From Bacteroidota bacterium (GTDB taxonomy: Bacteria; Bacteroidota; Bacteroidia; 2-12-FULL-35-15): a stretch of DNA of 64,000 bases. Shown here piece after piece: positions 1 through 64,000 of the stretch (the first letter of the stretch is position 1; each line of letters opens with the position of its first letter). A model generated the notes under the pieces. The model had not been told where the DNA came from, ran no database searches, and saw only the letters and a list, made by a program, of their open reading frames with translations. The position numbers and the translations under genes are program-made. The stretch covers positions 1 through 64,000 of the forward strand of contig CANJYB010000004.1 in assembly GCA_947479085.1 (NCBI GenBank). Reading direction: 5' to 3'.

Positions 1-284
1 AGTTGCACAGAGTGTATTCTCCGTAAAACTGAATTCTCTTTTTTTCAACACAGAGTTCGCGGAGTTAAAGGAGTTGCACAGAGTGTATTCTCCGTAAAAC
101 TGAATTCTCTTTTTTTCAACACAGAGTTCACGGAGTTAAAAGAGTTTCACAGATTGTATTCTCTATAAAACTCAATTCTCTTTTTTTCAACACAGAGTTC
201 ACGGAGTTAAAAGAGTTGCACAGAGTGTATTCTTTGAGAAACTGAATTCTCTTTTTTTCAACACAGAGTTCGCGGAGTTAAAAG
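1..284. repeat. Four-copy 71-bp tandem repeat
   Basis: Head-to-tail units start at 1, 72, 143 and 214, each exactly 71 bases, and a fifth start at 285 soon degenerates. Every unit contains TTCAACACAGAGTTC and the phrase GGAGTTAAA, and copies differ by a few substitutions. The array may begin before the window. No gene is visible in 1-405; the array lies downstream of the minus-strand gene ending at 406. Confidence 0.95.
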
Positions 285-403
285 AGTTTCACAGAGTATA
301 TTCTCTGAGAAGGAGTTAGAGTGCATTCTCTGTGAAACTCAATTCTCTCTGAGTACTCTGTGTTGAAAAAAAGAATATTCTCTCTGAGTACTCTGTGTTG
401 AAA
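285..403. repeat. Degenerate end of the 71-bp array with inverted copies
   Basis: After the fifth unit start, the sequence turns into two direct copies of CTGAGTACTCTGTGTTGAAA at 349-368 and 384-403. They contain CTCTGTGTTGAA, the reverse complement of the TTCAACACAGAG in the tandem units. A transcript crossing 1-403 could therefore fold back on itself. The second copy ends three bases before the stop codon of the neighbouring minus-strand gene. Confidence 0.8.
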
Positions 404-405
404 TT

Positions 406-1446
406 TTATTCCTTTATCACTTTCCCATTTTTCACCACTCCATTTTTGTTTCTAACTTCATACATATACATTCCTTTTGATAAAGATTCTATGTTTAAAG
501 TTACCATGTTTGTAAATGTTTGTTCCAATACTTTCCTTGAAAGTAAATCGTAAATAGCAACTGTTGATTGCTCATTATCATTTGTGTTTACTGTTAATTC
601 ATTGGTTGCAGGGTTAGGGGAAATGATGATGGTGTTTTCGGTTGGTTCGGTTATTCCTGATGTGCAAACTGGAATGCTTACAGGCAAATATTGTGGAGCA
701 TATAATCTAATATCATCTAAAATCAGTTCGGCTGAAACACCTGTAAACATTCCCCAATAGGTAAATTTAACAGTATGAGAAGGAGATGTCGCTTTAAACT
801 GAATTAGAAATCTTCTACCTACGCCAGTTTGAATGGGATGGCTACCTTTGTTTCTAAGGAAAACATTCCCAAATCCAACATCTACTGCGAATAAGCCCTT
901 TGTTATATTTGCGCTTCCGTAACCTCCCGCCCAAAATTCTAATATATAGGTATTACCCGGCACTAAACCTGTAACTATTTGAAATAAATTTATCCCCAAT
1001 GTATCCCCATAAAATACTCCACTAATTGGGCGGCCTGCAGGAATGCCTAAGACAGAACATCCTGAACTACTCAAGCATGATGTATCGTAGCCATTTCCAT
1101 TACAAAGCCGGCATGTTGAATTGCCAAAATAAGGGGCTTTAATACCTTCAACAATATATTCAGTAGTATTGTCAAAAAAGCAAGGAAAAGAAGAACTCCC
1201 TCCTCCAGTACATGTCCAGTTTGAAATATTACAATTATAAAGGTTTGAATTGGGACAAAACGAATAGTATGGTGGATAAATCCCACAAGTAGTATTCTCA
1301 AACCCACCATTCACAATCAAATTATTTGCACCAACATTTACACCTATCGAATCATTCTGCTCAAAACATTGCACACATAAAATTTGCGCATCAGAAAATT
1401 TGATGATTGAAATAAACAAAAGAAATAATGTAATGAGTTTTTTCAA
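406..1446 (-). CDS. Secreted T9SS type A sorting-domain protein
   Basis: A 346-aa secreted protein of unknown substrate. Residues 1-21 form a Sec signal peptide (MKKLITLFLL start, hydrophobic core, cleavage near DAQ). The middle is Cys- and Gly-rich and begins with NLIVNGGFE, a phrase typical of jelly-roll or carbohydrate-binding-like domains in secreted Bacteroidota proteins. The last ~75 residues, from ISPNPATNELTV to the KNGKVIKE end, are a classic Por secretion-system sorting domain, so export by T9SS and surface attachment are expected. The start is TTG at 1446; no ATG fits, and the signal peptide begins exactly there. Its function beyond secretion is not recognisable. It stands alone between repeat regions. 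Confidence 0.85.
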   Translation of the reverse strand: MKKLITLFLLFISIIKFSDAQILCVQCFEQNDSIGVNVGANNLIVNGGFENTTCGIYPPYYSFCPNSNLYNCNISNWTCTGGGSSSFPCFFDNTTEYIVEGIKAPYFGNSTCRLCNGNGYDTSCLSSSGCSVLGIPAGRPISGVFYGDTLGINLFQIVTGLVPGNTYILEFWAGGYGSANITKGLFAVDVGFGNVFLRNKGSHPIQTGVGRRFLIQFKATSPSHTVKFTYWGMFTGVSAELILDDIRLYAPQYLPVSIPVCTSGITEPTENTIIISPNPATNELTVNTNDNEQSTVAIYDLLSRKVLEQTFTNMVTLNIESLSKGMYMYEVRNKNGVVKNGKVIKE

Positions 1447-1474
1447 GGCAAGAAGTTTTAGTAAATAATGAAAA

Positions 1475-1622
1475 ACAAATGTACAATTATTATTTTATCA
1501 CTCCTTCATCTTTAGCTTTCGCAATAACTTTCAACTTTTCCAAAGTTTTGAACTTTGGAAAAGTTTATACTACAAATGTACAATTATTATTTTATCACTC
1601 CTTCATCTTTAGCTTTCGCAAT
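1475..1622. repeat. 51-bp direct duplication of a gene tail around a hairpin
   Basis: Bases 1475-1525 and 1572-1622 are identical 51-base copies 97 bases apart. The right copy is the last codons and stop of the LuxR-type gene; the left copy is an orphan duplicate of that tail in its 3' spacer. A perfect hairpin lies between them. Confidence 0.92.
1533..1565. terminator. Perfect 15-bp hairpin downstream of the LuxR-type gene
   Basis: AACTTTTCCAAAGTT at 1533-1547 pairs with AACTTTGGAAAAGTT at 1551-1565 across a 3-base loop. It sits where a terminator for the minus-strand regulator would be, but no clear U-run follows, so it could instead be an inserted palindromic repeat. Confidence 0.55.
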
Positions 1623-2372
1623 GGCTTGTTTTAATGTACCCGATTTTGAATTCAGACGGAATCTTTCTAAATGTTTTTCCACATTGTTTTCTGATTTGCC
1701 CGTTAGTTGCGTTATTTCATAAGTCGATTTACCTTCCGCTACATATTGCGCATGCTCGAGTTGCTTGGCAGTATACTTATTTAATTTAGGCAATAATTCA
1801 GAGGGTTTAATTAATTGTTTAGTGTTATTAATTTCAAATCGCCCCGAAACTTTGTTATCTTGCTTGAAATCGGTAAGGTCTGTAATACGCCCCAGTTCCA
1901 GTGCCGGAGCGCCATTGCTGTCCACTGCAATTATTCTTGCTTTTTGCAGCACTTTGATAATTTGTTTGTTCCCGCATTCCATGCGGTAGGTAGTGGTTAT
2001 CCATGCTTGAGTTCTTTCTTCCCGTGGCAATTCATTTATTAATTTATATCCCTGTTTTAATGTAACGCATAAGCGGAGTTTGTCCTCCTGCAAAACAAGT
2101 TCCTTCGGGTATATCCATTTATCTTTAATTAGTAACTCGTTGTCATATCCTGTAATAAACGAAAAGCTATCGTTCAGAAAAATATAACACATATTATGAA
2201 TATCAAGTATATAATATGCTTCTTCCGATTTTTTCAGGGTAGTAATAAGGGAGGCAAATTCTTTAGCAAAATTAATAGTTTCAATCCCAACTGTTATTTT
2301 TTTGAGCTGATTTATAAATTTTGTTATTTCTTTATCTTCCTTTAACGATTTAGCTTTTCCAATACCTTGCAT
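1587..2372 (-). CDS. LuxR-type HTH transcriptional regulator with PAS-like sensor
   Basis: A DNA-binding regulator, 261 aa from ATG 2372. The N-terminal half contains a PAS-like segment (YYILDIH, then FLNDSFSFITGYDNELL) of the kind found in Bacteroidota LuxR-type regulators. The C-terminal ~65 residues (YTAKQLEHAQYVAEGKSTYE onward) are a LuxR/GerE-type helix-turn-helix with the usual recognition-helix layout. The frame stays open to an ATG at 2438, but the 22 extra residues are encoded by a 10-bp hairpin (2415-2440). A perfect dyad also ends at ATG 2372, so the shorter start is preferred. The gene is single, with a 41-bp array upstream. The ligand and regulon are unknown. Its last codons are duplicated downstream. 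Confidence 0.8.
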   Translation of the reverse strand: MQGIGKAKSLKEDKEITKFINQLKKITVGIETINFAKEFASLITTLKKSEEAYYILDIHNMCYIFLNDSFSFITGYDNELLIKDKWIYPKELVLQEDKLRLCVTLKQGYKLINELPREERTQAWITTTYRMECGNKQIIKVLQKARIIAVDSNGAPALELGRITDLTDFKQDNKVSGRFEINNTKQLIKPSELLPKLNKYTAKQLEHAQYVAEGKSTYEITQLTGKSENNVEKHLERFRLNSKSGTLKQAIAKAKDEGVIK

Positions 2373-2440
2373 TATCAAAACATTTTGATAAAGTACCGCA
2401 TATTTGTTATTCAGAAATGGTGGGTAAAAACCCACCATTT
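2372..2440 (-). promoter_or_regulatory. Two dyads at the start of the LuxR-type gene
   Basis: TTATCAAAA-CA-TTTTGATAA at 2372-2391 is a perfect 9-bp dyad abutting ATG 2372. AAATGGTGGG at 2415-2424 pairs with CCCACCATTT at 2431-2440. Either could be an autoregulatory operator or an mRNA hairpin controlling translation of the regulator. The function is inferred from symmetry and position only. Confidence 0.45.
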
Positions 2441-2539
2441 TTGACTATTTATTTTTTTCATATTTGTAACGAAATAAAAAATACCAGTCGTTTTTTATTC
2501 AAAAAGTTCTTTAAAAAGCTAAAAGTGAAAATACAGGAA

Positions 2540-2785
2540 AGTGCTCCTGAAGATTATTTAGTACTTTCCGGAATTTGATAAGTACTCCTGAAGGTTATTT
2601 AGTACCTGCCAGAATTTGGAAAGTACTCCTGAAGAATATTTAGTACCTGCCAGAATTTGGAAAGTACTCCTGAAGGTTATTTAGTACCTGCCAAAATTTG
2701 GAAAGTAGTCCTGAAGAGTATTTAGTACCAGCCAAAATTTGGCAAGTGCTCTTGAAGAGTATTTAGTACTTGCCAAAATTTGTTA
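2540..2785. repeat. 41-bp tandem array (six units), copy 1 of a two-locus family
   Basis: Units start at 2540, 2581, 2622, 2663, 2704 and 2745, exactly 41 bases apart. The core is CCTGAAG-R-TTATTTAGTACC followed by GCCARAATTTGG, which contains a short dyad (GCCA/TGGC). The array fills the gap between divergent genes and is preceded by GAAAATACAGGAAAG. The same unit, period and preceding phrase recur at 32.4 kb. Confidence 0.95.
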
Positions 2786-2870
2786 GTTTTTTGAAAATGG
2801 AATTTTTGAGATTTTAATTATATATAATAATAGTATAACTATAAATAAGATAAACCAAAACCTTCAAACT

Positions 2871-3836
2871 ATGACATATTTCGAAAAACTGATGAAACCA
2901 TTTTTTGTTTCCAAAATAATTATCCCGACCCGCTTATACAATTGCGGCAACTACACCCTAAACCAACTTATTGAAAACAACACAGCAGGCGAGTTTGATG
3001 ATATAATAACGGAACTTACCACAGCCATGGACAACCTAGGAATTGATTTGGGAGACATAGACCAGCGGTTGAACATTCAGAAAAACAAAACCCTGAACAA
3101 CGACCAGGTGGTGGATATGTTTAGAACCACCATGAGTGATAAAGAAGGAGTAATAGCTGATAAGTTAGGTGGCTTTAATACGGATGGGTTTCGCGAATTT
3201 TATCCAAACGGGCTTACGGAATATTCCAACGTTACTAAAACCGAAATGCCTATACTTACTAAACGGGTAAAAGATGTGGCCACTACCTATTCCACAGCCC
3301 TTGGCACCACACTTCGCAACTTGCTTCAAAGCTTTGAGCAAGCCTGGATAGATAGCCGAAATCTGCAGCAAACGCAGAAAGGACTGGTGAAAACAAGCCG
3401 AAGAGAAAAAAGGGCAGATATACTGGCAGTGAGTAAAACATTGAAAAAAACAATTGGAGTGCTGTGGGTAAAATACGATGGAGATGACGAGCAGGCAACT
3501 ACTTATTTCGATTTTAATTTGCTATACAATTACATCCATCATCCGCATCAAAAGCTTAGCGGAGCAGTGCCCGCCTCGTCAAAAAAGGTATTGACCAATT
3601 TAGGTTTTAACCCCGGAGATTACATAAGTGTGAGCAACACCACTACCAATGCCACTTTTATAATTTACCTGGTGGCACATGCAGATGACGAACCTACACA
3701 AAGCGTGGAACTGGCACCCGGCAAACATATTAAAGAACTGGCTTCGCATTTCGGAAACCTAGATGGAACTTTTTTAGTAATAAAAAATATCAGCGATGTA
3801 AACGAAGCTACTTATATTGTGGAGTTTTTGCAATAG
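2871..3836 (+). CDS. Hypothetical protein, cytoplasmic, two-part
   Basis: I do not recognise this 321-aa protein. It has no signal peptide or membrane segment. Residues ~1-190 look largely helical, with regularly spaced Leu/Ile and a Lys/Arg-rich stretch (RREKRAD). Residues ~225-321 look beta-rich (PGDYISVSNTT, then FIIYLVAH and APGKHIKELA). A helical N-part plus beta C-part recalls the 230-aa protein at 62.4 kb, but I see no convincing alignment between them. Both genes lie directly downstream of a short-period tandem array. Start is ATG 2871. A hairpin terminator follows. Confidence 0.7.
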   Translation: MTYFEKLMKPFFVSKIIIPTRLYNCGNYTLNQLIENNTAGEFDDIITELTTAMDNLGIDLGDIDQRLNIQKNKTLNNDQVVDMFRTTMSDKEGVIADKLGGFNTDGFREFYPNGLTEYSNVTKTEMPILTKRVKDVATTYSTALGTTLRNLLQSFEQAWIDSRNLQQTQKGLVKTSRREKRADILAVSKTLKKTIGVLWVKYDGDDEQATTYFDFNLLYNYIHHPHQKLSGAVPASSKKVLTNLGFNPGDYISVSNTTTNATFIIYLVAHADDEPTQSVELAPGKHIKELASHFGNLDGTFLVIKNISDVNEATYIVEFLQ

Positions 3837-3851
3837 AGTATTGAGAAGTGC

Positions 3852-3931
3852 AAACCTTCAAGGTTTTCAAAACCTTGAAGGTTTAAAACATAACCATCCC
3901 GCTTTTGAAAAAGGGCGGGATTGTTTTTTTT
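3852..3931 (+). terminator. Double hairpin with T-run
   Basis: The first hairpin is the dispersed palindrome AAACCTTCAAGGTTTT / AAAACCTTGAAGGTTT (3852-3884). The second is ATCCCGC (3896-3902) with GCGGGAT (3915-3921), followed by a T-run to about 3931. The second has the form of an intrinsic terminator for the upstream gene. Confidence 0.7.
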
Positions 3932-4133
3932 GGAAAAAATAGTTTTAAAAAAAATCGGAAAGGTAAGGAGCAACCATGTTTAAATTTTTTCAAATTCTGT
4001 AAGTGGGAAAGATTATCGATAAGTGGGAAAATTTTATAAAAAGTGCGTAATATAAAAGGTAAACGATGTAATAAAAAAATAGGTGCATAATGCACCTTAA
4101 TTAAGAGGTGAGTTCGGTAGGTTATTTATTTAA
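3896..4133. repeat. Left copy of a ~235-bp duplicated spacer block
   Basis: This block contains a GCGGGAT hairpin, AAGTGGGAAA at 4001 and 4021 (20-base spacing), and the palindrome AGGTGCATAATGCACCT. It reappears with substitutions at about 5867-6097, so the SBBP/T9SS gene between is flanked by direct repeats. Apart from this block, I see nothing else in the 336-base gap before the gene. Confidence 0.85.
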
Positions 4134-4172
4134 GAAATAGTTTACCTTTACTGGGAAATTAAAAATATAAAC

Positions 4173-5819
4173 ATGAAAAAAATATTTTTTCTACTTACAT
4201 TCGTTATTCTCCATTTATCAATTTCCCTTTGTTATGCCCAAGCACCGAATTGGATATGGGCTAAAAGCGAAGGAGGGATTAATAGTGATGGGGCTTACAG
4301 TTGTTGCACGGATGCGAACGGCAATATAATAGTTGTAGGTCATTTTATGAGTCAAATCATTACTTTAGGGGCAACTACCCTTGCAAATGTCCATCCAGGC
4401 TGGGAAGATATGTTTATTGTGAAATACGACCCCAACGGCAATGTGCTTTGGGCAAAAAGCGCAGGAGGGGCTAATGATGATGTAGCTTCCAGTTGCAGTA
4501 CCGATGCAATTGGGAATATAATTGTTACTGGTTCTTTTAATAGTTCCAGTATCACTTTCGGAACAAATACCCTGATAAATGCTGGAGCCATTATGATGTT
4601 TATTGCGAAATACGATAGTAACGGAAATGTAGTTTGGGCAAAAAAGGAAGGAGGAACAGATGGTAATGTTGAACCTGTAGATTGCGGCACGGATGCCATC
4701 GGGAATATCATTGTTACAGGTTCTTTTAATAATTCGGGTTTCGCTTTCGGAATAGACACCATGATAAATACAGGAAACGGTGATATGTTTATTGTGAAAT
4801 ACGACAGCATTGGCAATTTACTATGGGCAAAAAGCGCAGGAGGAACTTCTAATGATGGAGCTCTAGGTTGCAGTACCGATGCTGGCGGTAATATTTTTGT
4901 TACAGGTGTTTTTAAAGATACAAACATCACCTTTGGGACAACTACCCTCGCTAATGCAGGAAACTATGATTTATTTATTGTAAAATATGACAGCTTTGGC
5001 AATGAACTCTGGGCGAAAAGTGCAGGGGATTCACTTAATGATCTTGCATACTCTTGTAGCACCGATGCAAACAACAATGTCATTGTAACAGGTGATTTCA
5101 ATAGTGCAAACCTTTCTTTTGGAAGTACTACTTTAGTAAATCCAGGAGGCAGTGATATTTATGTAGTCAAATACGACAGCAATGGAAATGTTCTTTGGGC
5201 TAAAAGCGGAGCTGGAAATTCTTTTGATGGTGCTGCCAGTTGCAGTACCGATGCCAGCGGTAATATTTTTGTTACAGGTTATTTTGAGAGTTCGAGTTTA
5301 ACTTTTGGAACCACTACCTTGACAAATTCAGGATCCGAAGATATATTTATTGTAAAATACGATAGCACCGGCAATGTACTTTGGGCAAAAGGTGCAGGTG
5401 GAAATAGTCAGGATTTGGCTACCAGTTGCGCTACAGATATAAATGGTAATATAATTGTTGCAGGTCGTTTTTATAGTTCAAGCATAAGTTTTGGAGCAAT
5501 TACTGTAGGAAGTTTGGGTAATTGGGAAATGTTTGTTGCAAAACTCAATGGAACAGTTGGCATTGAAGAATTTAATTCTGATAATTCAATTAACATCTCC
5601 CCCAACCCATTCTCTTCCCAAACCACTATCACTTTTAACGAAAACCAAAACACCACCACCATAAAAATAACCGACATCCTTGGTAAAGAAATAAAAACAA
5701 TACACTTTTCAGGAAAAGAATGTGTGATAGAAAAAGGAGAAATGGAAAGAGGGATTTATTTTGTGCAGGTAATGGATGAACAGAAAAATGTAATAAATAA
5801 AAAGATATTGGTGCAGTAA
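4173..5819 (+). CDS. Secreted SBBP-repeat protein with T9SS sorting domain
   Basis: A 548-aa secreted protein. Residues 1-22 are a signal peptide ending CYAQ. Residues ~25-455 are eight or so ~55-residue repeats with the pattern WAKSAGG / D-x-A-x-S-C-S-T-D-A-x-G-N-I-x-V-T-G / F-G-x-T-T-L, the SBBP (beta-propeller-related) repeat. The last ~80 residues (INISPNPFSSQTTITF to KKILVQ) are a T9SS type A sorting domain. The expected fate is translocation and attachment to the cell surface; the ligand is unknown. It is a paralog of the gene at 48127. It lies inside a duplicated spacer block, and the 3' tail of a second copy survives downstream at 6093. Confidence 0.9.
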   Translation: MKKIFFLLTFVILHLSISLCYAQAPNWIWAKSEGGINSDGAYSCCTDANGNIIVVGHFMSQIITLGATTLANVHPGWEDMFIVKYDPNGNVLWAKSAGGANDDVASSCSTDAIGNIIVTGSFNSSSITFGTNTLINAGAIMMFIAKYDSNGNVVWAKKEGGTDGNVEPVDCGTDAIGNIIVTGSFNNSGFAFGIDTMINTGNGDMFIVKYDSIGNLLWAKSAGGTSNDGALGCSTDAGGNIFVTGVFKDTNITFGTTTLANAGNYDLFIVKYDSFGNELWAKSAGDSLNDLAYSCSTDANNNVIVTGDFNSANLSFGSTTLVNPGGSDIYVVKYDSNGNVLWAKSGAGNSFDGAASCSTDASGNIFVTGYFESSSLTFGTTTLTNSGSEDIFIVKYDSTGNVLWAKGAGGNSQDLATSCATDINGNIIVAGRFYSSSISFGAITVGSLGNWEMFVAKLNGTVGIEEFNSDNSINISPNPFSSQTTITFNENQNTTTIKITDILGKEIKTIHFSGKECVIEKGEMERGIYFVQVMDEQKNVINKKILVQ

Positions 5820-5865
5820 TGCAAACCTACAAGGTTTTAAAAACCTTGTAGGTTTAATCAACAAA

Positions 5866-5903
5866 CAATCCCGCTTTTGAAAAAAGGCGGGATTGTTTTT
5901 TTT
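5866..5903 (+). terminator. Intrinsic terminator of the SBBP/T9SS gene
   Basis: CAATCCCGC (5866-5874) pairs with GCGGGATTG (5887-5895), then a run of eight T. It is preceded by another dispersed palindrome, AAACCTACAAGGTTTT and its complement, at 5823-5855. Confidence 0.75.
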
Positions 5904-6097
5904 GAAAGAATAGGTTAAAAAAAATTGGAAAGGTAAGTAGCAACCAAGATTAAATTTTTTCAAATTCGGTAAGTGGGAAAATTTATCGATAAGTGGGAAA
6001 ATTTGAAAAAGGCGGAGAATATAAGGGGTAAAAGATTAAAAAAATAAATAGGTGCATAATGCACCTTAATTAAGAGGTGAGTGCGGTAAGTTATTTA
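5867..6097. repeat. Right copy of the duplicated spacer block
   Basis: This is colinear with 3896-4133, including the AAGTGGGAAA pair (5971 and 5991) and the AGGTGCATAATGCACCT palindrome. At its right end it runs directly into a copy of the SBBP/T9SS gene tail. Confidence 0.85.
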
Positions 6098-6158
6098 TTT
6101 TGTGCAGGTAATGGATGAACAGAAAAATGTGGTGAATAAAAAGATAGTGGTGCAGTAA
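6093..6158 (+). pseudogene. Remnant 3' tail of a lost SBBP/T9SS paralog
   Basis: These 66 bases match the last 22 codons of the upstream gene (5754-5819) with only a few changes. They encode YFVQVMDEQKNVVNKKIVVQ and a stop, with Ile/Leu to Val changes. Nothing upstream in frame encodes the rest; the block repeat joins directly at the shared bases ATTTATTTT. The simplest reading is a former tandem pair that lost most of the second gene by recombination. Confidence 0.85.
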
Positions 6159-6161
6159 CCT

Positions 6162-6194
6162 AAAGGTACCACCTTTTTAAAAGGTGGTACCTTT
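6162..6194. terminator. Dispersed palindrome after the gene remnant
   Basis: AAAGGTACCACCTTTT at 6162-6177 pairs with AAAAGGTGGTACCTTT at 6179-6194. A close relative is at 63148-63178. It probably serves as a terminator. Confidence 0.6.
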
Positions 6195-6209
6195 ATTAAT
6201 GTAAATAAT

Positions 6210-6251
6210 AAATCCTCCTGTTCCTGAAAAAGGGCAGGAGGATTTGTTTTT
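6210..6251 (+). terminator. Hairpin with T-run
   Basis: AAATCCTCCTG (6210-6220) pairs with CAGGAGGATTT (6235-6245), followed by GTTTTT. It is the second terminator-like structure after the remnant tail. The rest of 6252-6308 shows nothing notable. Confidence 0.6.
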
Positions 6252-6308
6252 AATAAATACAACAAATAAAATAATTAATTTCATGCAGTTTTAACAACGT
6301 GCATTAAA

Positions 6309-7607
6309 ATGATTTTCCGAATCACCTTTTATTTTTGTTTTATTTCTGCCGGTTTATTTTCGCAGGTATTTACCGGAACTGTATTAGATAAAAACACCCG
6401 GAAACCCATCCCCGATTGTTTGGTTATTTTAAAAGGAACCACCAAAACTTCGGTAACTGGTACGGATGGAAAGTTCAGCATTTCCTTTCCAGTTAATAAC
6501 CCAAACACCTCACTAATAGTTACATTAATAGGATACAACACTATTGAATATAAAGTATCAGAAAAGCGAAACGATACCATATATATGGTTTCTAAAAATA
6601 TTCAACTGAAAGAAGTAACAATTACAGCAAATAAAAAAAACATACTGAACCCAAAGAGTACAGATGCCATATTGGATTTTGATTTACTGGATGATAACCT
6701 GGTTTTGTTAACCGCTGGCGATGGAAAAAACAATTTAAAACTTATTGATGATTTCGGAGAAAGCATAACCAGTCTTAAAGTTCATAAGCACAGCGAAAGT
6801 CTTAAGCATGATTGCATTGGCAATCTTCAGCTGTTCAGCCCCGATAGTGTATGGCAGGTGTTTTACGATTATGTGAAATTAAATTCCATGAATCCCTATT
6901 CTCTGGCCAATTACAATGAAATACTGGGGCATTGTGTCTGCTCTGATAATAACAGTTACTATTTTCAAAGCTTAACGTACCGAAAGCTGAGGACAGAATA
7001 TTTTTATTACAAAGAAAGCGAAAAGGGCGTTAGGCATAGTCTTGTAAAGTTTCAGGACACCAGTAAAATAAGATGCTTTGAACTGGATTATGATTTACAT
7101 TATTTTTTAAAAGTAAGACTCGACTCGAAATACACCATTTATAACGAACCGATAGATGTAATAAAAAAGAACATTGATACCTATCGCGAACAGTTGGAAC
7201 TGGATTGGGCATACAATAAATGGTTGGGAAGTGTGGAAACGGAAATGGTAAAAACAGATTCAAACTTGTTCATAGTTAACTTTACAGATACCGTCATCTA
7301 TTCGGTTGATAAAAGTAATAATGTAAAATTCAATTCCAAATTCAATGTATTAAGATATAGGAACCTGTTGCACAAGGTCTACACTGATCAGGAGTACAGG
7401 GAAAACTACCTGGTTCAGTTTGCAGATAACATACTGTCGGTAATTAAGTTTGATATAACTTCGGGCAAAGAAATCGCTAAAACCGAGATAGCCAATACTC
7501 CTTACTTGCCACGGAAAATTATTATTAACGGAGGGAAGGCTTATTTTATTCAAAAAAACCTGGTGGACGACCAACCCTATAAAGTTATTAAGTACTATCT
7601 CAATTAA
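6309..7607 (+). CDS. Secreted protein with carboxypeptidase-regulatory-like domain
   Basis: A 432-aa exported protein. Residues 1-19 are a signal peptide. Residues ~20-100 (FTGTVLDKNTRKPIPDCLVI, then TDGKFSISFP, LIGYNTIEYKV and QLKEVTITA) are a CarboxypepD_reg-like beta-sandwich, the module often found at the N-terminus of TonB-dependent receptors and other Bacteroidota envelope proteins. No TonB plug or barrel follows. The remaining ~330 residues have no family I recognise but contain repeated D-x-N-L and YSVDKSNNVKF-type strands suggestive of a beta-propeller. A periplasmic or surface location is inferred. It is preceded by terminators, so it is probably transcribed alone. Confidence 0.75.
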   Translation: MIFRITFYFCFISAGLFSQVFTGTVLDKNTRKPIPDCLVILKGTTKTSVTGTDGKFSISFPVNNPNTSLIVTLIGYNTIEYKVSEKRNDTIYMVSKNIQLKEVTITANKKNILNPKSTDAILDFDLLDDNLVLLTAGDGKNNLKLIDDFGESITSLKVHKHSESLKHDCIGNLQLFSPDSVWQVFYDYVKLNSMNPYSLANYNEILGHCVCSDNNSYYFQSLTYRKLRTEYFYYKESEKGVRHSLVKFQDTSKIRCFELDYDLHYFLKVRLDSKYTIYNEPIDVIKKNIDTYREQLELDWAYNKWLGSVETEMVKTDSNLFIVNFTDTVIYSVDKSNNVKFNSKFNVLRYRNLLHKVYTDQEYRENYLVQFADNILSVIKFDITSGKEIAKTEIANTPYLPRKIIINGGKAYFIQKNLVDDQPYKVIKYYLN

Positions 7608-7697
7608 ATCCGTATCCCCATCTCTGTTATCTATCGGGTTATCGCTTTTTACCCAATTAACAAATGTAAGAATGGCTTACCGAACCGATAAAATCAC

Positions 7698-7705
7698 TAT
7701 TTTTG
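7698..7705 (+). promoter_or_regulatory. -7 promoter element for the PGI/PMI gene
   Basis: TATTTTTG matches the Bacteroidota TAnnTTTG element, 29 bases before ATG 7735. I see no clear -33 element. Confidence 0.45.
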
Positions 7706-7734
7706 CCCCTCAAATAAAAACGTAAGTAGTAATA

Positions 7735-8718
7735 ATGAAAACATTAGTAGCAAATTTTTCAAAACAATTAACAGAAGCAATAGCCATTGGCAGCAATGCA
7801 AAGCTAACTCCGGCTTCCGAAAAAATATCAAATGTATTAATCTGCGGATTAGGTGGGTCGGGCATTGGTGGCAGTATAGTTAGCGAGTTGGCAGCGGGCA
7901 ATGCAAATGTGCCAATCAATATTTCTAAAGGATATTTTATCCCGGCTTATGTAAACCAAAATACATTGGTCATTATTTCCTCCTATTCAGGCAACACAGA
8001 AGAAACCCTGAACTGCATGGAACTGGCCATTGCAAAGAAAGCTAAAGTAGTAAGTATTACTTCAGGAGGAAAAGTAGCTGATATTTCGAAAGAAAAAAAC
8101 CTTGACGTAATAATGGTTCCCGGAGGTATGCCTCCCCGTTCATGCCTGGGATATTCATTAACACAATTGTTTTTTGTTCTTGGGTTTAACAAAATAATTA
8201 ATAATAATTACAAAGCCGAACTGGAAGCAGCTGTAAACTTGCTGGATACGGAAGAAAACAATATAATTGCAGAAGCAACAATCATTGCAAATAAGTTGGT
8301 TGGAAAACTTCCGGTAATATATGCCACTACTTATAACGAAGGTATTGCCATTCGTTTCCGTCAGCAGATAAATGAAAATGCAAAAATGCTTTGCTGGCAC
8401 CACATCATCCCGGAAATGAATCATAACGAACTGGTGGGCTGGACAGAAAAAAATGATAACCTTTCTGTTATTTTGTTTTTAGATAAAGACGAGTATTCAC
8501 GTAACCTTACCCGTGTGGATATTAATAAAGAAGTAATCAGAAAATATACATCACACATTACAGAGGTTTATTCCAAAGGAAATTCCGCAATAGAAAAGGC
8601 TATTTATTTTATTCACCTTGGCGACTGGGTTTCTGTTATTCTTGGCGATTTGCGTGGTGTGGACCTGATGGAAGTAAATGTCATCAACCATTTAAAATCC
8701 AAACTTTCGGAAATATAA
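7735..8718 (+). CDS. Bifunctional phosphoglucose/phosphomannose isomerase
   Basis: Interconverts glucose-6-phosphate or mannose-6-phosphate with fructose-6-phosphate in the cytosol. It is 327 aa, the usual size of the small archaeal/bacterial-type PGI/PMI family and much shorter than classical Pgi. The tandem SIS-domain signatures are visible: GLGGSGIGGS near residue 37, SSYSGNTEET near residue 82 for sugar-phosphate binding, and the catalytic-region HNEL (EMNHNELVGW) in the second SIS domain. Start ATG 7735 fits the promoter element. lipB follows after 43 bases in the same direction, so they may be cotranscribed. Confidence 0.9.
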   Translation: MKTLVANFSKQLTEAIAIGSNAKLTPASEKISNVLICGLGGSGIGGSIVSELAAGNANVPINISKGYFIPAYVNQNTLVIISSYSGNTEETLNCMELAIAKKAKVVSITSGGKVADISKEKNLDVIMVPGGMPPRSCLGYSLTQLFFVLGFNKIINNNYKAELEAAVNLLDTEENNIIAEATIIANKLVGKLPVIYATTYNEGIAIRFRQQINENAKMLCWHHIIPEMNHNELVGWTEKNDNLSVILFLDKDEYSRNLTRVDINKEVIRKYTSHITEVYSKGNSAIEKAIYFIHLGDWVSVILGDLRGVDLMEVNVINHLKSKLSEI

Positions 8719-8761
8719 TTTAACTCAGATTTATAGTATTCTTCAAATCTGAAATCTTAAA

Positions 8762-9475
8762 ATGCAACAAGTAAAGTTTATAGATTTAGGTTTAATAGAT
8801 TATAAACAAGCCTGGGAATACCAGGAAAAACTGTTTGATGAAATTGTTGCTGTTAAAATAGCAAACCGGAATACGGTTTCCAATAACCATCCGGAAACAC
8901 AGGAAGTAACCAACAATTACCTTATTTTTTGCGAACACCCTCATGTATATACCTTAGGCAAAAGCGGTGATGAACATAATCTGCTGGTAAACGAAACCGA
9001 GTTAAAAGAGAAACATGCCACCTATTATAAAATCAATCGAGGTGGAGACATAACGTATCATGGCCCCGGGCAAATAGTTGGTTATCCCATATTGGATTTA
9101 GATAATTTTTTTACTGACATTCATAAATACCTGCGATTCCTGGAAGAAATAGTTATTCTTACATTAGCCGAATATGGCATACAAGCAGGAAGAAGCAAAG
9201 GGGAAACAGGCGTTTGGCTGGACATAGATAACCCAAGCCGAATTAGGAAAATATGCGCAATGGGCGTGCGTGCCAGCCGCTGGGTTACCATGCATGGTTT
9301 TGCTTTAAACGTAAATACCGATTTAAATTATTTTCAGAACATTATTCCCTGTGGTATTTCCGACAAGGCTGTTACTTCTCTGGATAAAGAACTCGGGTAT
9401 AAAGTAGACGAGGAAGAAGTAAAGCTAAAACTTAAAAAACATTTTTCTGAGTTGTTTAATTGTCAATTAATTTAA
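8762..9475 (+). CDS. lipB: Octanoyl-[ACP]:protein N-octanoyltransferase LipB
   Basis: Transfers octanoate from acyl carrier protein to lipoyl domains, the first step of protein lipoylation; its likely clients include the E2 subunit encoded by sucB at 17.4 kb. At 237 aa it matches the family. Visible motifs are the signature RGGDITYHGPGQIVGYPI, the lysine motif KICAMGVR and the catalytic-cysteine motif PCGISDKAVTSL. The N-terminus (VKFIDLGLIDYKQAWEYQ) is typical of Bacteroidota LipB. No separate promoter is obvious in the short gap from the isomerase gene. The next gene is a MerR regulator 43 bases on. Confidence 0.95.
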   Translation: MQQVKFIDLGLIDYKQAWEYQEKLFDEIVAVKIANRNTVSNNHPETQEVTNNYLIFCEHPHVYTLGKSGDEHNLLVNETELKEKHATYYKINRGGDITYHGPGQIVGYPILDLDNFFTDIHKYLRFLEEIVILTLAEYGIQAGRSKGETGVWLDIDNPSRIRKICAMGVRASRWVTMHGFALNVNTDLNYFQNIIPCGISDKAVTSLDKELGYKVDEEEVKLKLKKHFSELFNCQLI

Positions 9476-9518
9476 ACATTAACAACAGTTCATTGTTATG
9501 AATAGAAAATAAAAGGTG

Positions 9519-10391
9519 ATGGTTGCAATATTTTCAATAAAAGATTTAGAAAAAATATCCGGTATAAAGGCGCATACCCTGCGCATCTGGGAACAGCGTT
9601 ATGGCATTATTAAGCCGGAGCGCACCGATACCAATATCAGAACCTATAACAACGAACAATTAAAGCAATTGCTCAATATTACCTTGCTTTATAACAATGG
9701 ATATAAAATTTCTAAAATAGCTGCTTACAACCATAAGGAAATACTTCAGGAAGTAAATAAAATTGTTGATACTCAAATTAACCCTTCGGAACAGATTGAT
9801 GGATTGATTATTTCGATGGTAGAAATGGATGAACAACGTTTTGAAAAAATTATTTCAACCAATATTCTGCAAAACGGATTTGGTCATACCATAGAAAAGG
9901 TAGTTTACCCCTTTTTACATAAGATAGGATTCATGTGGCAGATGGGCAGTGTTAATCCTGCTCAGGAACATTTTATATCCAATCTTATCAGGCAAAAACT
10001 GATTGTTGCAATAGATGGTCAGTTAATAAAGCCAAACGAAAGTTCCAAAAAATTCCTGTTCTTTCTTCCCGAAGCCGAACTACATGAAATTAGTTTATTA
10101 TACTTTACTTATCTTTTAAAGTCTAAGGGGCATTTGGTAACCTACCTTGGCCAGTCAGTGCCTATAATTGATGTACAGAAAGTAACAGAAATAAAATCTC
10201 CTGATTACATTTTATCCGTATTTACCCATAATATGGAAGATTTGGAAGGATATATAAAGAACCTTTCCAAACTTTTACCAAAAGGTAAACTATTAATTTC
10301 CGGTTACCAGGTTATAAGCCTAAAACCGAAAACCCCTAAGAACGTTAGTGTTTTTAAAACTCCTGAAGAGCTTATAGCTCTCCTTTCCTGA
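9519..10391 (+). CDS. MerR-family regulator with B12-binding domain (CarH/LitR-like)
   Basis: A candidate light- or cobalamin-responsive regulator, 290 aa. Residues ~4-70 are a MerR helix-turn-helix (SIKDLEKISGIKAHTLRIWE, QRYGI). Residues ~80-165 match the four-helix cap of CarH/LitR, with Trp140, Glu150 and His151 in the W-x9-EH arrangement. The C-terminal Rossmann part has LHEIS with His189 at the position of the CarH cobalt ligand, then YLGQSVP. The residue after Trp140 is Gln, where Thermus CarH has the light-induced second ligand His132. Start is ATG 9519; an in-frame GTG at 9516 is less likely. The ECF sigma factor, folE and photolyase that follow are known targets of this regulator type in other bacteria. 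Confidence 0.88.
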   Translation: MVAIFSIKDLEKISGIKAHTLRIWEQRYGIIKPERTDTNIRTYNNEQLKQLLNITLLYNNGYKISKIAAYNHKEILQEVNKIVDTQINPSEQIDGLIISMVEMDEQRFEKIISTNILQNGFGHTIEKVVYPFLHKIGFMWQMGSVNPAQEHFISNLIRQKLIVAIDGQLIKPNESSKKFLFFLPEAELHEISLLYFTYLLKSKGHLVTYLGQSVPIIDVQKVTEIKSPDYILSVFTHNMEDLEGYIKNLSKLLPKGKLLISGYQVISLKPKTPKNVSVFKTPEELIALLS

Positions 10392-10492
10392 TATCTTCAA
10401 TAGTTAAATTAAACTGTTTTCCTCTTTCTATCGTATGTTTCGTAAGAAGACATACTCCTTTTTGTTTTAGTTTAATCTTCGGATACAACTTC

Positions 10493-10528
10493 TTTTGTTT
10501 AAGGAATAGTAAAAATAGTTAAACAAAA
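10493..10528 (+). promoter_or_regulatory. Perfect dyad operator candidate upstream of the ECF sigma gene
   Basis: TTTTGTTTAA (10493-10502) and TTAAACAAAA (10519-10528) form a perfect 10-bp inverted repeat with a 16-base spacer. TACTTTTG, a TAnnTTTG-type -7 element, follows at 10531 and again at 10554. The GTTTAA-N16-TTAAAC core recurs before folE. Additional GTTTAA words lie at 10470 and 10540. The MerR regulator next door is the obvious candidate binder (inference). Confidence 0.55.
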
Positions 10529-10599
10529 TTTACTTTTGTGTTTAATCTTTTATTACTTTTGTTCCACAAAACAAAATTTCATTTTCAAAACAATATAAA

Positions 10600-11109
10600 A
10601 TGACAGCAATAGAATTTAACCAACAACTCATTAATCAGCAAACTCCTTTGAAAAACTTTGCTTATAGTTTAACCATGAATGCCGAGGAAGCAAAGGACCT
10701 GGTGCAGGATACTTATTTAAAGGCACTGATTTATAAAGATAAATTTGCGGATGCATCCAATGTAAAAGCCTGGCTGTATACCATTATGAAAAACACCTTT
10801 ATTAATAAGTACCGGAGATCTGTAAAGACACGTCAGATATTTACCCAATCGGATGATTTGACTTTTGTGAAGCCTTCAATATCAGGGAGCAGCCATATAC
10901 CGGGAGCAGAATCGGAAATAAATTTAAAGCATATTAATAGTACAATAGAAAAACTTGAACCGGAATATAAAGTTCCCTTTACCCGTTATTACGATGGTTA
11001 TAAATACAAAGAGATAGCAGAAGAGCTTGTATTGCCCATTGGGACTGTAAAGAACAGGATATTTTTAGCACGCAAACGATTGATGACAGAATTAAAGGAA
11101 AATAGTTAG
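10600..11109 (+). CDS. ECF-type RNA polymerase sigma factor (sigma-70 family)
   Basis: Directs RNA polymerase to a small regulon. It is 169 aa, normal for the class. Region 2 is visible at residues ~18-80 (AEEAKDLVQDTYLKAL, AWLYTIMKNTFINKYRR) and region 4 at ~115-165 (LEPEYKVPF, YKYKEIAEEL, GTVKNRIFLARKRL). No anti-sigma gene is adjacent, unlike the second ECF gene at 50.6 kb, so control is probably transcriptional through the neighbouring MerR/B12 regulator. A dyad and two -7-like elements lie in its 208-base upstream gap. folE starts 46 bases downstream. The arrangement MerR-sigma-folE-photolyase resembles LitR/LitS-type light regulons. Confidence 0.92.
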   Translation: MTAIEFNQQLINQQTPLKNFAYSLTMNAEEAKDLVQDTYLKALIYKDKFADASNVKAWLYTIMKNTFINKYRRSVKTRQIFTQSDDLTFVKPSISGSSHIPGAESEINLKHINSTIEKLEPEYKVPFTRYYDGYKYKEIAEELVLPIGTVKNRIFLARKRLMTELKENS

Positions 11110-11118
11110 AATTTTTAT

Positions 11119-11146
11119 GTTTAAATTATTTATATAACCATTAAAC
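11119..11146 (+). promoter_or_regulatory. Second GTTTAA-N16-TTAAAC dyad, upstream of folE
   Basis: GTTTAA at 11119-11124 and TTAAAC at 11141-11146 have the same 16-base spacing as the dyad before the sigma gene. The right half lies only 9 bases before ATG 11156, so a bound protein would cover the transcription or translation start region. Confidence 0.5.
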
Positions 11147-11155
11147 AAGAATAAA

Positions 11156-11827
11156 ATGAAAAAGGATGAAGATTTATATATAAAAATAGAAGAAGAAGGT
11201 GATAATCATATACTGACTTCTTTAGAAACACCTTTAAGAGCAGATGCTTTTAAGTTGGACGATGAGCTGAAAATTGAATTGATTGAAGAGAAGTTTCGGG
11301 ACATAATGAATATTCTGGGTTTGGATTTAACAGATGATAGCCTTTCCGGCACTCCGCATCGGGTAGCAAAAATGTATGTGAAGGAAATTTTCAGCGGATT
11401 AAATCCAGAAAATAAGCCTACAATTGCATTGTTTGAAAACAAATACATGTACAACGAAATGCTTGTAGAAAAGGATATTACCTTTTACTCAAATTGTGAG
11501 CACCACTTTGTGCCTATAATTGGCAAAGCGCATGTGGCTTATTTTTCAAACGGAAAAGTAATCGGTTTATCAAAGTTGAACAGAATTGTTCAGTACTTTG
11601 CAAAACGTCCTCAGGTGCAGGAACGCCTTACTATGCAAATTGCGAATGAAATGAAAGAAGTATTGAACACAAACGATGTGGCAGTTCTTATTGATGCGCA
11701 TCATCTTTGTGTTTCTTCGCGTGGTGTGCAGGATAGTAATAGTAGTACAGTTAGTTCGGCTTATTCAGGCAAGTTTTTAAATGAACAAACCAGGAGCGAG
11801 TTTTTGAACTATGTTAAAAACCGATAA
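11156..11827 (+). CDS. folE: GTP cyclohydrolase I FolE
   Basis: Converts GTP to 7,8-dihydroneopterin triphosphate, the first step of tetrahydrofolate synthesis. It is 223 aa. Zinc and active-site motifs are present: FYSNCEHHFVPIIGKAHVAY, GLSKLNRIVQYFAKRPQVQE and AHHLCVSSRGVQDSNSSTV. Its placement between an ECF sigma gene and a photolyase gene is informative: photolyases can use methenyl-tetrahydrofolate as antenna pigment, so this copy may support light-induced DNA repair (inference). Its stop overlaps the photolyase start by one base (TAATG), implying coupled translation. A dyad shared with the sigma gene lies just upstream. Confidence 0.95.
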   Translation: MKKDEDLYIKIEEEGDNHILTSLETPLRADAFKLDDELKIELIEEKFRDIMNILGLDLTDDSLSGTPHRVAKMYVKEIFSGLNPENKPTIALFENKYMYNEMLVEKDITFYSNCEHHFVPIIGKAHVAYFSNGKVIGLSKLNRIVQYFAKRPQVQERLTMQIANEMKEVLNTNDVAVLIDAHHLCVSSRGVQDSNSSTVSSAYSGKFLNEQTRSEFLNYVKNR

Positions 11828-13143
11828 TGAATAACAAACAGGAAATAAGTGTTTTTTGGTTTCGCAGGGATTTACGGCTTGAAGATAATGCAGGATTATA
11901 TCACGCTCTAAAAAATAATAAAGCGGTGTTGCCGTTATTTATTTTTGATACGGAAATTCTAAATCGGCTGGAAAATAAAGAGGATAAAAGAGTTGATTTT
12001 ATTCACCAGGCAATCCTCAGACTTCAAAATGAACTGATAAAATTAGGTAGTTCTCTGTTGGTAAGGCATGGTAAACCACTTGAAGTGTTTTCAGATTTGC
12101 TTAAAGAGTATAAAGTTAAAAATGTTTACGTTAACGAAGATTATGAACCATCTGCAATTGCGAGAGATAAAAACGTATCAGAGTTTCTTGAACAACATTC
12201 TGTAAGATTTTATCCCTTTAAAGACCAAGTAATATTTGCAAAGGATGAAGTAACCAAGGATGATGATTTGCCATATACCGTTTTTACACCCTATATGAAG
12301 AAATGGAAATATAAACTGAACGATTTCTATTTAAAATCTTTTACTACTAAAAAGTATTTCTCAAACTTTTTTAAAGTCTCTCCATTTCAAGTTATATCGC
12401 TAAAAGATATAGGATTTAAAGTAACAGGAATAAAACTAATTGTTCCTGAAATCAAAGAAGAAATAATTTCACAATATCATGACTTGCGAAATTTCCCTGC
12501 TATAGAAGGAACCAGTCGTTTAAGTGTTCATTTAAGATTTGGAACTGTAAGTATAAGACAACTGGCTTCAAAAGCAAAAGAACTAAACGACCAATGGTTA
12601 AATGAATTGATTTGGAGGGAATTTTACATGATGATATTATTCCATTTTCCACATGTCGTGAATGGCGCTTTTAAAAGACAATACGATGCCATACCTTGGA
12701 TAAACAATGAAGAACAGTTTGAGAAATGGTGTAATGGTAATACCGGTTATCCTATAGTCGATGCAGGAATGAGAGAACTGAATGCAACAGGATTTATGCA
12801 CAACAGAGTGAGGATGATAACAGCAAGTTTTCTAGTAAAGCATTTGTTGATAGACTGGCGGTGGGGAGAGGCTTATTTTGCAGGGAAATTATTAGACTTT
12901 GATTTATCAGCAAATAACGGTGGCTGGCAATGGGCAGCAAGTTCAGGTTGTGATGCTGCTCCATATTTTAGAATTTTTAATCCCACTGAACAAACCAAAC
13001 GATTTGATCCTGAATTTAAATATATACGTAAATGGGTTCCGGAGTTTGAAGAGTTTTCTTATCCACAACCTATAGTTGAACATAAATTTGCAAGGGAAAG
13101 AGTATTGGCAACCTATAAAAAGTCTTTAACCACAGAAAGATAA
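11827..13143 (+). CDS. Deoxyribodipyrimidine photolyase (cryptochrome/photolyase family)
   Basis: Repairs cyclobutane pyrimidine dimers using light and FAD. It is 438 aa. The N-terminal alpha/beta antenna domain opens with VFWFRRDLRLEDNAGLYHAL. The C-terminal FAD domain shows GTSRLSVHLRFGTVSIR, WREFYMMILF, GMRELNATGFMHNRVRMITA, HLLIDWRWGEAYFAGKLLDF and the block DLSANNGGWQWAASSGCDAA. These are diagnostic of class I CPD photolyases, although assignment versus a cryptochrome-like relative cannot be fixed by eye. It is translationally coupled to folE. No terminator is evident in the 76 bases before the convergent T9SS gene. Confidence 0.93.
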   Translation: MNNKQEISVFWFRRDLRLEDNAGLYHALKNNKAVLPLFIFDTEILNRLENKEDKRVDFIHQAILRLQNELIKLGSSLLVRHGKPLEVFSDLLKEYKVKNVYVNEDYEPSAIARDKNVSEFLEQHSVRFYPFKDQVIFAKDEVTKDDDLPYTVFTPYMKKWKYKLNDFYLKSFTTKKYFSNFFKVSPFQVISLKDIGFKVTGIKLIVPEIKEEIISQYHDLRNFPAIEGTSRLSVHLRFGTVSIRQLASKAKELNDQWLNELIWREFYMMILFHFPHVVNGAFKRQYDAIPWINNEEQFEKWCNGNTGYPIVDAGMRELNATGFMHNRVRMITASFLVKHLLIDWRWGEAYFAGKLLDFDLSANNGGWQWAASSGCDAAPYFRIFNPTEQTKRFDPEFKYIRKWVPEFEEFSYPQPIVEHKFARERVLATYKKSLTTER

Positions 13144-13219
13144 ATTGGAAATAATTTTTAAAGAAAATAGTTTAGTTTGTTTGTAACAAAACATTTTCTT
13201 TTACTAGACTTCTTAAGGT

Positions 13220-13867
13220 TTAATGACTAATTATAAATTTGTTTTTTAATTGTATATCCCCAAAAGTAACATTTGCAAAATAAATTCCATTCGCAAATCC
13301 TTCAGTATTAATTGTTGCAAGGTTATTATCTGTCTTAACTGTTTTTACCAGTTGACCTTTATTATCATATAAATTTATAACAACTGATTGACCATTTAAT
13401 TCTCCAAGATTAAAGTTTAAGGAATTATTAGCTTGATCAGGAAATATGCTGAAAGAGGTGTTTAGTGAACTCGCTTCATCAATTCCAACAAAACAGGTCA
13501 TTGGATAATTAAAAATGCAGCCGTTAAAATATATATTATCCTTTAAATAGATGGAATAAGGAAGTCCGGTAATAGAGGTATCGGTAGCAGGAATATTGTG
13601 AACCAATGTTGTTCCTGGTAATTGAGCAAAGTAATAATAAGCTTGATTAATATTGGCAATAGTATCACCCATATTATTCACCACCATAATGCTTGGATAA
13701 TTTACCTGCCCGGAATTTAAAAGGCTTCTAATGGTAACATTCATGGTATGTGTCACGTTGTTAATAGTTATATCAGAGACACAAAAGCTTCCGCAATTAA
13801 TCGTTTGTCCTTTGTTTATGGTTACTGATAAAAATAGTAAAGCAAATAAAACAGTAGTTTTTTTCAT
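13220..13867 (-). CDS. Secreted T9SS type A sorting-domain protein
   Basis: A 215-aa exported protein. The start chosen is ATG 13867, giving a clean signal peptide (MKKTTVLFALLFLSVTINKG). The frame stays open upstream to a GTG at 14035, but that would prepend ~56 residues overlapping the divergent ferredoxin gene. Residues ~25-125 are a beta-rich domain with two early Cys (NCGSFCVSDITI) of unknown role. Residues ~140-215 (NTSFSIFPDQANNSLNFNLG to FIISH) are a T9SS type A sorting domain. It is convergent with the photolyase gene and divergent from the ferredoxin gene. Confidence 0.85.
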   Translation of the reverse strand: MKKTTVLFALLFLSVTINKGQTINCGSFCVSDITINNVTHTMNVTIRSLLNSGQVNYPSIMVVNNMGDTIANINQAYYYFAQLPGTTLVHNIPATDTSITGLPYSIYLKDNIYFNGCIFNYPMTCFVGIDEASSLNTSFSIFPDQANNSLNFNLGELNGQSVVINLYDNKGQLVKTVKTDNNLATINTEGFANGIYFANVTFGDIQLKNKFIISH

Positions 13868-13932
13868 TGATTTATTAATAATTTTTGCCAAAGGTACACA
13901 AAGTATTAAAAATAGGTCTGAAACATAATTAG

Positions 13933-13940
13933 TATGTTTG
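13933..13940 (+). promoter_or_regulatory. -7 promoter element for the ferredoxin gene
   Basis: TATGTTTG matches TAnnTTTG and lies 14 bases before ATG 13955, predicting a very short leader. Confidence 0.45.
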
Positions 13941-13954
13941 TAAAAAACTAAAAA

Positions 13955-14278
13955 ATGGTTTACGACAAACATATATTTATTTGTACCAATCAAAGAAAGG
14001 ATGGTGCACTCAGAAAAAGCTGTGGCGAGTCTCACGGAATGGAAATAGTAGATGCTTTTAAGACAAAACTAAAGGAAAAGCAACTAAACGTTAAAGTAAG
14101 GGCTCAGAAGTCCGGGTGTCTTGATATTTGTGATTTTGGGCAAACAATTGTAGTCTATCCGGAAGGTGTATTTTATGTCGGAGTTGAGCTAAATGATGTG
14201 GATGAAATAATTAATGAACACATTGTTAATAATCGTCCTGTTAATCGATTAGTATTGGATAAAGCAAAACTAAAATGA
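13955..14278 (+). CDS. (2Fe-2S) ferredoxin, thioredoxin-like fold
   Basis: A small electron-transfer protein, 107 aa. It matches the thioredoxin-like [2Fe-2S] ferredoxin family, with four candidate ligand cysteines at positions 10, 23, 55 and 59 (IFICTNQ, RKSCGESHG, SGCLDICDFG) and the following IVVYPEGVFYVGV strand. The partner is unknown. It overlaps the next small gene by four bases (ATGA), and sucA follows, so the three may be expressed together, although sucA also has its own promoter-like element. Confidence 0.88.
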   Translation: MVYDKHIFICTNQRKDGALRKSCGESHGMEIVDAFKTKLKEKQLNVKVRAQKSGCLDICDFGQTIVVYPEGVFYVGVELNDVDEIINEHIVNNRPVNRLVLDKAKLK

Positions 14279-14628
14279 ATTTTTCCGATGTTTCCAAATA
14301 TATCAATCGGCTTGATTTAATAAAAGAAACTGCCGAACAGATCATCAAAGACTTCGATATGTTTGGGATGGAAATTAAATTTTCCGGCAATGTATATAAT
14401 GCATATCAGGAGTTATTCGAACAGATAGAGCCTCATATCAAGAAACTTATTGCTGATAATCAATCGAAGTTTATGGGAGTTTTATACAGAATAGATGTAA
14501 GTGATGTTCAAATAGAAAAAGCGGTAAACGAAAACTCTTCCGAGCCTTTTTCAAATATTGTTTCTGATTTAATCATTAAGAGAGAACTCCAAAAAGTGGT
14601 TATTCGCAATCATTATAAATCTAAATAA
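14275..14628 (+). CDS. Conserved-looking hypothetical protein in the ferredoxin-sucA cluster
   Basis: I do not recognise this 117-aa protein by name. It is soluble and predicted mostly helical (DLIKETAEQIIKDFDMFGME, YNAYQELFEQIEPHIKKLI), with no signal peptide, Cys pair or known catalytic motif. Translation is coupled to the ferredoxin by a 4-base overlap, which suggests a shared function with the iron-sulfur protein. It ends 62 bases before the sucA start. Confidence 0.7.
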   Translation: MNFSDVSKYINRLDLIKETAEQIIKDFDMFGMEIKFSGNVYNAYQELFEQIEPHIKKLIADNQSKFMGVLYRIDVSDVQIEKAVNENSSEPFSNIVSDLIIKRELQKVVIRNHYKSK

Positions 14629-14655
14629 TTGTTCCTTCATTTCCACTAAAAATCT

Positions 14656-14663
14656 TAATTTTG
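14656..14663 (+). promoter_or_regulatory. -7 promoter element that decides the sucA start
   Basis: TAATTTTG matches TAnnTTTG. The longer sucA frame would start at the TTG that forms the last bases of this box (14661), which would precede transcription start. The ATG at 14691 is therefore preferred. A TTG at 14629 is a weak -33 candidate. Confidence 0.5.
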
Positions 14664-14690
14664 CATGCTTTATTAGAGTACAAAAAAATT

Positions 14691-17420
14691 ATGATGGATA
14701 AGTTTTCATTTTTAGGCAATGCAGATACTGTAGCAATAGAAGAATTGTTTCAGCAGTATATAAAAGACAGTAATTCAGTAGAGGCTGATTGGCGACAATT
14801 TTTCTCCGGTTTTGAGTTCGCCCGAAAAAGCTATGAAGATAATGGCAAGATTCCTGAAAACGTTACAAAAGAGTTCAATGTTATAAATCTTATTAATGGT
14901 TATCGTTCCCGCGGGCATTTGTTTACTTTAACCAACCCTGTTCGTAAACGCAGAAACTATACTCCTACACTTGATATTGGAAATTTCGGTTTAACCGCAA
15001 ACGATCTAGAAGTTGTATTTCACGCAGGAACCCAAATTGGAATTGGCGCAGCTAAATTAAAAGATATAATAGCCCATTTGCATCAGACCTATTGTCAAAC
15101 AATTGGTGCGGAGTTTATGTATATCCGTAACCCGGAAATAATGCAATGGTTGCAGACAAAAATGGAGAGTAGCAAAAATACTCCTGATTTCTCGCGCTAT
15201 GAGAAATTGATGATTTTGCATAAGTTAAATCAAGCAGTTGTATTTGAGAATTTTTTACATACAAAATTTGTTGGTCAAAAGCGTTTTTCTCTGGAAGGTT
15301 CCGAATCTTTTATACCTGCTTTAGATGCGGTTTGTGAAAAAGGTTCAGATTTGGGTATTGAGGATTTTGTAATAGGAATGGCTCATAGGGGGCGATTAAA
15401 CATTTTGACAAATATTTTAAATAAAAAATATGAAGATGTTTTCTCAGAATTTGAAGGCTTTCTTTCAGAAGATGAAGAATTTGATGGTGATGTAAAATAT
15501 CATATGGGTTATTCAAGCGATAGAATAAGCACTAATGGTAATAAGTTTCACATGAGTTTGACTCCTAATCCGTCCCATTTGGAAGCGGTTAATCCTGTTG
15601 TGGAGGGGATTTCTCGTGCCAAGATGGATTGGATACACAAAGGAGATATGAATAAGGTTTGTCCTATTTTAATTCATGGTGATGCAGCATTGGCAGGACA
15701 AGGAATAGGGTATGAAGTATTACAGATGTCGCAACTGGAAGGATATAAAACCGGAGGGACAGTGCATGTTGTAATTAATAATCAGATAGGTTTTACAACA
15801 AACTACCTTGATGGACGTTCAAGTACATATTGCACGGATCTTGCAAAGGTAACCCTTTCGCCAGTATTCCATGTAAACGGTGATGATGTAGAAGCATTAG
15901 TTTTTGTTTCTCAACTGGCAATGGAGTTTCGTCAAAAGTTTCATCGCGATGTTTTTATTGATGTATTGTGTTATCGCAGATATGGACATAATGAAGGTGA
16001 TGAACCTCGTTTTACTCAGCCTATTTTATACAAAACAATTGCATCTCACCCAAATCCTAAGGATATTTATGTGGAAGAATTGATTAAGCAAAATATTATT
16101 GATAACGATTTTGCAAAGGAAACAGAAAAGAACTTCAGGGAGATGCTTCAGGAAAAGCTGGATTTTGCAAAAAAGACTGCTAAAACAAAAATCACTTCTT
16201 TTCTTAAAGGGGAATGGGATGGTTTTACTGTGGCAAATGAAAATTCGTTTGACAAATCACCAACAACGACAATAGATAAAAAAACATTTTTGGACATAGC
16301 CAGAAAAACCGTAGAGTTGCCCAAAGACAAAAAAATATTTAATAAGGTTCAAAAGTTATTCGATGATAGGGCAGCAATGATTACCAATGATAATTACGAT
16401 TGGGCAATGGGGGAATTGATGGCTTATGCATCTTTAATGAACGAAGGACACAATGTGCGGTTTAGTGGACAGGATGTAGAAAGAGGGACATTCTCTCATA
16501 GGCATGCGGTAGTTAAAATTGAAGATACAGAAGAGAAATATGTTCCTTTAAATAGTTTTGGTGCAAAAGGAAGATTTGATATTTATAATTCACTTCTTTC
16601 GGAATATGCAGTTTTAGGTTTTGAATTCGGCTATTCATTAGCTGTACCTCGGGCATTAACTATTTGGGAAGCCCAGTTTGGAGATTTTTTTAATGGAGCT
16701 CAGATAATAATTGATCAGTTTATTACTTCGGCTGAATATAAATGGAAAAGAATGAGCGGGCTTGTAATGTTATTGCCGCATGGTTATGAAGGTATGGGTC
16801 CCGAACATTCAAGTGGAAGGATGGAGCGATTTTTAACTCAATGTGCAGAGAATAATATGCAGGTAGTAAATTGTACCACTCCAGCAAATCAGTTCCATAT
16901 TCTTCGCAGGCAGTTAAAAAGGGATTTCAGAAAACCATTGGTTTGTTTTACTCCCAAAAAACTATTGCGATATCCTACCTGTGTTTCATCGATTAAAGAT
17001 TTTACCGAATCAAATTTTCAAGAGGTGATTGATGATTCAAGCGCAAAGGTAAAATCTACAAAGAAGGTAGCTTTTTGTACCGGAAAAATCTATTATGATT
17101 TGATAGAAGCAAAACAAAAGGAAGGAAACGAAGAAATTGCAATTGTTCGTATTGAACAACTTTATCCATTGCCAATTATTCAACTTAATGAAATACTTTC
17201 AAAATATACTAACGCTAAGGAGTATATGTGGGTTCAGGAAGAGCCTGAAAATATGGGTGCCTGGGCATTTATGAACAGAAGGTTTAAAGAAGTGAATTTA
17301 AAGTATATCGGCAGAAATGAGAGTGCCAGCCCGGCTACCGGCTATGGAAAACTTCATACGCAGCAACAACAAAATATTATTAACAGCGTTTTTGAAAAGC
17401 AATTAGTAACTAAATTATAA
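14691..17420 (+). CDS. sucA: 2-oxoglutarate dehydrogenase E1 component
   Basis: Thiamine-diphosphate-dependent decarboxylase of the 2-oxoglutarate dehydrogenase complex in the TCA cycle. It is 909 aa from ATG 14691; a second ATG follows immediately at 14694. The N-terminal E1 motif (FSFLGNADTVAIEELFQQYI, WRQFFSGFEF) is intact. ThDP-binding and active-site blocks include GMAHRGRLNILTN, HGDAALAGQGIGYEVLQMSQ, HVVINNQIGFTT, YRRYGHNEGDEP, and in the transketolase half SGQDVERGTFSHRHAV and LLPHGYEGMGPEHSSGRMER. Length and order match bacterial SucA. sucB starts 3 bases after its stop, so the two form an operon. Confidence 0.97.
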   Translation: MMDKFSFLGNADTVAIEELFQQYIKDSNSVEADWRQFFSGFEFARKSYEDNGKIPENVTKEFNVINLINGYRSRGHLFTLTNPVRKRRNYTPTLDIGNFGLTANDLEVVFHAGTQIGIGAAKLKDIIAHLHQTYCQTIGAEFMYIRNPEIMQWLQTKMESSKNTPDFSRYEKLMILHKLNQAVVFENFLHTKFVGQKRFSLEGSESFIPALDAVCEKGSDLGIEDFVIGMAHRGRLNILTNILNKKYEDVFSEFEGFLSEDEEFDGDVKYHMGYSSDRISTNGNKFHMSLTPNPSHLEAVNPVVEGISRAKMDWIHKGDMNKVCPILIHGDAALAGQGIGYEVLQMSQLEGYKTGGTVHVVINNQIGFTTNYLDGRSSTYCTDLAKVTLSPVFHVNGDDVEALVFVSQLAMEFRQKFHRDVFIDVLCYRRYGHNEGDEPRFTQPILYKTIASHPNPKDIYVEELIKQNIIDNDFAKETEKNFREMLQEKLDFAKKTAKTKITSFLKGEWDGFTVANENSFDKSPTTTIDKKTFLDIARKTVELPKDKKIFNKVQKLFDDRAAMITNDNYDWAMGELMAYASLMNEGHNVRFSGQDVERGTFSHRHAVVKIEDTEEKYVPLNSFGAKGRFDIYNSLLSEYAVLGFEFGYSLAVPRALTIWEAQFGDFFNGAQIIIDQFITSAEYKWKRMSGLVMLLPHGYEGMGPEHSSGRMERFLTQCAENNMQVVNCTTPANQFHILRRQLKRDFRKPLVCFTPKKLLRYPTCVSSIKDFTESNFQEVIDDSSAKVKSTKKVAFCTGKIYYDLIEAKQKEGNEEIAIVRIEQLYPLPIIQLNEILSKYTNAKEYMWVQEEPENMGAWAFMNRRFKEVNLKYIGRNESASPATGYGKLHTQQQQNIINSVFEKQLVTKL

Positions 17421-17423
17421 GAG

Positions 17424-18674
17424 ATGGCAATTATAGAAATGAAAGTACCTAGTCCTGGAGAATCAATTACTGAAGTAGTAATTGCCAGATGGGCTAAAAA
17501 GGACGGAGATTATGTGGAGAAAGATGAAGTGGTAGCAGAGATAGATTCTGATAAAGCTACTTTAACAATTAATGCAGAGGATTCGGGAGCTATTAAAATA
17601 TTTGCTGCAGAAGGAGATACGGTAAAGGTTGGTCAGGTAGTTTGTTCTATTGATACCAGTGTGAAAGGCGAAAGCAAACCTAAAGCTGCAGCTGTTGAAG
17701 TAAAAAAAGAAGTAAAAGTTGAGGTAAATAAAGAAATTGCCAAACCCGAAGTTGTTGCAACAAATTCCAAAAGTTATGCTAATGGAACGCCTTCACCCGC
17801 GGCAAAAAAACTGATGGACGAAAACAATGTTCCGGCTGATAAAGTTAAAGCAACGGGAAAAGATGGAAGAATAACCAAAGGAGACGTTTTGAATACACTT
17901 TCAGCAGGTTTTGATTCATCTGCTGCTGCAAAATGGGGAGGAAACAGGGACATGGAACGCTCAAAAATGTCTCCTTTAAGAAAAAAGTTAGCTCAACGTT
18001 TAGTTGCCGTAAAAAACGAAACTGCAATGCTTACAACTTTTAATGAAGTGGATATGAGTGCCATTTATTCTATGCGTGCTAAATACAATCCGGCAATTGA
18101 AAAAAAGTTTGGAGTTAAGCTTGGTTTTATGAGCTTCTTTACAAAAGCAGTAACTGAAGCATTGAATCATTTTCCGGCAGTAAACGCAATGATAGATGGT
18201 GAAGAAATCGTGTATCATAAATATGCAGATATAGGAATTGCAGTAAGCGCCCCAAAGGGATTAGTTGTTCCTGTGGTTAGAAATGCTGAACAAATGAGTC
18301 TTGCCGAAATTGAAACAGCAATTAAAAATCTGGCAATAAAAGCACGGGACAATAAAATTACTCTTGAAGATATGACAGGAGGAACATTTACCATTACTAA
18401 TGGTGGTGTGTTTGGTTCGATGATGAGCACTCCAATTATTAATCCTCCACAAAGTGCTATTCTTGGAATGCATAATGTGGTAGATCGCCCTGTTGCAATT
18501 AATGGCCAAGTGGTTATCAGACCAATGATGTATGTTGCTTTATCTTATGATCATCGGATAATTGACGGACGAGAGTCAGTTGGTTTTTTAGTGAAAGTAA
18601 AAGAGATGTTGGAAAATCCTGTGAAGATGTTATTTGGTGGAAAAGATCCAAATGAGATTGTTTTGGGATTGTAA
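17424..18674 (+). CDS. sucB: 2-oxoglutarate dehydrogenase E2, dihydrolipoyl succinyltransferase
   Basis: Transfers succinyl from E1 to CoA and forms the complex core. It is 416 aa. An N-terminal lipoyl domain (residues 1-80, lipoyl lysine in [11 protein letters not shown]) is followed by a Lys/Val/Glu-rich linker and a peripheral-subunit-binding domain ([29 protein letters not shown]). The catalytic domain shows [40 protein letters not shown] and the HxxxDG active site ([14 protein letters not shown]). It is immediately downstream of sucA. A strong bidirectional terminator follows. Its lipoyl domain would be a client of the LipB at 8.8 kb. Confidence 0.97.
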
Positions 18675-18694
18675 ATAAAAAAGAATTATTTACC

Positions 18695-18738
18695 AAAAGA
18701 GGGGTTGCGCAAAAAGCGCAACCCCTCTTTTATTTTTT
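18695..18738. terminator. Strong bidirectional terminator between sucB and the membrane-protein gene
   Basis: AAAAGAGGGGTTGCGC (18695-18710) pairs perfectly with GCGCAACCCCTCTTTT (18716-18731) around AAAAA. T-rich flanks occur on both strands, as expected between convergent transcripts. Confidence 0.92.
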
Positions 18739-20181
18739 TACAACTATATCGTATTTTAATTCAAGAATCTCTTTAAGCGCATCGTCAATATAGTCAGTAC
18801 CAATTTCAAGGGGTAAAAACATTCCAGAGTCTGGCAAAGGGTCAACATACAGCACTTTTATTTCCTTGTTTTTTTTTGCTTTTATAAGAGACCCGATTAA
18901 ATTATCATATTGCCTGGCATATAAACTTGTGGTGTTATATTGGAGAAAGAGGTAGAATAAAAGGGAAAGGGAAATTATAAATGGAAGGAGAACCGCAATT
19001 GTACTTTTAAGAAGTAAGCTTTGGAAACGGATTTGATACCCAACTATCAAAAACACTAAACAAAAAAGGGCAAATAATGAGAAACTTGTGAACGTCCATC
19101 CCCTGAGAGGAATACTATAATAACGAAGAAAAAGAATCTGGAACAAATAGGTAATAATTATAGAAAGCAATAATGGGATGCAACCAAACAATAGAACTTT
19201 TTTAAATCGTTTGTTTTTTTCATAAGCACTTGAATTGCTTCTGATTTTCATACCTAATAATATCCACAGTGAAGCTAAGCCAAGGCCAATGAGATATTTT
19301 TTTTGAGCAAATTCTTTTCCACTTAAAGGAAACTCTGTATTAGTTGATGAAACTGAGGTTATCAGCAAATGGTCTCTAACATACGTTTTCCTTCTTTTTA
19401 GATTTCCCGGTGCACTAACAGTAACTATTAGAGCAATAAAAAATAGTATGAATGCAATGCCAAAACGTTTTACAAAGTAGTTACTTCTAAAATCAGAAAG
19501 AGAAATTATTTTTCTATAAAATAAATAAATGAAAGAGAATAATGTAAGTGCTCCAAAAATTAGTGAATATATTTCGTAGCTTCCTCCAAGATAAATAAAA
19601 CAGAGACAAATTAATAGATAATGAATTTTACTTTTCCTCTGTTTCAGTACTAAAGCAATTCCCAAAAGTAAAATGATTATTCCCTGCAAATGGTCAACAG
19701 TAGCAAATATCCACCACCATACTTCTATATTTTGAAAGGTAGAAAAATAAAAGCCTGCAGCAAATAAAATACTATAGGTTATTGATGTTTTATTATTAAT
19801 AGATGTATTGAATAGTTGCTTGATTCCTGATTGAATGATACTATTAAGGGAGTAAATCAGAATGCATAAGGAGATAACGTAATATACAAAATATACGTAA
19901 TGTATATTTTGGTATGCAGAAGAGGTAGAAAGAATGAAGTGATAATAGCTGCTACTCATCCATCTTCCGCACCAGGTAGAATAAAACCAGCTTACAAACT
20001 CAAAAATACTTTTCCCTTTTACAATGGAAATAAAATTGACATCTTCGTTGGTTGGTCGATTATAAAAACTTAAAACTAAATAGAAAGCAATGAAGACAAT
20101 TGCCGAAAAATAAAGAAGCCCGTTGCTTATGAAAGAAACTTTTTTTCCTAATGGATTTAATGGCTTTAAGGCACCCGGCAT
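18730..20181 (-). CDS. Polytopic membrane protein, GT-C glycosyltransferase-like (DUF6056-like)
   Basis: A 483-aa protein with about ten to twelve hydrophobic segments spread from residue 20 to the C-terminus. After the first helix comes an acidic pair in the first loop (RPTNEDVNF, Glu46-Asp47) and then WFYSTWCGRWMSS. This is the layout of GT-C-type enzymes and of the DUF6056 family, which use lipid-linked sugars. A soluble tail (KEIKVLYVDPLPDSG, then IDDALKEILELKYDIVV) ends the protein. The substrate is unknown. It starts 12 bases after the selD stop, so it probably ends the POT-mnmH-selD transcript, although no functional link is evident. Confidence 0.75.
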   Translation of the reverse strand: MPGALKPLNPLGKKVSFISNGLLYFSAIVFIAFYLVLSFYNRPTNEDVNFISIVKGKSIFEFVSWFYSTWCGRWMSSSYYHFILSTSSAYQNIHYVYFVYYVISLCILIYSLNSIIQSGIKQLFNTSINNKTSITYSILFAAGFYFSTFQNIEVWWWIFATVDHLQGIIILLLGIALVLKQRKSKIHYLLICLCFIYLGGSYEIYSLIFGALTLFSFIYLFYRKIISLSDFRSNYFVKRFGIAFILFFIALIVTVSAPGNLKRRKTYVRDHLLITSVSSTNTEFPLSGKEFAQKKYLIGLGLASLWILLGMKIRSNSSAYEKNKRFKKVLLFGCIPLLLSIIITYLFQILFLRYYSIPLRGWTFTSFSLFALFCLVFLIVGYQIRFQSLLLKSTIAVLLPFIISLSLLFYLFLQYNTTSLYARQYDNLIGSLIKAKKNKEIKVLYVDPLPDSGMFLPLEIGTDYIDDALKEILELKYDIVVKK

Positions 20182-20193
20182 TTTTTATTGTTG

Positions 20194-21237
20194 TTATTTT
20201 AGTTCAATAACCTTCTCTCCTTTTTCTTTCATTACACCAATTGGTGAAGCAAATTCCATTAACCCTTCATTAATTAATAATTGCTCCACTTCTTTTTTTG
20301 CTGCGGGATTTACTGTTATTAATAATCCTCCATTGGTTTGGGGGTCACAAAGAGTAAGTAATGAGTCGCCTGTTATTCCTGAAACTTTTGGGTCGTAACT
20401 GGTCCAGTTTCGGAAGCTGTTATCGGGAACGCACATTTGAGAAATATAAAAATTCAAATCACTTATTAAGGGCACTTTTGAATATTCTATTTCTGCCGTT
20501 AATTCTGCCCCTTCCGCCATTTCTATCAGATGGCCTAATAAACCAAAACCTGTAACATCTGTCATAGCAGTTACTCCATTTAACTGCCCGAGTTTTTCTC
20601 CGAGTTTATTTAACTGTATCATTTGTTGTGGAGCAACTCCTTTGTGTTCTTCCATTAAAACACCTTTTTTTTCAGCTGTGGTAAGAATACCTACGCCAAT
20701 CTGTTTTGTCAAATAAATTAAATCACCTGTTTTAGCGGTATCATTTTGTTTCAGGTTTTTTAAATCAATGATTCCTGTAACAGCCAAGCCAAATATTGGT
20801 TCCGGGCTATCAATGCTATGCCCTCCTGCTAAAGGTATTCCTGCTTCTGCGCAAATGGTTCGCCCGCCTTCTATAACTTTACGCGCCAGTTCTGTTGGTA
20901 ATTTATTTATAGGCCAACCAAGAATTGCAACCGCCATCAAAGGTTTTCCTCCCATAGCATACACATCACTGATGGCATTTGCAGCAGCTATCCTTCCAAA
21001 ATCAAAAGCATCATCAACAATCGGCATGAAGAAATCAGTGGTGGAGATAATCCCTTGCCCATTACCAATATCAAATACAGCTGCATCGTCTTTAGTATTG
21101 TTACCCACAATTAGTTTATCATTTTGTGGAGCAACAAGATTTGATTTTAATATTTCTTCCAAAACGTGAGGAGCAATCTTGCATCCGCATCCTGCACCGT
21201 GAGAGTATTGTGTAAGTTTAATTTCTTCTATTGACAT
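20194..21237 (-). CDS. selD: Selenide, water dikinase SelD
   Basis: Makes selenophosphate from selenide and ATP. It is 347 aa. The catalytic motif near the N-terminus is YSHGAGCGCKIAP, with cysteine rather than selenocysteine; the ATP and metal-binding segments NTKDDAAVFDIGNGQGIIST, TDFFMPIVDDAFDFGRIAAA and GLAVTGIIDL follow, and TDVTGFGLLGHLIEMAEGA is intact. The gene lies directly downstream of mnmH, whose product uses selenophosphate, so the evident use here is 2-selenouridine in tRNA. No selA, selB or Sec-tRNA gene is visible in the window. Confidence 0.96.
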   Translation of the reverse strand: MSIEEIKLTQYSHGAGCGCKIAPHVLEEILKSNLVAPQNDKLIVGNNTKDDAAVFDIGNGQGIISTTDFFMPIVDDAFDFGRIAAANAISDVYAMGGKPLMAVAILGWPINKLPTELARKVIEGGRTICAEAGIPLAGGHSIDSPEPIFGLAVTGIIDLKNLKQNDTAKTGDLIYLTKQIGVGILTTAEKKGVLMEEHKGVAPQQMIQLNKLGEKLGQLNGVTAMTDVTGFGLLGHLIEMAEGAELTAEIEYSKVPLISDLNFYISQMCVPDNSFRNWTSYDPKVSGITGDSLLTLCDPQTNGGLLITVNPAAKKEVEQLLINEGLMEFASPIGVMKEKGEKVIELK

Positions 21238-21252
21238 TTGTTTTCTTTTATT

Positions 21253-21285
21253 ACCCCTGTCAGGGTTCCAAACACTGACAGGGGT
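21253..21285. terminator. Dispersed CCTGTCAG palindrome between mnmH and selD
   Basis: ACCCCTGTCAG (21253-21263) pairs with CTGACAGGGGT (21275-21285). No U-run follows. A related word, AACCTGTCAGGTTT, occurs at the window end (63965-63978). It may attenuate or stabilise the mnmH-selD mRNA. Confidence 0.5.
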
Positions 21286-21302
21286 ATTCGTAACCTATTC
21301 AT

Positions 21303-22322
21303 TTACGTCTTGCGAGAAATTATTTTCTTCGCTATTTCTTCAGCATTCAATTCTTCAAACTCGTAATTAATAATATTTTCTATTGGACGCTGGTCAGCTC
21401 CGTAATTATATGTTTTATCATAATAAGAAAGACAGATTTCGAAAGCAGTTCTGTTATCTCCATTTTCAATGGCTGCTATAGCGGTTTTTGTTTGAACCCC
21501 ACCTAATCGTTTGCCGATCCGTTCTGTAGCCTTAATCAATTCTTCTTTTGAAAATTGCCCGTATTCATTAACCAGATAATTAATCCTGGCCTGAACGGGC
21601 AAATTAATGGTAACCACAGTTGCATTCTGCATTTGTTCCCAAAGACCAACAGGAAGTATGTTTCTTCCTACTTTCCTGCTCTCATTTTCTACCCAACATA
21701 CTTTTTCAGTATTGATTTTAGATAGATGAAAAGATAATTCGTTTTCAAACTGTTCCTGAGAGGATTGGGGCTGTTCTCCTAAAGCCCCAAAACTGGAGCC
21801 TTTATGGTGAGCGATTCTTTCTAAGTCAATTATTTGTTCTCCTTGCTTTTCAAGTTCTTTGAGAATAATTGTCTTACCTGTACCGGTTTTTCCTCCCAAT
21901 ACAATTACATTTTTTTTCTCCTTAAAACTTTCCAGAACTACTCTCCTATACATTTTATACCCACCTTTTAGGGTAATGCATTTGAATCCATAAGTTTCAA
22001 GAAACCAAGCCATACTCGAACTCCTCATCCCACCCCGCCAGCAATGAACTAAAAAGGTTTCTGTTTTATTTATTTTTATGGCTTCTTTAACATATTCATG
22101 CAGTTTAGGACCCACTATTTCCAATGCTTTTAAAACAGCAACCTTTTTTCCTTCCTGTTTATAAAGCGTGCCAATAATTTTTCTTTCTTCAATTGTAAAC
22201 AATGGAAAACAAATAGCACCAATTATATGCCCTTGCTCAAACTCTGCAGGAGTGCGAACATCAAGTATGGGATGTATTTCCGAAAGTTTAAGAAATTCGT
22301 TTATGTTAACTGAAGTTGGCAA
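21303..22322 (-). CDS. mnmH: tRNA 2-selenouridine synthase (rhodanese + P-loop)
   Basis: Converts wobble 2-thiouridine in tRNA to 2-selenouridine using selenophosphate; also called SelU or YbbB. It is 339 aa. An N-terminal rhodanese domain has PILDVRTPAEFEQGHIIGAI and the active-site loop VHCWRGGMRSSSMAWFLETY. A P-loop (VLGGKTGTGKTIILKEL) and the specific motif HHKGSSFGALGEQPQSSQEQ follow. The start is TTG at 22322, six bases after the POT stop. No ATG is available before residue 93, and the N-terminus matches the family, so the TTG start is credible. Confidence 0.94.
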   Translation of the reverse strand: MPTSVNINEFLKLSEIHPILDVRTPAEFEQGHIIGAICFPLFTIEERKIIGTLYKQEGKKVAVLKALEIVGPKLHEYVKEAIKINKTETFLVHCWRGGMRSSSMAWFLETYGFKCITLKGGYKMYRRVVLESFKEKKNVIVLGGKTGTGKTIILKELEKQGEQIIDLERIAHHKGSSFGALGEQPQSSQEQFENELSFHLSKINTEKVCWVENESRKVGRNILPVGLWEQMQNATVVTINLPVQARINYLVNEYGQFSKEELIKATERIGKRLGGVQTKTAIAAIENGDNRTAFEICLSYYDKTYNYGADQRPIENIINYEFEELNAEEIAKKIISRKT

Positions 22323-22328
22323 TTTGTT

Positions 22329-23828
22329 TTATTTAACTTCTTGCATCAGTTTACGGATGAGTGGTGAAATGACAATCATTACCACCCCGGCTATCAATGC
22401 ATATATGGCAAGCTGTTTATAACCATCCGTGTAGCCTTGCAGTTTAACCATCAAGGTTGCGTTGTTGTCAGGACTTGACATGCCCGCACCTAAAATACCT
22501 GCTGCGTATTGCCCGTAAGCACTCGCCAGGAACCACATTCCCATCATCATGCCCCCTAACCTTTTGGGTGATAGTTTTGTCATGATGGATAAACCTATGG
22601 GTGATAAACAAAGTTCTCCAAAGGTGATTACAAGGTAAGCCAATGTAAAAATGTTAAGCGAAGTGATGCCTTGCATGTCTGCAAAAAAACGGGTGTAATA
22701 GAAAATGTAAAACGCAAGAGCAAGAAACAGAAATCCTATTCCAAATTTTATTACCGTGTTAGGTTCTATCTTTTTCTTGATCATGGCAAGCCAAAGTAAG
22801 CCTAACAGAGGACTGAAGATGATTACAAATAAGGAATTGGATGTGTTGTTGATGATATTGGGGTCGATATTAAAAGACAATAAGTCGTGATGAAGATTAT
22901 CCTGGGCGAAGAGCGCTAAGGAACCTCCGCTTTGTTCGAAAAAGGCCCAGAATATGATAGAAAAAAGAATAAAGACAAAAGCTGCAAGAAGCTTTTTGCG
23001 GGCCCGCAGGTCTTTTTCTTTAATGGTTTCGTAAAGAAAGTAGATGATGGCTAATGGGCCAATGGTGTACATAAAATAGTCAGTATAATCTGTATTTTTT
23101 ATCATTATAAAAATTAACGGAATACTGATTAACGAACCTGCATACACCATAATTTCCTTGGAGGTTCGTTTGGCTGAACTCAAATGCAATAAGGGGGAAT
23201 CGCCAATGGGGCCTAATGATTTTTTGGTTAATAAAAACGTAACCAACCCGATGGCCATAACAATGGCAGCGGAAAGAAATGCGTAACTCCAGCCATAATC
23301 CGGGCTTTTGCCGAGGTAAACGCAAATGGCTCCTCCGAGTAATGCACCTATATTGATTCCTGAATAAAATAATCCAAAGCCGGCATCTCTCCTGGCATCG
23401 CCTTCTCTGTAAAGGTCGCCCACCATGGATGAAATATTTGGTTTAAAAAAACCGGTACCTATAATGGAAAGTGTAATTCCTAAATAGAAAAAGTTCTGGG
23501 GCGATGCTACAATAATTAAATTTCCAATTATCATTACCAAACCGCCAAACAACAACGACTTTTTAAAGCCTAAAACTTTATCTGCAAAAATACCACCTAT
23601 AAAAGTGAATGCATATACAAATGCCTGGATGGCGCCATATTTAAGGTTCGCTTCCTTATCAGACAGGGCCAGGCCAAGCATTTTATCAGCCATAAAAATA
23701 GTTAATACCCCCCGCATTCCATAGAAACAAAAGCGTTCCCACATTTCTACCAGGAATAAAAACCAAAGTTGTTTTGGGTATTTACCTTTAAAATCCTGAA
23801 TTTCTTCTAATGTCAATTGTTTTTCCAT
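22329..23828 (-). CDS. POT-family proton-coupled oligopeptide transporter
   Basis: An inner-membrane proton/peptide symporter, 499 aa with about 12-14 predicted helices. The PTR2 signatures are clear: the ExxER motif in VEMWERFCFYGMRGVLTIFM, GTGFFKPNISSMVGDLY and GLFYSGINIGALLGG, with a C-terminal block IGLSIMTKLSPKRLGGMMMG. It heads a minus-strand transcript with mnmH and selD, which is an unusual partnership. Peptide specificity cannot be deduced. A TATATTTG promoter element and the 42-bp array lie upstream. Confidence 0.94.
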   Translation of the reverse strand: MEKQLTLEEIQDFKGKYPKQLWFLFLVEMWERFCFYGMRGVLTIFMADKMLGLALSDKEANLKYGAIQAFVYAFTFIGGIFADKVLGFKKSLLFGGLVMIIGNLIIVASPQNFFYLGITLSIIGTGFFKPNISSMVGDLYREGDARRDAGFGLFYSGINIGALLGGAICVYLGKSPDYGWSYAFLSAAIVMAIGLVTFLLTKKSLGPIGDSPLLHLSSAKRTSKEIMVYAGSLISIPLIFIMIKNTDYTDYFMYTIGPLAIIYFLYETIKEKDLRARKKLLAAFVFILFSIIFWAFFEQSGGSLALFAQDNLHHDLLSFNIDPNIINNTSNSLFVIIFSPLLGLLWLAMIKKKIEPNTVIKFGIGFLFLALAFYIFYYTRFFADMQGITSLNIFTLAYLVITFGELCLSPIGLSIMTKLSPKRLGGMMMGMWFLASAYGQYAAGILGAGMSSPDNNATLMVKLQGYTDGYKQLAIYALIAGVVMIVISPLIRKLMQEVK

Positions 23829-23863
23829 ACACTCTTGTTTTAAAAGGGTTGTTTTTCAATCTC

Positions 23864-23871
23864 CAAATATA
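23864..23871 (-). promoter_or_regulatory. -7 promoter element for POT-mnmH-selD
   Basis: On the minus strand TATATTTG matches TAnnTTTG, 35 bases before ATG 23828. It sits just outside the 42-bp array. Confidence 0.45.
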
Positions 23872-23940
23872 CATATATAATATAAGCCGATACCTCTTCC
23901 TTAACCTGAATCGGGGATTGAAAAAAGCAGAGACCGTTAT

Positions 23941-24300
23941 TTTGAATTTAAAACCATATCTCCCAAATTGAGAAATCCACGTTTCGAATTTAATACTGCA
24001 TCTCACAACATGAAGGGACTCCATTTTGAATTAAAAACATCATTTCCCAAACTGGGGAGACCCCAAATTGAACGTAATCTGACCCCTCGCAACATTGGGA
24101 GGGGGCAGATTGAACCTAATTTGCCCCCTCCCCACATTGGGAGGACCCGGATTGGATGTAATTTGCCCCCTCCCTATGTTGGGAGCCCCCGGATTGAATC
24201 TAATCCGACCCCTCCCAAGGTTGGGAGGCCCCGGATTGAATGTATTCTGCCCCCTCTCCATGTTGGGAGACCCCAAATTGAATCTAATTTGCCCTCCATC
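23941..24300. repeat. 42-bp tandem array (about nine units)
   Basis: The anchor word RATTGAAT or TTTGAATT recurs at 23941, 23983, 24025, 24067, 24109, 24151, 24193, 24235 and 24277, always 42 bases apart. The right-hand units are GC-rich and share TTGGGAGGCCCCGGATTGAA and CCCCCTCCC; the left-hand units are AT-rich and degenerate. Because 42 is a multiple of 3, both strands have open frames of 80-110 codons that encode only 14-residue repeats; these are not called as genes. From 24301 to 24508 I see nothing else. Confidence 0.93.
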
Positions 24301-24508
24301 CGTTAAAAAATTAGCTTTTTTACGTGCCAAGTGATTATTGCTTATGTTGATTATTAATAAGTTATATCGAAATTTGATTTTTGAGATTCTTGCTTCCTTT
24401 ATATGAACATGAAATTATTCAGGTAATTGAATGCGATAAATTTTTTTTCGGGAAAGAAATCTAATTTGAGAATTTAACTAAAAAAAGCGAGCTAAAAAAA
24501 GTAAGGTG

Positions 24509-25570
24509 TTACATGTATACCGGGCACACTCTTTTTTTGGCCACAAACGGTACAATTTTTTTGAAGATGTAAATAATGGAAATTTCAAATCCTCCCCGAT
24601 GGTTGGTGGCTGCAATTAGTTTAGAAGTATTGATATCGTAACTTACTCCTACGTTAAAATTCATATAATCCATGCCTGCAGCAATAATAAAAGCATCCTT
24701 AACCCGATAAAAGGCACCAAGTGAAATGGCGGTGGACATGCCATTTACAGGGGTAAGATAATATTTGCCAAAAGCACCGACCACCGTTTCATTATACTTG
24801 CCCTGATGCTGGTAGAGCAGGGTTGGGATAACATCAATATTTTCTGAAACAGGAAATTCGGCCAATCCGCTGATGGCAGTTTTCATATTTAACCTGTCGG
24901 TGCTGTTGCTATAAAACTTTTGTTTAGGCTGAGTTAAATGTAATACCGAAAGTCCGATATTTATTTTCATCCGTTGATTCTTACGATATAAATAAGCAAG
25001 TCCTCCACCCATATCAAAATAGGTGATTCGTGTATTGGTAAAATTTTCTCCACTCGGTAATGCAGCATTGTAGCTATCTCCATCGTATTGATTATCGAAG
25101 GTAAGTGCAGAAGCATTAAAACTTTTGGTAGTTACTCCGGGTTGTAACCCTACGGAAATAAAGTGAGTGGAATCTTTATTTAGTTTTTTAATAAATGATG
25201 CAGACAAATAAACCTGGGTGGTGCTTAAATGTGAAGTTCCCGAATTATCATTGTTTACAAGCAATCCGAGGGCAGGAGTGCCGGCAGTAAAATTTGTTTT
25301 TAATCTCGTATCTGTCGAAAAGGAAAATGTTTTATAAGGAACAGGCACGGCAGCCCATTGGCTGCGGTAGTTCCCGACAAACCGCCAGTCACCGTTAAAC
25401 AAACCAGTCTGAGCAGGGTTCAGGTTTTGAGGTGATGAGTTGAATTGGGAGAAGTGAATGTCTTGGGAGAATGAACAAGTATTAGTAAAAAATATTATCA
25501 CTAAGGCACTGAGAACACTAAGGTTCACGAAGCGGTACTTAATAGCAGTATTTATTTTTTTAGACTTCAT
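24509..25570 (-). CDS. PorP/SprF-family type IX secretion outer-membrane protein
   Basis: A beta-barrel partner for secretion or anchoring of gliding-motility-type adhesins, 353 aa. The family signature follows the signal peptide: DIHFSQFNSSPQNLNPAQTG, then FNGDWRFVGNYRSQW, with repeated aromatic beta-strands to the end. It lies 53 bases downstream of the large adhesin gene, the usual SprF arrangement. The hydrophobic core of its signal peptide (FVNLSVLSALVII) is encoded by a copy of a dispersed CACTAAG-type repeat. An inverted partner of that repeat lies just upstream of the ATG, which is unusual. Confidence 0.9.
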   Translation of the reverse strand: MKSKKINTAIKYRFVNLSVLSALVIIFFTNTCSFSQDIHFSQFNSSPQNLNPAQTGLFNGDWRFVGNYRSQWAAVPVPYKTFSFSTDTRLKTNFTAGTPALGLLVNNDNSGTSHLSTTQVYLSASFIKKLNKDSTHFISVGLQPGVTTKSFNASALTFDNQYDGDSYNAALPSGENFTNTRITYFDMGGGLAYLYRKNQRMKINIGLSVLHLTQPKQKFYSNSTDRLNMKTAISGLAEFPVSENIDVIPTLLYQHQGKYNETVVGAFGKYYLTPVNGMSTAISLGAFYRVKDAFIIAAGMDYMNFNVGVSYDINTSKLIAATNHRGGFEISIIYIFKKIVPFVAKKRVCPVYM

Positions 25571-25617
25571 TCTTGTTTTTGTTTGTTTTTCTATGTGTTC
25601 TTAGTGTCTTAGTGGTG
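25497..25617. repeat. Inverted CACTAAG/CTTAGTG repeat spanning the PorP/SprF start
   Basis: CACTAAGGCACTGAGAACAC begins at 25499, inside the signal peptide. GTGTTCTTAGTGTCTTAGTG, nearly its reverse complement, lies at about 25595-25614 in the intergenic gap. The start codon 25570 is in the loop. The same repeat family forms 49876-49948. Confidence 0.75.
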
Positions 25618-25623
25618 AAAAAC

Positions 25624-28600
25624 TTATCGTATTAACGAAACATTTCCTTTCTTTTTCATTTCTTCCCCACTGTAACATTTGGCAGTTAAGTACCATGCAA
25701 AAACATCCTGATTGGCTGGCTTGCCTTTATATATGCCATCCCATCCTTTTTTTAAATCATTAGTTTCAAAAACCAGTTCGCCCCATCTGTCATAAACTGC
25801 AAAATAAAGTTCGGCAATACTAATACTCCTTACAAACAAAATATCATTTTGTCCATCACCGTTTGGTGTAAACGTATTGGGCACAAAGGCATCATTCAGG
25901 GTGCATTTCATTGATAAAACATAAATAGTAATTGTTACTGATTTAGGACAACCCGAAGAGTCTACAATGGTAACGGTGTAAGTAGTGTTTTCGGTCGGTG
26001 TGGCAGTTGGATTAAAAGAACTTGTGCTTGAGAGTCCTGTTGATGGCGTCCAGAGAATGGTTAAAGTAGTATCAGTAAAGGCATGTAAAATTGTAGAACT
26101 TCCCTGGAAAATAGTATCGTTATCAGCCGATACCGAAAGCGGAAAAGCAGCAGGAGTATATACCGAAACAGTTGTAGATAATGATGTTGTGCAGGTATCG
26201 CCTTCAGTGGTTAGCGAGGTAATGCTTACAGTATAAGTAGTGGTAGTAGCCGGGCTTGCAATTGGATTGGAAACATTAGAGTTGCTAAGCCCTGCCGAAG
26301 GAGACCAACTGTAAGAAAAACCACCTGTTGCATTTAATTGCGTGGAAAGCCCTGTGCAGATTGAAGTATTCGGATTAACACTAACAATGGGAGTTGCCAG
26401 ATCGAGTTGAATAATGGTAGTATCCTTACACCCAAGAGCATTTTGCGCAATAAGCTGAACATCGTACAAACCCCCAGAAGGGTAAATGTGTGAAGGGTTT
26501 TGAAGACCAGAGGTTGCTCCGTTATCATCAAAATTCCAAAGCCAGGAAATGGGACCGGTATAAGATGAATCGATAAAAGAAACACTATCACTGCAAGGAG
26601 TGGTAGTGAAATCGAAATCGGAAATAAAAGGTGGAAACACAGTAATATTAACAACAGCAGTATCTGCAGCATGGCAATTACTATTGTTTACAAACAAGGT
26701 AACGGCATAATTTCCCGGGGTAACGTAAGTAATAGTGGGGTTATAAATGACAGAAGAAGTATCTCCATTACCAAAGTTCCATAAATAACTTTGCCAGGAA
26801 GTACTGAAATTACTGAATGTTACGGTATAGGGAGAACAACCGCTGACACTGCTGCTGGTAAAAGATGCTGCTACCGGTGGAACCTGGAAATCAAATTTAA
26901 AAGTTCCGTTGTTGCAATTATTGTTTTGAATGTTCATGTTTATCCCTGTAGGATATGGATTATTGGCATCATAAGGAATATAATTCGGAGACGTATAAGG
27001 CCAGGAGCCGGGAGTAACAGGGAAATCATCGTGTCCGCCACAGCCTGCACACACTGATTGATATACAATGCCTTTTTTATCAAAGCGCGATGTTCCACCA
27101 TCTACATGTTCCTGACTTTGTCCTCCACCAAAGTACGTGGCATAAAATAGAGAAGTAGCATTGGATGTGAGAACAAATAAATAAAAATTAAAACCATCGG
27201 TATTAGTCTGATAAGCTCCCGCTGTAATGGGCATTCCGTTGGTGGGGACACCGGTAACAATATTTCCACCCCAACCGCTAACATAAATATTTTCGCAATC
27301 GTCAACAAGAAAAGCAGCAGGAGAAATGTTAGGAGTTCCATTTCCATTCCCGAAAACGGTTGAAAAAATAATTGTACTGAGAGCAGGGTTTAATTTTTGT
27401 ATAAACTGCCCGCTGTTTGCATTGCTGTAAACACCTGCTGTAACAGGCATTGCGCCCATTGATTGACCAACCAAATAAACGTTGGAATTCTGGTCGAGCT
27501 GAACAAAATAACTTTGGTCATATAGGCTGGTACCAATGAAAGAGGAATTTAAAATGGCAATTCCATTTTTATGTATTTTAGTGATGTACCCGTCTGCTAT
27601 ACCACCATTATAGGAGGTGTGCAAAGCACCTGGTGTTGAGGGGAAATCAGCACTACGTGTTCCTCCGGTAACATATACGTTGAGCGAGTCGTCCAATGCA
27701 AGCGCGTATCCTGCATCCATGTTAGTACCGCCCAGAAAGGTGCTCCATATCAACTGAGTTAAAAGCGGGTTCATTTTAAACACCACGGCATCTTGTATTC
27801 CACCTATAGTGTTATCAAAACCATTCACAATTGGAAAATCGGCAGAGCGCGAAGAACTTGCTATATATACATTTCCTGTGGCATCCACGTTTATCTCGCC
27901 CCGGTATTGGTCACCATAATTATATTGAAGGAAATTCAAATCATCATTCACTCCGTCATTCTGAGTTCCCCCAATATATGTGCAGGCAAGTAATGCAGAG
28001 CCGCTTGGGTTTAGTTTTGCTAAATAAATATCTGTGCCATTATTATATGTCGTTCCGTTTTGAACAAAATTGAGAAAGGTTCCACCATTAAAGGAAGTGT
28101 CGTAAGCGGTTGCAGTTACAGGAAAATCAGAGGAGCCGGTGGCTCCGTATAAAAACAAATTATCCTGTGCGTCCACGATTAAACTGGTGACTATCTCTGT
28201 GCCCGATGCTCCTCCAAGGTAGGTAGAGTAATGCAAAAACGTTCCTGATGAATCGTATTTGGTTATCACCACATCCGTTCTTCCATTGGCGACTACCCCA
28301 TTGTAGGTTACATCATAAGCACCCGTGGTGGTCGGAAAACCAATATCAAAACAAGTTCCACCTGAATACAGATTTCCGTTGTCATCATAGGTGGCAGTCA
28401 TTCCGAAATTGTCGGCAAGCGAACCCGAAGAGCAGGCAAATACAAGAATGGGGTCAATTATTAATTCTACATTTTTATTATATCCATCGGGAAAATGGAA
28501 ATGTACTTTGTTGTGTTCCAAAATAAATTCGCATTTTACTATAACCCGTTTCCCTTCTATCAATTGAAAAGCAAAGGGCCGCTCTTCCTGCATTTCATTA

Positions 28601-29205
28601 ACTGAAGTCTTTAATTTTAATACTCCATTTTGCAGAGAAATAGTATCCAACCCTTCATAAAGCAATTGAATATTATTGGCGTTTGCCAATGGAGCAACGA
28701 TGAAATTATATTTTATACTATTCTCCAAACCCTCTATCTGCATATCAATGCCGGGGTATAAGTTTTTGTAATTTACTTCCCTGAAGTTTTTTACATTGCC
28801 TGCCCATTTGCTTTTATTGTTTCCAATAAAATAATTGCTGTAATCATGGGTCATCTTTTTTGTAGAGGTGGTAACCGATTTAAGAGCATTAACAAAAGTC
28901 ATTCGAAAAGCATGTGAACGAATTTCATTGCTTTTGGAAGAAGAATTTTTTTTAGGATTCTGTATGTGATTCTGCCGCAGGGTTTCTTTATCATAGAAAT
29001 TATAGGTAAAACAATTTTTCTGCAGAAATAAAACACCACCATCTAACTGGGCACGGTAAAGTACTTTTCTATCCCATTGATTTTTATTCTCTGTAAACTT
29101 TACAGCAGTTTCATTATGCGCACTTTTAACACCCTGTGCATATCCTGTATTAACAAGGGAAATGAAGATAAGAAGAAAGAATAAATTTTTGTAAGTCAGC
29201 TTCAT
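25624..29205 (-). CDS. Giant adhesin: SBBP repeats, PKD domains, gliding-motility C-terminal domain
   Basis: A 1193-aa secreted cell-surface protein. Residues 1-23 are a signal peptide. Residues ~30-240 are the conserved N-terminal domain of such adhesins (FTENKNQWDRKVLYRAQLDG, KNFREVNYKNLYPGIDMQI). SBBP repeats with YLGGASGTEIVTSLIVDAQD and similar phrases occupy ~255-700. Two PKD domains follow (YLWNFGNGDTSS, WLWNFDDNGATSG), then Ig-like repeats. The C-terminus (FVPNTFTPNGDGQNDILFV, VYDRWGELVF) is the gliding-motility-associated type B sorting domain. Such cargo normally needs the adjacent PorP/SprF. A role in adhesion or gliding is inferred. Confidence 0.92.
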   Translation of the reverse strand: MKLTYKNLFFLLIFISLVNTGYAQGVKSAHNETAVKFTENKNQWDRKVLYRAQLDGGVLFLQKNCFTYNFYDKETLRQNHIQNPKKNSSSKSNEIRSHAFRMTFVNALKSVTTSTKKMTHDYSNYFIGNNKSKWAGNVKNFREVNYKNLYPGIDMQIEGLENSIKYNFIVAPLANANNIQLLYEGLDTISLQNGVLKLKTSVNEMQEERPFAFQLIEGKRVIVKCEFILEHNKVHFHFPDGYNKNVELIIDPILVFACSSGSLADNFGMTATYDDNGNLYSGGTCFDIGFPTTTGAYDVTYNGVVANGRTDVVITKYDSSGTFLHYSTYLGGASGTEIVTSLIVDAQDNLFLYGATGSSDFPVTATAYDTSFNGGTFLNFVQNGTTYNNGTDIYLAKLNPSGSALLACTYIGGTQNDGVNDDLNFLQYNYGDQYRGEINVDATGNVYIASSSRSADFPIVNGFDNTIGGIQDAVVFKMNPLLTQLIWSTFLGGTNMDAGYALALDDSLNVYVTGGTRSADFPSTPGALHTSYNGGIADGYITKIHKNGIAILNSSFIGTSLYDQSYFVQLDQNSNVYLVGQSMGAMPVTAGVYSNANSGQFIQKLNPALSTIIFSTVFGNGNGTPNISPAAFLVDDCENIYVSGWGGNIVTGVPTNGMPITAGAYQTNTDGFNFYLFVLTSNATSLFYATYFGGGQSQEHVDGGTSRFDKKGIVYQSVCAGCGGHDDFPVTPGSWPYTSPNYIPYDANNPYPTGINMNIQNNNCNNGTFKFDFQVPPVAASFTSSSVSGCSPYTVTFSNFSTSWQSYLWNFGNGDTSSVIYNPTITYVTPGNYAVTLFVNNSNCHAADTAVVNITVFPPFISDFDFTTTPCSDSVSFIDSSYTGPISWLWNFDDNGATSGLQNPSHIYPSGGLYDVQLIAQNALGCKDTTIIQLDLATPIVSVNPNTSICTGLSTQLNATGGFSYSWSPSAGLSNSNVSNPIASPATTTTYTVSITSLTTEGDTCTTSLSTTVSVYTPAAFPLSVSADNDTIFQGSSTILHAFTDTTLTILWTPSTGLSSTSSFNPTATPTENTTYTVTIVDSSGCPKSVTITIYVLSMKCTLNDAFVPNTFTPNGDGQNDILFVRSISIAELYFAVYDRWGELVFETNDLKKGWDGIYKGKPANQDVFAWYLTAKCYSGEEMKKKGNVSLIR

Positions 29206-29233
29206 TATGGACTGTTGGTTTCTTAACAGTATT

Positions 29234-29265
29234 CAAAAATAGTTTATTTATTTATAAAAACCAAA
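29234..29265 (-). promoter_or_regulatory. Full -33/-7 promoter of the adhesin-PorP/SprF operon
   Basis: Reading the minus strand, TTTG (29265-29262), a 20-base spacer and TATTTTTG (29241-29234) match the Bacteroidota TTTG / TAnnTTTG promoter, 28 bases before ATG 29205. It is the best two-box promoter I found here. Confidence 0.6.
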
Positions 29266-29271
29266 GTATTC

Positions 29272-29480
29272 ATATAGAAGATAAAAAAACTGTAACTAAT
29301 TTATCCGCAAGTTACTCTTCTTCTTCTTGCACTTATACTAATTTGCTTGAGATTACTTTGTATGATGGTTCAATAGTAACAACAAAATATTATTATAAAA
29401 AGGTTAAGGGATTGGTTTATAGCATCAGTCCTGGGGTAGCACCTTCGGAATACGAAGCAAAAGCAGCAACATTGTATTAA
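29272..29480 (+). pseudogene. Orphan C-terminal coding fragment
   Basis: The frame ending TAA at 29480 is open for about 135 codons but has no ATG, GTG or TTG at a sensible place, and its 5' part runs through the promoter and start of the divergent adhesin gene. The last ~65 codons read like protein (VTNLSASYSSSSCTYTNLLE, then LYDGSIVTTKYYYKKVKGL and APSEYEAKAATLY) and are followed by a terminator. It is probably the 3' remnant of a gene whose 5' part was lost. The family is not recognised. Alternatively it is chance. Confidence 0.4.
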
Positions 29481-29496
29481 AATAGGTTTTAAAAAT

Positions 29497-29533
29497 AAAA
29501 AAGCCCGGTTAATTTAATTAACCGGGCTTTTTT
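29497..29533. terminator. Bidirectional terminator
   Basis: AAAAAAGCCCGGTTAA (29497-29512) pairs with TTAACCGGGCTTTTTT (29518-29533). It serves pdxA on the minus strand and would also end the plus-strand remnant. Confidence 0.92.
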
Positions 29534-29536
29534 GTT

Positions 29537-30592
29537 TTATCGTTCTCTCTTTATAAAACCTATCTTTAAAGGATTGGCAGAATTTTCTTTGTTTCCTTTT
29601 CGCGTTCTGTAAATATCTATGGCGGTGTAAATAGCTTTTCGAAACGACTCTTCGGATGCTTTGTTTTTTCCGGCAATGTCGTACGCTGTGCCATGGTCGG
29701 GCGAAGTGCGAACTACTGGAAGACCTGCTGTGAAGTTTACTCCCGAATTAAATGAAATGGTTTTAAAAGGAATTAACCCCTGGTCATGATACATGGCAAG
29801 TACTGCATCAAATTTTTTGTAGGTTTCGTTTCCAAAAAAACCATCTGCAGGATAAGGACCAAAGGCCATTATTCCTTCTGCTCTTGCTTTATTAATAGCA
29901 GGAATGATGCAATTTTTTTCTTCATCGCCTATTACTCCATTATCTCCTGCATGTGGATTAAGTCCTAAAACCGCAATCTTAGGCTTCTGAATATTAAAGT
30001 CTTTTTCCAATGATTTATGCAGTGCGGTTAATTTACTCCCTATTTTCTCAGGAGTCAATGCAGCAGCCACCTGGGTAACCGGAATATGACCTGTAACTAC
30101 GGCTACCTTTAAAGTATCGCTTACCAGCAGCATCAAACTGTTTCCATCTCCAAATTTACTTTCAAGGTATTCTGTATGACCGGGAAAATTAAAGTCAGGA
30201 GATTGAATATTTTCTTTATTGATAGGGGCAGTAACCAATACATCTACTTTTCCTTCTGCCAAAGCAAAGGCGGCAGCTTCCAATGATTTCAAGGCATACT
30301 TCCCGCCATCAGCAGTTTGTTTACCCAGTTCAATATTTACATCTTCTTCGTAAACATTTATCAGGTTCGCGCGTTTACTATTTGCTTCCGATGCATCTTT
30401 TATCTGATTGAAACTAAAATCTTCAATGTTTAATGCTTTGCGATGAAAGGAAGCAGTTTTGTTAGAACCAAAAACAATGGGTGTGCATATTTCAAATATA
30501 GTGGGGTCGAGCATGGATTTGATGATTACTTCCAACCCTATTCCATTAATATCACCTTGCGATATTCCAACAATTACTTTTTCGTCTGACAT
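29537..30592 (-). CDS. pdxA: 4-hydroxythreonine-4-phosphate dehydrogenase PdxA
   Basis: NAD-dependent oxidation of 4-phosphohydroxy-L-threonine in the DXP-dependent route to pyridoxal phosphate. It is 351 aa. Key blocks are VGISQGDINGIGLEVIIK, VTAPINKENI, FPGHTEYLE, GLNPHAGDNGVIGDEE, AMYHDQGLIPFKTISFN and TSPDHGTAYDIAGK, the last containing metal-binding histidines. It is a single gene with its own terminator and is divergent from mqnC. Confidence 0.95.
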   Translation of the reverse strand: MSDEKVIVGISQGDINGIGLEVIIKSMLDPTIFEICTPIVFGSNKTASFHRKALNIEDFSFNQIKDASEANSKRANLINVYEEDVNIELGKQTADGGKYALKSLEAAAFALAEGKVDVLVTAPINKENIQSPDFNFPGHTEYLESKFGDGNSLMLLVSDTLKVAVVTGHIPVTQVAAALTPEKIGSKLTALHKSLEKDFNIQKPKIAVLGLNPHAGDNGVIGDEEKNCIIPAINKARAEGIMAFGPYPADGFFGNETYKKFDAVLAMYHDQGLIPFKTISFNSGVNFTAGLPVVRTSPDHGTAYDIAGKNKASEESFRKAIYTAIDIYRTRKGNKENSANPLKIGFIKRER

Positions 30593-30669
30593 AAATTTTA
30601 TCTCTCTAATAAGGGATGTTAGTTACTAATATCGAATATAGTTTGTACCTTTAAGTAAATAATTATATT

Positions 30670-30677
30670 TACTTTTG
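30670..30677 (+). promoter_or_regulatory. -7 promoter element for mqnC
   Basis: TACTTTTG, matching TAnnTTTG, 56 bases before ATG 30734. Confidence 0.4.
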
Positions 30678-30733
30678 AGGAAGTAAAAGTAGTAAATAAG
30701 TTGATTGACTAATAAAGGATTGAATTAATAACC

Positions 30734-31858
30734 ATGAACAAAGAAGATTTATTAAAAAGGGCATTAAATTTTGAGTTTTTATCTTTAGAAGAAGGAGTTT
30801 ATTTATTTAAAAATGCACCTACGGCAGAGTTGATGTTTGTCGCCAATGAATTACGAAAAATTCAGAAACCGGATGGGAAGGTAACCTGGCAGATAGACCG
30901 TAACGTAAACACTACCAATGTATGTATAGCCAATTGCAAGTTCTGCAATTTTTATCGTATCCCCGGTCATGCCGAGGCTTACATTACTGATATAGCAACG
31001 TATAAACAAAAAATAGAAGAAACTTTTCATTACGGAGGCGACCAGTTATTATTGCAGGGAGGGCATCATCCGGGTTTAGGATTAAAATTTTATGTAGATT
31101 TATTTAAAGAATTAAAAAGCCTTTATCCGAACTTACGACTGCATACCCTTGGGCCACCGGAAGTAGCGCACATTACCAAACTCGAAAAAAGCACCCATAT
31201 GGAAGTGTTAAGAGCATTAAAAGAAGCCGGAATGGACAGTATGCCGGGTGCAGGCGCAGAAATACTTAATGACAGGGTTCGAAGATTAATTTCGAAAGGA
31301 AAATGCGGAGGTCGCGAATGGCTGGATGTGATGAGGGCCGCCCACCAGTTGGATATTACCACTTCGGCCACCATGATGTTTGGTCATATAGAAACCATTG
31401 AAGAACGATTTGAACACCTGGTGTGGATTCGCGAAGTACAAAGCGAAAAACCGGCAAATGCAAATGGCTTTCTGGCTTTTATCCCATGGCCGTTTCAGGA
31501 TGATGGTACATTATTAAGAAGACATAAAGGAATTAAAAATAATGTAACGGGTGACGAATACATAAGAATGATAGCTATGAGCCGTATTATGTTGCCCAAT
31601 ATTAAAAACATTCAGGCAAGCTGGCTTACCGTTGGAAAAGAAGTGGCAAAGATTTGTCTCCATTCCGGTGCCAATGATTTTGGAAGCATAATGATAGAAG
31701 AAAATGTGGTTTCGGCTGCTGGTGCACCTCATCGTTTTACCGCAAAAGGAATACAGGATGCTATTATAGATGCCGGTTTCGAGCCTCAGTTAAGAACTCA
31801 GAAATACGAATTCCGCGAAATACCAGAAGGCATGGTGGAGCAGGTGATTAATTATTAG
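30734..31858 (+). CDS. mqnC: Cyclic dehypoxanthinyl futalosine synthase (radical SAM)
   Basis: Radical-SAM cyclisation of dehypoxanthinyl futalosine in the futalosine pathway to menaquinone. It is 374 aa. The Fe-S cluster motif CxxxCxxC is in VCIANCKFCNFYRIPGHAEA. Family markers are QLLLQGGHHPGLGLKFYVDL, HTLGPPEVAHITKLE, MDSMPGAGAEIL and the C-terminal GSIMIEENVVSAAGA, which favour MqnC over the related MqnE. It is a single gene here; mqnA, B, D and E are not in the window. The amidohydrolase at 41.3 kb could be a pathway member. Confidence 0.9.
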   Translation: MNKEDLLKRALNFEFLSLEEGVYLFKNAPTAELMFVANELRKIQKPDGKVTWQIDRNVNTTNVCIANCKFCNFYRIPGHAEAYITDIATYKQKIEETFHYGGDQLLLQGGHHPGLGLKFYVDLFKELKSLYPNLRLHTLGPPEVAHITKLEKSTHMEVLRALKEAGMDSMPGAGAEILNDRVRRLISKGKCGGREWLDVMRAAHQLDITTSATMMFGHIETIEERFEHLVWIREVQSEKPANANGFLAFIPWPFQDDGTLLRRHKGIKNNVTGDEYIRMIAMSRIMLPNIKNIQASWLTVGKEVAKICLHSGANDFGSIMIEENVVSAAGAPHRFTAKGIQDAIIDAGFEPQLRTQKYEFREIPEGMVEQVINY

Positions 31859-31916
31859 TTGATAGGTTTGTTAGTCGTTGGCAGGAAAGAGTTTACAAAA
31901 TCTGAAGGATTAATGT

Positions 31917-32336
31917 TTATTCTTTGAAAACAACCAGCCAATTATTTTGTTCAAGTTCTTCCTTACTCAAACTTATTTCTTTTATCCATAATTTATTTTG
32001 AAGAAGGCTATCAATACTAGAATATTTTTTTAAGATTTCATTATCAAAAAAATAAAAGTTAAGTTTTTTATTATAACTGTGCGTAAGCCTGTGATCCCAT
32101 TTTTCTTTACTCCATATTGATTGCACAGAATCAGGTTTAATTTCTTTCACATAATAAGTTTTATCTTCGAAGTCAATAAACGATGGAACAGAATCGTAGG
32201 AAAATCTCATTATAATAGCTTTAGTGCTTTCATTTTTAATTTGAAGACGATAATCCCACCCAGATTCATAACCACATTTACAACCTGATAAAAAGAAAAA
32301 TAGCAATAATAGATTGGAAGAAGTTCCTTTTTTCAT
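31917..32336 (-). CDS. Hypothetical lipoprotein
   Basis: A 139-aa protein with a lipoprotein signal: MKKGTSSNLLLLFFFLSGC, with a lipobox LSGC, giving an acylated N-terminal Cys. The mature part contains a Ser/Lys-rich beta-type region (KNESTKAIIMRFSYDS) and a charged C-terminal half. I do not recognise the family. It is convergent with mqnC. The 41-bp array copy 2 is immediately upstream. Confidence 0.7.
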   Translation of the reverse strand: MKKGTSSNLLLLFFFLSGCKCGYESGWDYRLQIKNESTKAIIMRFSYDSVPSFIDFEDKTYYVKEIKPDSVQSIWSKEKWDHRLTHSYNKKLNFYFFDNEILKKYSSIDSLLQNKLWIKEISLSKEELEQNNWLVVFKE

Positions 32337-32405
32337 TTAGATTCTTTTCAAAGATAATCTTTTTTAAAGAATTGTCTTTTTAAGTAAAAAACGAAAATAC
32401 AGGAA

Positions 32406-32640
32406 AGTTATCCTGAAAGTTATTTACTACCTGCCAGAATTTGGCAGGTTATCCTGAAGATTATTTACTACATGCCGGAATTTGGCAAGGCATCCTGAAG
32501 ATTATTTAGTACCCGCCAGAATTTGGCAAGGCATCCTGAAAGTTATTTACTACCTCGCCAAATTGACGAAGGCATCCGACAGTTGAGCGAATTCCGCCCG
32601 GAATTTAGCAGGTTATGCTAAAACAATATGAACGAGGTTT
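32406..32640. repeat. 41-bp tandem array, copy 2 of the two-locus family
   Basis: ATCCTGA recurs at 32410, 32451, 32492 and 32533, then degenerate as ATCCGAC at 32574 and ATGCTA at 32615, always 41 bases apart. Units read ATCCTGAAGATTATTTASTA then GCCAGAATTTGGCA, clearly the same family as 2540-2785. The array is preceded by the same phrase, GAAAATACAGGAAAG. It fills the gap between typA and the lipoprotein gene. Confidence 0.93.
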
Positions 32641-32647
32641 TCTTTTA

Positions 32648-32684
32648 TAAAAAATCCCCATTCTAATTAAAGAACAGGGATTTT
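32648..32684 (-). terminator. typA terminator
   Basis: AAAATCCC on the minus strand (32684-32677) pairs with GGGATTTT (32658-32651), followed by a continued U-run to 32648. Confidence 0.8.
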
Positions 32685-32713
32685 AAATTTTAATTGTTTC
32701 GAAAAACTAATGA

Positions 32714-34528
32714 CTATTGGTTCACCAGTTTCTTTTCGTTTCTCTTTCTATCATTTTCGTCAAGCAATACTTTACGCATACGGATGGATTTAGGAGTAAG
32801 CTCCACATACTCGTCTATTTGTATGTATTCCATTGCTTCCTCTAACGAGAAATTAATTTTAGGAATAATACGCATTTTATCATCCGAACCGGAGGCACGC
32901 ATGTTACTTAGTTTTTTCTCCTTGGTAATGTTCACTACTATATCGTCCTGGCGATTGTTTTCGCCAATAATTTGTCCGGTATAAATAGGGTCTCCAGCTT
33001 CCACAAAAAAGTTTCCTCTGTCCTGAAGTTTATCAATAGAATAAGCAATAGCAGTTCCCAATTCTCCCGAAATAAGAACTCCGTTATTACGGGAAGGAAT
33101 AGGTCCTCTCCATGGTTCAAATGCTTTGAAACGGTGAGCCATAATAGCTTCTCCGGCTGTGGCAGTTAACAAATTGTTTCTTAAACCAATAATACCGCGG
33201 GAAGGAATTTCGAATTCCAAATGTTGTAAATCTCCTTTTGGCTCCATCAACAGCATATCACCTTTACGCTGACTAACATATTCAATTACCTTTCCGGCAG
33301 ATTCTTCAGGAACGTCCACAGTTAAAATTTCAATCGGCTCGCATTTAACACCATCAATTTCCTTGATGATAACCTGCGGCTGACCAACCTGCATTTCATA
33401 TCCTTCGCGTCTCATGGTTTCAATTAAAACCGACAAGTGAAGAATACCACGTCCGAAAACAAGGTATGAATCAGCAGAAGCGGTTTCTTCCACACGTAAT
33501 GCAAGGTTTTTTTCCAATTCTTTAAATAAACGGTCGCGTAAGTGGCGGGAAGTAACAAATTTTCCTTCTTTACCAAAGAAAGGAGAGTTATTTATACAAA
33601 ACAACATGTTCATTGTTGGTTCGTCAATAGCAATAGGAGTTAATCCTTCCGGGTTTTCAAAATCAGCAATGGTATCGCCAATTTCAAAACCTTCTATTCC
33701 GGTAATTGCTACAATTTCGCCCGATTGAATCGGCTCAGTAGCTTTTGCTTTACCCAGGCCTTCGAACGTAAATAATTCTTTTATTCTTGATTTAACCACC
33801 GAACCATCGCGTTTTACCAACGATACCGGCATGTTTTCTTTAATTTCTCCTCTCAATACACGACCCACAGCAATACGACCTACGAAGGAAGAATAATCCA
33901 ACGAGGTAATTTGCATTTGCAATGTTCCTTCCACTCTTGGCGATTCCGGGAAGAAATCGACAATGGTATCTAACAAATACGTAATGTCGGTGGTCGGGTT
34001 TTTCCAATCCGGACCCATCCATCCTTGTTTGGATGAACCATAAACGGTTTTAAAATCCAATTGTTCTTCGGTAGCATCTAAGTTAAAGAACAAATCAAAA
34101 ACCTGGTCGTGCACCTCATCTGGGCGACAGTTTGGTTTGTCCACCTTGTTGATAACCAATACCACTCTTTTTCCTTGTGCCAATGCTTTTTGGGTAACAA
34201 AACGGGTTTGAGGCATCGCTCCTTCAAAAGCATCTACCAGCAATACCACACCATCAGCCATGTTCAATACACGTTCCACCTCACCTCCAAAGTCCGCGTG
34301 GCCGGGAGTATCAATAATGTTAATTTTTGTTCCTTTATATCTTACTGAAACGTTTTTAGCAAGGATTGTTATCCCACGCTCGCGTTCCAAATCATTGTTA
34401 TCCAATATTAATTCTCCTGATTCCTGGTTTTCGCGGAACAGTTTCCCGGTATGTAAAATTTTGTCAACTAAAGTGGTTTTACCGTGGTCAACGTGGGCAA
34501 TAATGGCAATGTTTCTGATGTTTTTCAT
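32714..34528 (-). CDS. typA: Ribosome-associated GTPase TypA/BipA
   Basis: A translational GTPase that assists ribosome assembly and stress adaptation. It is 604 aa, normal length. G-domain motifs are IIAHVDHGKTTLVDKIL, RERGITILAKN, DTPGHADFGGEVERVLNMAD and VINKVDKPNCRPDEV. The later domains include MRREGYEMQVGQPQVI, EIPSRGIIGLRNNLLTATAG and the TypA-specific C-terminal block LVLL-type ending in LTPKSIRMRKVLLDENDRKR. It stands alone, with its own promoter element and terminator. Confidence 0.97.
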   Translation of the reverse strand: MKNIRNIAIIAHVDHGKTTLVDKILHTGKLFRENQESGELILDNNDLERERGITILAKNVSVRYKGTKINIIDTPGHADFGGEVERVLNMADGVVLLVDAFEGAMPQTRFVTQKALAQGKRVVLVINKVDKPNCRPDEVHDQVFDLFFNLDATEEQLDFKTVYGSSKQGWMGPDWKNPTTDITYLLDTIVDFFPESPRVEGTLQMQITSLDYSSFVGRIAVGRVLRGEIKENMPVSLVKRDGSVVKSRIKELFTFEGLGKAKATEPIQSGEIVAITGIEGFEIGDTIADFENPEGLTPIAIDEPTMNMLFCINNSPFFGKEGKFVTSRHLRDRLFKELEKNLALRVEETASADSYLVFGRGILHLSVLIETMRREGYEMQVGQPQVIIKEIDGVKCEPIEILTVDVPEESAGKVIEYVSQRKGDMLLMEPKGDLQHLEFEIPSRGIIGLRNNLLTATAGEAIMAHRFKAFEPWRGPIPSRNNGVLISGELGTAIAYSIDKLQDRGNFFVEAGDPIYTGQIIGENNRQDDIVVNITKEKKLSNMRASGSDDKMRIIPKINFSLEEAMEYIQIDEYVELTPKSIRMRKVLLDENDRKRNEKKLVNQ

Positions 34529-34561
34529 TCTTATTTTTACTTTACTTTATTTTTAGGGGTG

Positions 34562-34569
34562 CAAAAGTA
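34562..34569 (-). promoter_or_regulatory. -7 promoter element for typA
   Basis: TACTTTTG on the minus strand, 33 bases before ATG 34528, matches TAnnTTTG. Confidence 0.5.
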
Positions 34570-34660
34570 CTCTTTTTATTGACATAGAAGCATAAAGGCT
34601 TTGTTATAAAATTGTAAATGGGGTATTTAAAAGGTTAATAAAAGCTATTTTTGTGCTTTA

Positions 34661-34740
34661 TTTCTCAAAAAGAAGCAAAGAAAACAAAGTGTTTAACATT
34701 AAGTACTTTTCTTTGCGAACTTTGCGTCTTTGCGAGAAAC
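34661..34740. repeat. Dispersed TTTGCG inverted repeat
   Basis: TTTCTCAAAAAGAAGCAAAG at the left and CTTTGCGTCTTTGCGAGAAA at the right are imperfectly complementary. The same family is seen at 50481-50524 and 59190-59267. It directly precedes the thioesterase start and misleadingly extends its open frame. Confidence 0.75.
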
Positions 34741-34751
34741 ATTTAAAATCT

Positions 34752-35204
34752 ATGGAAAATAAAAAAATATGGTTTGGTAACCCTACCATTAAACAGTTGG
34801 AATGGATGACCCCCAACACCCTTGGAGAGTCGCTTGGGATTGATGTTACTGAAATAGGAGATGATTACATTAAAGGAACCATGCCTGTAGATGGAAGGAC
34901 CAAACAACCTTTTGGTTTATTGCATGGTGGGGCTTCGGTGGCTTTGGCAGAAACCTTAGGAAGTATTGCCTCCTGGTTAATGGTGAACCCTGATTTATTT
35001 ATTGGAGTTGGGATTGAGATTAATGCAAATCATGTAAAAGCGGTAATGAGCGGTATGGTAACTGGCATTTGTAAACCGATTCATACCAAAGGAATGAACC
35101 ATATCTGGGAAATAAAAATATATAACGAAGCCGGAGATTTAACCTGTATCAGCAGATTTACCTGTGTAATTATCTCGAAAACGAAATTTGAAGCGAAGAA
35201 ATAG
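34752..35204 (+). CDS. Hotdog-fold acyl-CoA thioesterase (YdiI/MenI-like)
   Basis: Hydrolyses an acyl-CoA thioester. It is 150 aa from ATG 34752; the frame continues 33 codons upstream, but that part is the dispersed TTTGCG repeat, not family sequence. The hotdog signature KQPFGLLHGGASVALAETLG is nearly that of YdiI/MenI, 1,4-dihydroxy-2-naphthoyl-CoA hydrolase, with Glu in the ALAETLGS helix as the expected catalytic residue. Because mqnC indicates the futalosine route, which makes no naphthoyl-CoA, the physiological substrate may be another aryl- or acyl-CoA. Confidence 0.88.
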   Translation: MENKKIWFGNPTIKQLEWMTPNTLGESLGIDVTEIGDDYIKGTMPVDGRTKQPFGLLHGGASVALAETLGSIASWLMVNPDLFIGVGIEINANHVKAVMSGMVTGICKPIHTKGMNHIWEIKIYNEAGDLTCISRFTCVIISKTKFEAKK

Positions 35205-35215
35205 GAATTTTGTTC

Positions 35216-36187
35216 CTATTTCCTTTTATGAGTTACATTAAAAACCCTCGAAATATTAAATCCGAATTTAAAACCACCTTTTAACCAATCATCCGTTGTA
35301 TTGGGTATTAGATTATTTTCAATGATTCCAGAAGCATTAGTGAAATTCAAATGAAATACGTGCCCTCCCGTTTCAATCTCAACACCAAGCGCCAATGGCA
35401 TAAAGTAAGGATTAGCAGTATTGTTGGTTCTGTATTTCGAAAAAGTGTAAAAATAATCGCATATAAGGGCAATACGTTTGGTAAACTTAAATCGAAAACC
35501 TCCTCCAACAGAAAGCAAATCGTTTGTTTCGATTGCATCATTATCAAGGTTAAAATTAGCCAGAATATAATTTCGATGTTGATAGCTTGGTAATAGTTCT
35601 ATAGAAAATCTGGAACCAAATTTTCTTGCAAGTATCAATTGAGTAACATAAGAAAACCTATGAACATCAGACTGAGTGAAAGGGTTTGCTGCGGTTGGTT
35701 CGGCCATGCCATTATAAAATATGGAAGCTGACTGAGGATTATAACTTGCGTCACAATACAAAGCCATGGAAAATGGGATATGGTTATCCTGAGTTTGGGT
35801 CATTATTCTATATTTTACAAATCCATCAACCAACTCGGCCTGTTTACTTCTGCCAATTCCAATGGTTAAATTATTGGTAATTCCAAAATCGAAACCAAAA
35901 CGAATGTCTGAAACATTATCCAACCCATATAAGGTATGCCCGCCCCCGTTACTTGCCACTCCAATATTACCAAACCGGTGATTAATATTAAATGACATGG
36001 TTCCTGCCTTTACTGTTTCGGTGGTTTGAGCATTAATTATTTTCTGATCTTTAAAAGTAGTCACTACTTTTTCATGGGTCTTTTTAGTGCCTGCCGAGTC
36101 AAGCATACTTAACATATCATCCTGTGCCACTGCAGTAAAACTCAATGCAAAAGTGGTAATAAGACCAAATAATTTTTTGGATATCAT
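35216..36187 (-). CDS. DUF5777-family beta-barrel protein
   Basis: A predicted outer-membrane barrel, 323 aa. The signal peptide is residues 1-21 (ending AVAQ). The remainder is a series of amphipathic beta-strands with a conserved start FNINHRFGNIG and segments VSDIRFGFDFGITNNLTIGI, LGGG-like turns and HVFHLNFTNASGIIENN. Its function is unknown. It lies 12 bases after a YceI-family gene and is part of a three-gene minus-strand cluster with a heme-motif lipoprotein, which suggests an envelope redox or lipid-related role (inference). Confidence 0.85.
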   Translation of the reverse strand: MISKKLFGLITTFALSFTAVAQDDMLSMLDSAGTKKTHEKVVTTFKDQKIINAQTTETVKAGTMSFNINHRFGNIGVASNGGGHTLYGLDNVSDIRFGFDFGITNNLTIGIGRSKQAELVDGFVKYRIMTQTQDNHIPFSMALYCDASYNPQSASIFYNGMAEPTAANPFTQSDVHRFSYVTQLILARKFGSRFSIELLPSYQHRNYILANFNLDNDAIETNDLLSVGGGFRFKFTKRIALICDYFYTFSKYRTNNTANPYFMPLALGVEIETGGHVFHLNFTNASGIIENNLIPNTTDDWLKGGFKFGFNISRVFNVTHKRK

Positions 36188-36199
36188 ACTGTGATTAAT

Positions 36200-36748
36200 T
36201 TAGTTCTTTTTAAAAGGTTCAAGCGTTGCATTCAGTTTGGTTTCCACATCTTCAGCAATATTGGTAACATACAGACTTGGAACCTGAATTTTATAATCAG
36301 CTACATGCAGGTTAAAGGTAGAAGAAAGCATTATCTGGTTCCCTTTAACAGTAATAACACCATTAATGGTTTTTTCCTTTTCAACACCATGAATGCTAAA
36401 TTTTCCGGTTACCGTTACCTTTGTTTCTCCATCCTTGGTATAATCAACCGGCTCATTAATCTTTCCTTTATATATAGCATTCGGGTATTTTTCACTTTCC
36501 ACATATTCTTCATTAAAATGTTCCTGCATTAACGGTTTTTCAAACTGAAAGGCAGTCATCACAATTTTTATCTGTACATCACCAGTGGCTATATTTAGCA
36601 TTGGTTTTGCTGCTTTATTAAAAGCCTTTATGTCTTCTATAGGAGAATGAGAATAAAAACTAATCTCGCATGTTTTTGCAAGATAAATCTGGGAAAACAA
36701 CCCTGTACTTAAGGTTGCACCAATTATCGATAGAACTATTTTTTTCAT
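36200..36748 (-). CDS. YceI-family periplasmic lipid-binding protein
   Basis: YceI lipocalin-like proteins bind isoprenoid or other amphiphilic molecules in the periplasm. It is 182 aa with a signal peptide of ~19 residues. Family features are CEISFYSHSPIEDIKAFN near the N-terminus, YPNAIYKGKI, VTVTGKFSIHGVEKE with the conserved G-x-F-x-I-H-G, and the C-terminal beta-strands. It is between the cytochrome-like lipoprotein gene and the DUF5777 barrel gene, in one orientation and closely spaced. Confidence 0.92.
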   Translation of the reverse strand: MKKIVLSIIGATLSTGLFSQIYLAKTCEISFYSHSPIEDIKAFNKAAKPMLNIATGDVQIKIVMTAFQFEKPLMQEHFNEEYVESEKYPNAIYKGKINEPVDYTKDGETKVTVTGKFSIHGVEKEKTINGVITVKGNQIMLSSTFNLHVADYKIQVPSLYVTNIAEDVETKLNATLEPFKKN

Positions 36749-36797
36749 ATAAAATTTATTTGTTTAAAGACTAAATACAACAACTATGCCCTATTAT

Positions 36798-37163
36798 TTA
36801 ATTATTCAATCCACCCTGAATTATCCAGCAATGAATTCTGTCAATATCTGCTTGAGGAAGAGTTGCTCCCTGTGGCATTAATTTTAAAGTAACTACTTGT
36901 TCCATCAGTTTACCATTATCCACTTTAGCTTTTAGTCCGGCATACGAAGTATAATCTCCGTTTGTGGAACCGGATTCATGACAGCCCGAACCTCCATGAG
37001 GAGGCATGCAACTGGTAACTACTATCGAATCTATGGTAGGTTGAAAGTGAACGGTAGGATCGCATTTAAAGGATGGAGGCGGAACCTCTCCTTTATCAAA
37101 AGTACAAGATGATATGTACAAGACAATGAAAGAAATAGAAACAAGAAGTAAAGTTTTTTTCAT
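36798..37163 (-). CDS. Cytochrome c-like lipoprotein with C-x8-CH motif
   Basis: A 121-aa exported protein with a lipobox signal (VLYISSC). The mature part has SCMPPHGGSGCHESGS, a C-x8-CH arrangement in place of the normal CxxCH, followed by GDYTSYAGLKAKVDNGKL and LMPQGATLPQADIDRIHCWI. This is the layout of the atypical cytochrome-c-like domain common in Bacteroidota, where the Met in LMPQG could be the second axial ligand. Covalent heme attachment is not certain. It is the first gene of the cluster with YceI and DUF5777. Confidence 0.8.
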   Translation of the reverse strand: MKKTLLLVSISFIVLYISSCTFDKGEVPPPSFKCDPTVHFQPTIDSIVVTSCMPPHGGSGCHESGSTNGDYTSYAGLKAKVDNGKLMEQVVTLKLMPQGATLPQADIDRIHCWIIQGGLNN

Positions 37164-37195
37164 TAATAAATCGATTTTTGTGAGTTTTTAAAGTA

Positions 37196-37203
37196 CAAAT
37201 ATA
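37196..37203 (-). promoter_or_regulatory. -7 promoter element for the cytochrome-YceI-DUF5777 cluster
   Basis: TATATTTG on the minus strand matches TAnnTTTG, 32 bases before ATG 37163. Confidence 0.4.
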
Positions 37204-37247
37204 AAGTCTTTTTCAAAAGAATGGTATTTTAAATGAAATTTGCTTTT

Positions 37248-37682
37248 TTATTTTTTCTTATCATAATCCACAGCTTGCAGCACTTTTCCTTTTTCATCCC
37301 AGAAAGTCCACTTGCCTGATTCATTGTCGTTAGTATAAAATCCATCATACCGCATTTGCCCATTTTCAAACCAGGTAGTTGTTTTCCCGTTTTTAATTCC
37401 TTCGGTAAAAGTAGTTTCACTCCATTTTCCTCCGCTTTCATAAAAGCTACTCCATAATCCATCTCTCTTTCCGTTTTTCATCATTCCTCGGAATTTAAGT
37501 TTCCCGTTATCAAAAAAGGTAAGGCTTTCTCCGTCCTTTACTAAAGTATCTTTTACAGCAGATTGTTTTGAAATTGCTTTAACGGAATCGGTCTTGCCTT
37601 TTTGTTGTTCATTTTTTTGTGCGGCATTATTGCAGGAGAATAATACTGCAAACGCAAAACTTAAAATGATGGATGGTTTCAT
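37248..37682 (-). CDS. YwqK/MORN-repeat lipoprotein
   Basis: A 144-aa protein with a lipoprotein signal (MKPSIILSFAFAVLFSC). The mature part contains three ~23-residue MORN-like repeats of the form FFDNGKLKFRGMMKNGKRDG, FYESGGKWSETTFTEGIKNG and FENGQMRYDGFYTNDNESG. This is the YwqK family, sometimes annotated as antitoxin although its function is not established in Bacteroidota. A partner toxin is not evident. It starts 13 bases after the polyprenyl synthase stop, so it likely ends that transcript. Confidence 0.88.
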   Translation of the reverse strand: MKPSIILSFAFAVLFSCNNAAQKNEQQKGKTDSVKAISKQSAVKDTLVKDGESLTFFDNGKLKFRGMMKNGKRDGLWSSFYESGGKWSETTFTEGIKNGKTTTWFENGQMRYDGFYTNDNESGKWTFWDEKGKVLQAVDYDKKK

Positions 37683-37695
37683 AGTAAACGTTGTT

Positions 37696-38667
37696 TTAGT
37701 TTTTTCTTTCCGTTGTATATTTTACTAATCCTATTAATGATTGCCTGGACGCTGAATCAGGAAAACTATCGATGATGCCCAAAGCTTTGTTTTTAAATTC
37801 AATCATTTTATCAGTTGCATATTGTATTCCCCCGCTTTTTATTACAAAGTCGATTACTTCTGCCACTTTTTTCGGATTATTATTATTGTTTTTTACAATA
37901 TTGATGATTCTTCTTTTTTCCATAAAAGATGCATTGTTCAGGGCATAAATTAATGGTAAGGTCATTTTCTTTTCCTTGATATCAATTCCTGTAGGTTTGC
38001 CTATATTAGTTCCGTCACCATAATCAAACAAGTCGTCTTTTATCTGGAAAGCCATGCCAACGGCTTCTCCAAAGGCTCTCATTTTTTCAATGGCATCTTC
38101 ATTGCTGCTTACAGAAGCAGCACCACAGGAACAGCAGGAGGCCACAAGCGAGGCCGTCTTTTTACGAATGATTTCATAATACACAGCTTCATCTATGTCC
38201 AGTTTTCGGGCTTTTTCTATCTGCAAAAGTTCACCTTCACTCATCTCTCTCACTGCATTGGAAACAATACCAAGCAATTGGTAATCTTTATTATCTACCG
38301 AAAGCAACAATCCTCGCGACAAAAGAAAATCGCCAACCAATACCGCTATTTTATTTTTCCAAAGGGCATTTACTGAAAAAAAACCTCTTCGTTCGTTGCT
38401 ATCATCCACCACATCATCATGAACAAGCGTTGCTGTATGAAGCAACTCTATCAAGGATGCAGCACGGTAAGTAGAATCATTCATTTCTCCGCATACCTTG
38501 GCTGAAAGAAACACAAACATGGGGCGCATTTGTTTGCCTTTTCGTTTTACTATGTATTGGGTAATCTTATCCAGAAGCGGAACAGAACTCTTCATAGACG
38601 ATTTGAACTTGAGTTCAAACTCTTCCATTTCTTTTTCTATTGGGGCTTTTATTTCTTTAACAGTCAT
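37696..38667 (-). CDS. Polyprenyl diphosphate synthase
   Basis: An all-trans prenyltransferase building the isoprenoid chain, probably of menaquinone, in the cytosol. It is 323 aa. The first aspartate-rich motif is VHDDVVDDSNERRG, the second is FQIKDDLFDYGDG; KGKQMRPMFVFLSA supplies the conserved substrate-binding Lys/Arg. Chain length cannot be set by eye. It is in a run rlmN, small membrane protein, this gene, YwqK. IspD at 42.5 kb provides precursors by the MEP pathway. Confidence 0.95.
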   Translation of the reverse strand: MTVKEIKAPIEKEMEEFELKFKSSMKSSVPLLDKITQYIVKRKGKQMRPMFVFLSAKVCGEMNDSTYRAASLIELLHTATLVHDDVVDDSNERRGFFSVNALWKNKIAVLVGDFLLSRGLLLSVDNKDYQLLGIVSNAVREMSEGELLQIEKARKLDIDEAVYYEIIRKKTASLVASCCSCGAASVSSNEDAIEKMRAFGEAVGMAFQIKDDLFDYGDGTNIGKPTGIDIKEKKMTLPLIYALNNASFMEKRRIINIVKNNNNNPKKVAEVIDFVIKSGGIQYATDKMIEFKNKALGIIDSFPDSASRQSLIGLVKYTTERKN

Positions 38668-38677
38668 AAATGATAAT

Positions 38678-38863
38678 CTACTCAGTTTTATTTTTTGAAA
38701 TAAATATCATTAGCAAAATAAAACCTATAAAAAACAAAATCGGTCCAGAATAATAACCTTTAAATATATCCGGCCAATGCATTATTTTAAAAAGGAAACC
38801 TACTATGAACAATAAAGCACCTAAAACAATAAATATAATTGATACTACTTTTATTGCTTTCAT
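38678..38863 (-). CDS. Small membrane protein with GldL-like KIMHWP motif
   Basis: A 61-aa protein with two hydrophobic helices (residues ~5-25 and ~38-56). Between them is FKIMHWPDIFKG. The motif KIMHWP is the signature at the N-terminal membrane hairpin of GldL, the T9SS motor protein; here it stands without the cytoplasmic domain. The function is unknown. Its start overlaps the rlmN stop by 4 bases (ATGA), and the polyprenyl synthase follows after 10 bases, so it is cotranscribed and translationally coupled. Confidence 0.75.
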   Translation of the reverse strand: MKAIKVVSIIFIVLGALLFIVGFLFKIMHWPDIFKGYYSGPILFFIGFILLMIFISKNKTE

Positions 38864-39933
38864 TTAACCGCTTTCATTTTACGTTTCTCAAATCCTTCTT
38901 TATTTTTATTTGCTAGTTGTCCGCAGGCAGCATCTATATCTTTTCCGCGACTTCTCCTTATATTCACTATAATATTTTTACCTTCTAAATAGTTGGCAAA
39001 TGCTTCCAATCGTTCCGGTGTGGTTTGTTTAAATTCTCCGTCATCTATTGGATTGTACTCTATAATATTTACTTTGCAAGGAATATGTTTGCAGAATTTT
39101 GCAAGGTCCCGCGCATCATCCAGGCTATCGTTAAAATCTTTAAAGGCAATGTATTCATACGTTACCCGGGTGCCTGTTTTTTCATAAAAGTACTTCAATG
39201 CTTCGGCCAATGCTTCGATGCTATTGCTTTCGTTGATGGGCATAATGTAATTCCGTTTTTCATCACTTGCAGCATGAAGCGACAAAGCAAGGTTAAATTT
39301 CACACCGTCATCCCCCAGCTTTTTTATCATCTTGGCCACTCCTGCAGTGCTAACTGTTATCCGCTGAGGTGACATGTTCAATCCTTCGGGGGAAGTAATT
39401 TTTTGCACACTCTCCATCATATTGGCATAGTTCAGCAACGGTTCGCCCATTCCCATGTACACAATATTGGTTAACGGTGTTTTGTATTTTTCTTCCGCCT
39501 GGTTTTTTATTAATACCACCTGGTCGTATATCTCGTCTGCATTCAGGTTTCTTAATCTTTCCAGCCTTCCGGTGGCGCAAAACTTGCAGGTTAAACTGCA
39601 GCCCACCTGCGATGATATGCAGGCTGTCATTCGGGTAGTGCTTGGTATCAGTACCCCTTCCACTATATTGCCATCGTATAATTTAAACGCATTTTTAATT
39701 GTTCTGTCCCGGCTTACCTGCATGTCGTCCACCTTTACCGCATTAATAATAAAGTGTGTATTCAGCAGTTCCCTGGTTTCCTTGCTAAGGTTGGTCATTT
39801 CATCAAACGAAATGGCAGACTTTTTCCACAACCATTCATACACCTGTTTGGCGCGAAAGGCTTTATCACCATTTTCAGTAAAAACAGTTTTTAGTTCTTC
39901 AAGAGAAAGGCTACGGATGTCTTTTTTATTCAA
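38860..39933 (-). CDS. rlmN: 23S rRNA (A2503)/tRNA (A37) C2-methyltransferase RlmN
   Basis: A radical-SAM enzyme methylating adenosine C2 in 23S rRNA and some tRNAs. It is 357 aa from TTG 39933. The CxxxCxxC cluster motif is in VGCSLTCKFCATGRL. MGMGEPLLNYANMMESV and the C-terminal catalytic Cys region (DIDAACGQLA) are present. Two TTG codons (39942 and 39933) are the only plausible starts after an in-frame stop; the second gives LNKKDIRSLSLEEL, which matches the family N-terminus. It heads the operon with the small membrane protein and polyprenyl synthase. Confidence 0.95.
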   Translation of the reverse strand: MNKKDIRSLSLEELKTVFTENGDKAFRAKQVYEWLWKKSAISFDEMTNLSKETRELLNTHFIINAVKVDDMQVSRDRTIKNAFKLYDGNIVEGVLIPSTTRMTACISSQVGCSLTCKFCATGRLERLRNLNADEIYDQVVLIKNQAEEKYKTPLTNIVYMGMGEPLLNYANMMESVQKITSPEGLNMSPQRITVSTAGVAKMIKKLGDDGVKFNLALSLHAASDEKRNYIMPINESNSIEALAEALKYFYEKTGTRVTYEYIAFKDFNDSLDDARDLAKFCKHIPCKVNIIEYNPIDDGEFKQTTPERLEAFANYLEGKNIIVNIRRSRGKDIDAACGQLANKNKEGFEKRKMKAVK

Positions 39934-39998
39934 TGATTGCAAATTTCAAATTACAGATTTCAAATTACCCCTTTCTAGAAGCTAAGGGTAACAGGGCG

Positions 39999-40006
39999 CA
40001 AAATTA
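39999..40006 (-). promoter_or_regulatory. -7 promoter element for the rlmN operon
   Basis: TAATTTTG on the minus strand matches TAnnTTTG. A leader of roughly 60 bases would contain AAATCTGTAATTTGAAATTT, a dispersed wordy repeat. Confidence 0.45.
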
Positions 40007-40076
40007 CTAATATAATGTGAGTTGGAGGTAGGGTTATTTTATTCTTATCTTCGTATCAACAAAAAAAGCAAACCAC

Positions 40077-40310
40077 ATGACTATTCAGGCACAAAAATTA
40101 GAACTCGTAAAATTGATTTTAGATATAGAGGACAAATCGGTATTAAAAAACATTAAACAATTGGTAACTGCTTCAAAAAAGGATTGGTGGGACGAAATAA
40201 GTGAAGCAGAAAGAAAGGCAATTAAAGAAGGTATTGCACAAGCAGACAGAGGAGAAGTTGTTCCGCATAAAGAAGTGATGAAAAAAATAAGAGCAAAGTA
40301 TAAATTGTAA
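40077..40310 (+). CDS. Putative antitoxin of a broken type II toxin-antitoxin pair
   Basis: A 77-aa protein (ELVKLILDIEDKSVLKNIKQ, then DWWDEISEAERKAIKEGIAQ). The short N-terminal helix, central WWDEIS segment and charged C-terminal tail are typical of Bacteroidota ParD-like addiction-module antitoxins. The ParE-type frame that follows after 13 bases supports this. With the toxin inactivated, it may be a free-standing relic or an anti-toxin for relatives elsewhere. Confidence 0.75.
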   Translation: MTIQAQKLELVKLILDIEDKSVLKNIKQLVTASKKDWWDEISEAERKAIKEGIAQADRGEVVPHKEVMKKIRAKYKL

Positions 40311-40323
40311 TCTTCTTTAATAA

Positions 40324-40611
40324 ATGGAGATTAAATGGACGACCGCTGCCCAAGAAGATTAAAATTCAATTCTTGATTATCTTCTTTGGAAATTTACTTT
40401 AAAAGAAGTTCAAAATTTCGTAATACTAACTGAGGATAACTTACATTTAATTTCAAAAACTCCTCTGATGTTCCCATTGTCTGAAAAGGAAAATATCTAT
40501 AAATGCGTAATAGTAAAACAAGTGAGTTTATATTACCGAATAAATAAAAACCAAATAGAATTATTAAGATTTTGGGATAATAGGAGAAACCCTGAAAAAT
40601 TAGAATACTAA
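40324..40611 (+). pseudogene. RelE/ParE-type toxin interrupted by one nonsense codon
   Basis: From ATG 40324 the frame reads MEIKWTTAAQED, TAA at 40360-40362, then NSILDYLLWKFTLKEV through LSEKENIYKCVIVKQVSLYY, RINKNQIELLRFWDNRRNP and a natural stop at 40609-40611. Apart from codon 13, the 95-codon frame is intact and has the whole ParE layout. A TTA-to-TAA change at a position usually occupied by Leu would explain it. It could also be a sequencing error or, less likely, recoded. Confidence 0.88.
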
Positions 40612-40879
40612 ACACTATCTTTGGTTAAAACGGAAAAAGGAACGGTGAGCAGGAAAGTAATTAAGGAATAATAGTTATACCTGAAAAAGACTGCCAAAAT
40701 GACTTTCTTCCTATTTCTTTTTTATTCTCACTTAAATCACTATTAACCATTCCTTTTTTAAAATATTTACCAAAAAGAAACGTTAGCTTGTTTTTCTGTA
40801 AAAATTTGACATTGAAAACCAGCAGCTTAACAAAAAGGAGATTAGATTAATCCGCTTTAACATTTTATTCCTCCATTTC

Positions 40880-41115
40880 TACTTTTTATTAAAGAAAAAG
40901 TACTTTTTCTTTAATAAAAAGTTGCTACCTTTAAGAAAAGGAACTTTTCCTTTAATAAAATTCCCAACTTTTGTAATAAAAAATACTTTAGAAACAATAG
41001 GAAACACTTTTTATTTAATAAAACCTGCGCCTCTTACAATAAAATGAATTTTTCTTTAAGAAAAAGTGCTTCTTCTTAAAGAAAATTCTCAACTCTTGTA
41101 ATAAAAAGTAGAAAT
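40880..41115. repeat. AT-rich ~21-bp periodic array
   Basis: The word TAATAAAA, or variants TAAGAAAA and CAATAAAA, recurs at 40890, 40912, 40932, 40953, 40974, 41016, 41037, 41057, 41077 and 41099: spacings of 20-22 bases, with one double step of 42. It is more degenerate than the other arrays. It lies in the 690-base gap between the toxin relic and the amidohydrolase gene. The remaining parts of that gap (40612-40879 and 41116-41300) show nothing I can name apart from a possible promoter, TACTTTCG, at 41273. Confidence 0.75.
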
Positions 41116-41300
41116 GGGGGTTTGGGACTTTTTTAACTACCGAAATAATCTAATTTTAGATAGAAAAACAATGGACAAAATGACATCTTAGGTTGGAAAG
41201 CAGGTGCATCTTCTTTTCATCCACCATATATTAATAGGTTATTCTCTTTTTTAGTATCACATTCCTTTTCCTTACTTTCGTGGCAATAAATAAAAACATT

Positions 41301-42491
41301 ATGAGATACCTTACAGCTGATTATATCTTTCCTGTTTCGTCCGAACCGATTAAAAACGGGGTAATTGCTATGGACGATTTTGGTGAAATAAAGCAAGTGG
41401 GAACGTTGTCGGAAATTAAAAACCCGAAATCTCCTGTTGAAACATTTGAAGGTATTATTTGCCCGGGGTTTATTAATACACATTGCCACCTCGAACTTTC
41501 TTTTCTTAAAGATAAGCTTACTCCAAATACCCGTTTGGCGGGCTTTATCGCCCAGGTGCTGCGCAACCGTTTTGCGTTTTCAAAGGATGTAATGTTGAAG
41601 GCTATAGCCGAAGGTGAACAGGAAATGATTAAAAACGGAATAGTGGCGGTGGGCGATATAAGCAATAACGACAGCACTTTTGCTCAAAAAGCAGAAAATA
41701 ACCTGATGTATCATACTTTCCTGGAAGTGCTGGAACTGGTTGCATTCAGAGCCGAAGAAACCATGACCAATGTAAGGAGGCTGAAAAGAGAAGCGCGGGG
41801 CTTGAACCTCGAAAGCTCGATTGTTCCTCATGCTCCGTATACCCTTTCCGAAAAATTGCTGAAACTGATAAATGAGGATGCTAAAAAAAACAAAGGCATC
41901 ATCAGTATTCATAACCAGGAAAGCGAAGCGGAAAATGAATTGTTTGTTTCGAAAAGCGGGGAGTTGTTTGACTTATTCAGAACTATGGGAATCAGTTACA
42001 ATGATTTAAGACATACCGAAAAGAGGTCCGCACAATCTACCTTGCGCTATTTAAAAGATGCGGCTAAAATATTATTAGTTCACAATACATTTACGGACAA
42101 GGAAGACATCCGCTGGATAAAAACCGAAATACGAAGTGAAAAATGCGAAGTTTATTTTTGCACTTGCCCCAATGCTAACATGTTTATTGAAAACAAGCTT
42201 CCGGATTATAATTTATTTATAGATGAAAAACTGGATGTAACCATTGGTACAGACAGCCTGGCTAGCAACTGGAGCCTATCCATACTGGATGAAATGAAAA
42301 CCATTTCGCAACATTTCCCCGAAATACCACTGCAAACATTACTTATCTGGGCCACTAAAAACGGAGCAGAGTTTTTTGATTACGAAGAACTGGGAACAAT
42401 AGAAAAAGGAAAAACTCCTGGATTGAATCTGCTTAAAAACGTAGATGGGATGAAGATTACAAAAAATACGGTGGTTGAAAAATTAATTTGA
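41301..42491 (+). CDS. Amidohydrolase-superfamily deaminase/chlorohydrolase-like
   Basis: A metal-dependent hydrolase, 396 aa from ATG 41301; a GTG seven codons upstream sits on the promoter-like TACTTTCG and is not used. The metal-site motif NTHCHLELSF, a later HAPYTLS and ISIHNQESEAE, and the Asp motif IGTDSLASNWSLS place it in the ATZ/TRZ-like deaminase branch. With mqnC in the same window, aminodeoxyfutalosine deaminase is a reasonable candidate, but guanine-, cytosine- or S-adenosylhomocysteine-type deaminases share these motifs. It overlaps ispD tail-to-tail by 9 bases. Confidence 0.82.
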   Translation: MRYLTADYIFPVSSEPIKNGVIAMDDFGEIKQVGTLSEIKNPKSPVETFEGIICPGFINTHCHLELSFLKDKLTPNTRLAGFIAQVLRNRFAFSKDVMLKAIAEGEQEMIKNGIVAVGDISNNDSTFAQKAENNLMYHTFLEVLELVAFRAEETMTNVRRLKREARGLNLESSIVPHAPYTLSEKLLKLINEDAKKNKGIISIHNQESEAENELFVSKSGELFDLFRTMGISYNDLRHTEKRSAQSTLRYLKDAAKILLVHNTFTDKEDIRWIKTEIRSEKCEVYFCTCPNANMFIENKLPDYNLFIDEKLDVTIGTDSLASNWSLSILDEMKTISQHFPEIPLQTLLIWATKNGAEFFDYEELGTIEKGKTPGLNLLKNVDGMKITKNTVVEKLI

Positions 42492-43151
42492 TTTTAACAA
42501 AGCTTCAGCAATAATTAAATCCTGGGGTGTAGTAATTTTAATGTTTTCGTAATTGCCTTCTATCAGGTTTATTTTTTCTCCTGTCATTTCCACCACACTT
42601 GCATCGTCTGTAAACAATGGAGTATAGTCCTGTTCAAAGGCTTTTTTTAAAAGTCCGGAATGAAAACATTGCGGAGTTTGAATAATCATGTATTTGCTCC
42701 TGTCCACTGCTTTATTGGTGTCTCCGGTTATTTCCCGCATCGATTCATTCATGGCAACAGCCGGACTGGCATTGCCTTTTTCTGCTGCCGTTTCAAAAGC
42801 ATTGATAATAGTTTGTTTGCTTACCAACGGTCGGGCGGCATCATGAATCCCAATTACACCATCGGATGTAATTAATGACAATCCGTTTTTTACAGAATGA
42901 AAACGTGTTTCGCCTCCGGCAATAAGTTGATGCGGAATAGTAAAATTATGCTTCGCACAAAGCGATTGCCATTCATCATTCAACTCGCGTGCAAGCACCA
43001 CAATAATATTTATTTCAGGAATGGAAGTGATGAACTTTTCGATGGTATGCATCAACACTGGTTTGCCAAGAAGAGGAATGAACTGTTTGGGAACAATGTT
43101 TTTCATTCTTGTTCCTGTTCCTCCGGCAACTATGATGATATGTTTTTTCAT
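42483..43151 (-). CDS. ispD: 2-C-methyl-D-erythritol 4-phosphate cytidylyltransferase IspD
   Basis: Third step of the MEP isoprenoid pathway, joining MEP to CMP. It is 222 aa. The CTP-binding loop is IIVAGGTGTRMKNIVPKQFI; GIHDAARPLVS and the TDDASVVEMTG block are conserved. It is single, tail-overlapping the amidohydrolase gene. Together with the polyprenyl synthase at 37.7 kb it supplies the prenyl side chain for quinone. A hairpin separates it from queA. Confidence 0.95.
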   Translation of the reverse strand: MKKHIIIVAGGTGTRMKNIVPKQFIPLLGKPVLMHTIEKFITSIPEINIIVVLARELNDEWQSLCAKHNFTIPHQLIAGGETRFHSVKNGLSLITSDGVIGIHDAARPLVSKQTIINAFETAAEKGNASPAVAMNESMREITGDTNKAVDRSKYMIIQTPQCFHSGLLKKAFEQDYTPLFTDDASVVEMTGEKINLIEGNYENIKITTPQDLIIAEALLKSN

Positions 43152-43172
43152 TTTAAATGGTACGGATAACGA

Positions 43173-43222
43173 ATAAAAAAACGAATTTACGAATTTGGTT
43201 GAGTACCTGTTCGTAAATTCGT
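43173..43222. terminator. Hairpin between queA and ispD
   Basis: ACGAATTTACGAA and TTCGTAAATTCGT are complementary, with a ~15-base loop. It is a member of a dispersed ACGAATT family, with a relative after lepA. It probably ends the queA transcript, as queA reads toward it. Confidence 0.6.
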
Positions 43223-43240
43223 TATGATTAGTTATTCGAA

Positions 43241-44290
43241 CTATAATATTAACATTGCATCGCCATAAGTATAAAAGCGATATTTTTCCTTGATTGCTTC
43301 TTTGTATGCTTTCGACATCAAATCATATCCGCCAAATGCATAAACCATCATCAATAAAGTAGACTCAGGCATGTGGAAATTAGTAATCATACAATTTGCA
43401 ACACTGAAATCGTAAGGAGGGAAAATAAATTTGTTCGTCCATCCTTCAAATGGTTTTAAGTATCCATCAGTACTTACTGATGTTTCGATGGCGCGCATAC
43501 TTGTTGTTCCGATGCAGCATACTTTCTTTTTTGCAGCACGGGCAGTGTTCACTATCTCGCAATTTTTTTCAGTAATAAAAACCTGTTCCGAATCCATTTT
43601 ATGTTTGGTCAAATCTTCCACTTCTACCGTGCGGAAAGTTCCCAGACCAACATGTAAAGTAACATTTGCAAAATTAACTCCTTTTATTTCCAAACGTTTT
43701 AACAGCTCGCGGCTAAAGTGCAAACCTGCAGTTGGAGCAGCCACTGCACCTTCGTTTTTAGCATAAACAGTCTGGTAACGTTCTTTATCCTCTTCAGTAG
43801 GGGAACGTTTAATGTATTTCGGAAGTGGAGTTTCGCCCATTTCTTCCAATGTTTTACGGAAATCTTCGTAAGAACCATCGAATAAAAAGCGAAGCGTACG
43901 GCCTCTTGAAGTAGTATTGTCAATTACCTCAGCCACCAGGTTATCATTATCTCCGAAATATAATTTATTACCAATACGGATTTTACGGGCAGGGTCTACC
44001 AACACATCCCAAAGGCGGCTTTCAGCGTTTAATTCTCTTAATAAAAACACTTCTATTTTAGCACCTGTTTTTTCCTTGTTACCATACATACGGGCCGGAA
44101 ACACTTTGGTGTCGTTCAATATCATACAATCACCATTATCAAAATAGCTCAATACATCATTAAAATGTTTGTGTTCTATTTTTCCTGTTTTACGGTGAAT
44201 CACCATTAATCTTGCTCCTTCGCGGGTTTTTGCCGGATGCTCAGCAATTAATTCTTTCGGTAAATTGAATTTGAATTGTGATAATTTCAT
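43241..44290 (-). CDS. queA: S-adenosylmethionine:tRNA ribosyltransferase-isomerase QueA
   Basis: Adds an epoxycyclopentane ribosyl group from SAM to 7-aminomethyl-7-deazaguanine in tRNA, late in queuosine synthesis. It is 349 aa. Motifs include [20 protein letters not shown], the [20 protein letters not shown] block, [11 protein letters not shown]-like ([20 protein letters not shown]), [20 protein letters not shown] and [20 protein letters not shown]. It is transcribed from its own promoter element 116 bases upstream. Confidence 0.96.
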
Positions 44291-44405
44291 ATCGTTTTTG
44301 TTTTGTTGTTTTAATGTAAGAAAGTCTGGAATGAGTAGCGCGGGAGGCTGGACTTATTGCATAAATCTTACGGGATTTATAAATCGTTTAAAATTTTTGA
44401 GGGCG

Positions 44406-44413
44406 CAAAAGTA
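44406..44413 (-). promoter_or_regulatory. -7 promoter element for queA
   Basis: TACTTTTG on the minus strand matches TAnnTTTG. It predicts a leader of ~110 bases in which I see no recognisable riboswitch. Confidence 0.4.
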
Positions 44414-44493
44414 ATACAATCGGGAGGCGAAGTCAACTAAAATCGTATTTATTTTTTAATGAAGGCGTAACGTGGGGTTAAAATAAGTGATTT

Positions 44494-44526
44494 AAACCTT
44501 CAAGGTTTTTAAAACCTTGAAGGTTT
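44494..44526. terminator. Dispersed AAACCTTCAAGG palindrome after metF
   Basis: AAACCTTCAAGGTTTT pairs with AAAACCTTGAAGGTTT just beyond the metF stop. It is the same element as at 3852-3884 and a near-copy of 5823-5855. Confidence 0.7.
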
Positions 44527-44533
44527 AGGATGA

Positions 44534-45487
44534 TTAAAATACTTTACTCGCTACTCTCCTGGTAACCTCCGAAGTACCCATGGTATAGTAGTGCAAACAT
44601 GGAACATTTGCTTTTATCAATTCTTTCGATTGTTCAATGCACCATTCTATGCCTACTTCCTTGGCCTGTTCGTCTGTCTTGCATTTTTCTATCTGTTCCA
44701 GCAAAGGCTGCGGAATGTCAATTTTAAATAATTTGGATAAAGCAGAGGCCTGTTTCCGGGTGGTCATTATTTTAAGACCGGGAATAATAGGAACATGTAT
44801 GCCGGCATCCTTGCATTTTTTTACAAATTCAAAATAATGGGCATTGTCAAAAAACATTTGCGTAACAATGTATTCAGCACCGGCATCTATTTTTGCTTTC
44901 AGGTGTTTCATGTCCGAAATCATGTTGGGTGCTTCGTAATGTTTTTCAGGGTAACCTGCCACTCCGATACAGAAATTAGTAGGCGCAACATCTGCCAAGT
45001 CGTTTTCCATATAGGTACCGTTGTTCATTTGCTTTAGTTGTTTCACCAGGTCGATGGCATAAGCATGGCCATTGGGCTCGGGCACAAACTCCGGTTCGCT
45101 TTTAATAGAATCTCCCCGAAGGGCAAGTACATTATCTATTCCTAAAAACTGTAAATCAATCAATGCATTCTCGGTTTCTTCGCGACTGAAACCACCACAA
45201 ATAATATGAGGTACCGTGTCCACATGGTATTTATTAATAATGGCAGCACAAATACCAACCGTTCCCGGGCGTTTGCGAATACTTACTTTCTCCAGGTAGC
45301 CCCCTTCTCTTTTTTTGTAAATGTATTCTTCACGGTGATAAGTAACATCCACAAACGAAGGCTTGAATTCCATCAACGGATCGATGCCGTCAAAAATAGA
45401 TTGAATACTTTTCCCTTTCAGGGGAGGAAGAATTTCGATGGAAAACAGGGTTGATTTGGCCTGTTGAATATGGTCTATTACTTTCAT
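44534..45487 (-). CDS. metF: Methylenetetrahydrofolate reductase
   Basis: Reduces 5,10-methylene-THF to 5-methyl-THF for methionine synthesis, using FAD. It is 317 aa. Motifs are FSIEILPPLKGKSIQSIFDG, VTYHREEYIYKKREGGYLEK, HIICGGFSREETENALIDLQ, NVLALRGDS and TQMFFDNAHYFEFVKKC. The frame continues upstream to a TTG at 45520, but that TTG is the end of a TACTTTTG promoter box, so ATG 45487 is the start. FolE at 11.2 kb feeds the same folate pool. Confidence 0.96.
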   Translation of the reverse strand: MKVIDHIQQAKSTLFSIEILPPLKGKSIQSIFDGIDPLMEFKPSFVDVTYHREEYIYKKREGGYLEKVSIRKRPGTVGICAAIINKYHVDTVPHIICGGFSREETENALIDLQFLGIDNVLALRGDSIKSEPEFVPEPNGHAYAIDLVKQLKQMNNGTYMENDLADVAPTNFCIGVAGYPEKHYEAPNMISDMKHLKAKIDAGAEYIVTQMFFDNAHYFEFVKKCKDAGIHVPIIPGLKIMTTRKQASALSKLFKIDIPQPLLEQIEKCKTDEQAKEVGIEWCIEQSKELIKANVPCLHYYTMGTSEVTRRVASKVF

Positions 45488-45517
45488 TTTCGGGTTGCTT
45501 TGTTTTTGAAGCGGTGG

Positions 45518-45525
45518 CAAAAGTA
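45518..45525 (-). promoter_or_regulatory. -7 promoter element that decides the metF start
   Basis: TACTTTTG on the minus strand, 30 bases before ATG 45487, matches TAnnTTTG and rules out the longer TTG-start frame. Confidence 0.55.
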
Positions 45526-45560
45526 AGAATAAAACAATTTGAAAATTTGGAAAATCTATG

Positions 45561-45690
45561 TATGATTGGAACGCAGATTATTATGATGGTGATGATAAAA
45601 AAAGATTGGATTGCCTAAGGCAATAATCATATTTCAAATCATAAATCAATTTTAATCTCTGTTTTCATAATAATCTGCGTTCCAATCATA
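45561..45690. repeat. 130-bp element with perfect 26-bp terminal inverted repeats
   Basis: The ends 45561-45586 and 45665-45690 are perfect reverse complements; each contains TGATTGGAACGCAGATTATT or its complement. The 78-base interior has a small hairpin (GATTGCC/GGCAATC) and no coding. It resembles a miniature inverted-repeat element. It occupies most of the 314-base gap between metF and lepA; the rest holds only their promoter-like boxes. Confidence 0.88.
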
Positions 45691-45724
45691 CTCCCTCTTT
45701 TCATCAACCAACCACTTTTTTGAT

Positions 45725-45732
45725 TACCTTCG
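45725..45732 (+). promoter_or_regulatory. -7-like element for lepA
   Basis: TACCTTCG differs from TAnnTTTG by one base, 69 bases before ATG 45802. Confidence 0.3.
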
Positions 45733-45801
45733 CACCCCTATTAGAAAAAAGAAAGAACTGGAATCCATTCGTATATTCGTTTTGATTCGTTATTTGTAAA
45801 C

Positions 45802-47592
45802 ATGGAGAACATCAGAAATTTTTGCATCATTGCCCATATCGACCACGGTAAAAGTACACTTGCCGACCGTCTTTTGGAATATACCAATACCATCAACAAG
45901 CGCGATATGCAGGCGCAGGTGCTGGATGATATGGACCTGGAAAAGGAGCGTGGAATCACCATTAAAAGTCACGCCATACAGATGGATTACGAACTGGATG
46001 GTAAAAAATATGTATTGAACCTGATTGATACTCCCGGTCACGTTGATTTTTCTTACGAAGTATCCCGTTCCATTGCAGCCTGCGAAGGGGCTTTGCTTAT
46101 AGTGGATGCTGCACAGGGAATACAGGCCCAAACCATTTCCAACTTATACCTTGCCCTTGGCAATGACCTTGAAATTATTCCTATCCTCAACAAAATAGAT
46201 TTACCAAGTGCCGAGCCCGAAATGGTGAAAGACCAGATAGTGGAGCTGCTGGGTTGCAAAAGAGAAGAAATTCTGGCTGCTTCCGGCAAAACAGGACTTG
46301 GAGTATATGATATTCTGGAAGCAATTGTAAAACGTGTACCCGCTCCCAAAGGCGACCCGAAAGCACCGTTACAAGCCCTGATTTTTGATTCCGTGTATAA
46401 TTCCTTTCGTGGAATTATTGCTTATTTTAAAATAATAAATGGTTCGATAAAGAAAGGTGACAAAGTAAAATTTGTGGCTACAGAAAAAGAATACAATGCA
46501 GATGAAATTGGTGTACTGCGATTAAAGCAGGAACCAAGAACAACATTGAGCACTGGCGATGTGGGATATATTATTTCCGGAATTAAAGATGCCCGCGAGG
46601 TAAAAGTGGGTGATACCATTACCACTGTTACCAACCCTTGCGAAGCAGGAATACAGGGTTTTGAAGATGTGAAACCGATGGTGTTTGCAGGTATTTATCC
46701 GGTGGATACCGAAGATTTTGAAGAGTTGCGTTACTCTATGGAAAAGCTTCAGCTGAACGATGCTTCCCTAACCTGGGAGCCGGAATCATCCGCTGCTCTT
46801 GGTTTTGGTTTCCGTTGCGGTTTCCTGGGTATGTTGCACATGGAAATTATTCAGGAGCGACTGGAACGGGAATTTAACATGACTGTAATTACCACTGTAC
46901 CTAACGTATCTTACCATGCCTATACCACCCGTGGCGAAATGCTGACGGTGAACAACCCTTCCGATTTGCCCGACCCAAGTACATTGGACCGGGTGGAAGA
47001 ACCTTATATAAAAGCCCAGATAATTACCAAAAGCGAATATGTGGGCAATATTATGAGCCTATGTATTGGCAAAAGAGGAATTATTACCAACCAGGTGTAC
47101 CTAACTACCGACCGTGTGGAACTGATGTTTGATATGCCACTTGGCGAAATAGTGTTCGACTTTTACGACCGTTTAAAAACCATTTCCAAGGGTTATGCTT
47201 CTTTCGATTATCAGCCATTGGATTACCGCCAGAGTTATTTGGTGAAACTGGATATTCTGCTTAATGCCGAGCCGGTGGATGCCTTGTCTGCTTTAATTCA
47301 CAGGGACAATGCTTATGACTTTGGTAAAAAGTTATGCGAAAAATTAAAAGAATTAATACCCCGTCAGCAGTTCGAAATACCTATACAGGCTGCCATAGGC
47401 GCTAAAATTATAGCCCGCGAAACCATTAAAGCCATGCGTAAGGATGTTACCGCCAAGTGTTACGGAGGTGATATTTCGCGTAAACGTAAATTGCTTGAAA
47501 AGCAAAAAGAAGGAAAGAAACGGATGCGTTCGGTAGGAAGCGTGGAAATTCCTCAATCTGCTTTTATGGCGGTGCTTAAGTTGAACGATTAG
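45802..47592 (+). CDS. lepA: Elongation factor 4 (LepA), back-translocating GTPase
   Basis: A ribosome-binding GTPase acting in translation initiation or back-translocation. It is 596 aa, the standard size. G motifs are [51 protein letters not shown] and [15 protein letters not shown]. The LepA-specific C-terminal domain is present ([40 protein letters not shown]). It is the second TypA-like GTPase in the window, but clearly distinct. It is a single gene with its own terminator. Confidence 0.98.
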
Positions 47593-47599
47593 TTTGTAA

Positions 47600-47640
47600 G
47601 GATTACGAATTAATACCAATTTACGAATCCTTTTTTCGTG
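47600..47640 (+). terminator. lepA terminator
   Basis: AAGGATTACGAATT pairs with AATTTACGAATCCTT (one bulge), followed by TTTTTT. It belongs to the same dispersed ACGAATT family as 43173-43222. Confidence 0.65.
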
Positions 47641-47739
47641 CATAAAAAAGGAAAATCCGTATTGGTTTTCTTTTATTGTTATTAATAACTAACTGATTAT
47701 AAGTATATTTTTAAAGCAAGTCCGAAAACTATTAGCGTT

Positions 47740-47938
47740 CGTTCGCTTTTAAAAAACGCTCTTCCGGAAATCAAAAACGGTCATTCGCTTTTTAAAAGCG
47801 CTCTTCCTTTTTTTTAAAACGCTCTTCCGGAAACAAAAAACGGTCTTTCGCTTTTGAAAAACGTTCTTCCGGAAATCAAAAACGTTCTTCCTTTTTTGAA
47901 AAACGTTCTTCCGGAAATCAAAAACGGTCTTTCCCCAT
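47740..47938. repeat. 21-bp tandem array with TTCCGGAA cores
   Basis: CTTCC recurs at 47761, 47803, 47824, 47866, 47887 and 47908, with CTTTCC at 47929 and ATTCG/TTTCG variants filling 47782 and 47845. All spacings are 21 or 42 bases. The consensus is close to AAAACGTTCTTCCGGAAATC; alternate units carry the TTCCGGAA palindrome. The rest of the 534-base gap (47939-48126) is AT-rich with only a promoter element. Confidence 0.93.
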
Positions 47939-48089
47939 TAAAAATCTTCCTTAAGTGAAAAATTTCCTCTTATACATTGTCAATTACCCATATAATATTG
48001 AGTGTTATTTTAAATTCAAACTTAATAGGATTTTATTTCTCTAAAATTATTTTTCTAATTCTTATATAGAGTATAACCGAATAAAACCT

Positions 48090-48097
48090 TACTTTTG
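48090..48097 (+). promoter_or_regulatory. -7 promoter element for the second SBBP/T9SS gene
   Basis: TACTTTTG, matching TAnnTTTG, 29 bases before ATG 48127. Confidence 0.45.
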
Positions 48098-48126
48098 GTT
48101 TACAATAAATAAAAACACCTGATAAA

Positions 48127-49866
48127 ATGCTAAAAATAAAATCCTTACTTCATTATTCCGGAAAAAAGGGAATATTGGTTATTGTTATGGTAATGCTGGC
48201 CGGGGTAGGGTTTGGGCAGGCAGGGAATTGGGTGTGGGCAAGGAAGGGGATATCTCCTTTGTTTACTTCACAATTTGGATACAATGTGGCAACAGATATT
48301 TCCGGTAATGTATATGCTATTGGAACATCTGACTCGACTATTATATTTGGACAGGATACCCTCGCATACTTATATGGGAGTTTTATTGTAAAGTACAATT
48401 CAAATGGCAATGTGCTTTGGGCAAAAGCAGTTGGTGGATCCACCGGATTGGTGGGGCGTTCCGTAACTACAGATAATTCAGGTAATGTATATGTAACAGG
48501 GCAATTTGGCAATTTAAATTTTTCTTTTGCAGGTTCAACTGTATACTGCACTGGATCTACTGATATGTTTATATTAAAATATGATTCAAATGGAAATGAA
48601 ATTTGGGCGCGAAGCTCAACAGGTCCGGGTTATGAAACTGGTTATTCGGTTAAAACAGATTATTCAGGAAATGTATATGTTTTTGGAGAATTCAGTTACC
48701 CTACATCAGGAGGCCTTTATATAAGTATTCATTTGGGAACTTTTATATTGACCATACCTCCATTAAGCGGAGATATGTTTCTTGTAAAATATGACACCAA
48801 CGGAAATGTTCTTTGGGCTAAATGCGCAGACGGAAACGCAACAGGGAATATTAATATCAATGTAAATGGGAGATCTGTAGCAACAGACTTATTAGGAAAT
48901 GTTTATATAACTGGTGCCTTTTATAATCCTCATGAGGTTTTCGAAAATGATACCATATTTAATATTGGACCTCCGGGATTTGCCGACATTTATATTGTTA
49001 AGTATAATACGAATGGTAATGTAATGTGGGCAAAAAGAGCAGGAGGAAGTGGAGCAGACCAAGGATACTCTTTAGCAACGGATGCTTATAACAATATTTA
49101 TCTAACTGGTTTATTTCAGAATTCTAACTTTGTTTTTGCTAACGATACACTCAATAATATTGGGAGCCAAGATTTTTTTATAGCGAAGTATAATTCTTTA
49201 GGGAACGAGATTTGGGCAAAATGCGGTGGTGGAATAAATCAGGAATCAGGATTATCAGTTGCAACAGATGTATCTGGAGTTTTTGTCTCCGGCAGTCTTA
49301 CAAGTTCAACCTTTATATTAGGCACAGATACCCTCATTAGACCATTAAATAATCAAAATCCTTTATTTTTGGTTAAATTTGATTCTATTGGAAATGTTCT
49401 TTGCAGAACGTTATTATCAAGCGGAAGTCCCTACCCCCAGGGTAATGCTATTTCAACGGATTTTTCAGGCAACTTGTATCTAGTAGGAACTTTTAGTGGG
49501 TATAGTAATTTCATTCTCGGATCCGACACATTAAATTTAAACCCAGGAGGAGGTCAACCTTATTTCATTGCAAAATATAACTGCAATGGAACATCAGTAG
49601 CTACTTCTGAAATCCAAAATCCAAAATCCGAAATCACCCTCTACCCCAATCCCGCCACCAATAACCTCACCATTGCTTTTGGTAAAAACATTAAAAAAGT
49701 AGTGATAACCATAACAGATATTACAGGCAAATTAATTTGTACCAGCACTACTTCAGAAACAGAAAAAATGGAAGTAAACACAAGCGGTTTTGCAGAAGGG
49801 GTATATATTGTAAAAATACAAACGGGAGATGGGGTGGAGATGAAGAAGTTGATTGTGGAGAGATAA
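48127..49866 (+). CDS. Secreted SBBP-repeat protein with T9SS sorting domain
   Basis: A 579-aa paralog of the gene at 4173. The signal peptide covers residues ~1-32 (extended N-terminus, then GILVIVMVMLAGVGFGQ). SBBP repeats of the form VATDISGNVYAIGTSDSTII, WAKAVGGSTGLVGR and FIVKYNSNGNVLWAK fill ~33-490. Residues ~505-579 (ITLYPNPATNNLTIAFGKNI to KKLIVER) are a T9SS type A sorting domain. The junction ATSEIQNPKSEITLYPNP is encoded by a dispersed AAATCCAAAATCC-type repeat that reads through in frame. Surface display is inferred; the ligand is unknown. Confidence 0.9.
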   Translation: MLKIKSLLHYSGKKGILVIVMVMLAGVGFGQAGNWVWARKGISPLFTSQFGYNVATDISGNVYAIGTSDSTIIFGQDTLAYLYGSFIVKYNSNGNVLWAKAVGGSTGLVGRSVTTDNSGNVYVTGQFGNLNFSFAGSTVYCTGSTDMFILKYDSNGNEIWARSSTGPGYETGYSVKTDYSGNVYVFGEFSYPTSGGLYISIHLGTFILTIPPLSGDMFLVKYDTNGNVLWAKCADGNATGNININVNGRSVATDLLGNVYITGAFYNPHEVFENDTIFNIGPPGFADIYIVKYNTNGNVMWAKRAGGSGADQGYSLATDAYNNIYLTGLFQNSNFVFANDTLNNIGSQDFFIAKYNSLGNEIWAKCGGGINQESGLSVATDVSGVFVSGSLTSSTFILGTDTLIRPLNNQNPLFLVKFDSIGNVLCRTLLSSGSPYPQGNAISTDFSGNLYLVGTFSGYSNFILGSDTLNLNPGGGQPYFIAKYNCNGTSVATSEIQNPKSEITLYPNPATNNLTIAFGKNIKKVVITITDITGKLICTSTTSETEKMEVNTSGFAEGVYIVKIQTGDGVEMKKLIVER

Positions 49867-49875
49867 ATATCTTTA

Positions 49876-49948
49876 CCACTAAGTCACTAAGAACACAGAG
49901 AAGCACTTAGATTTTGTGCAACTTAGTGAACTTAGTGCCATAGTGGTT
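49876..49948. repeat. CACTAAG-family inverted repeat
   Basis: ACCACTAAGTCACTAAGAAC and its approximate complement, ending AACTTAGTGCCATAGTGGT, enclose a ~30-base centre. It is the same family as the element overlapping the PorP/SprF signal peptide. It lies between the SBBP gene and the toxin-antitoxin pair. Confidence 0.75.
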
Positions 49949-49963
49949 AAAAAGAAAAAACCA

Positions 49964-49971
49964 TATCTTTG
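49964..49971 (+). promoter_or_regulatory. -7 promoter element for the toxin-antitoxin pair
   Basis: TATCTTTG matches TAnnTTTG, 15 bases before ATG 49987. Confidence 0.45.
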
Positions 49972-49986
49972 TAAAAAAATAAAACC

Positions 49987-50199
49987 ATGGAATACATCGT
50001 AATCCCTTCAAAATCTAAAGCAGAAACTTCATTTTTTCTTGATTTACTGAAAAAAATGCAAAAAGAATTTTCTACCCTTTCCAAGGATGAAATGGAAGAA
50101 GTTGTTTTTGCAAAACTTTTGAAAGATGCTGAAAAAGCAGGTAAAGGAAGTTTATCGAAAGTGAAAGCACATTTATCAAAAGTTGCATCAGGTAAATGA
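49987..50199 (+). CDS. Type II antitoxin
   Basis: A 70-aa helical protein (SKAETSFFLDLLKKMQKEFS, KDEMEEVVFAKLLKDAEK) with a basic tail, upstream of a RelE-type toxin that it overlaps by 4 bases (ATGA). The order antitoxin-then-toxin and the translational coupling are standard. The DNA-binding fold is not obvious by eye. The pair is bracketed by dispersed inverted repeats, suggesting local mobility. Confidence 0.82.
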   Translation: MEYIVIPSKSKAETSFFLDLLKKMQKEFSTLSKDEMEEVVFAKLLKDAEKAGKGSLSKVKAHLSKVASGK

Positions 50200-50462
50200 A
50201 AGTAGAAGTTCATAAATCTTTTGAAAAAGACATTGAAAAAGTAACCGATAAAAAACTGGCAATACAACTCAATGAAATTATAGATGAACTTGAAACTGTC
50301 AGCCTGCTTGCAGAAATCAAGCATTTAAAAAAGATGAAGGTAAAAGGAAATTACTTCCGCATTCGGGTCGGAAACTATCGTATAGGATTAAAATTCGAAA
50401 AAGAAACTATAACTTTACTTCGGTTTATGCATCGTAAAGATATCTACAGTTATTTTCCTTAA
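50196..50462 (+). CDS. RelE/ParE-superfamily toxin
   Basis: An 88-aa mRNA interferase-like toxin. The layout MKVEVHKSFEKDIEKVTDKK, a helical centre LNEIIDELETVSLLAEIKHL, the strand KVKGNYFRIRVGNYRIGLKF and a C-terminal LLRFMHRKDIYSYFP is typical of RelE toxins (RIRVGNYR region). In contrast to the 40.3-kb locus this copy is intact. The activity is inferred from family. Confidence 0.88.
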   Translation: MKVEVHKSFEKDIEKVTDKKLAIQLNEIIDELETVSLLAEIKHLKKMKVKGNYFRIRVGNYRIGLKFEKETITLLRFMHRKDIYSYFP

Positions 50463-50480
50463 AACACGGTACCAAAAGTT

Positions 50481-50524
50481 TCACTTAGTGTTTTCTTCGC
50501 GTTCTTTGCGTCTCTGCGTGACAC
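50481..50524. repeat. TTTGCG/TCACTTAG dispersed repeat
   Basis: TCACTTAGTGTTTTCTTCGC runs into GTTCTTTGCGTCTCTGCGTG, a member of the family at 34661 and 59190. It closes the interval holding the toxin-antitoxin pair. Confidence 0.7.
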
Positions 50525-50609
50525 CCTTTTTAAAAAATATTTTAATTTCTCTGTAACTTTACCCCCAACCTAATCGTCTTACCATCAAACTTGCACAAAA
50601 AACGCTACC

Positions 50610-51095
50610 ATGACAGTAGAAGAATTCAACAAAACAGTTGATTTATATGCTGATAATCTTTACCGGTTTATCCTTAGCAATATTAAGGATGTGGACAAGG
50701 CGCGCGACATAGTGCAGGATACTTACGAAAAACTATGGATGAAGGTATCGGATGTGGAAAGCACCAATGCAAAAGCTTATATGTTTTCTACCGGTTACCG
50801 CACCATGCTGGACCTTATTAAAAGGGAGAAAAAGAAAGGGGATATGTCGGAAGTAAAGATGAGTAGCCTTGGGCATAGCCGCCAGTACAGCGATTTAAAG
50901 GAAATACTGAATGAAGCATTAACCAAACTACCCGAAATACAACGAACAGTGGTGTTGTTAAGAGATTACGAAGGATATAACTATGCCGAAATAGGAGAGA
51001 TAACAGGCCTTAAGGAATCGCAGGTGAAAGTATATATTTTCAGGGCAAGGGGCTTTTTGAAAGAATACATAGGTAAAATGGAGAATGTTATATAA
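50610..51095 (+). CDS. ECF-type RNA polymerase sigma factor
   Basis: A 161-aa sigma-70-family factor. Region 2 is visible at VDKARDIVQDTYEKLWMKV and AYMFSTGYRTMLDLIKREKK. Region 4 is LTKLPEIQRTVVLLRDYEGY followed by NYAEIGEITGLKESQVKVYI. A membrane protein with anti-sigma features starts 2 bases after the stop, so the pair is expected to form a sigma/anti-sigma module sensing an envelope signal. Confidence 0.93.
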   Translation: MTVEEFNKTVDLYADNLYRFILSNIKDVDKARDIVQDTYEKLWMKVSDVESTNAKAYMFSTGYRTMLDLIKREKKKGDMSEVKMSSLGHSRQYSDLKEILNEALTKLPEIQRTVVLLRDYEGYNYAEIGEITGLKESQVKVYIFRARGFLKEYIGKMENVI

Positions 51096-51097
51096 AA

Positions 51098-52447
51098 ATG
51101 GAAATCAACAAAAATAACTACGAAGCATATTTCCTCGATTATCACGAAGGAAATCTTTCACCTCAGCAGGTGGCGGACGTGTTGTTGTTTGTTCAGAACC
51201 ATCCGGAACTGAAAGAAGAACTGGAAAGCTTTGAAAATTTTTCCATTGAAGATTACCCTGCCGTTACTTTCGAAAACAAAGCGGATTTAAAAAAGGAAAT
51301 TACTGAAGCCAACAGGGAAGAATATTTTATAAAAGCAGTGGAAAATACGTTGAACCCTGCAGAAAAGAAATTATTAGACGACTATATTAAGCGACATCCC
51401 CAGGTCATAGTTGACTATCATTTATTCCAGAAAACAAGATTGCAGGCTGATGCAGGAATTGTTTTTGAAAATAAAGATAGCCTGAAAAAAGCCCTCACTC
51501 CGTCTTTTGCGCCCTTAGATAAACTAAGTGTGGCAGAAGGGAGTGAGGCACTAATTGCTTATGTGGAAGGAGTTTTACCAGAAAAGGAAAAGGCCGCATT
51601 GGATAAAAAGATTGCAGGAAATGTGCTAATGCAAAAAGAGTTGGCAATGTATCAACAAACCAAACTAAAGGCAGATGCAACAATAGTTTTTGAAAACAAA
51701 GATGATTTAAAACGCAAAGAAAGAAGAGTTATTCCATTATATTATTACATGGCTGCAGCTGCTGCAATAGTGTTATTGTTTGGGTTATTCTTTATTTTTA
51801 ATTCTAATAAAGGAGAAGAGTTTGCAAAAAACAATTTTCCCAAAAACACTATACAGGTTCCTGTTAATGTTGCGCCACAATTAGCAGATAAAGCAATAAC
51901 TTATGAAACAAAGAATGCCAATGTTCCGAAAGCAGTCGCCTCTTCTTTGGTAAAACAATCGAAAAGGAAACAGTCAAATACTGCTAATATTGATGTTGCA
52001 AGTAAGAATGATTCTGAAAAACAAAATAAAGAACAATTTCCTGTAACGAATATTAATGAGGTACCCATAGAAAAGGAACAACCCATTGCTGAAAACAATT
52101 CTTTGACCAACTCAGTAAACGGCAACCAAGAGCCAATTGCCAAGAGCCAGGAGCCTGCATCAGACATCGGACATCGGACATCGGACCCTAATGAGTATCT
52201 TTCCTTAAAAGAAATCGCAGTAAAAAAATTAAAAGAAAGTACCCTGGATGAAAAAACATTGGAGGCGGAAAAGAAAAGCGGGCGTTTGAAAAAGTTTAGT
52301 GGCTGGGACCTTGCTAAAGTGGTGGCAAAAGGAATAAATAAAGTTACCGGCAGCGATGTAAAAGTAGAACCTAAATACAATGATGAGGGTGAAGTAACAG
52401 CCTATGCATTGGGTGCAGGTAGTTTTGAAATAGCAAGAGGAAGATAA
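51098..52447 (+). CDS. Putative membrane anti-sigma factor with three N-terminal repeats
   Basis: A 449-aa protein. Residues ~8-66, ~72-130 and ~145-205 are three copies of a ~58-residue module, each ending in FENKxxLK (FENKADLKK, FENKDSLKK, FENKDDLKR). One membrane helix follows at about 214-237 (MAAAAAIVLLFGLFFIF). The periplasmic part is low-complexity and charged. The position directly after the ECF sigma gene and the topology support an anti-sigma role, with the cytoplasmic modules holding the sigma factor. The stretch AKSQEPASDIGHRTSDP is encoded by dispersed repeat words inserted in frame. Confidence 0.8.
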   Translation: MEINKNNYEAYFLDYHEGNLSPQQVADVLLFVQNHPELKEELESFENFSIEDYPAVTFENKADLKKEITEANREEYFIKAVENTLNPAEKKLLDDYIKRHPQVIVDYHLFQKTRLQADAGIVFENKDSLKKALTPSFAPLDKLSVAEGSEALIAYVEGVLPEKEKAALDKKIAGNVLMQKELAMYQQTKLKADATIVFENKDDLKRKERRVIPLYYYMAAAAAIVLLFGLFFIFNSNKGEEFAKNNFPKNTIQVPVNVAPQLADKAITYETKNANVPKAVASSLVKQSKRKQSNTANIDVASKNDSEKQNKEQFPVTNINEVPIEKEQPIAENNSLTNSVNGNQEPIAKSQEPASDIGHRTSDPNEYLSLKEIAVKKLKESTLDEKTLEAEKKSGRLKKFSGWDLAKVVAKGINKVTGSDVKVEPKYNDEGEVTAYALGAGSFEIARGR

Positions 52448-52471
52448 GCCAAAATATTTTTAATAATAAGC

Positions 52472-52510
52472 TCACAATCCAAAATCGAAAATCCGAAATC
52501 CACAATCAGG
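52472..52510. repeat. Wordy AATCCGAAATCC repeat
   Basis: CACAATCCAAAATCGAAAAT followed by CCGAAATCCACAATC repeats an 8-11-base phrase. The same phrase is read in frame inside the SBBP gene at 49609-49635 and is similar to sequence at 39940-39966. Confidence 0.7.
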
Positions 52511-52586
52511 ATTGCTGTAGCCCTCTGTTTTATTGCCCAATCAAAAAATTTACCTACCTTCGTGGAAATAAATAATAAAAAATAAT

Positions 52587-53804
52587 TTGAAGTTTAACGA
52601 TTTTCATTTTGAAGCAGCCCTGCAGGAAGGGCTTGATTCAATGGGTTTTGAAAACCCAACACCAATTCAGGAACAGGCCATCCCGTTCATTCAGAACAAT
52701 AAAGATTTAATTGGTTGCGCTCAAACAGGTACCGGCAAAACAGCTGCATTCCTTCTTCCTATTCTCAATAAATTATCTGTTAATCCTACCGATTCGGTTA
52801 ATACATTAATTGTAGTTCCTACCCGCGAACTTGCTTTGCAGATAGACCAGGCATTACAAGGGTTTTCTTATTTTACTTCGGTAAGTTCCATTGCCATTTA
52901 TGGTGGAAGTGACGGAATAGTATTTGAAAAAGAAAGAAAAGCATTAACAGACGGGGCGAACATTATTATTGCTACTCCCGGCAGGTTAATGGCTCATTTA
53001 AATATGGGGTATGTAAAGTTTGATAAAGTGGAAACATTGATATTGGATGAAGCCGACCGTATGCTGGACATGGGTTTTGTGGATGATATATTAAAGATTA
53101 CTACTTACTTGCCTAAAACAAGACAAACATTAATGTTTTCGGCTACTATGCCTTCGGCCATTCGTACACTTGCTACCAAGCTGCTACATAACCCGGAACA
53201 AATAAGCATTTCTATTTCAAAACCGGCAGAAGGAGTTATCCAGGGAGCTTATCTGGTTTACGATACGCAGAAAAATGCTTTGATAAAATCATTGCTGGAA
53301 GGAAAAGAACTGACCAGTGTTATCATTTTTGTTTCCACCAAGCTTAAGGTAAAAGAACTGGAACGTGATTTACAAAAAGCAAAACTGAAAGCAAAAGCAA
53401 TTCACTCTGATTTGGAACAAAACGAAAGAGAAGAAGTATTGCGAAATTTCAGGAGCAAACAGTTGCAAATACTGGTGGCTACAGATATACTTTCCCGGGG
53501 AATTGACATTGAAGACATTGGCCTGGTAATAAACTATGATGTGCCGGGAGATGCGGAAGATTATATTCACCGTATTGGCAGAACTGCCCGTGCAGCATCT
53601 ACAGGGGTAGCCTTAACTTTTATTAACGAATTTGACCAGCAGAAGTTTTTGCAGATAGAAACCCTGATTGGCAGCGAAGTAAAAAAGATTCCTTTGCCTC
53701 CAAGTGTTGGAGAGGGTCCCGCGTACACACCTTTGGTTAAAATGAAAAAGCCTTTCCAGAAAAAGAAAAGTTTTAATAAAGACAGGCGACCTGCGAGAAA
53801 GTAA
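52587..53804 (+). CDS. DEAD-box RNA helicase
   Basis: An ATP-dependent RNA helicase, 405 aa. The Q motif is FENPTPIQEQAIPFI; motif I is CAQTGTGKTAAF; Ia is PTRELALQI; II is LDEADRMLDMGF; III is SAT; V is TDILSRGIDIEDIGLVINYD; VI is HRIGRTAR. It has a short basic tail (KKPFQKKKSFNKDRRPARK), resembling RhlE-type helicases. The start is TTG 52587, which fits the family N-terminus; no ATG lies nearby. A TACCTTCG promoter-like box lies at 52555. Confidence 0.95.
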   Translation: MKFNDFHFEAALQEGLDSMGFENPTPIQEQAIPFIQNNKDLIGCAQTGTGKTAAFLLPILNKLSVNPTDSVNTLIVVPTRELALQIDQALQGFSYFTSVSSIAIYGGSDGIVFEKERKALTDGANIIIATPGRLMAHLNMGYVKFDKVETLILDEADRMLDMGFVDDILKITTYLPKTRQTLMFSATMPSAIRTLATKLLHNPEQISISISKPAEGVIQGAYLVYDTQKNALIKSLLEGKELTSVIIFVSTKLKVKELERDLQKAKLKAKAIHSDLEQNEREEVLRNFRSKQLQILVATDILSRGIDIEDIGLVINYDVPGDAEDYIHRIGRTARAASTGVALTFINEFDQQKFLQIETLIGSEVKKIPLPPSVGEGPAYTPLVKMKKPFQKKKSFNKDRRPARK

Positions 53805-53831
53805 AGAATTTTAAAACTCATCAATATTTCT

Positions 53832-53839
53832 TACCTTTG
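53832..53839 (+). promoter_or_regulatory. -7 promoter element for the DUF4175 gene
   Basis: TACCTTTG matches TAnnTTTG, 41 bases before ATG 53881. Confidence 0.45.
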
Positions 53840-53880
53840 GGGTTCTGTAATACAGGAACGATTTTTGCATTACTATTAAG

Positions 53881-56800
53881 ATGTCAGACACCAATTATCA
53901 AACATTAGTAGAAAAGCTGGATGGGTTTATCCGTAAGTACTATAAAAACCAATTGCTGCGAGGTGTAATTTACACTGTGGGGTTGGTAGTATTGTTTTTT
54001 GTTTCTGTTACCGCACTCGAATATTATGCCCACTTTAATACAGGTGTGCGTACTGTATTGTTTTATTCCTTTATAGTTGCTACCGGTTTTGTAATGGTGA
54101 AATACATTTTCATCCCAGTTTCCCATCTTTATAAAATGGGTAAGATTATTTCTTACACAGAAGCGGCAAAGATTATAGGAAAGCACTTTGCCAATGTGCA
54201 GGATAAATTATTGAATGTACTTCAGCTTAAGGAGCAGGTATCTAAAGGCGAAGCATCATCTCAATATTCAATGTCAAATGCTCAGCATTCCCTTATAGAA
54301 GCAAGTATCAATCAAAAAACAAAAGAGTTAAAGCCCATTCCATTTACTTCTGCAATTGACTTTAAGGAAAACAGGAAATATCTGAAGTATGCATTGATTC
54401 CGGTATTGCTGATTACCATCATATTGTTTGCTGCACCAAGCATTATTACCGATGGTACTAAACGATTGGTGAAGCACGATGAATACTTCGAAAAACAAGC
54501 TCCTTTTCAATTTGTAATTACTAATAAAGATTTAAAAACCGTTGCACAGCAGGATTTTGAACTAAAGGTAAAGCTAACAGGCAATGAAGTTCCGGACAAT
54601 GTATATGTAGAAATAGAAGGAAATGAATTTAAACTGGATAAAGAAAACATTGTCAATTTTAAGTACATTTTTAAAAATGTTCAGAAGGATATTCGCTTTC
54701 AATTGACAGCTGATGGTTTCAAATCGAAGGAATATGAACTTGTGGCGTTACCCAACCCAATATTATTAAACTTTGATATTGCATTAACATATCCTGCTTA
54801 TTTGGGAAAAAAGGATGAGGTGATAAAAAATACAGGCGATCTTGTAATCCCTGCCGGAACAAAGGTCAACTGGAATTTCACTACTCAAAATACAAAGAAC
54901 TTACGATTGAATTTTAATGATACTTCTTTTGCTGTATCGCCAACTTCGGAAAATGCTTTTAATTATTCTTCCCGTTTTTTCAGAGATAAAACTTACTCTG
55001 TTACCACTGCCAACCAGTTTCTGAAGAGTAAAGATTCCGTAACCTATAATATCAATGTTATTCCTGATGCGTATCCTCAGATAGTTGTTGACGAAAAAAA
55101 GGATAGTATGTCAACCAAAAGATTTTCTTTCAGGGGAGAAGTGAAGGATGATTATGGCTTTAACAAACTTACTTTCAATTATCGTTTTATTTCCAGCAAT
55201 GATACTGCTATGACCGAAAGCGATAAGAATAAAAAAATGGAAGTAAAAACAACTTCAATTGCAATTAACAAAGCCGCGACACAAGACCAGTTTTACCATT
55301 ACTGGGATATGACCGATTTAGGCGTTTCGCCAGGCGACCAGGTGGAATATTACTTTGAGATTTTTGATAATGATGGGGTGACTGGCAGTAAATCGACCCG
55401 GTCACAAAAAATGATATTTAAAGCACCTTCGTTAAAAGAACTTGCTGAAAATACTGACAAGAACAACAATAAAATAAAAGAAGACTTGCAGGAAAGCATT
55501 AAGCAGGCAAAAGATATTCAGAAAGAGTTGGCCGATTTACAGCGTAAGGTAACAGAGAAAAAGGAACTGACCTGGGAGGAAAAAAAGAAGCTACAGGATT
55601 TGCTTGATAAACAAAAGGACCTGCAGAAAAAAGTGGAGAATGTGAAGAATGAGAATCAGCAAAACAATGAACAGAAAAGCGAATACAAACAACCGGACGA
55701 AAAGATACTGGAGAAGCAACAGCAATTACAGGAACTTTTTGATAAAGTAATGACTCCTGAGCTGAAAGAAAAATATGATGAGTTGCAGAAGTTATTAGAG
55801 AAAATGGATAAGGAAAAAGTGCAGGACGCATTGGATAAAATGAAGATGGACAATAAGGATATCATGAAGGAACTCGACCGTAATCTTGAATTGTTCAAAC
55901 AAATGGAACTGGAACAAAAACTCCAGGAGAACATTGACAAGCTAAACGACCTTGCAAAAAAGGAAAATGAAGAAGCTAAGAAAACGGAAGATAAAAAATC
56001 GGATACCAAAGATCAAAAGGACAAACAGGATGAACTGAATAAGCAGTTTGAAGACCTGAAGAAAGACCTTAAAGAGATGGAGCAGAAAAACAGCGAACTG
56101 GAAGAGCCTAAAAAGATGGAGGACACGGAACAAAAGAGTGAAGACATCAAAAAGGACATGGAAAACTCCAGCGAACAGTTGAAAAGCGGGCAAAAGAAAG
56201 GAGCTTCAAAATCGCAAAAATCTGCAGGAGAAAAAATGCAAAAAATGGCAGAACAATTAGCCCAGATGAAGGAAAAGGAAGAACAGGAGCAGGAAGGAGA
56301 AGATATTGATAAGCTAAGGCAAATACTTGAAAACCTTGTTCAGCTATCTTTCGGGCAGGAATCATTAATGGGAGAACTGGGTAAAACAAAACCGAATGAT
56401 CCTCAAATTGCTAAAGTAGGGCAGAAGCAGAAAAAACTGCAGGACGATTCTAAAATGATTGAAGATAGTTTACTGGCTTTAAGTAAAAGAAATCCGAAAA
56501 TTAAGGAAACGGTAAACAAGGAAATATCTGCTATTAATATGAATATGGAAAAAGCTGTGAGCGAGATACAGGAGTCAGAAACCGTTTCGATGGATGGAAG
56601 AAATCATAAAGAAGAAGGAAGAAGCCGCCAGCAGTTTGCGATGACTTCGATTAATAATCTTGCTTTAATATTAAATGAATCGCTGCAACAAATGCAGGCA
56701 GAAGCAAAACCTAAAAACGGACCTCCGGGAAGTGGAAGTTGCAAAAAACCGGGAGGAAAAGGAAGTAAACCTTCAGCAGGTAGTGTTCGTAAAATGCAGG

Positions 56801-57318
56801 AACAATTGAATGCTCAAATTAAGAAGCTGAAAGAGGGAATGGAAAAGAATGGTAATAAACCCGGTAAAAAACCAGGAGAAGGAGGAACAGGGGGTATGAG
56901 TCAGGAATTGGCAAAATTAGCTGCGCAACAATCTGCTATTCGCCAGGAAATTCAGAAAATGGCTGATAATATCAATAAGGATGGTAAAGGGGCTGGCGGC
57001 ATGAGCAAGTTGGCTGACAAAATGGAACAAACAGAAACGGATTTAGTAAATAAAATGCTTAGCCAGGAAACAATTAATCGTCAGGAAGAAATTCTTACTC
57101 GTTTGCTGGAGAGTGAAAAGGCTGAGAAAGAAAGGGAAATGGATGAAAAAAGACAATCGAACGAAGCTAAAGATGAAAATAAACGAAACCCGAATGAATT
57201 TTTAGAGTATAATAGATTAAAACAAAAGGAAACGGAACTATTAAAAACAGTTTCTCCATCTTTAAATCCTTTTTACAAAGAAAAAGTTGGCTTGTATTTC
57301 AATCAGTTAGAGAAATAA
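53881..57318 (+). CDS. DUF4175-family membrane protein with long coiled coil
   Basis: A 1145-aa protein of unknown function conserved in Bacteroidota. Two membrane helices lie near residues 26-45 and 52-72 and a third near 168-188. A beta-rich extracytoplasmic part follows to ~500 (YPAYLGKKDEVIKNTGDLVI, VKDDYGFNKLTFNYR). Residues ~510-830 form an extremely Lys/Glu/Gln-rich coiled coil. A Gly/Lys/Pro-rich low-complexity stretch (~940-1010) and a helical end follow. It is followed by an RsbW-like ATPase gene. A cell-envelope scaffold role is speculative. Confidence 0.85.
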   Translation: MSDTNYQTLVEKLDGFIRKYYKNQLLRGVIYTVGLVVLFFVSVTALEYYAHFNTGVRTVLFYSFIVATGFVMVKYIFIPVSHLYKMGKIISYTEAAKIIGKHFANVQDKLLNVLQLKEQVSKGEASSQYSMSNAQHSLIEASINQKTKELKPIPFTSAIDFKENRKYLKYALIPVLLITIILFAAPSIITDGTKRLVKHDEYFEKQAPFQFVITNKDLKTVAQQDFELKVKLTGNEVPDNVYVEIEGNEFKLDKENIVNFKYIFKNVQKDIRFQLTADGFKSKEYELVALPNPILLNFDIALTYPAYLGKKDEVIKNTGDLVIPAGTKVNWNFTTQNTKNLRLNFNDTSFAVSPTSENAFNYSSRFFRDKTYSVTTANQFLKSKDSVTYNINVIPDAYPQIVVDEKKDSMSTKRFSFRGEVKDDYGFNKLTFNYRFISSNDTAMTESDKNKKMEVKTTSIAINKAATQDQFYHYWDMTDLGVSPGDQVEYYFEIFDNDGVTGSKSTRSQKMIFKAPSLKELAENTDKNNNKIKEDLQESIKQAKDIQKELADLQRKVTEKKELTWEEKKKLQDLLDKQKDLQKKVENVKNENQQNNEQKSEYKQPDEKILEKQQQLQELFDKVMTPELKEKYDELQKLLEKMDKEKVQDALDKMKMDNKDIMKELDRNLELFKQMELEQKLQENIDKLNDLAKKENEEAKKTEDKKSDTKDQKDKQDELNKQFEDLKKDLKEMEQKNSELEEPKKMEDTEQKSEDIKKDMENSSEQLKSGQKKGASKSQKSAGEKMQKMAEQLAQMKEKEEQEQEGEDIDKLRQILENLVQLSFGQESLMGELGKTKPNDPQIAKVGQKQKKLQDDSKMIEDSLLALSKRNPKIKETVNKEISAINMNMEKAVSEIQESETVSMDGRNHKEEGRSRQQFAMTSINNLALILNESLQQMQAEAKPKNGPPGSGSCKKPGGKGSKPSAGSVRKMQEQLNAQIKKLKEGMEKNGNKPGKKPGEGGTGGMSQELAKLAAQQSAIRQEIQKMADNINKDGKGAGGMSKLADKMEQTETDLVNKMLSQETINRQEEILTRLLESEKAEKEREMDEKRQSNEAKDENKRNPNEFLEYNRLKQKETELLKTVSPSLNPFYKEKVGLYFNQLEK

Positions 57319-57424
57319 TAAAAAATAATTGAAATTTGTGTAACCTAATATAATTTCTACCGTATAATGGTATATAGATAATGTTAACGGATAGTTAAAT
57401 CAGTTAATAAAGATAAGAAAAGTT

Positions 57425-57835
57425 ATGGTACTTTCAGAAAATCAAAAATTGAGAATCCCTTCAAGAGCAGAGAACATAATACTTGTAGAGCGGATGATAG
57501 AGGATGTTTGCGATTTATATAACATCAGTGAAGATTATTACGGAAATATACTGGTCGCAATAACGGAGGCGGTTAATAATGCCATATATCATGGGAATGA
57601 AGCCAATCCAGGAAAATGGATTGACATTTTTTTCAAATCTACCCCCGACCATGTTTCATTCATCATTAAAGACGAAGGGCCTGGTTTCAACTTCACTAAT
57701 TTACCCGATCCAACAAATCCAGATAATATTGACAAACCAAACGGAAGAGGTGTGTTTTTGATGCGCAATCTTGCCGATAAGGTTTCTTTTGAGGATAATG
57801 GAGCCACGGTAATTCTTGATTTTAAAGTGAATTAA
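57425..57835 (+). CDS. RsbW-like ATP-binding anti-sigma/serine kinase domain protein
   Basis: A 136-aa stand-alone GHKL (HATPase_c_2) domain. The N box is VAITEAVNNAIYHGNEANPG; the G1 box is IIKDEGPGFNF; the G2 box is PNGRGVFLMRNLADKVSF. These match the RsbW/SpoIIAB family, which bind or phosphorylate partner-switching antagonists. No STAS-domain partner is seen in the window. It lies 106 bases after the DUF4175 gene, a neighbour pair often seen in Bacteroidota. Confidence 0.9.
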   Translation: MVLSENQKLRIPSRAENIILVERMIEDVCDLYNISEDYYGNILVAITEAVNNAIYHGNEANPGKWIDIFFKSTPDHVSFIIKDEGPGFNFTNLPDPTNPDNIDKPNGRGVFLMRNLADKVSFEDNGATVILDFKVN

Positions 57836-57836
57836 A

Positions 57837-57867
57837 GGTCCGATGTCCGATGACGGAGGTCAGATGT
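57837..57867. repeat. GTCCGATG wordy repeat
   Basis: GGTCCGATGTCCGATGACGG continues into AGGTCAGATG. It is the complement of the GACATCGGACATCGG words read in frame in the anti-sigma gene (52162-52186). Confidence 0.65.
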
Positions 57868-57893
57868 AAAGAGTATAAATCAATATTTTATAG

Positions 57894-57925
57894 AAAAAAA
57901 TCCCGAAGAGATTCGGGATTTTTTT
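57894..57925. terminator. Perfect bidirectional terminator
   Basis: AAAAAAATCCCGAA (57894-57907) pairs with TTCGGGATTTTTTT (57912-57925). It ends the RsbW-like gene. Confidence 0.9.
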
Positions 57926-57957
57926 ATTTATGGTATTTAATGAATCAATAGAAAAGT

Positions 57958-57965
57958 TACTTTTG
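57958..57965 (+). promoter_or_regulatory. -7 promoter element for pgk
   Basis: TACTTTTG matches TAnnTTTG, 33 bases before ATG 57999. Confidence 0.5.
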
Positions 57966-57998
57966 CACACCATAAAAATTTAATCCCTATTTATCCAG

Positions 57999-59189
57999 AT
58001 GAAGACAGTTGATAATTATAATTTCAAAGACAAAAAAGCATTAGTAAGAGTTGATTTTAATGTGCCTTTGGATGCACAATATAACATTACTGATGATACC
58101 AGGATGCGTGCAGCTTTGCCTACCATTAATAAAATATTGAATGATGGCGGTGCGGTTATTTTAATGTCGCACCTTGGCAGACCAAAAGATGTTCCGGAAG
58201 AAAAATATTCCTTGAGACATATTGTGAAACACTTAAGTGAATTGCTTGGCAAGCCCGTAAAGTTTGCAACGGATTGTATTGGTGCTGTTGCCAAAAATGC
58301 TGCCGATGATTTAAAATCGGGGGAAGTATTATTATTGGAAAATCTTCGTTTTCATAAACAGGAAACCGCAGGTACAGAATCATTTGCACAGGAACTTTCT
58401 ACATTGGGTAATGTTTACGTAAATGATGCGTTTGGTACTGCTCACCGTGCGCATGCTTCTACTACCATTGTTGCAAAGTTTTTCCCTAATGATAAAGTGT
58501 TTGGATATGTGATGGCAAACGAACTGGAAAACATTAATAAAGTATTGAACGCTTCCGAGAAGCCAGTTACTGCCATCATGGGCGGTGCAAAGGTTTCCGG
58601 AAAAATATTAATCATTGATAACCTGTTAAGTAAAATAGATAACCTGATAATAGGTGGTGGAATGGCTTATACATTTGCGAAAGCGCAAGGTGGAAAGGTA
58701 GGAAGTTCGCTGGTGGAAGAAGACAAGCTGGATGTGGCTTTAAAAATATTAAAAGATGCAAAAGAAAAAGGGGTAAACATTTATATCCCGGTGGATACTG
58801 TGGTAGCGGATGCTTTTGCAAATGAAGCCAACAAACAAACCGTTAATATTAATAATATCCCGGATGGATGGATGGGATTAGACATTGGGCCATTGACAGA
58901 AAAAAAATATGCTGAAGTAATTGATAATTCTAAAACCATCTTATGGAACGGGCCAATGGGTGTTTTTGAAATGAGTAATTTCGAGAGTGGAACCAAAGCT
59001 GTCGCCAATTCCATTGTTGCGGCAACTAAAAAAGGAGCTTATTCTTTAATAGGTGGTGGCGATTCGGTAGCGGCTATTAATAAGTATAACCTGGCGGACG
59101 AAGTAAGTTATGTTTCTACAGGTGGAGGTGCATTGTTGGAATACATTGAAAGCGGAAGTTTGCCAGGGGTAGAGGCGATTGAGAAATAG
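57999..59189 (+). CDS. pgk: Phosphoglycerate kinase
   Basis: Transfers phosphate from 1,3-bisphosphoglycerate to ADP in glycolysis. It is 396 aa, the normal length. Motifs are [102 protein letters not shown] and [14 protein letters not shown]. It is a single gene between a perfect terminator and a long inverted repeat. Confidence 0.98.
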
Positions 59190-59267
59190 TGTCACGCAAA
59201 GACGCAAAGAAAGCAAAGGGAAATAGTTATAAAAATCCTTTGCGTTCTTTGCGTCTTTGCGTGAAAA
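59190..59267. repeat. TTTGCG-family inverted repeat after pgk
   Basis: GTCACGCAAAGACGCAAAGA at the left and TCTTTGCGTCTTTGCGTGAA at the right are near-perfect complements with a ~35-base centre. It is the longest member of the dispersed family at 34661 and 50481. It lies between convergent genes and could act as a terminator. Confidence 0.85.
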
Positions 59268-59281
59268 AATAAAGGGGGTTA

Positions 59282-61168
59282 TTAATCCAATGGTTCATAC
59301 AAGCCGTAAATAAAGGGATTGCTCTTTACTACTTCCAGTTTTACATTTTCAACCACAATATTTTTTTTGCCCCTGTTCCACAAGTATATTTTTATTTGCG
59401 GGCGGGCATATCCTTTCAGATTAAAATCAGTCATTAGCTTTGATAAATACATGGTATTGGTGCCGGTTGCATTGGTATTATAATTCTGATAATCGGCACC
59501 GTTCCAGTATAACGAATTGTCATCTTCCTGAATATCTGCAACAATTGTGGGGTTTGCAAGGCTATCGGTGCAGGAAACGGTGGCGGAAATGGTGAGTATA
59601 TTATGACGGTTATTGGTTATGTTTTTTAATCTGTCGGAAAAGGCAGGACCATATTCTACAGTCGAATCCATTTTGTTGGTTCCGTTGGTCAGGTCGATGG
59701 TTTTTGAGGAAACCACCTGTTCGTGCAGCTCGTTTGCAGGTTTTTGTTTTGCAAAGCAATAAAAGGAATACGTAAAACCATCTTCTTTTTTAAACAGGTA
59801 GGGATATTTTTCTTTAATAATCTGAATGTATTCCAATGGCGGATTTCCGAAAACAAAATAATCGGTAGTCTGTTCGTTTACAAACTTGCGAAATGCTTTT
59901 GTGTCTATTTTGTTATCAAAAGGATTCCAGTAAATACTTTTAAATTCACGATTGTATTTTTTAAAATAGTGTTCCCTGTAAGCTGGTGGAATTAATAACT
60001 CAACAGTTACTTTTTTCTCGTCTCCTATTTCATCAATTACTTTATAAGTATTCGTTACCTGGTCCTGATATGACTGATGATAAAAAATCTGGAAGTGTTT
60101 GCGGGTGATTACCAATGAAAAAATTCCGATGACTAAGATGAGTGAAACCAGCGTGGTTTTAAACGCAACGCTTATCTCTCCCATGATTGAGAATAAAAAC
60201 ATCAACAAAAACGGAAAAACAAATATCATGGTGGAGAACTGGATGATGGGGTTTACTTTTAGAGAATAATAATATTCTATAAAAAATACCACCAGGAACC
60301 AAGCTGCCGAAATAATCCTGAACTTTTGTGTTTCTCTTATTTTCTCCGAATACTTTATAAAGCTAATCAGCAATAAAATAAACAGCAAACCATACATGAT
60401 GTAGGAATAATGAAACGTGTATTGAAAATACATCAGCAGCCAGTTTACGTCCGGTTTGCCAAGCCAGCCATCATTACCACCAAGTCCGCCTTTGCTGAAC
60501 TGATATAAAGTAATGCTGATGTGGGGAAGGTATAAAACAATGATGCTTACGATGGCTATCAGATATCCTTTCCAAACATTTTTATTTAAAAAGAAAAGCC
60601 CTGTAATACCTACCAACATGGCAAGTAAAGTGGCAAAGTGATGGGTATAACAGCAAAGCATGGAGAAAACCACATAACCTATAAGTGATTTTGTCTTTTT
60701 TTCTTCGTCAAATAAATAGCGGCTCCAGTACCAAACCATCAGCAGCGAAAACAAAACTCCCGTCATGTAAGGCCTTGCCACCTCGCTGTAGGTAATCATG
60801 TATTGCATTATGGCCATAAATGAGGCAACCATAAGTGCTACACTGGTATTGAACCAGCGGGCGGCTATTTTGTAAGCCACATAAATGGAAGCTAGTCCGC
60901 AGAGGATAAACGGAAGTTTTACTACCATTTCATTTTCGCCAAACAGCATGGTCCAGTAATACAGAAAAACCTGTATAAATATCGGGTGGCCGTCTGTACG
61001 GGCACCGTTGGTAATAAGTTCGGAAAGAGAATTGAAATGTGTCCGGGATAATGCACTTAACTCATCGTGCATGTAAGGCATATTGGCAAAGTTCCAGAAA
61101 CGAAGAATAGCCGCTATGAGTAGGATAGCGATTAAAAGAAGATTGTCTTTAGATAACTTGCTATTCAT
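59282..61168 (-). CDS. Glycosyltransferase family 39 (ArnT/PMT-like) membrane protein
   Basis: A 628-aa polytopic GT-C enzyme predicted to transfer a sugar from a polyprenyl-phosphate donor at the periplasmic face. About eleven hydrophobic helices run from residue 10 to ~370. The first loop has the catalytic-type acidic motif PYMHDELSAL (Asp35, Glu36) followed by TDGHPIFIQVFLYYW, as in GT39/ArnT-like proteins. The soluble C-terminal third is periplasmic and unrecognised. Its ATG at 61168 abuts the 61169 copy of the tRNA-Ser end, so its native upstream region has been displaced by the GIY-YIG unit. Confidence 0.88.
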   Translation of the reverse strand: MNSKLSKDNLLLIAILLIAAILRFWNFANMPYMHDELSALSRTHFNSLSELITNGARTDGHPIFIQVFLYYWTMLFGENEMVVKLPFILCGLASIYVAYKIAARWFNTSVALMVASFMAIMQYMITYSEVARPYMTGVLFSLLMVWYWSRYLFDEEKKTKSLIGYVVFSMLCCYTHHFATLLAMLVGITGLFFLNKNVWKGYLIAIVSIIVLYLPHISITLYQFSKGGLGGNDGWLGKPDVNWLLMYFQYTFHYSYIMYGLLFILLLISFIKYSEKIRETQKFRIISAAWFLVVFFIEYYYSLKVNPIIQFSTMIFVFPFLLMFLFSIMGEISVAFKTTLVSLILVIGIFSLVITRKHFQIFYHQSYQDQVTNTYKVIDEIGDEKKVTVELLIPPAYREHYFKKYNREFKSIYWNPFDNKIDTKAFRKFVNEQTTDYFVFGNPPLEYIQIIKEKYPYLFKKEDGFTYSFYCFAKQKPANELHEQVVSSKTIDLTNGTNKMDSTVEYGPAFSDRLKNITNNRHNILTISATVSCTDSLANPTIVADIQEDDNSLYWNGADYQNYNTNATGTNTMYLSKLMTDFNLKGYARPQIKIYLWNRGKKNIVVENVKLEVVKSNPFIYGLYEPLD

Positions 61169-61215
61169 GCGGAGAGGGCGGGATTCGAATCTACCTGTCG
61201 GTAGACAGGCCCGCG
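61169..61215. repeat. Partial tRNA-Ser 3'-end copy (att-like), interrupted by a palindrome
   Basis: Bases 61169-61189 are identical to 61480-61500, the 3' end of tRNA-Ser(GGA) plus one base. The match resumes as CCCGCG at 61210-61215 after a 20-base insert (61190-61209) built on the palindrome CCTGTC-GGTA-GACAGG. The insert supplies the stop codon of the GIY-YIG gene. Confidence 0.9.
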
Positions 61216-61460
61216 TCTTTGTCGCGTAATGACTTTAATTGCTCTTTTCCCGTCCCGCTTTTCCAATATTTTTCTCTGTTTCTTGCATCTATTCGATTTT
61301 TACACTCTTCAGAATAGATTAATTTAAATGGTTTATAAGGTTTAGTTGTTTTTTCATATCCTGAATTGTGCCGTAATATTCTTTCATTTATATTAGAAGT
61401 TAACCCAACATAAATGTAATTTTTTGACACACTTGAAATGGCATAAACAGTAAAAACCAT
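61191..61460 (-). CDS. GIY-YIG nuclease-family protein in a tRNA-associated unit
   Basis: An 89-aa single-domain nuclease-like protein from ATG 61460. The core is MVFTVYAISSVSKNYIYVGL (GIY and YIG strands), an Arg in NERILRHNSG, and the metal-binding Glu in ARNREKYWKSGTG. This matches small stand-alone GIY-YIG proteins. The frame is open upstream through the tRNA-Ser gene, so a longer start would encode tRNA sequence and is rejected. It lies 20 bases after the tRNA end and would be transcribed from the tRNA promoter. The last ~6 residues (GLSTDR) come from the palindromic insert. Confidence 0.88.
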   Translation of the reverse strand: MVFTVYAISSVSKNYIYVGLTSNINERILRHNSGYEKTTKPYKPFKLIYSEECKNRIDARNREKYWKSGTGKEQLKSLRDKDAGLSTDR

Positions 61461-61480
61461 TTGTAAAAATTTAATTTCAG

Positions 61481-61567
61481 CGGAGAGGGCGGGATTCGAA
61501 CCCGCGATACCCTTGCGAGTATACAAACTTTCCAGGCTTGCTCATTCGACCACTCTGACACCTCTCC
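61481..61567 (-). tRNA. tRNA-Ser, anticodon GGA
   Basis: An 87-nt tRNA read on the minus strand. The acceptor stem GGAGAGG (61567-61561) pairs with CCTCTCC, followed by discriminator G at 61481. The anticodon loop is CTGGAAA, with anticodon GGA; a long class II variable arm (TATACTCGCAAGGGTAT) and the T-arm GGGTTCGAATCCC are present. CCA is not encoded. A duplicate of its last 20 bases lies at 61170-61189. Confidence 0.95.
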
Positions 61568-61581
61568 GTTTTGTTGGGGTG

Positions 61582-61589
61582 CAAATGTA
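61582..61589 (-). promoter_or_regulatory. -7 promoter element for tRNA-Ser
   Basis: TACATTTG on the minus strand, 14 bases before the tRNA 5' end, matches TAnnTTTG. Confidence 0.5.
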
Positions 61590-61771
61590 AAGAAATAATT
61601 GATAATTGAGAGGATTATTGATGTTTGCGAAAATTTCATCACAAAGAACACACCGTTTAAAGAGTTTAACGGAGGGGGACTTCATCAAATTAAATTTTTT
61701 TTAAAGTCCTTTACATATTAAAAAATCACAATAAATCTCTCCATAAATTTTATTCACAAAATTTCAACAAA

Positions 61772-61787
61772 GTAACCGTGCGGTTAC
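61772..61787. promoter_or_regulatory. Dyad upstream of the XRE regulator gene
   Basis: GTAACCG-TG-CGGTTAC is a perfect 7-bp dyad, 32 bases before the chosen ATG. XRE repressors commonly bind such dyads at their own promoter. Autoregulation is inferred. Confidence 0.5.
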
Positions 61788-61819
61788 ACTCAATCATGCC
61801 GGTTTTGCAATTTTCGGAC

Positions 61820-62152
61820 ATGTCGGAATTTTTTTATGTTAATATAAATGAGTTAATAGGTAAAAACGTAAAAAAGTTTCGCGAAGAAGCTAATATAGGG
61901 CAGACAGAACTAGCCAAAGCAGTGGGGGTTTCGAGAAAATATATCAATGAATTGGAAATGGGTTTTGTTAATTCAAGAATCAATGTGCTTTGCAAAATTG
62001 CAAAAGAAGTAGGCAAAAATCTGGCAGATATAATAAGCACAGCTGAGTTTCATGACATAAATAAAGTGGGCGAAAAAGAGGTAATATATGTAGTAAACAA
62101 AAAAGGAATTAAACCATATAACGGTTCGCTTCCTCCACAAGTCACCGAATAA
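61820..62152 (+). CDS. XRE-family helix-turn-helix regulator
   Basis: A 110-aa DNA-binding protein. The HTH_3 domain is IGKNVKKFREEANIGQTELA followed by KAVGVSRKYINELEMG and INVLCKIAKEVGKNLADII. The charged C-terminal tail is unassigned. The start is uncertain: ATG 61820 (MSEFFYVN) is preferred; ATG 61796 adds 8 residues, and a GTG at 61778 lies inside the dyad. The target is unknown. It is followed by a 21-bp array and a hypothetical gene in the same orientation. Confidence 0.88.
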   Translation: MSEFFYVNINELIGKNVKKFREEANIGQTELAKAVGVSRKYINELEMGFVNSRINVLCKIAKEVGKNLADIISTAEFHDINKVGEKEVIYVVNKKGIKPYNGSLPPQVTE

Positions 62153-62186
62153 CCTTTTATCAGTTCTTTGAATTTTAAAGTTTAGT

Positions 62187-62375
62187 GTGGAATTTCTCCG
62201 AAAAGATGTGGAAACCTTCTGCAACCTTGAGGAAACTATTCACAGTAATGTGGAACTATTCCACTTTATTGCGGAAACTTTCCGAAAAGATGGGGAACCT
62301 TTCCACAAGGCTGAGGAACCTTTTCTTAAGACTGTGGAACTTTTCCACAGTCATGCAGAACACAATAAAATGAAC
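62187..62375. repeat. 21-bp tandem array (nine units) of GTGGAA
   Basis: GTGGAA or a one-base variant (GAGGAA, GCGGAA, GGGGAA, GCAGAA) starts at 62187, 62208, 62229, 62250, 62271, 62292, 62313, 62334 and 62355, without a single slip from 21 bases. TTCC words in antiphase create short GGAA/TTCC dyads. It fills the 277-base gap before the hypothetical gene at 62430. Confidence 0.95.
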
Positions 62376-62429
62376 AGTAACAGTACGTAACACAATAAAT
62401 ATCAATTAATTAACCTAAAACAAAAAACC

Positions 62430-63122
62430 ATGACAGAAAAACGAGTAGTACCTCAAGCTATTGATCCGTTCAATAGTTACATTTTGGTTGTATTAAGCTA
62501 TTTAACCGCCAATGCATCCCGTTTATTAATTACCACAGGCAATATAACCGCCCTGAACGACCTGGTAACCAATGCCACCACCGGCTGGACGCATTGGTAC
62601 ACCTTGCATGCCAACGCAGCCACCCGTACATCGGTTATTAACGCTAACCTTGCCGACAGCGAAACTGCGATTACCCAAAAACTGCAATCTATTTATGGCG
62701 ATTTGCCCCGCAGTTTGATGACCAATGAAGATTATCAAACCCTCCACATTTCGCCACCGGTAACCCATCGCGCCAAAAGGGCTAAGATTACAAACATTCC
62801 GTTTTCCAAGGTATATTCAGTAGGAGGTGCCATTGTTAAGTTCATTATTCGTACCGATACACATGCTAAACGTGCAGCCATCGACCCATTGGCAGATGCT
62901 GTGGAAGTGGTGGCTGTTCTGTTGTCTATCGATAAACCATTGCCCACCGACCCAAGCGAGTGCAATCTTCATTTTATCAGTAAAGAGGCCCTGTTTGGCC
63001 ATGCGTTTACACCTGCCGATGCAGGAATGAGGTTTGCCTGTTTTATCCGTTTTGTAAATTTAACTGACGAAAGCAAGGATGGCGGCTGGAGTGGAGTTAT
63101 TTCCTGCATTGTGGGGATGTAA
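62430..63122 (+). CDS. Hypothetical protein with helical N-part and beta-sandwich-like C-part
   Basis: A 230-aa protein with no signal peptide. Residues ~10-115 are predicted helical (NSYILVVLSYLTANASRLLI, WTHWYTLHANAATRTSV). Residues ~130-230 read as beta-strands (GGAIVKFIIRTDTHAKRAAI, FACFIRFVNLTDESKDGGWS). I believe this belongs to a broadly distributed but uncharacterised Bacteroidota family with a C-terminal domain ending in a GGWS- or GPWS-like motif; that is from memory, not a search. Codon use looks slightly more GC-rich than neighbours. It is preceded by the 21-bp array and followed by a palindromic terminator. Confidence 0.72.
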   Translation: MTEKRVVPQAIDPFNSYILVVLSYLTANASRLLITTGNITALNDLVTNATTGWTHWYTLHANAATRTSVINANLADSETAITQKLQSIYGDLPRSLMTNEDYQTLHISPPVTHRAKRAKITNIPFSKVYSVGGAIVKFIIRTDTHAKRAAIDPLADAVEVVAVLLSIDKPLPTDPSECNLHFISKEALFGHAFTPADAGMRFACFIRFVNLTDESKDGGWSGVISCIVGM

Positions 63123-63147
63123 ATAATAGTTGAGATTTTTATTATTG

Positions 63148-63178
63148 AAGGTACTATCTTTTAAAAAGGTAGTACCTT
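63148..63178. terminator. Palindromic terminator, relative of 6162-6194
   Basis: AAGGTACTATCTTTT pairs with AAAAGGTAGTACCTT, followed by T-rich sequence. Confidence 0.65.
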
Positions 63179-63208
63179 TCATTTTTATTCCATTCTCAAT
63201 TATTTTTC

Positions 63209-63216
63209 TACATTTG
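63209..63216 (+). promoter_or_regulatory. -7 promoter element very close to a start codon
   Basis: TACATTTG matches TAnnTTTG and ends only 5 bases before ATG 63222, which would give a leaderless or nearly leaderless mRNA. Confidence 0.4.
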
Positions 63217-63221
63217 CCCCG

Positions 63222-63761
63222 ATGAATTTTACCAAACGGATAACTTCTTTATTTCTGCTCTCCATTTTTTTGTTTAATACAATGGGGTATTTCATTGCAT
63301 TTAAAGTAACTCAGTTTCAAATAAAATCAACCATTGTATCCCAAATAAAGCTGGGAATAAGCAATGATGCCGAAACAATTATCACCATCAATAAAAATGA
63401 ATTATCGAAAATTGACTGGCAGGAAAACGGCAAGGAAATGGTGTATAACAATAAAAGATATGACGTTATAAAAAGCAAGGAAGGTAAAACTACCATCACT
63501 TATTATTGCATAAACGACAAACAGGAAGAAACATTATTTGCTGATTTGAACGACCATATTAATTCGCATGTAATTTCAACCAAACCAATAAAAAATCATT
63601 CTTCCAAAACATTGGAAAATGATGTGGTGAAAATATTTTTCAATCATCAGCAGTCATTTAATCTTATCACCAATGAAAGTGGCATTTCTTTTTTATCAGT
63701 CAAAGAAGATAACGATTCTGAATACATCAAAACAAACTCGCCCCCACCCTGGCTGGTTTAA
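63222..63761 (+). CDS. Hypothetical exported/membrane-anchored protein
   Basis: A 179-aa protein. Residues ~8-30 (FLLSIFLFNTMGYFIAFKV) form an N-terminal hydrophobic segment, either an uncleaved anchor or a signal peptide. The remainder is soluble and charged, with IDWQENGKEMVYNNKRYDVI and TTITYYCINDKQEETLFADL, ending in the proline motif SPPPWLV. I have the impression of a family encoded next to TonB-dependent receptor genes in Bacteroidota, but no such gene is in view. A promoter-like TACATTTG just upstream suggests that a new transcript starts here. Confidence 0.7.
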   Translation: MNFTKRITSLFLLSIFLFNTMGYFIAFKVTQFQIKSTIVSQIKLGISNDAETIITINKNELSKIDWQENGKEMVYNNKRYDVIKSKEGKTTITYYCINDKQEETLFADLNDHINSHVISTKPIKNHSSKTLENDVVKIFFNHQQSFNLITNESGISFLSVKEDNDSEYIKTNSPPPWLV

Positions 63762-64000
63762 TATTCTTTGAATCAAATAAATTTCCTGTTTAATTAGCAA
63801 TTTTGATTCATTGCTGTACCCGTGAGATTTTATAGGTTTTTAGTAGCTTAGTCCTGTATTGTCAATCTGGTATTGAGGTACAACTGCGTCAGGCTTTTGA
63901 GAGTGCCGAACGCATGTTGGCCATAATTAGTTCCAAGTTTCAAGTTCAAAAAAATAAACAATCAAACCTGTCAGGTTTAAATCTAAGTAACAAACAAAAT
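63762..64000 (+). other. Window end: possible broken coding fragment and dispersed palindrome
   Basis: In 63829-64000 one plus-strand frame is open (LYCQSGIEVQLRQAFESAER, then MLAIIS) but has no start and runs into wordy repeats (AGTTCCAAGTTTCAAGTTC) and the palindrome AAACCTGTCAGGTTT (63964-63978). It may be a degraded gene tail or chance. Nothing else is recognisable. Confidence 0.3.

Follow-up and report, generated by a model that had tools for sequence, protein, structure and literature searches.

Endonuclease genes that restore the gene they enter have been described in fungal mitochondria, where the mORFs found at atp6, atp9, cox2 and nad3 in Glomus and Allomyces consist of an endonuclease gene inserted into an essential gene (PMC3630166). 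A mORF brings with it a replacement 3' end that restores the gene, the native end being displaced downstream of the nuclease, and in the atp9 mORF that nuclease is of the GIY-YIG type (PMC3630166). In phages, the GIY-YIG homing enzyme SegB lies near tRNA genes and amplifies a tRNA-Tyr segment (PMC13096335). SegB of T4 and T6 and its relatives are free-standing GIY-YIG genes linked to many tRNA isotypes, and SegB has been implicated in the cutting of tRNA-containing DNA and in tandem amplification (PMC13096335, PMC2988022).

Here we describe a locus in a 64,000-nucleotide stretch of a Bacteroidota genome (contig CANJYB010000004.1, positions 1 to 64,000; hereafter the window) which is one instance of a widespread family recurring at many tRNA genes across Bacteroidota. 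On the minus strand the order is tRNA-Ser(GGA), a 19-bp spacer, a GIY-YIG gene, CGCGGG, a palindrome, a 21-nt tRNA end and the ATG of a GT39 gene, with the features placed as follows.

61582..61589, minus strand: TACATTTG, putative -7 element of the tRNA promoter, of Bacteroidota type, assigned from its sequence
61480..61567, minus strand: complete tRNA-Ser(GGA) (ARAGORN; Rfam tRNA E=3e-11); by empty-site comparison, native sequence covers positions 1-67 and the restoring copy makes up the final 21 nt (61480-61500)
61480..61500, minus strand: restoring copy of the tRNA 3' end, from T-loop to end, recognised as an exact repeat and followed by the imported spacer
61191..61460, minus strand: GIY-YIG nuclease gene, ATG start at 61460, 89 aa, TAG stop (PF01541 E=4e-17)
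61210..61215, minus strand: CGCGGG, the tRNA sequence on the 5' side of the pseudo-tRNA break (T-stem)
61190..61209, minus strand: palindrome of 20 bp, CCTGTCTACCGACAGGTAGA, inserted in the partial tRNA copy where T-stem and T-loop meet
61169..61189, minus strand: displaced native tRNA-Ser 3' end, joined to the native flank (GT39 ATG at 61168)
61190..61500, minus strand: entire 311-bp insertion, in one of several equivalent end placements; its removal restores the empty site

The original prediction for this stretch had two identical 21-bp copies of the tRNA-Ser(GGA) end flanking a single gene, a stand-alone GIY-YIG nuclease of about 89 aa, with no integrase and with a left copy that continued beyond a 20-bp palindromic insert, and this description was borne out throughout. 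The repeat GCGGAGAGGGCGGGATTCGAA is exact at 61169-61189 and 61480-61500, with a spacing of 311 bp that has room for the GIY-YIG gene only, and no integrase gene lies between its two copies. CGCGGG stands behind the palindrome on the minus strand, so that the partial copy amounts to a 27-nt tRNA end split by 20 bp at the T-stem/T-loop junction, and the TAG stop of the nuclease falls within the palindromic insert. In the 4.28 Mb of genome searched there is one complete tRNA-Ser(GGA) end, and the 16-20-mer palindrome family occurs once, at this locus. Chance was ruled out as the source of the 21-bp repeat by its exactness and by the family-wide pattern set out below. The element TACATTTG is conserved upstream of the tRNA at four other loci (L222, L223, L225 and L226) and is assigned to the type TAnnTTTG, the -7 promoter element of Bacteroidota. 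The tRNA promoter probably drives the nuclease gene as well, a position 19 bp behind the tRNA being suited to this. Elsewhere in the window (62160-62373), degenerate short tandem repeats of the form GTGGAAC..TTCC lie behind an XRE-like regulator gene and are unrelated to the element.

The 311-bp segment is a true, lineage-specific insertion with the tRNA restored, because its deletion reproduces, without gaps and with a perfect junction, the empty site of the congener G015 (L226; 202 of 220 positions identical). In G015 the tRNA-Ser end runs straight into the ATG of a GT39 gene whose protein is 81% identical. Given this match, the tRNA copy beside GT39 in the window is the native end, and its junction with GT39 is the same as in the empty site. 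A look for empty sites in close relatives had been suggested as a check, and searching 37 genomes with the tRNA as query yielded the exact one in G015 and also G004, G012 and G014, in which a 100% identical tRNA-Ser and a syntenic GT39 gene occur and the nuclease is absent. The insertion breakpoint is ambiguous inside the 21-bp repeat, and the rebuilt tRNA is identical to the empty-site tRNA across it; the two 21-bp ends are identical, and of the restored end and the sequence that follows it, only the spacer TGAAATTAAATTTTTACAA, missing from empty sites, is new. It had also been proposed that the arrival of the element placed tRNA sequence against the GT39 start codon. This part has to be withdrawn, since the GT39 ATG of G015 already follows directly on the native tRNA end; what the insertion did was to shift the tRNA-end/GT39 junction 311 bp from the working tRNA. 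In the native arrangement (L226) the GT39 gene has no 5' leader beyond the tRNA itself. Replacement end inserted, nuclease gene, and native end displaced on its native flank together form the arrangement of a mORF, and presence or absence at one exact site among close relatives is the behaviour that marks a free-standing homing endonuclease gene.

The protein is a member of the GIY-YIG superfamily (PF01541, 62.6 bits against a cut-off of 22.6). By sequence profile, its closest solved structures are the UPF0213 proteins 1ywl (E=2e-10) and 1zg2 (E=1e-9) in the PDB, followed by SLX1 (E=1e-5). UPF0213 proteins are not known for any mobile behaviour; SLX1, which acts on branched DNA, carries a second domain. 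Residues Y6, Y17, G19, R27, H31 and E63 are conserved in 192-194 of the 194 family domains, and K67 is practically invariant too. Most measurable close pairs gave dN/dS values of 0.06-0.25, and one close pair gave an uninformative 1.26 from six differences only. By these sequence measures purifying selection acts on the nuclease and its catalytic set is invariant, and the gene is therefore kept as a working (predicted) nuclease.

Protein searches returned matches in 56 of 119 related genomes and, with a patchy distribution, in 18 of the 36 genomes within the genus. In the 31 loci that were read, tRNA genes lay beside nearly all. About 80 further loci came from the protein search and 80 named loci from a species-wide contig scan (249 relatives overall); the first alignment (A1) was too diverse for that scan and a narrower one was used, which biased the 80 named loci towards tRNA-Leu and tRNA-Ser. 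Of the 119 genes in the unbiased genome set, 82 lie within 800 bp of a tRNA on the same strand, and three have one on the opposite strand. All but 16 of the exceptions belong to a single tRNA-free sister clade (0/18); among homologues outside it the count is 81/97, and 70 of those 97 have a tRNA within 150 bp, against a chance expectation of about 0.2% per gene calculated from tRNA density assuming 45 tRNA genes in 4.28 Mb. The coupling of GIY-YIG genes to duplicated tRNA ends thus holds for the tRNA-associated clades and fails in the sister clade.

The tRNA targets comprise Ser, Leu, Met, Arg, Val, Ala, Pro, Asn, Asp, His, Thr and Gly. The genome studied here has a second element at tRNA-Met(CAT) (G000:C13, L002 1302-1950), where the pseudo-tRNA pieces to either side contain TCCGCC..GGCGGA palindromes and the beginning of another decayed nuclease copy lies downstream. 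Two GIY-YIG genes lie 125-126 bp behind same-strand tmRNA genes (L145, G042:C31; L200, G001:C578), and at these two no convincing duplicated tmRNA piece was found. By their record titles the named loci are mostly from Bacteroidota, Ignavibacteria and Balneola, and the few candidate-phylum MAGs among them may reflect real transfer or misbinning. Elements at tRNA-Leu occur in contigs assigned to Kaiserbacteria, Doudnabacteria and Paceibacterota (L082, L084, L109). A search for viral carriage found a relative in one viral contig only.

At 129 loci the far side of the nuclease gene bears a second tRNA copy, a partial one. When the complete tRNA was aligned with the other side of the nuclease gene, a significant second copy was obtained at 78 of 101 loci, as against 0 of 101 controls. 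The arrangement comes in two mirror-image forms, a 3' form (tRNA-nuclease-3' remnant; 74 rows of the tree set) and a 5' form (5' remnant-nuclease-tRNA; 46 rows), and in the 5' forms L009, L015, L026 and L028 the upstream region of the tRNA is duplicated too. Tandem arrays of the tRNA-associated nuclease unit also occur. Breakpoints fall in any loop of the cloverleaf (D, anticodon, T, position 8/9), and a search for RNA families at the partial tRNA gave nothing above threshold except tRNA.

The palindrome is a regular part of this tRNA-associated GIY-YIG system. A hairpin, defined as GC-rich and perfect with arms of 6 or more, was found in 111 of 129 partial copies, compared with 6/129 far control stretches and 33/129 complete tRNAs. 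The insert is 19-20 bp long in 51 of 67 flush events, and all 34 distinct flush sites (isotype/position combinations, not fully independent as positions are shared among related elements) lie outside stems, where 20.0 would be expected. These positions (8/9, the D-loop, the anticodon loop, the edge of the variable arm and the T-loop) are loops or stem-loop junctions. In the Met, Val, Ala and Arg(TCT) clades the palindrome is not flush and substitutes for part of the anticodon arm. Some partial copies hold two palindromes in two different loops (L053, L085, L086, L100, L112 and L020), and some nuclease genes have palindromes on both sides. In the genome set, on a FastTree phylogeny of 194 short domains that leaves many forks open, palindrome family changes 9 times, as against 26.1 after shuffling, and tRNA isotype 25 times, as against 48.7; the family labels are pattern-assigned and rough (L002, whose insert is TCCGCC..GGCGGA, is mislabelled A). 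At tRNA-Ser there are three palindrome families (CCTG.., TCCGAAGGA.. and GGCGAG..CTCGCC), and each of the three goes with a nuclease clade of its own; the match between palindrome and nuclease therefore does not come about merely via the tRNA. Palindrome and nuclease evolve together, the palindrome family following the nuclease clade.

We consider that the locus represents a minimal homing-type mobile element that finds in the tRNA gene its target as well as its homology arm and that carries its own replacement end, a reading to which we assign a probability of about 0.58. The original suggestion of a homing-type mobile gene with a restored target agrees with the exact empty site, the patchy distribution and the recurrence at many tRNAs. 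The sole gene, a small UPF0213-like GIY-YIG nuclease housed in the tRNA transcription unit, would cut an unoccupied tRNA gene in a cloverleaf loop or at a stem-loop junction. The occupied copy would then serve as repair template: its complete tRNA would pair with one broken end and its partial tRNA with the other, so that the tRNA gene itself would provide both homology arms. The recipient would acquire the nuclease, the replacement tRNA part and the palindrome; its working tRNA would be rebuilt and the native end moved to the far side of the nuclease gene, with pairing over the 3' or the 5' part giving the mirror forms. If an empty tRNA were broken and then mended from an occupied locus, the outcome would be exactly the product observed. 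The clade-specific junction palindrome would belong to the element and may mark the displaced copy as neither tRNA nor intact target. We infer the cutting of tRNA genes, the repair route and the function of the palindrome.

In intron- or intein-type homing the insertion interrupts the target and the occupied allele is immune, which is not what we find: the rebuilt tRNA recreates the uninterrupted target, and the element is consequently without the self-protection of such elements. The rebuilt tRNA might be spared because the donor allele is cut inefficiently, which has been noted for free-standing phage enzymes, or alternatively because cutting may require extruded cloverleaf DNA. Further points count against the homing model: one homing event does not account for partial copies with two palindromes in two loops, homology arms of 21 bp, sometimes shorter, are short for RecA repair, and viral contigs, a conceivable vehicle of transfer, yielded just one relative.

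The 20-mer is present in 28 of 119 genomes, from one copy to many tens (G042). It is single, and located at the nuclease, in the genome studied here and in G104, and numerous in G042, G069 and G049. Dispersed copies are mostly distant from tRNA genes and from any nuclease gene, and share with the tRNA copies a flush purine/pyrimidine-type junction that avoids T at -1. Hairpin loops hold no excess of them (3 vs 3.0 expected). Tight co-occurrence of dispersed palindromes with a cognate nuclease was not seen among these genomes, with exceptions of both kinds. At L266 (G003:C20:10019-10638), another palindrome (TCCCGATAGC and TATCGGGA on the two sides) is interrupted at its exact centre by the 20-bp palindrome CCTGTCTGCCGACAGGCAGG, and these nested mobile palindromes lie in a terminator-like hairpin.

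The dispersed palindromes may point to a relation of the REP/RAYT kind, in which the GIY-YIG protein would mobilise its cognate palindrome flush into hairpin loops, with tRNA loops favoured; the tRNA duplication would serve cell survival, the nuclease locus would be autonomous and the dispersed palindromes would be solo copies. Such a relation would account for the tracking of nuclease clades by palindrome families, for dispersal of one and the same 20-mer in some Bacteroidota genomes, where it reaches as many as dozens of copies, for the junction common to both kinds of copy, and for partial tRNAs with two palindromes and nuclease genes flanked on both sides. We nevertheless regard it as rather unlikely, as our own genome and G104 have the nuclease without a dispersed copy, G038, G005 and others have dispersed palindromes without a strong nuclease match, and the occupancy of hairpin loops is at chance. 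Conceivable, though less likely than not, is an entirely new class of mobile element in Bacteroidota, in which clades of tiny GIY-YIG nucleases, each with a short palindrome of its own, would recognise the cloverleaf of a tRNA gene in extruded or single-stranded DNA, place the palindrome in one of the loops and spread as the tRNA is rebuilt from a half that they carry, leaving dispersed palindromes as solo products.

Partial copies and tandem arrays resemble products of unequal crossing-over, and one could suppose that palindromes invade the redundant copy left by local tandem duplication of a tRNA, with the nuclease gene caught between by accident. We find this improbable, since the constant component is the nuclease, which keeps to the strand of the tRNA, falls into isotype-specific clades and is under purifying selection, while the window calls for no tandem tRNA and for one 311-bp insertion event. 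It is slightly harder still to credit that the host benefits, through adjustment of tRNA gene copy number by the nuclease or through defence: arrays are present here and SegB offers a precedent in its amplified tRNA-Tyr segment (PMC13096335), yet the amplified parts are the nuclease and a defective tRNA piece, with no working tRNA, and distribution is patchy inside one genus. The direct repeat of a tRNA 3' end and the restored target recall an element of the tRNA-targeting tyrosine-recombinase kind from which the integrase has been lost. That origin is barely conceivable, given equal size and a single gene in loci of many genera, breakpoints in every loop and equally clear 5' forms. For the last two reasons the proposed integration into a tRNA 3' end does not stand in the integrase sense, and an integrase-type island was rejected on these grounds and for want of an integrase.

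Precedents exist for parts of the homing-type reading, namely the end replacement of mORFs and the tRNA-linked GIY-YIG homing enzyme of phages. As in mORFs, a nuclease-borne gene end is inserted and the native end displaced; unlike mORFs, the elements reside in bacterial chromosomes, at tRNA genes of at least a dozen isotypes and in both 5' and 3' forms, and their nuclease of approximately 90 aa has no extra DNA-binding domain and is accompanied by a clade-specific palindrome in the displaced copy. The likeness to SegB lies in a free-standing GIY-YIG gene tied to tRNA genes of many isotypes, but SegB is a larger, intergenic phage protein for which no partial tRNA copy with a palindromic insert has been described, whereas the gene here sits inside a split tRNA duplication on the chromosome and is rare in viral contigs. 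UPF0213 and SLX1 resemble the nuclease in sequence profile. REP/RAYT systems offer a possible parallel in short palindromes that are dispersed and have a cognate enzyme encoded at a locus of one gene, but the enzyme here is GIY-YIG, with no Y1 (HUH) transposase, and its locus is tied to tRNA genes. The tRNA-integrating islands share the tRNA-end direct repeat and the restored tRNA, and differ from this 0.3-kb unit, which has no integrase, breaks in all loops and includes 5' forms. We found no description of this combination in the open-access literature (subscription journals and preprints being outside coverage), and the elements apparently constitute a large family of minimal mobile elements undescribed so far.

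If the homing-type reading is true, essential single-copy tRNA genes would be open to invasion by a 0.3-kb, one-gene element that mends its own damage, and this at many tRNA isotypes and across many families of one phylum. Should the pairing of palindrome and nuclease prove mechanistic, the elements would form a new class. For the numerous small GIY-YIG genes of Bacteroidota the family suggests a role that can be tested, and it provides a candidate enzyme for the unexplained short palindromes of their genomes, as well as a simple system in which the targeting of structured DNA or RNA genes may be studied.
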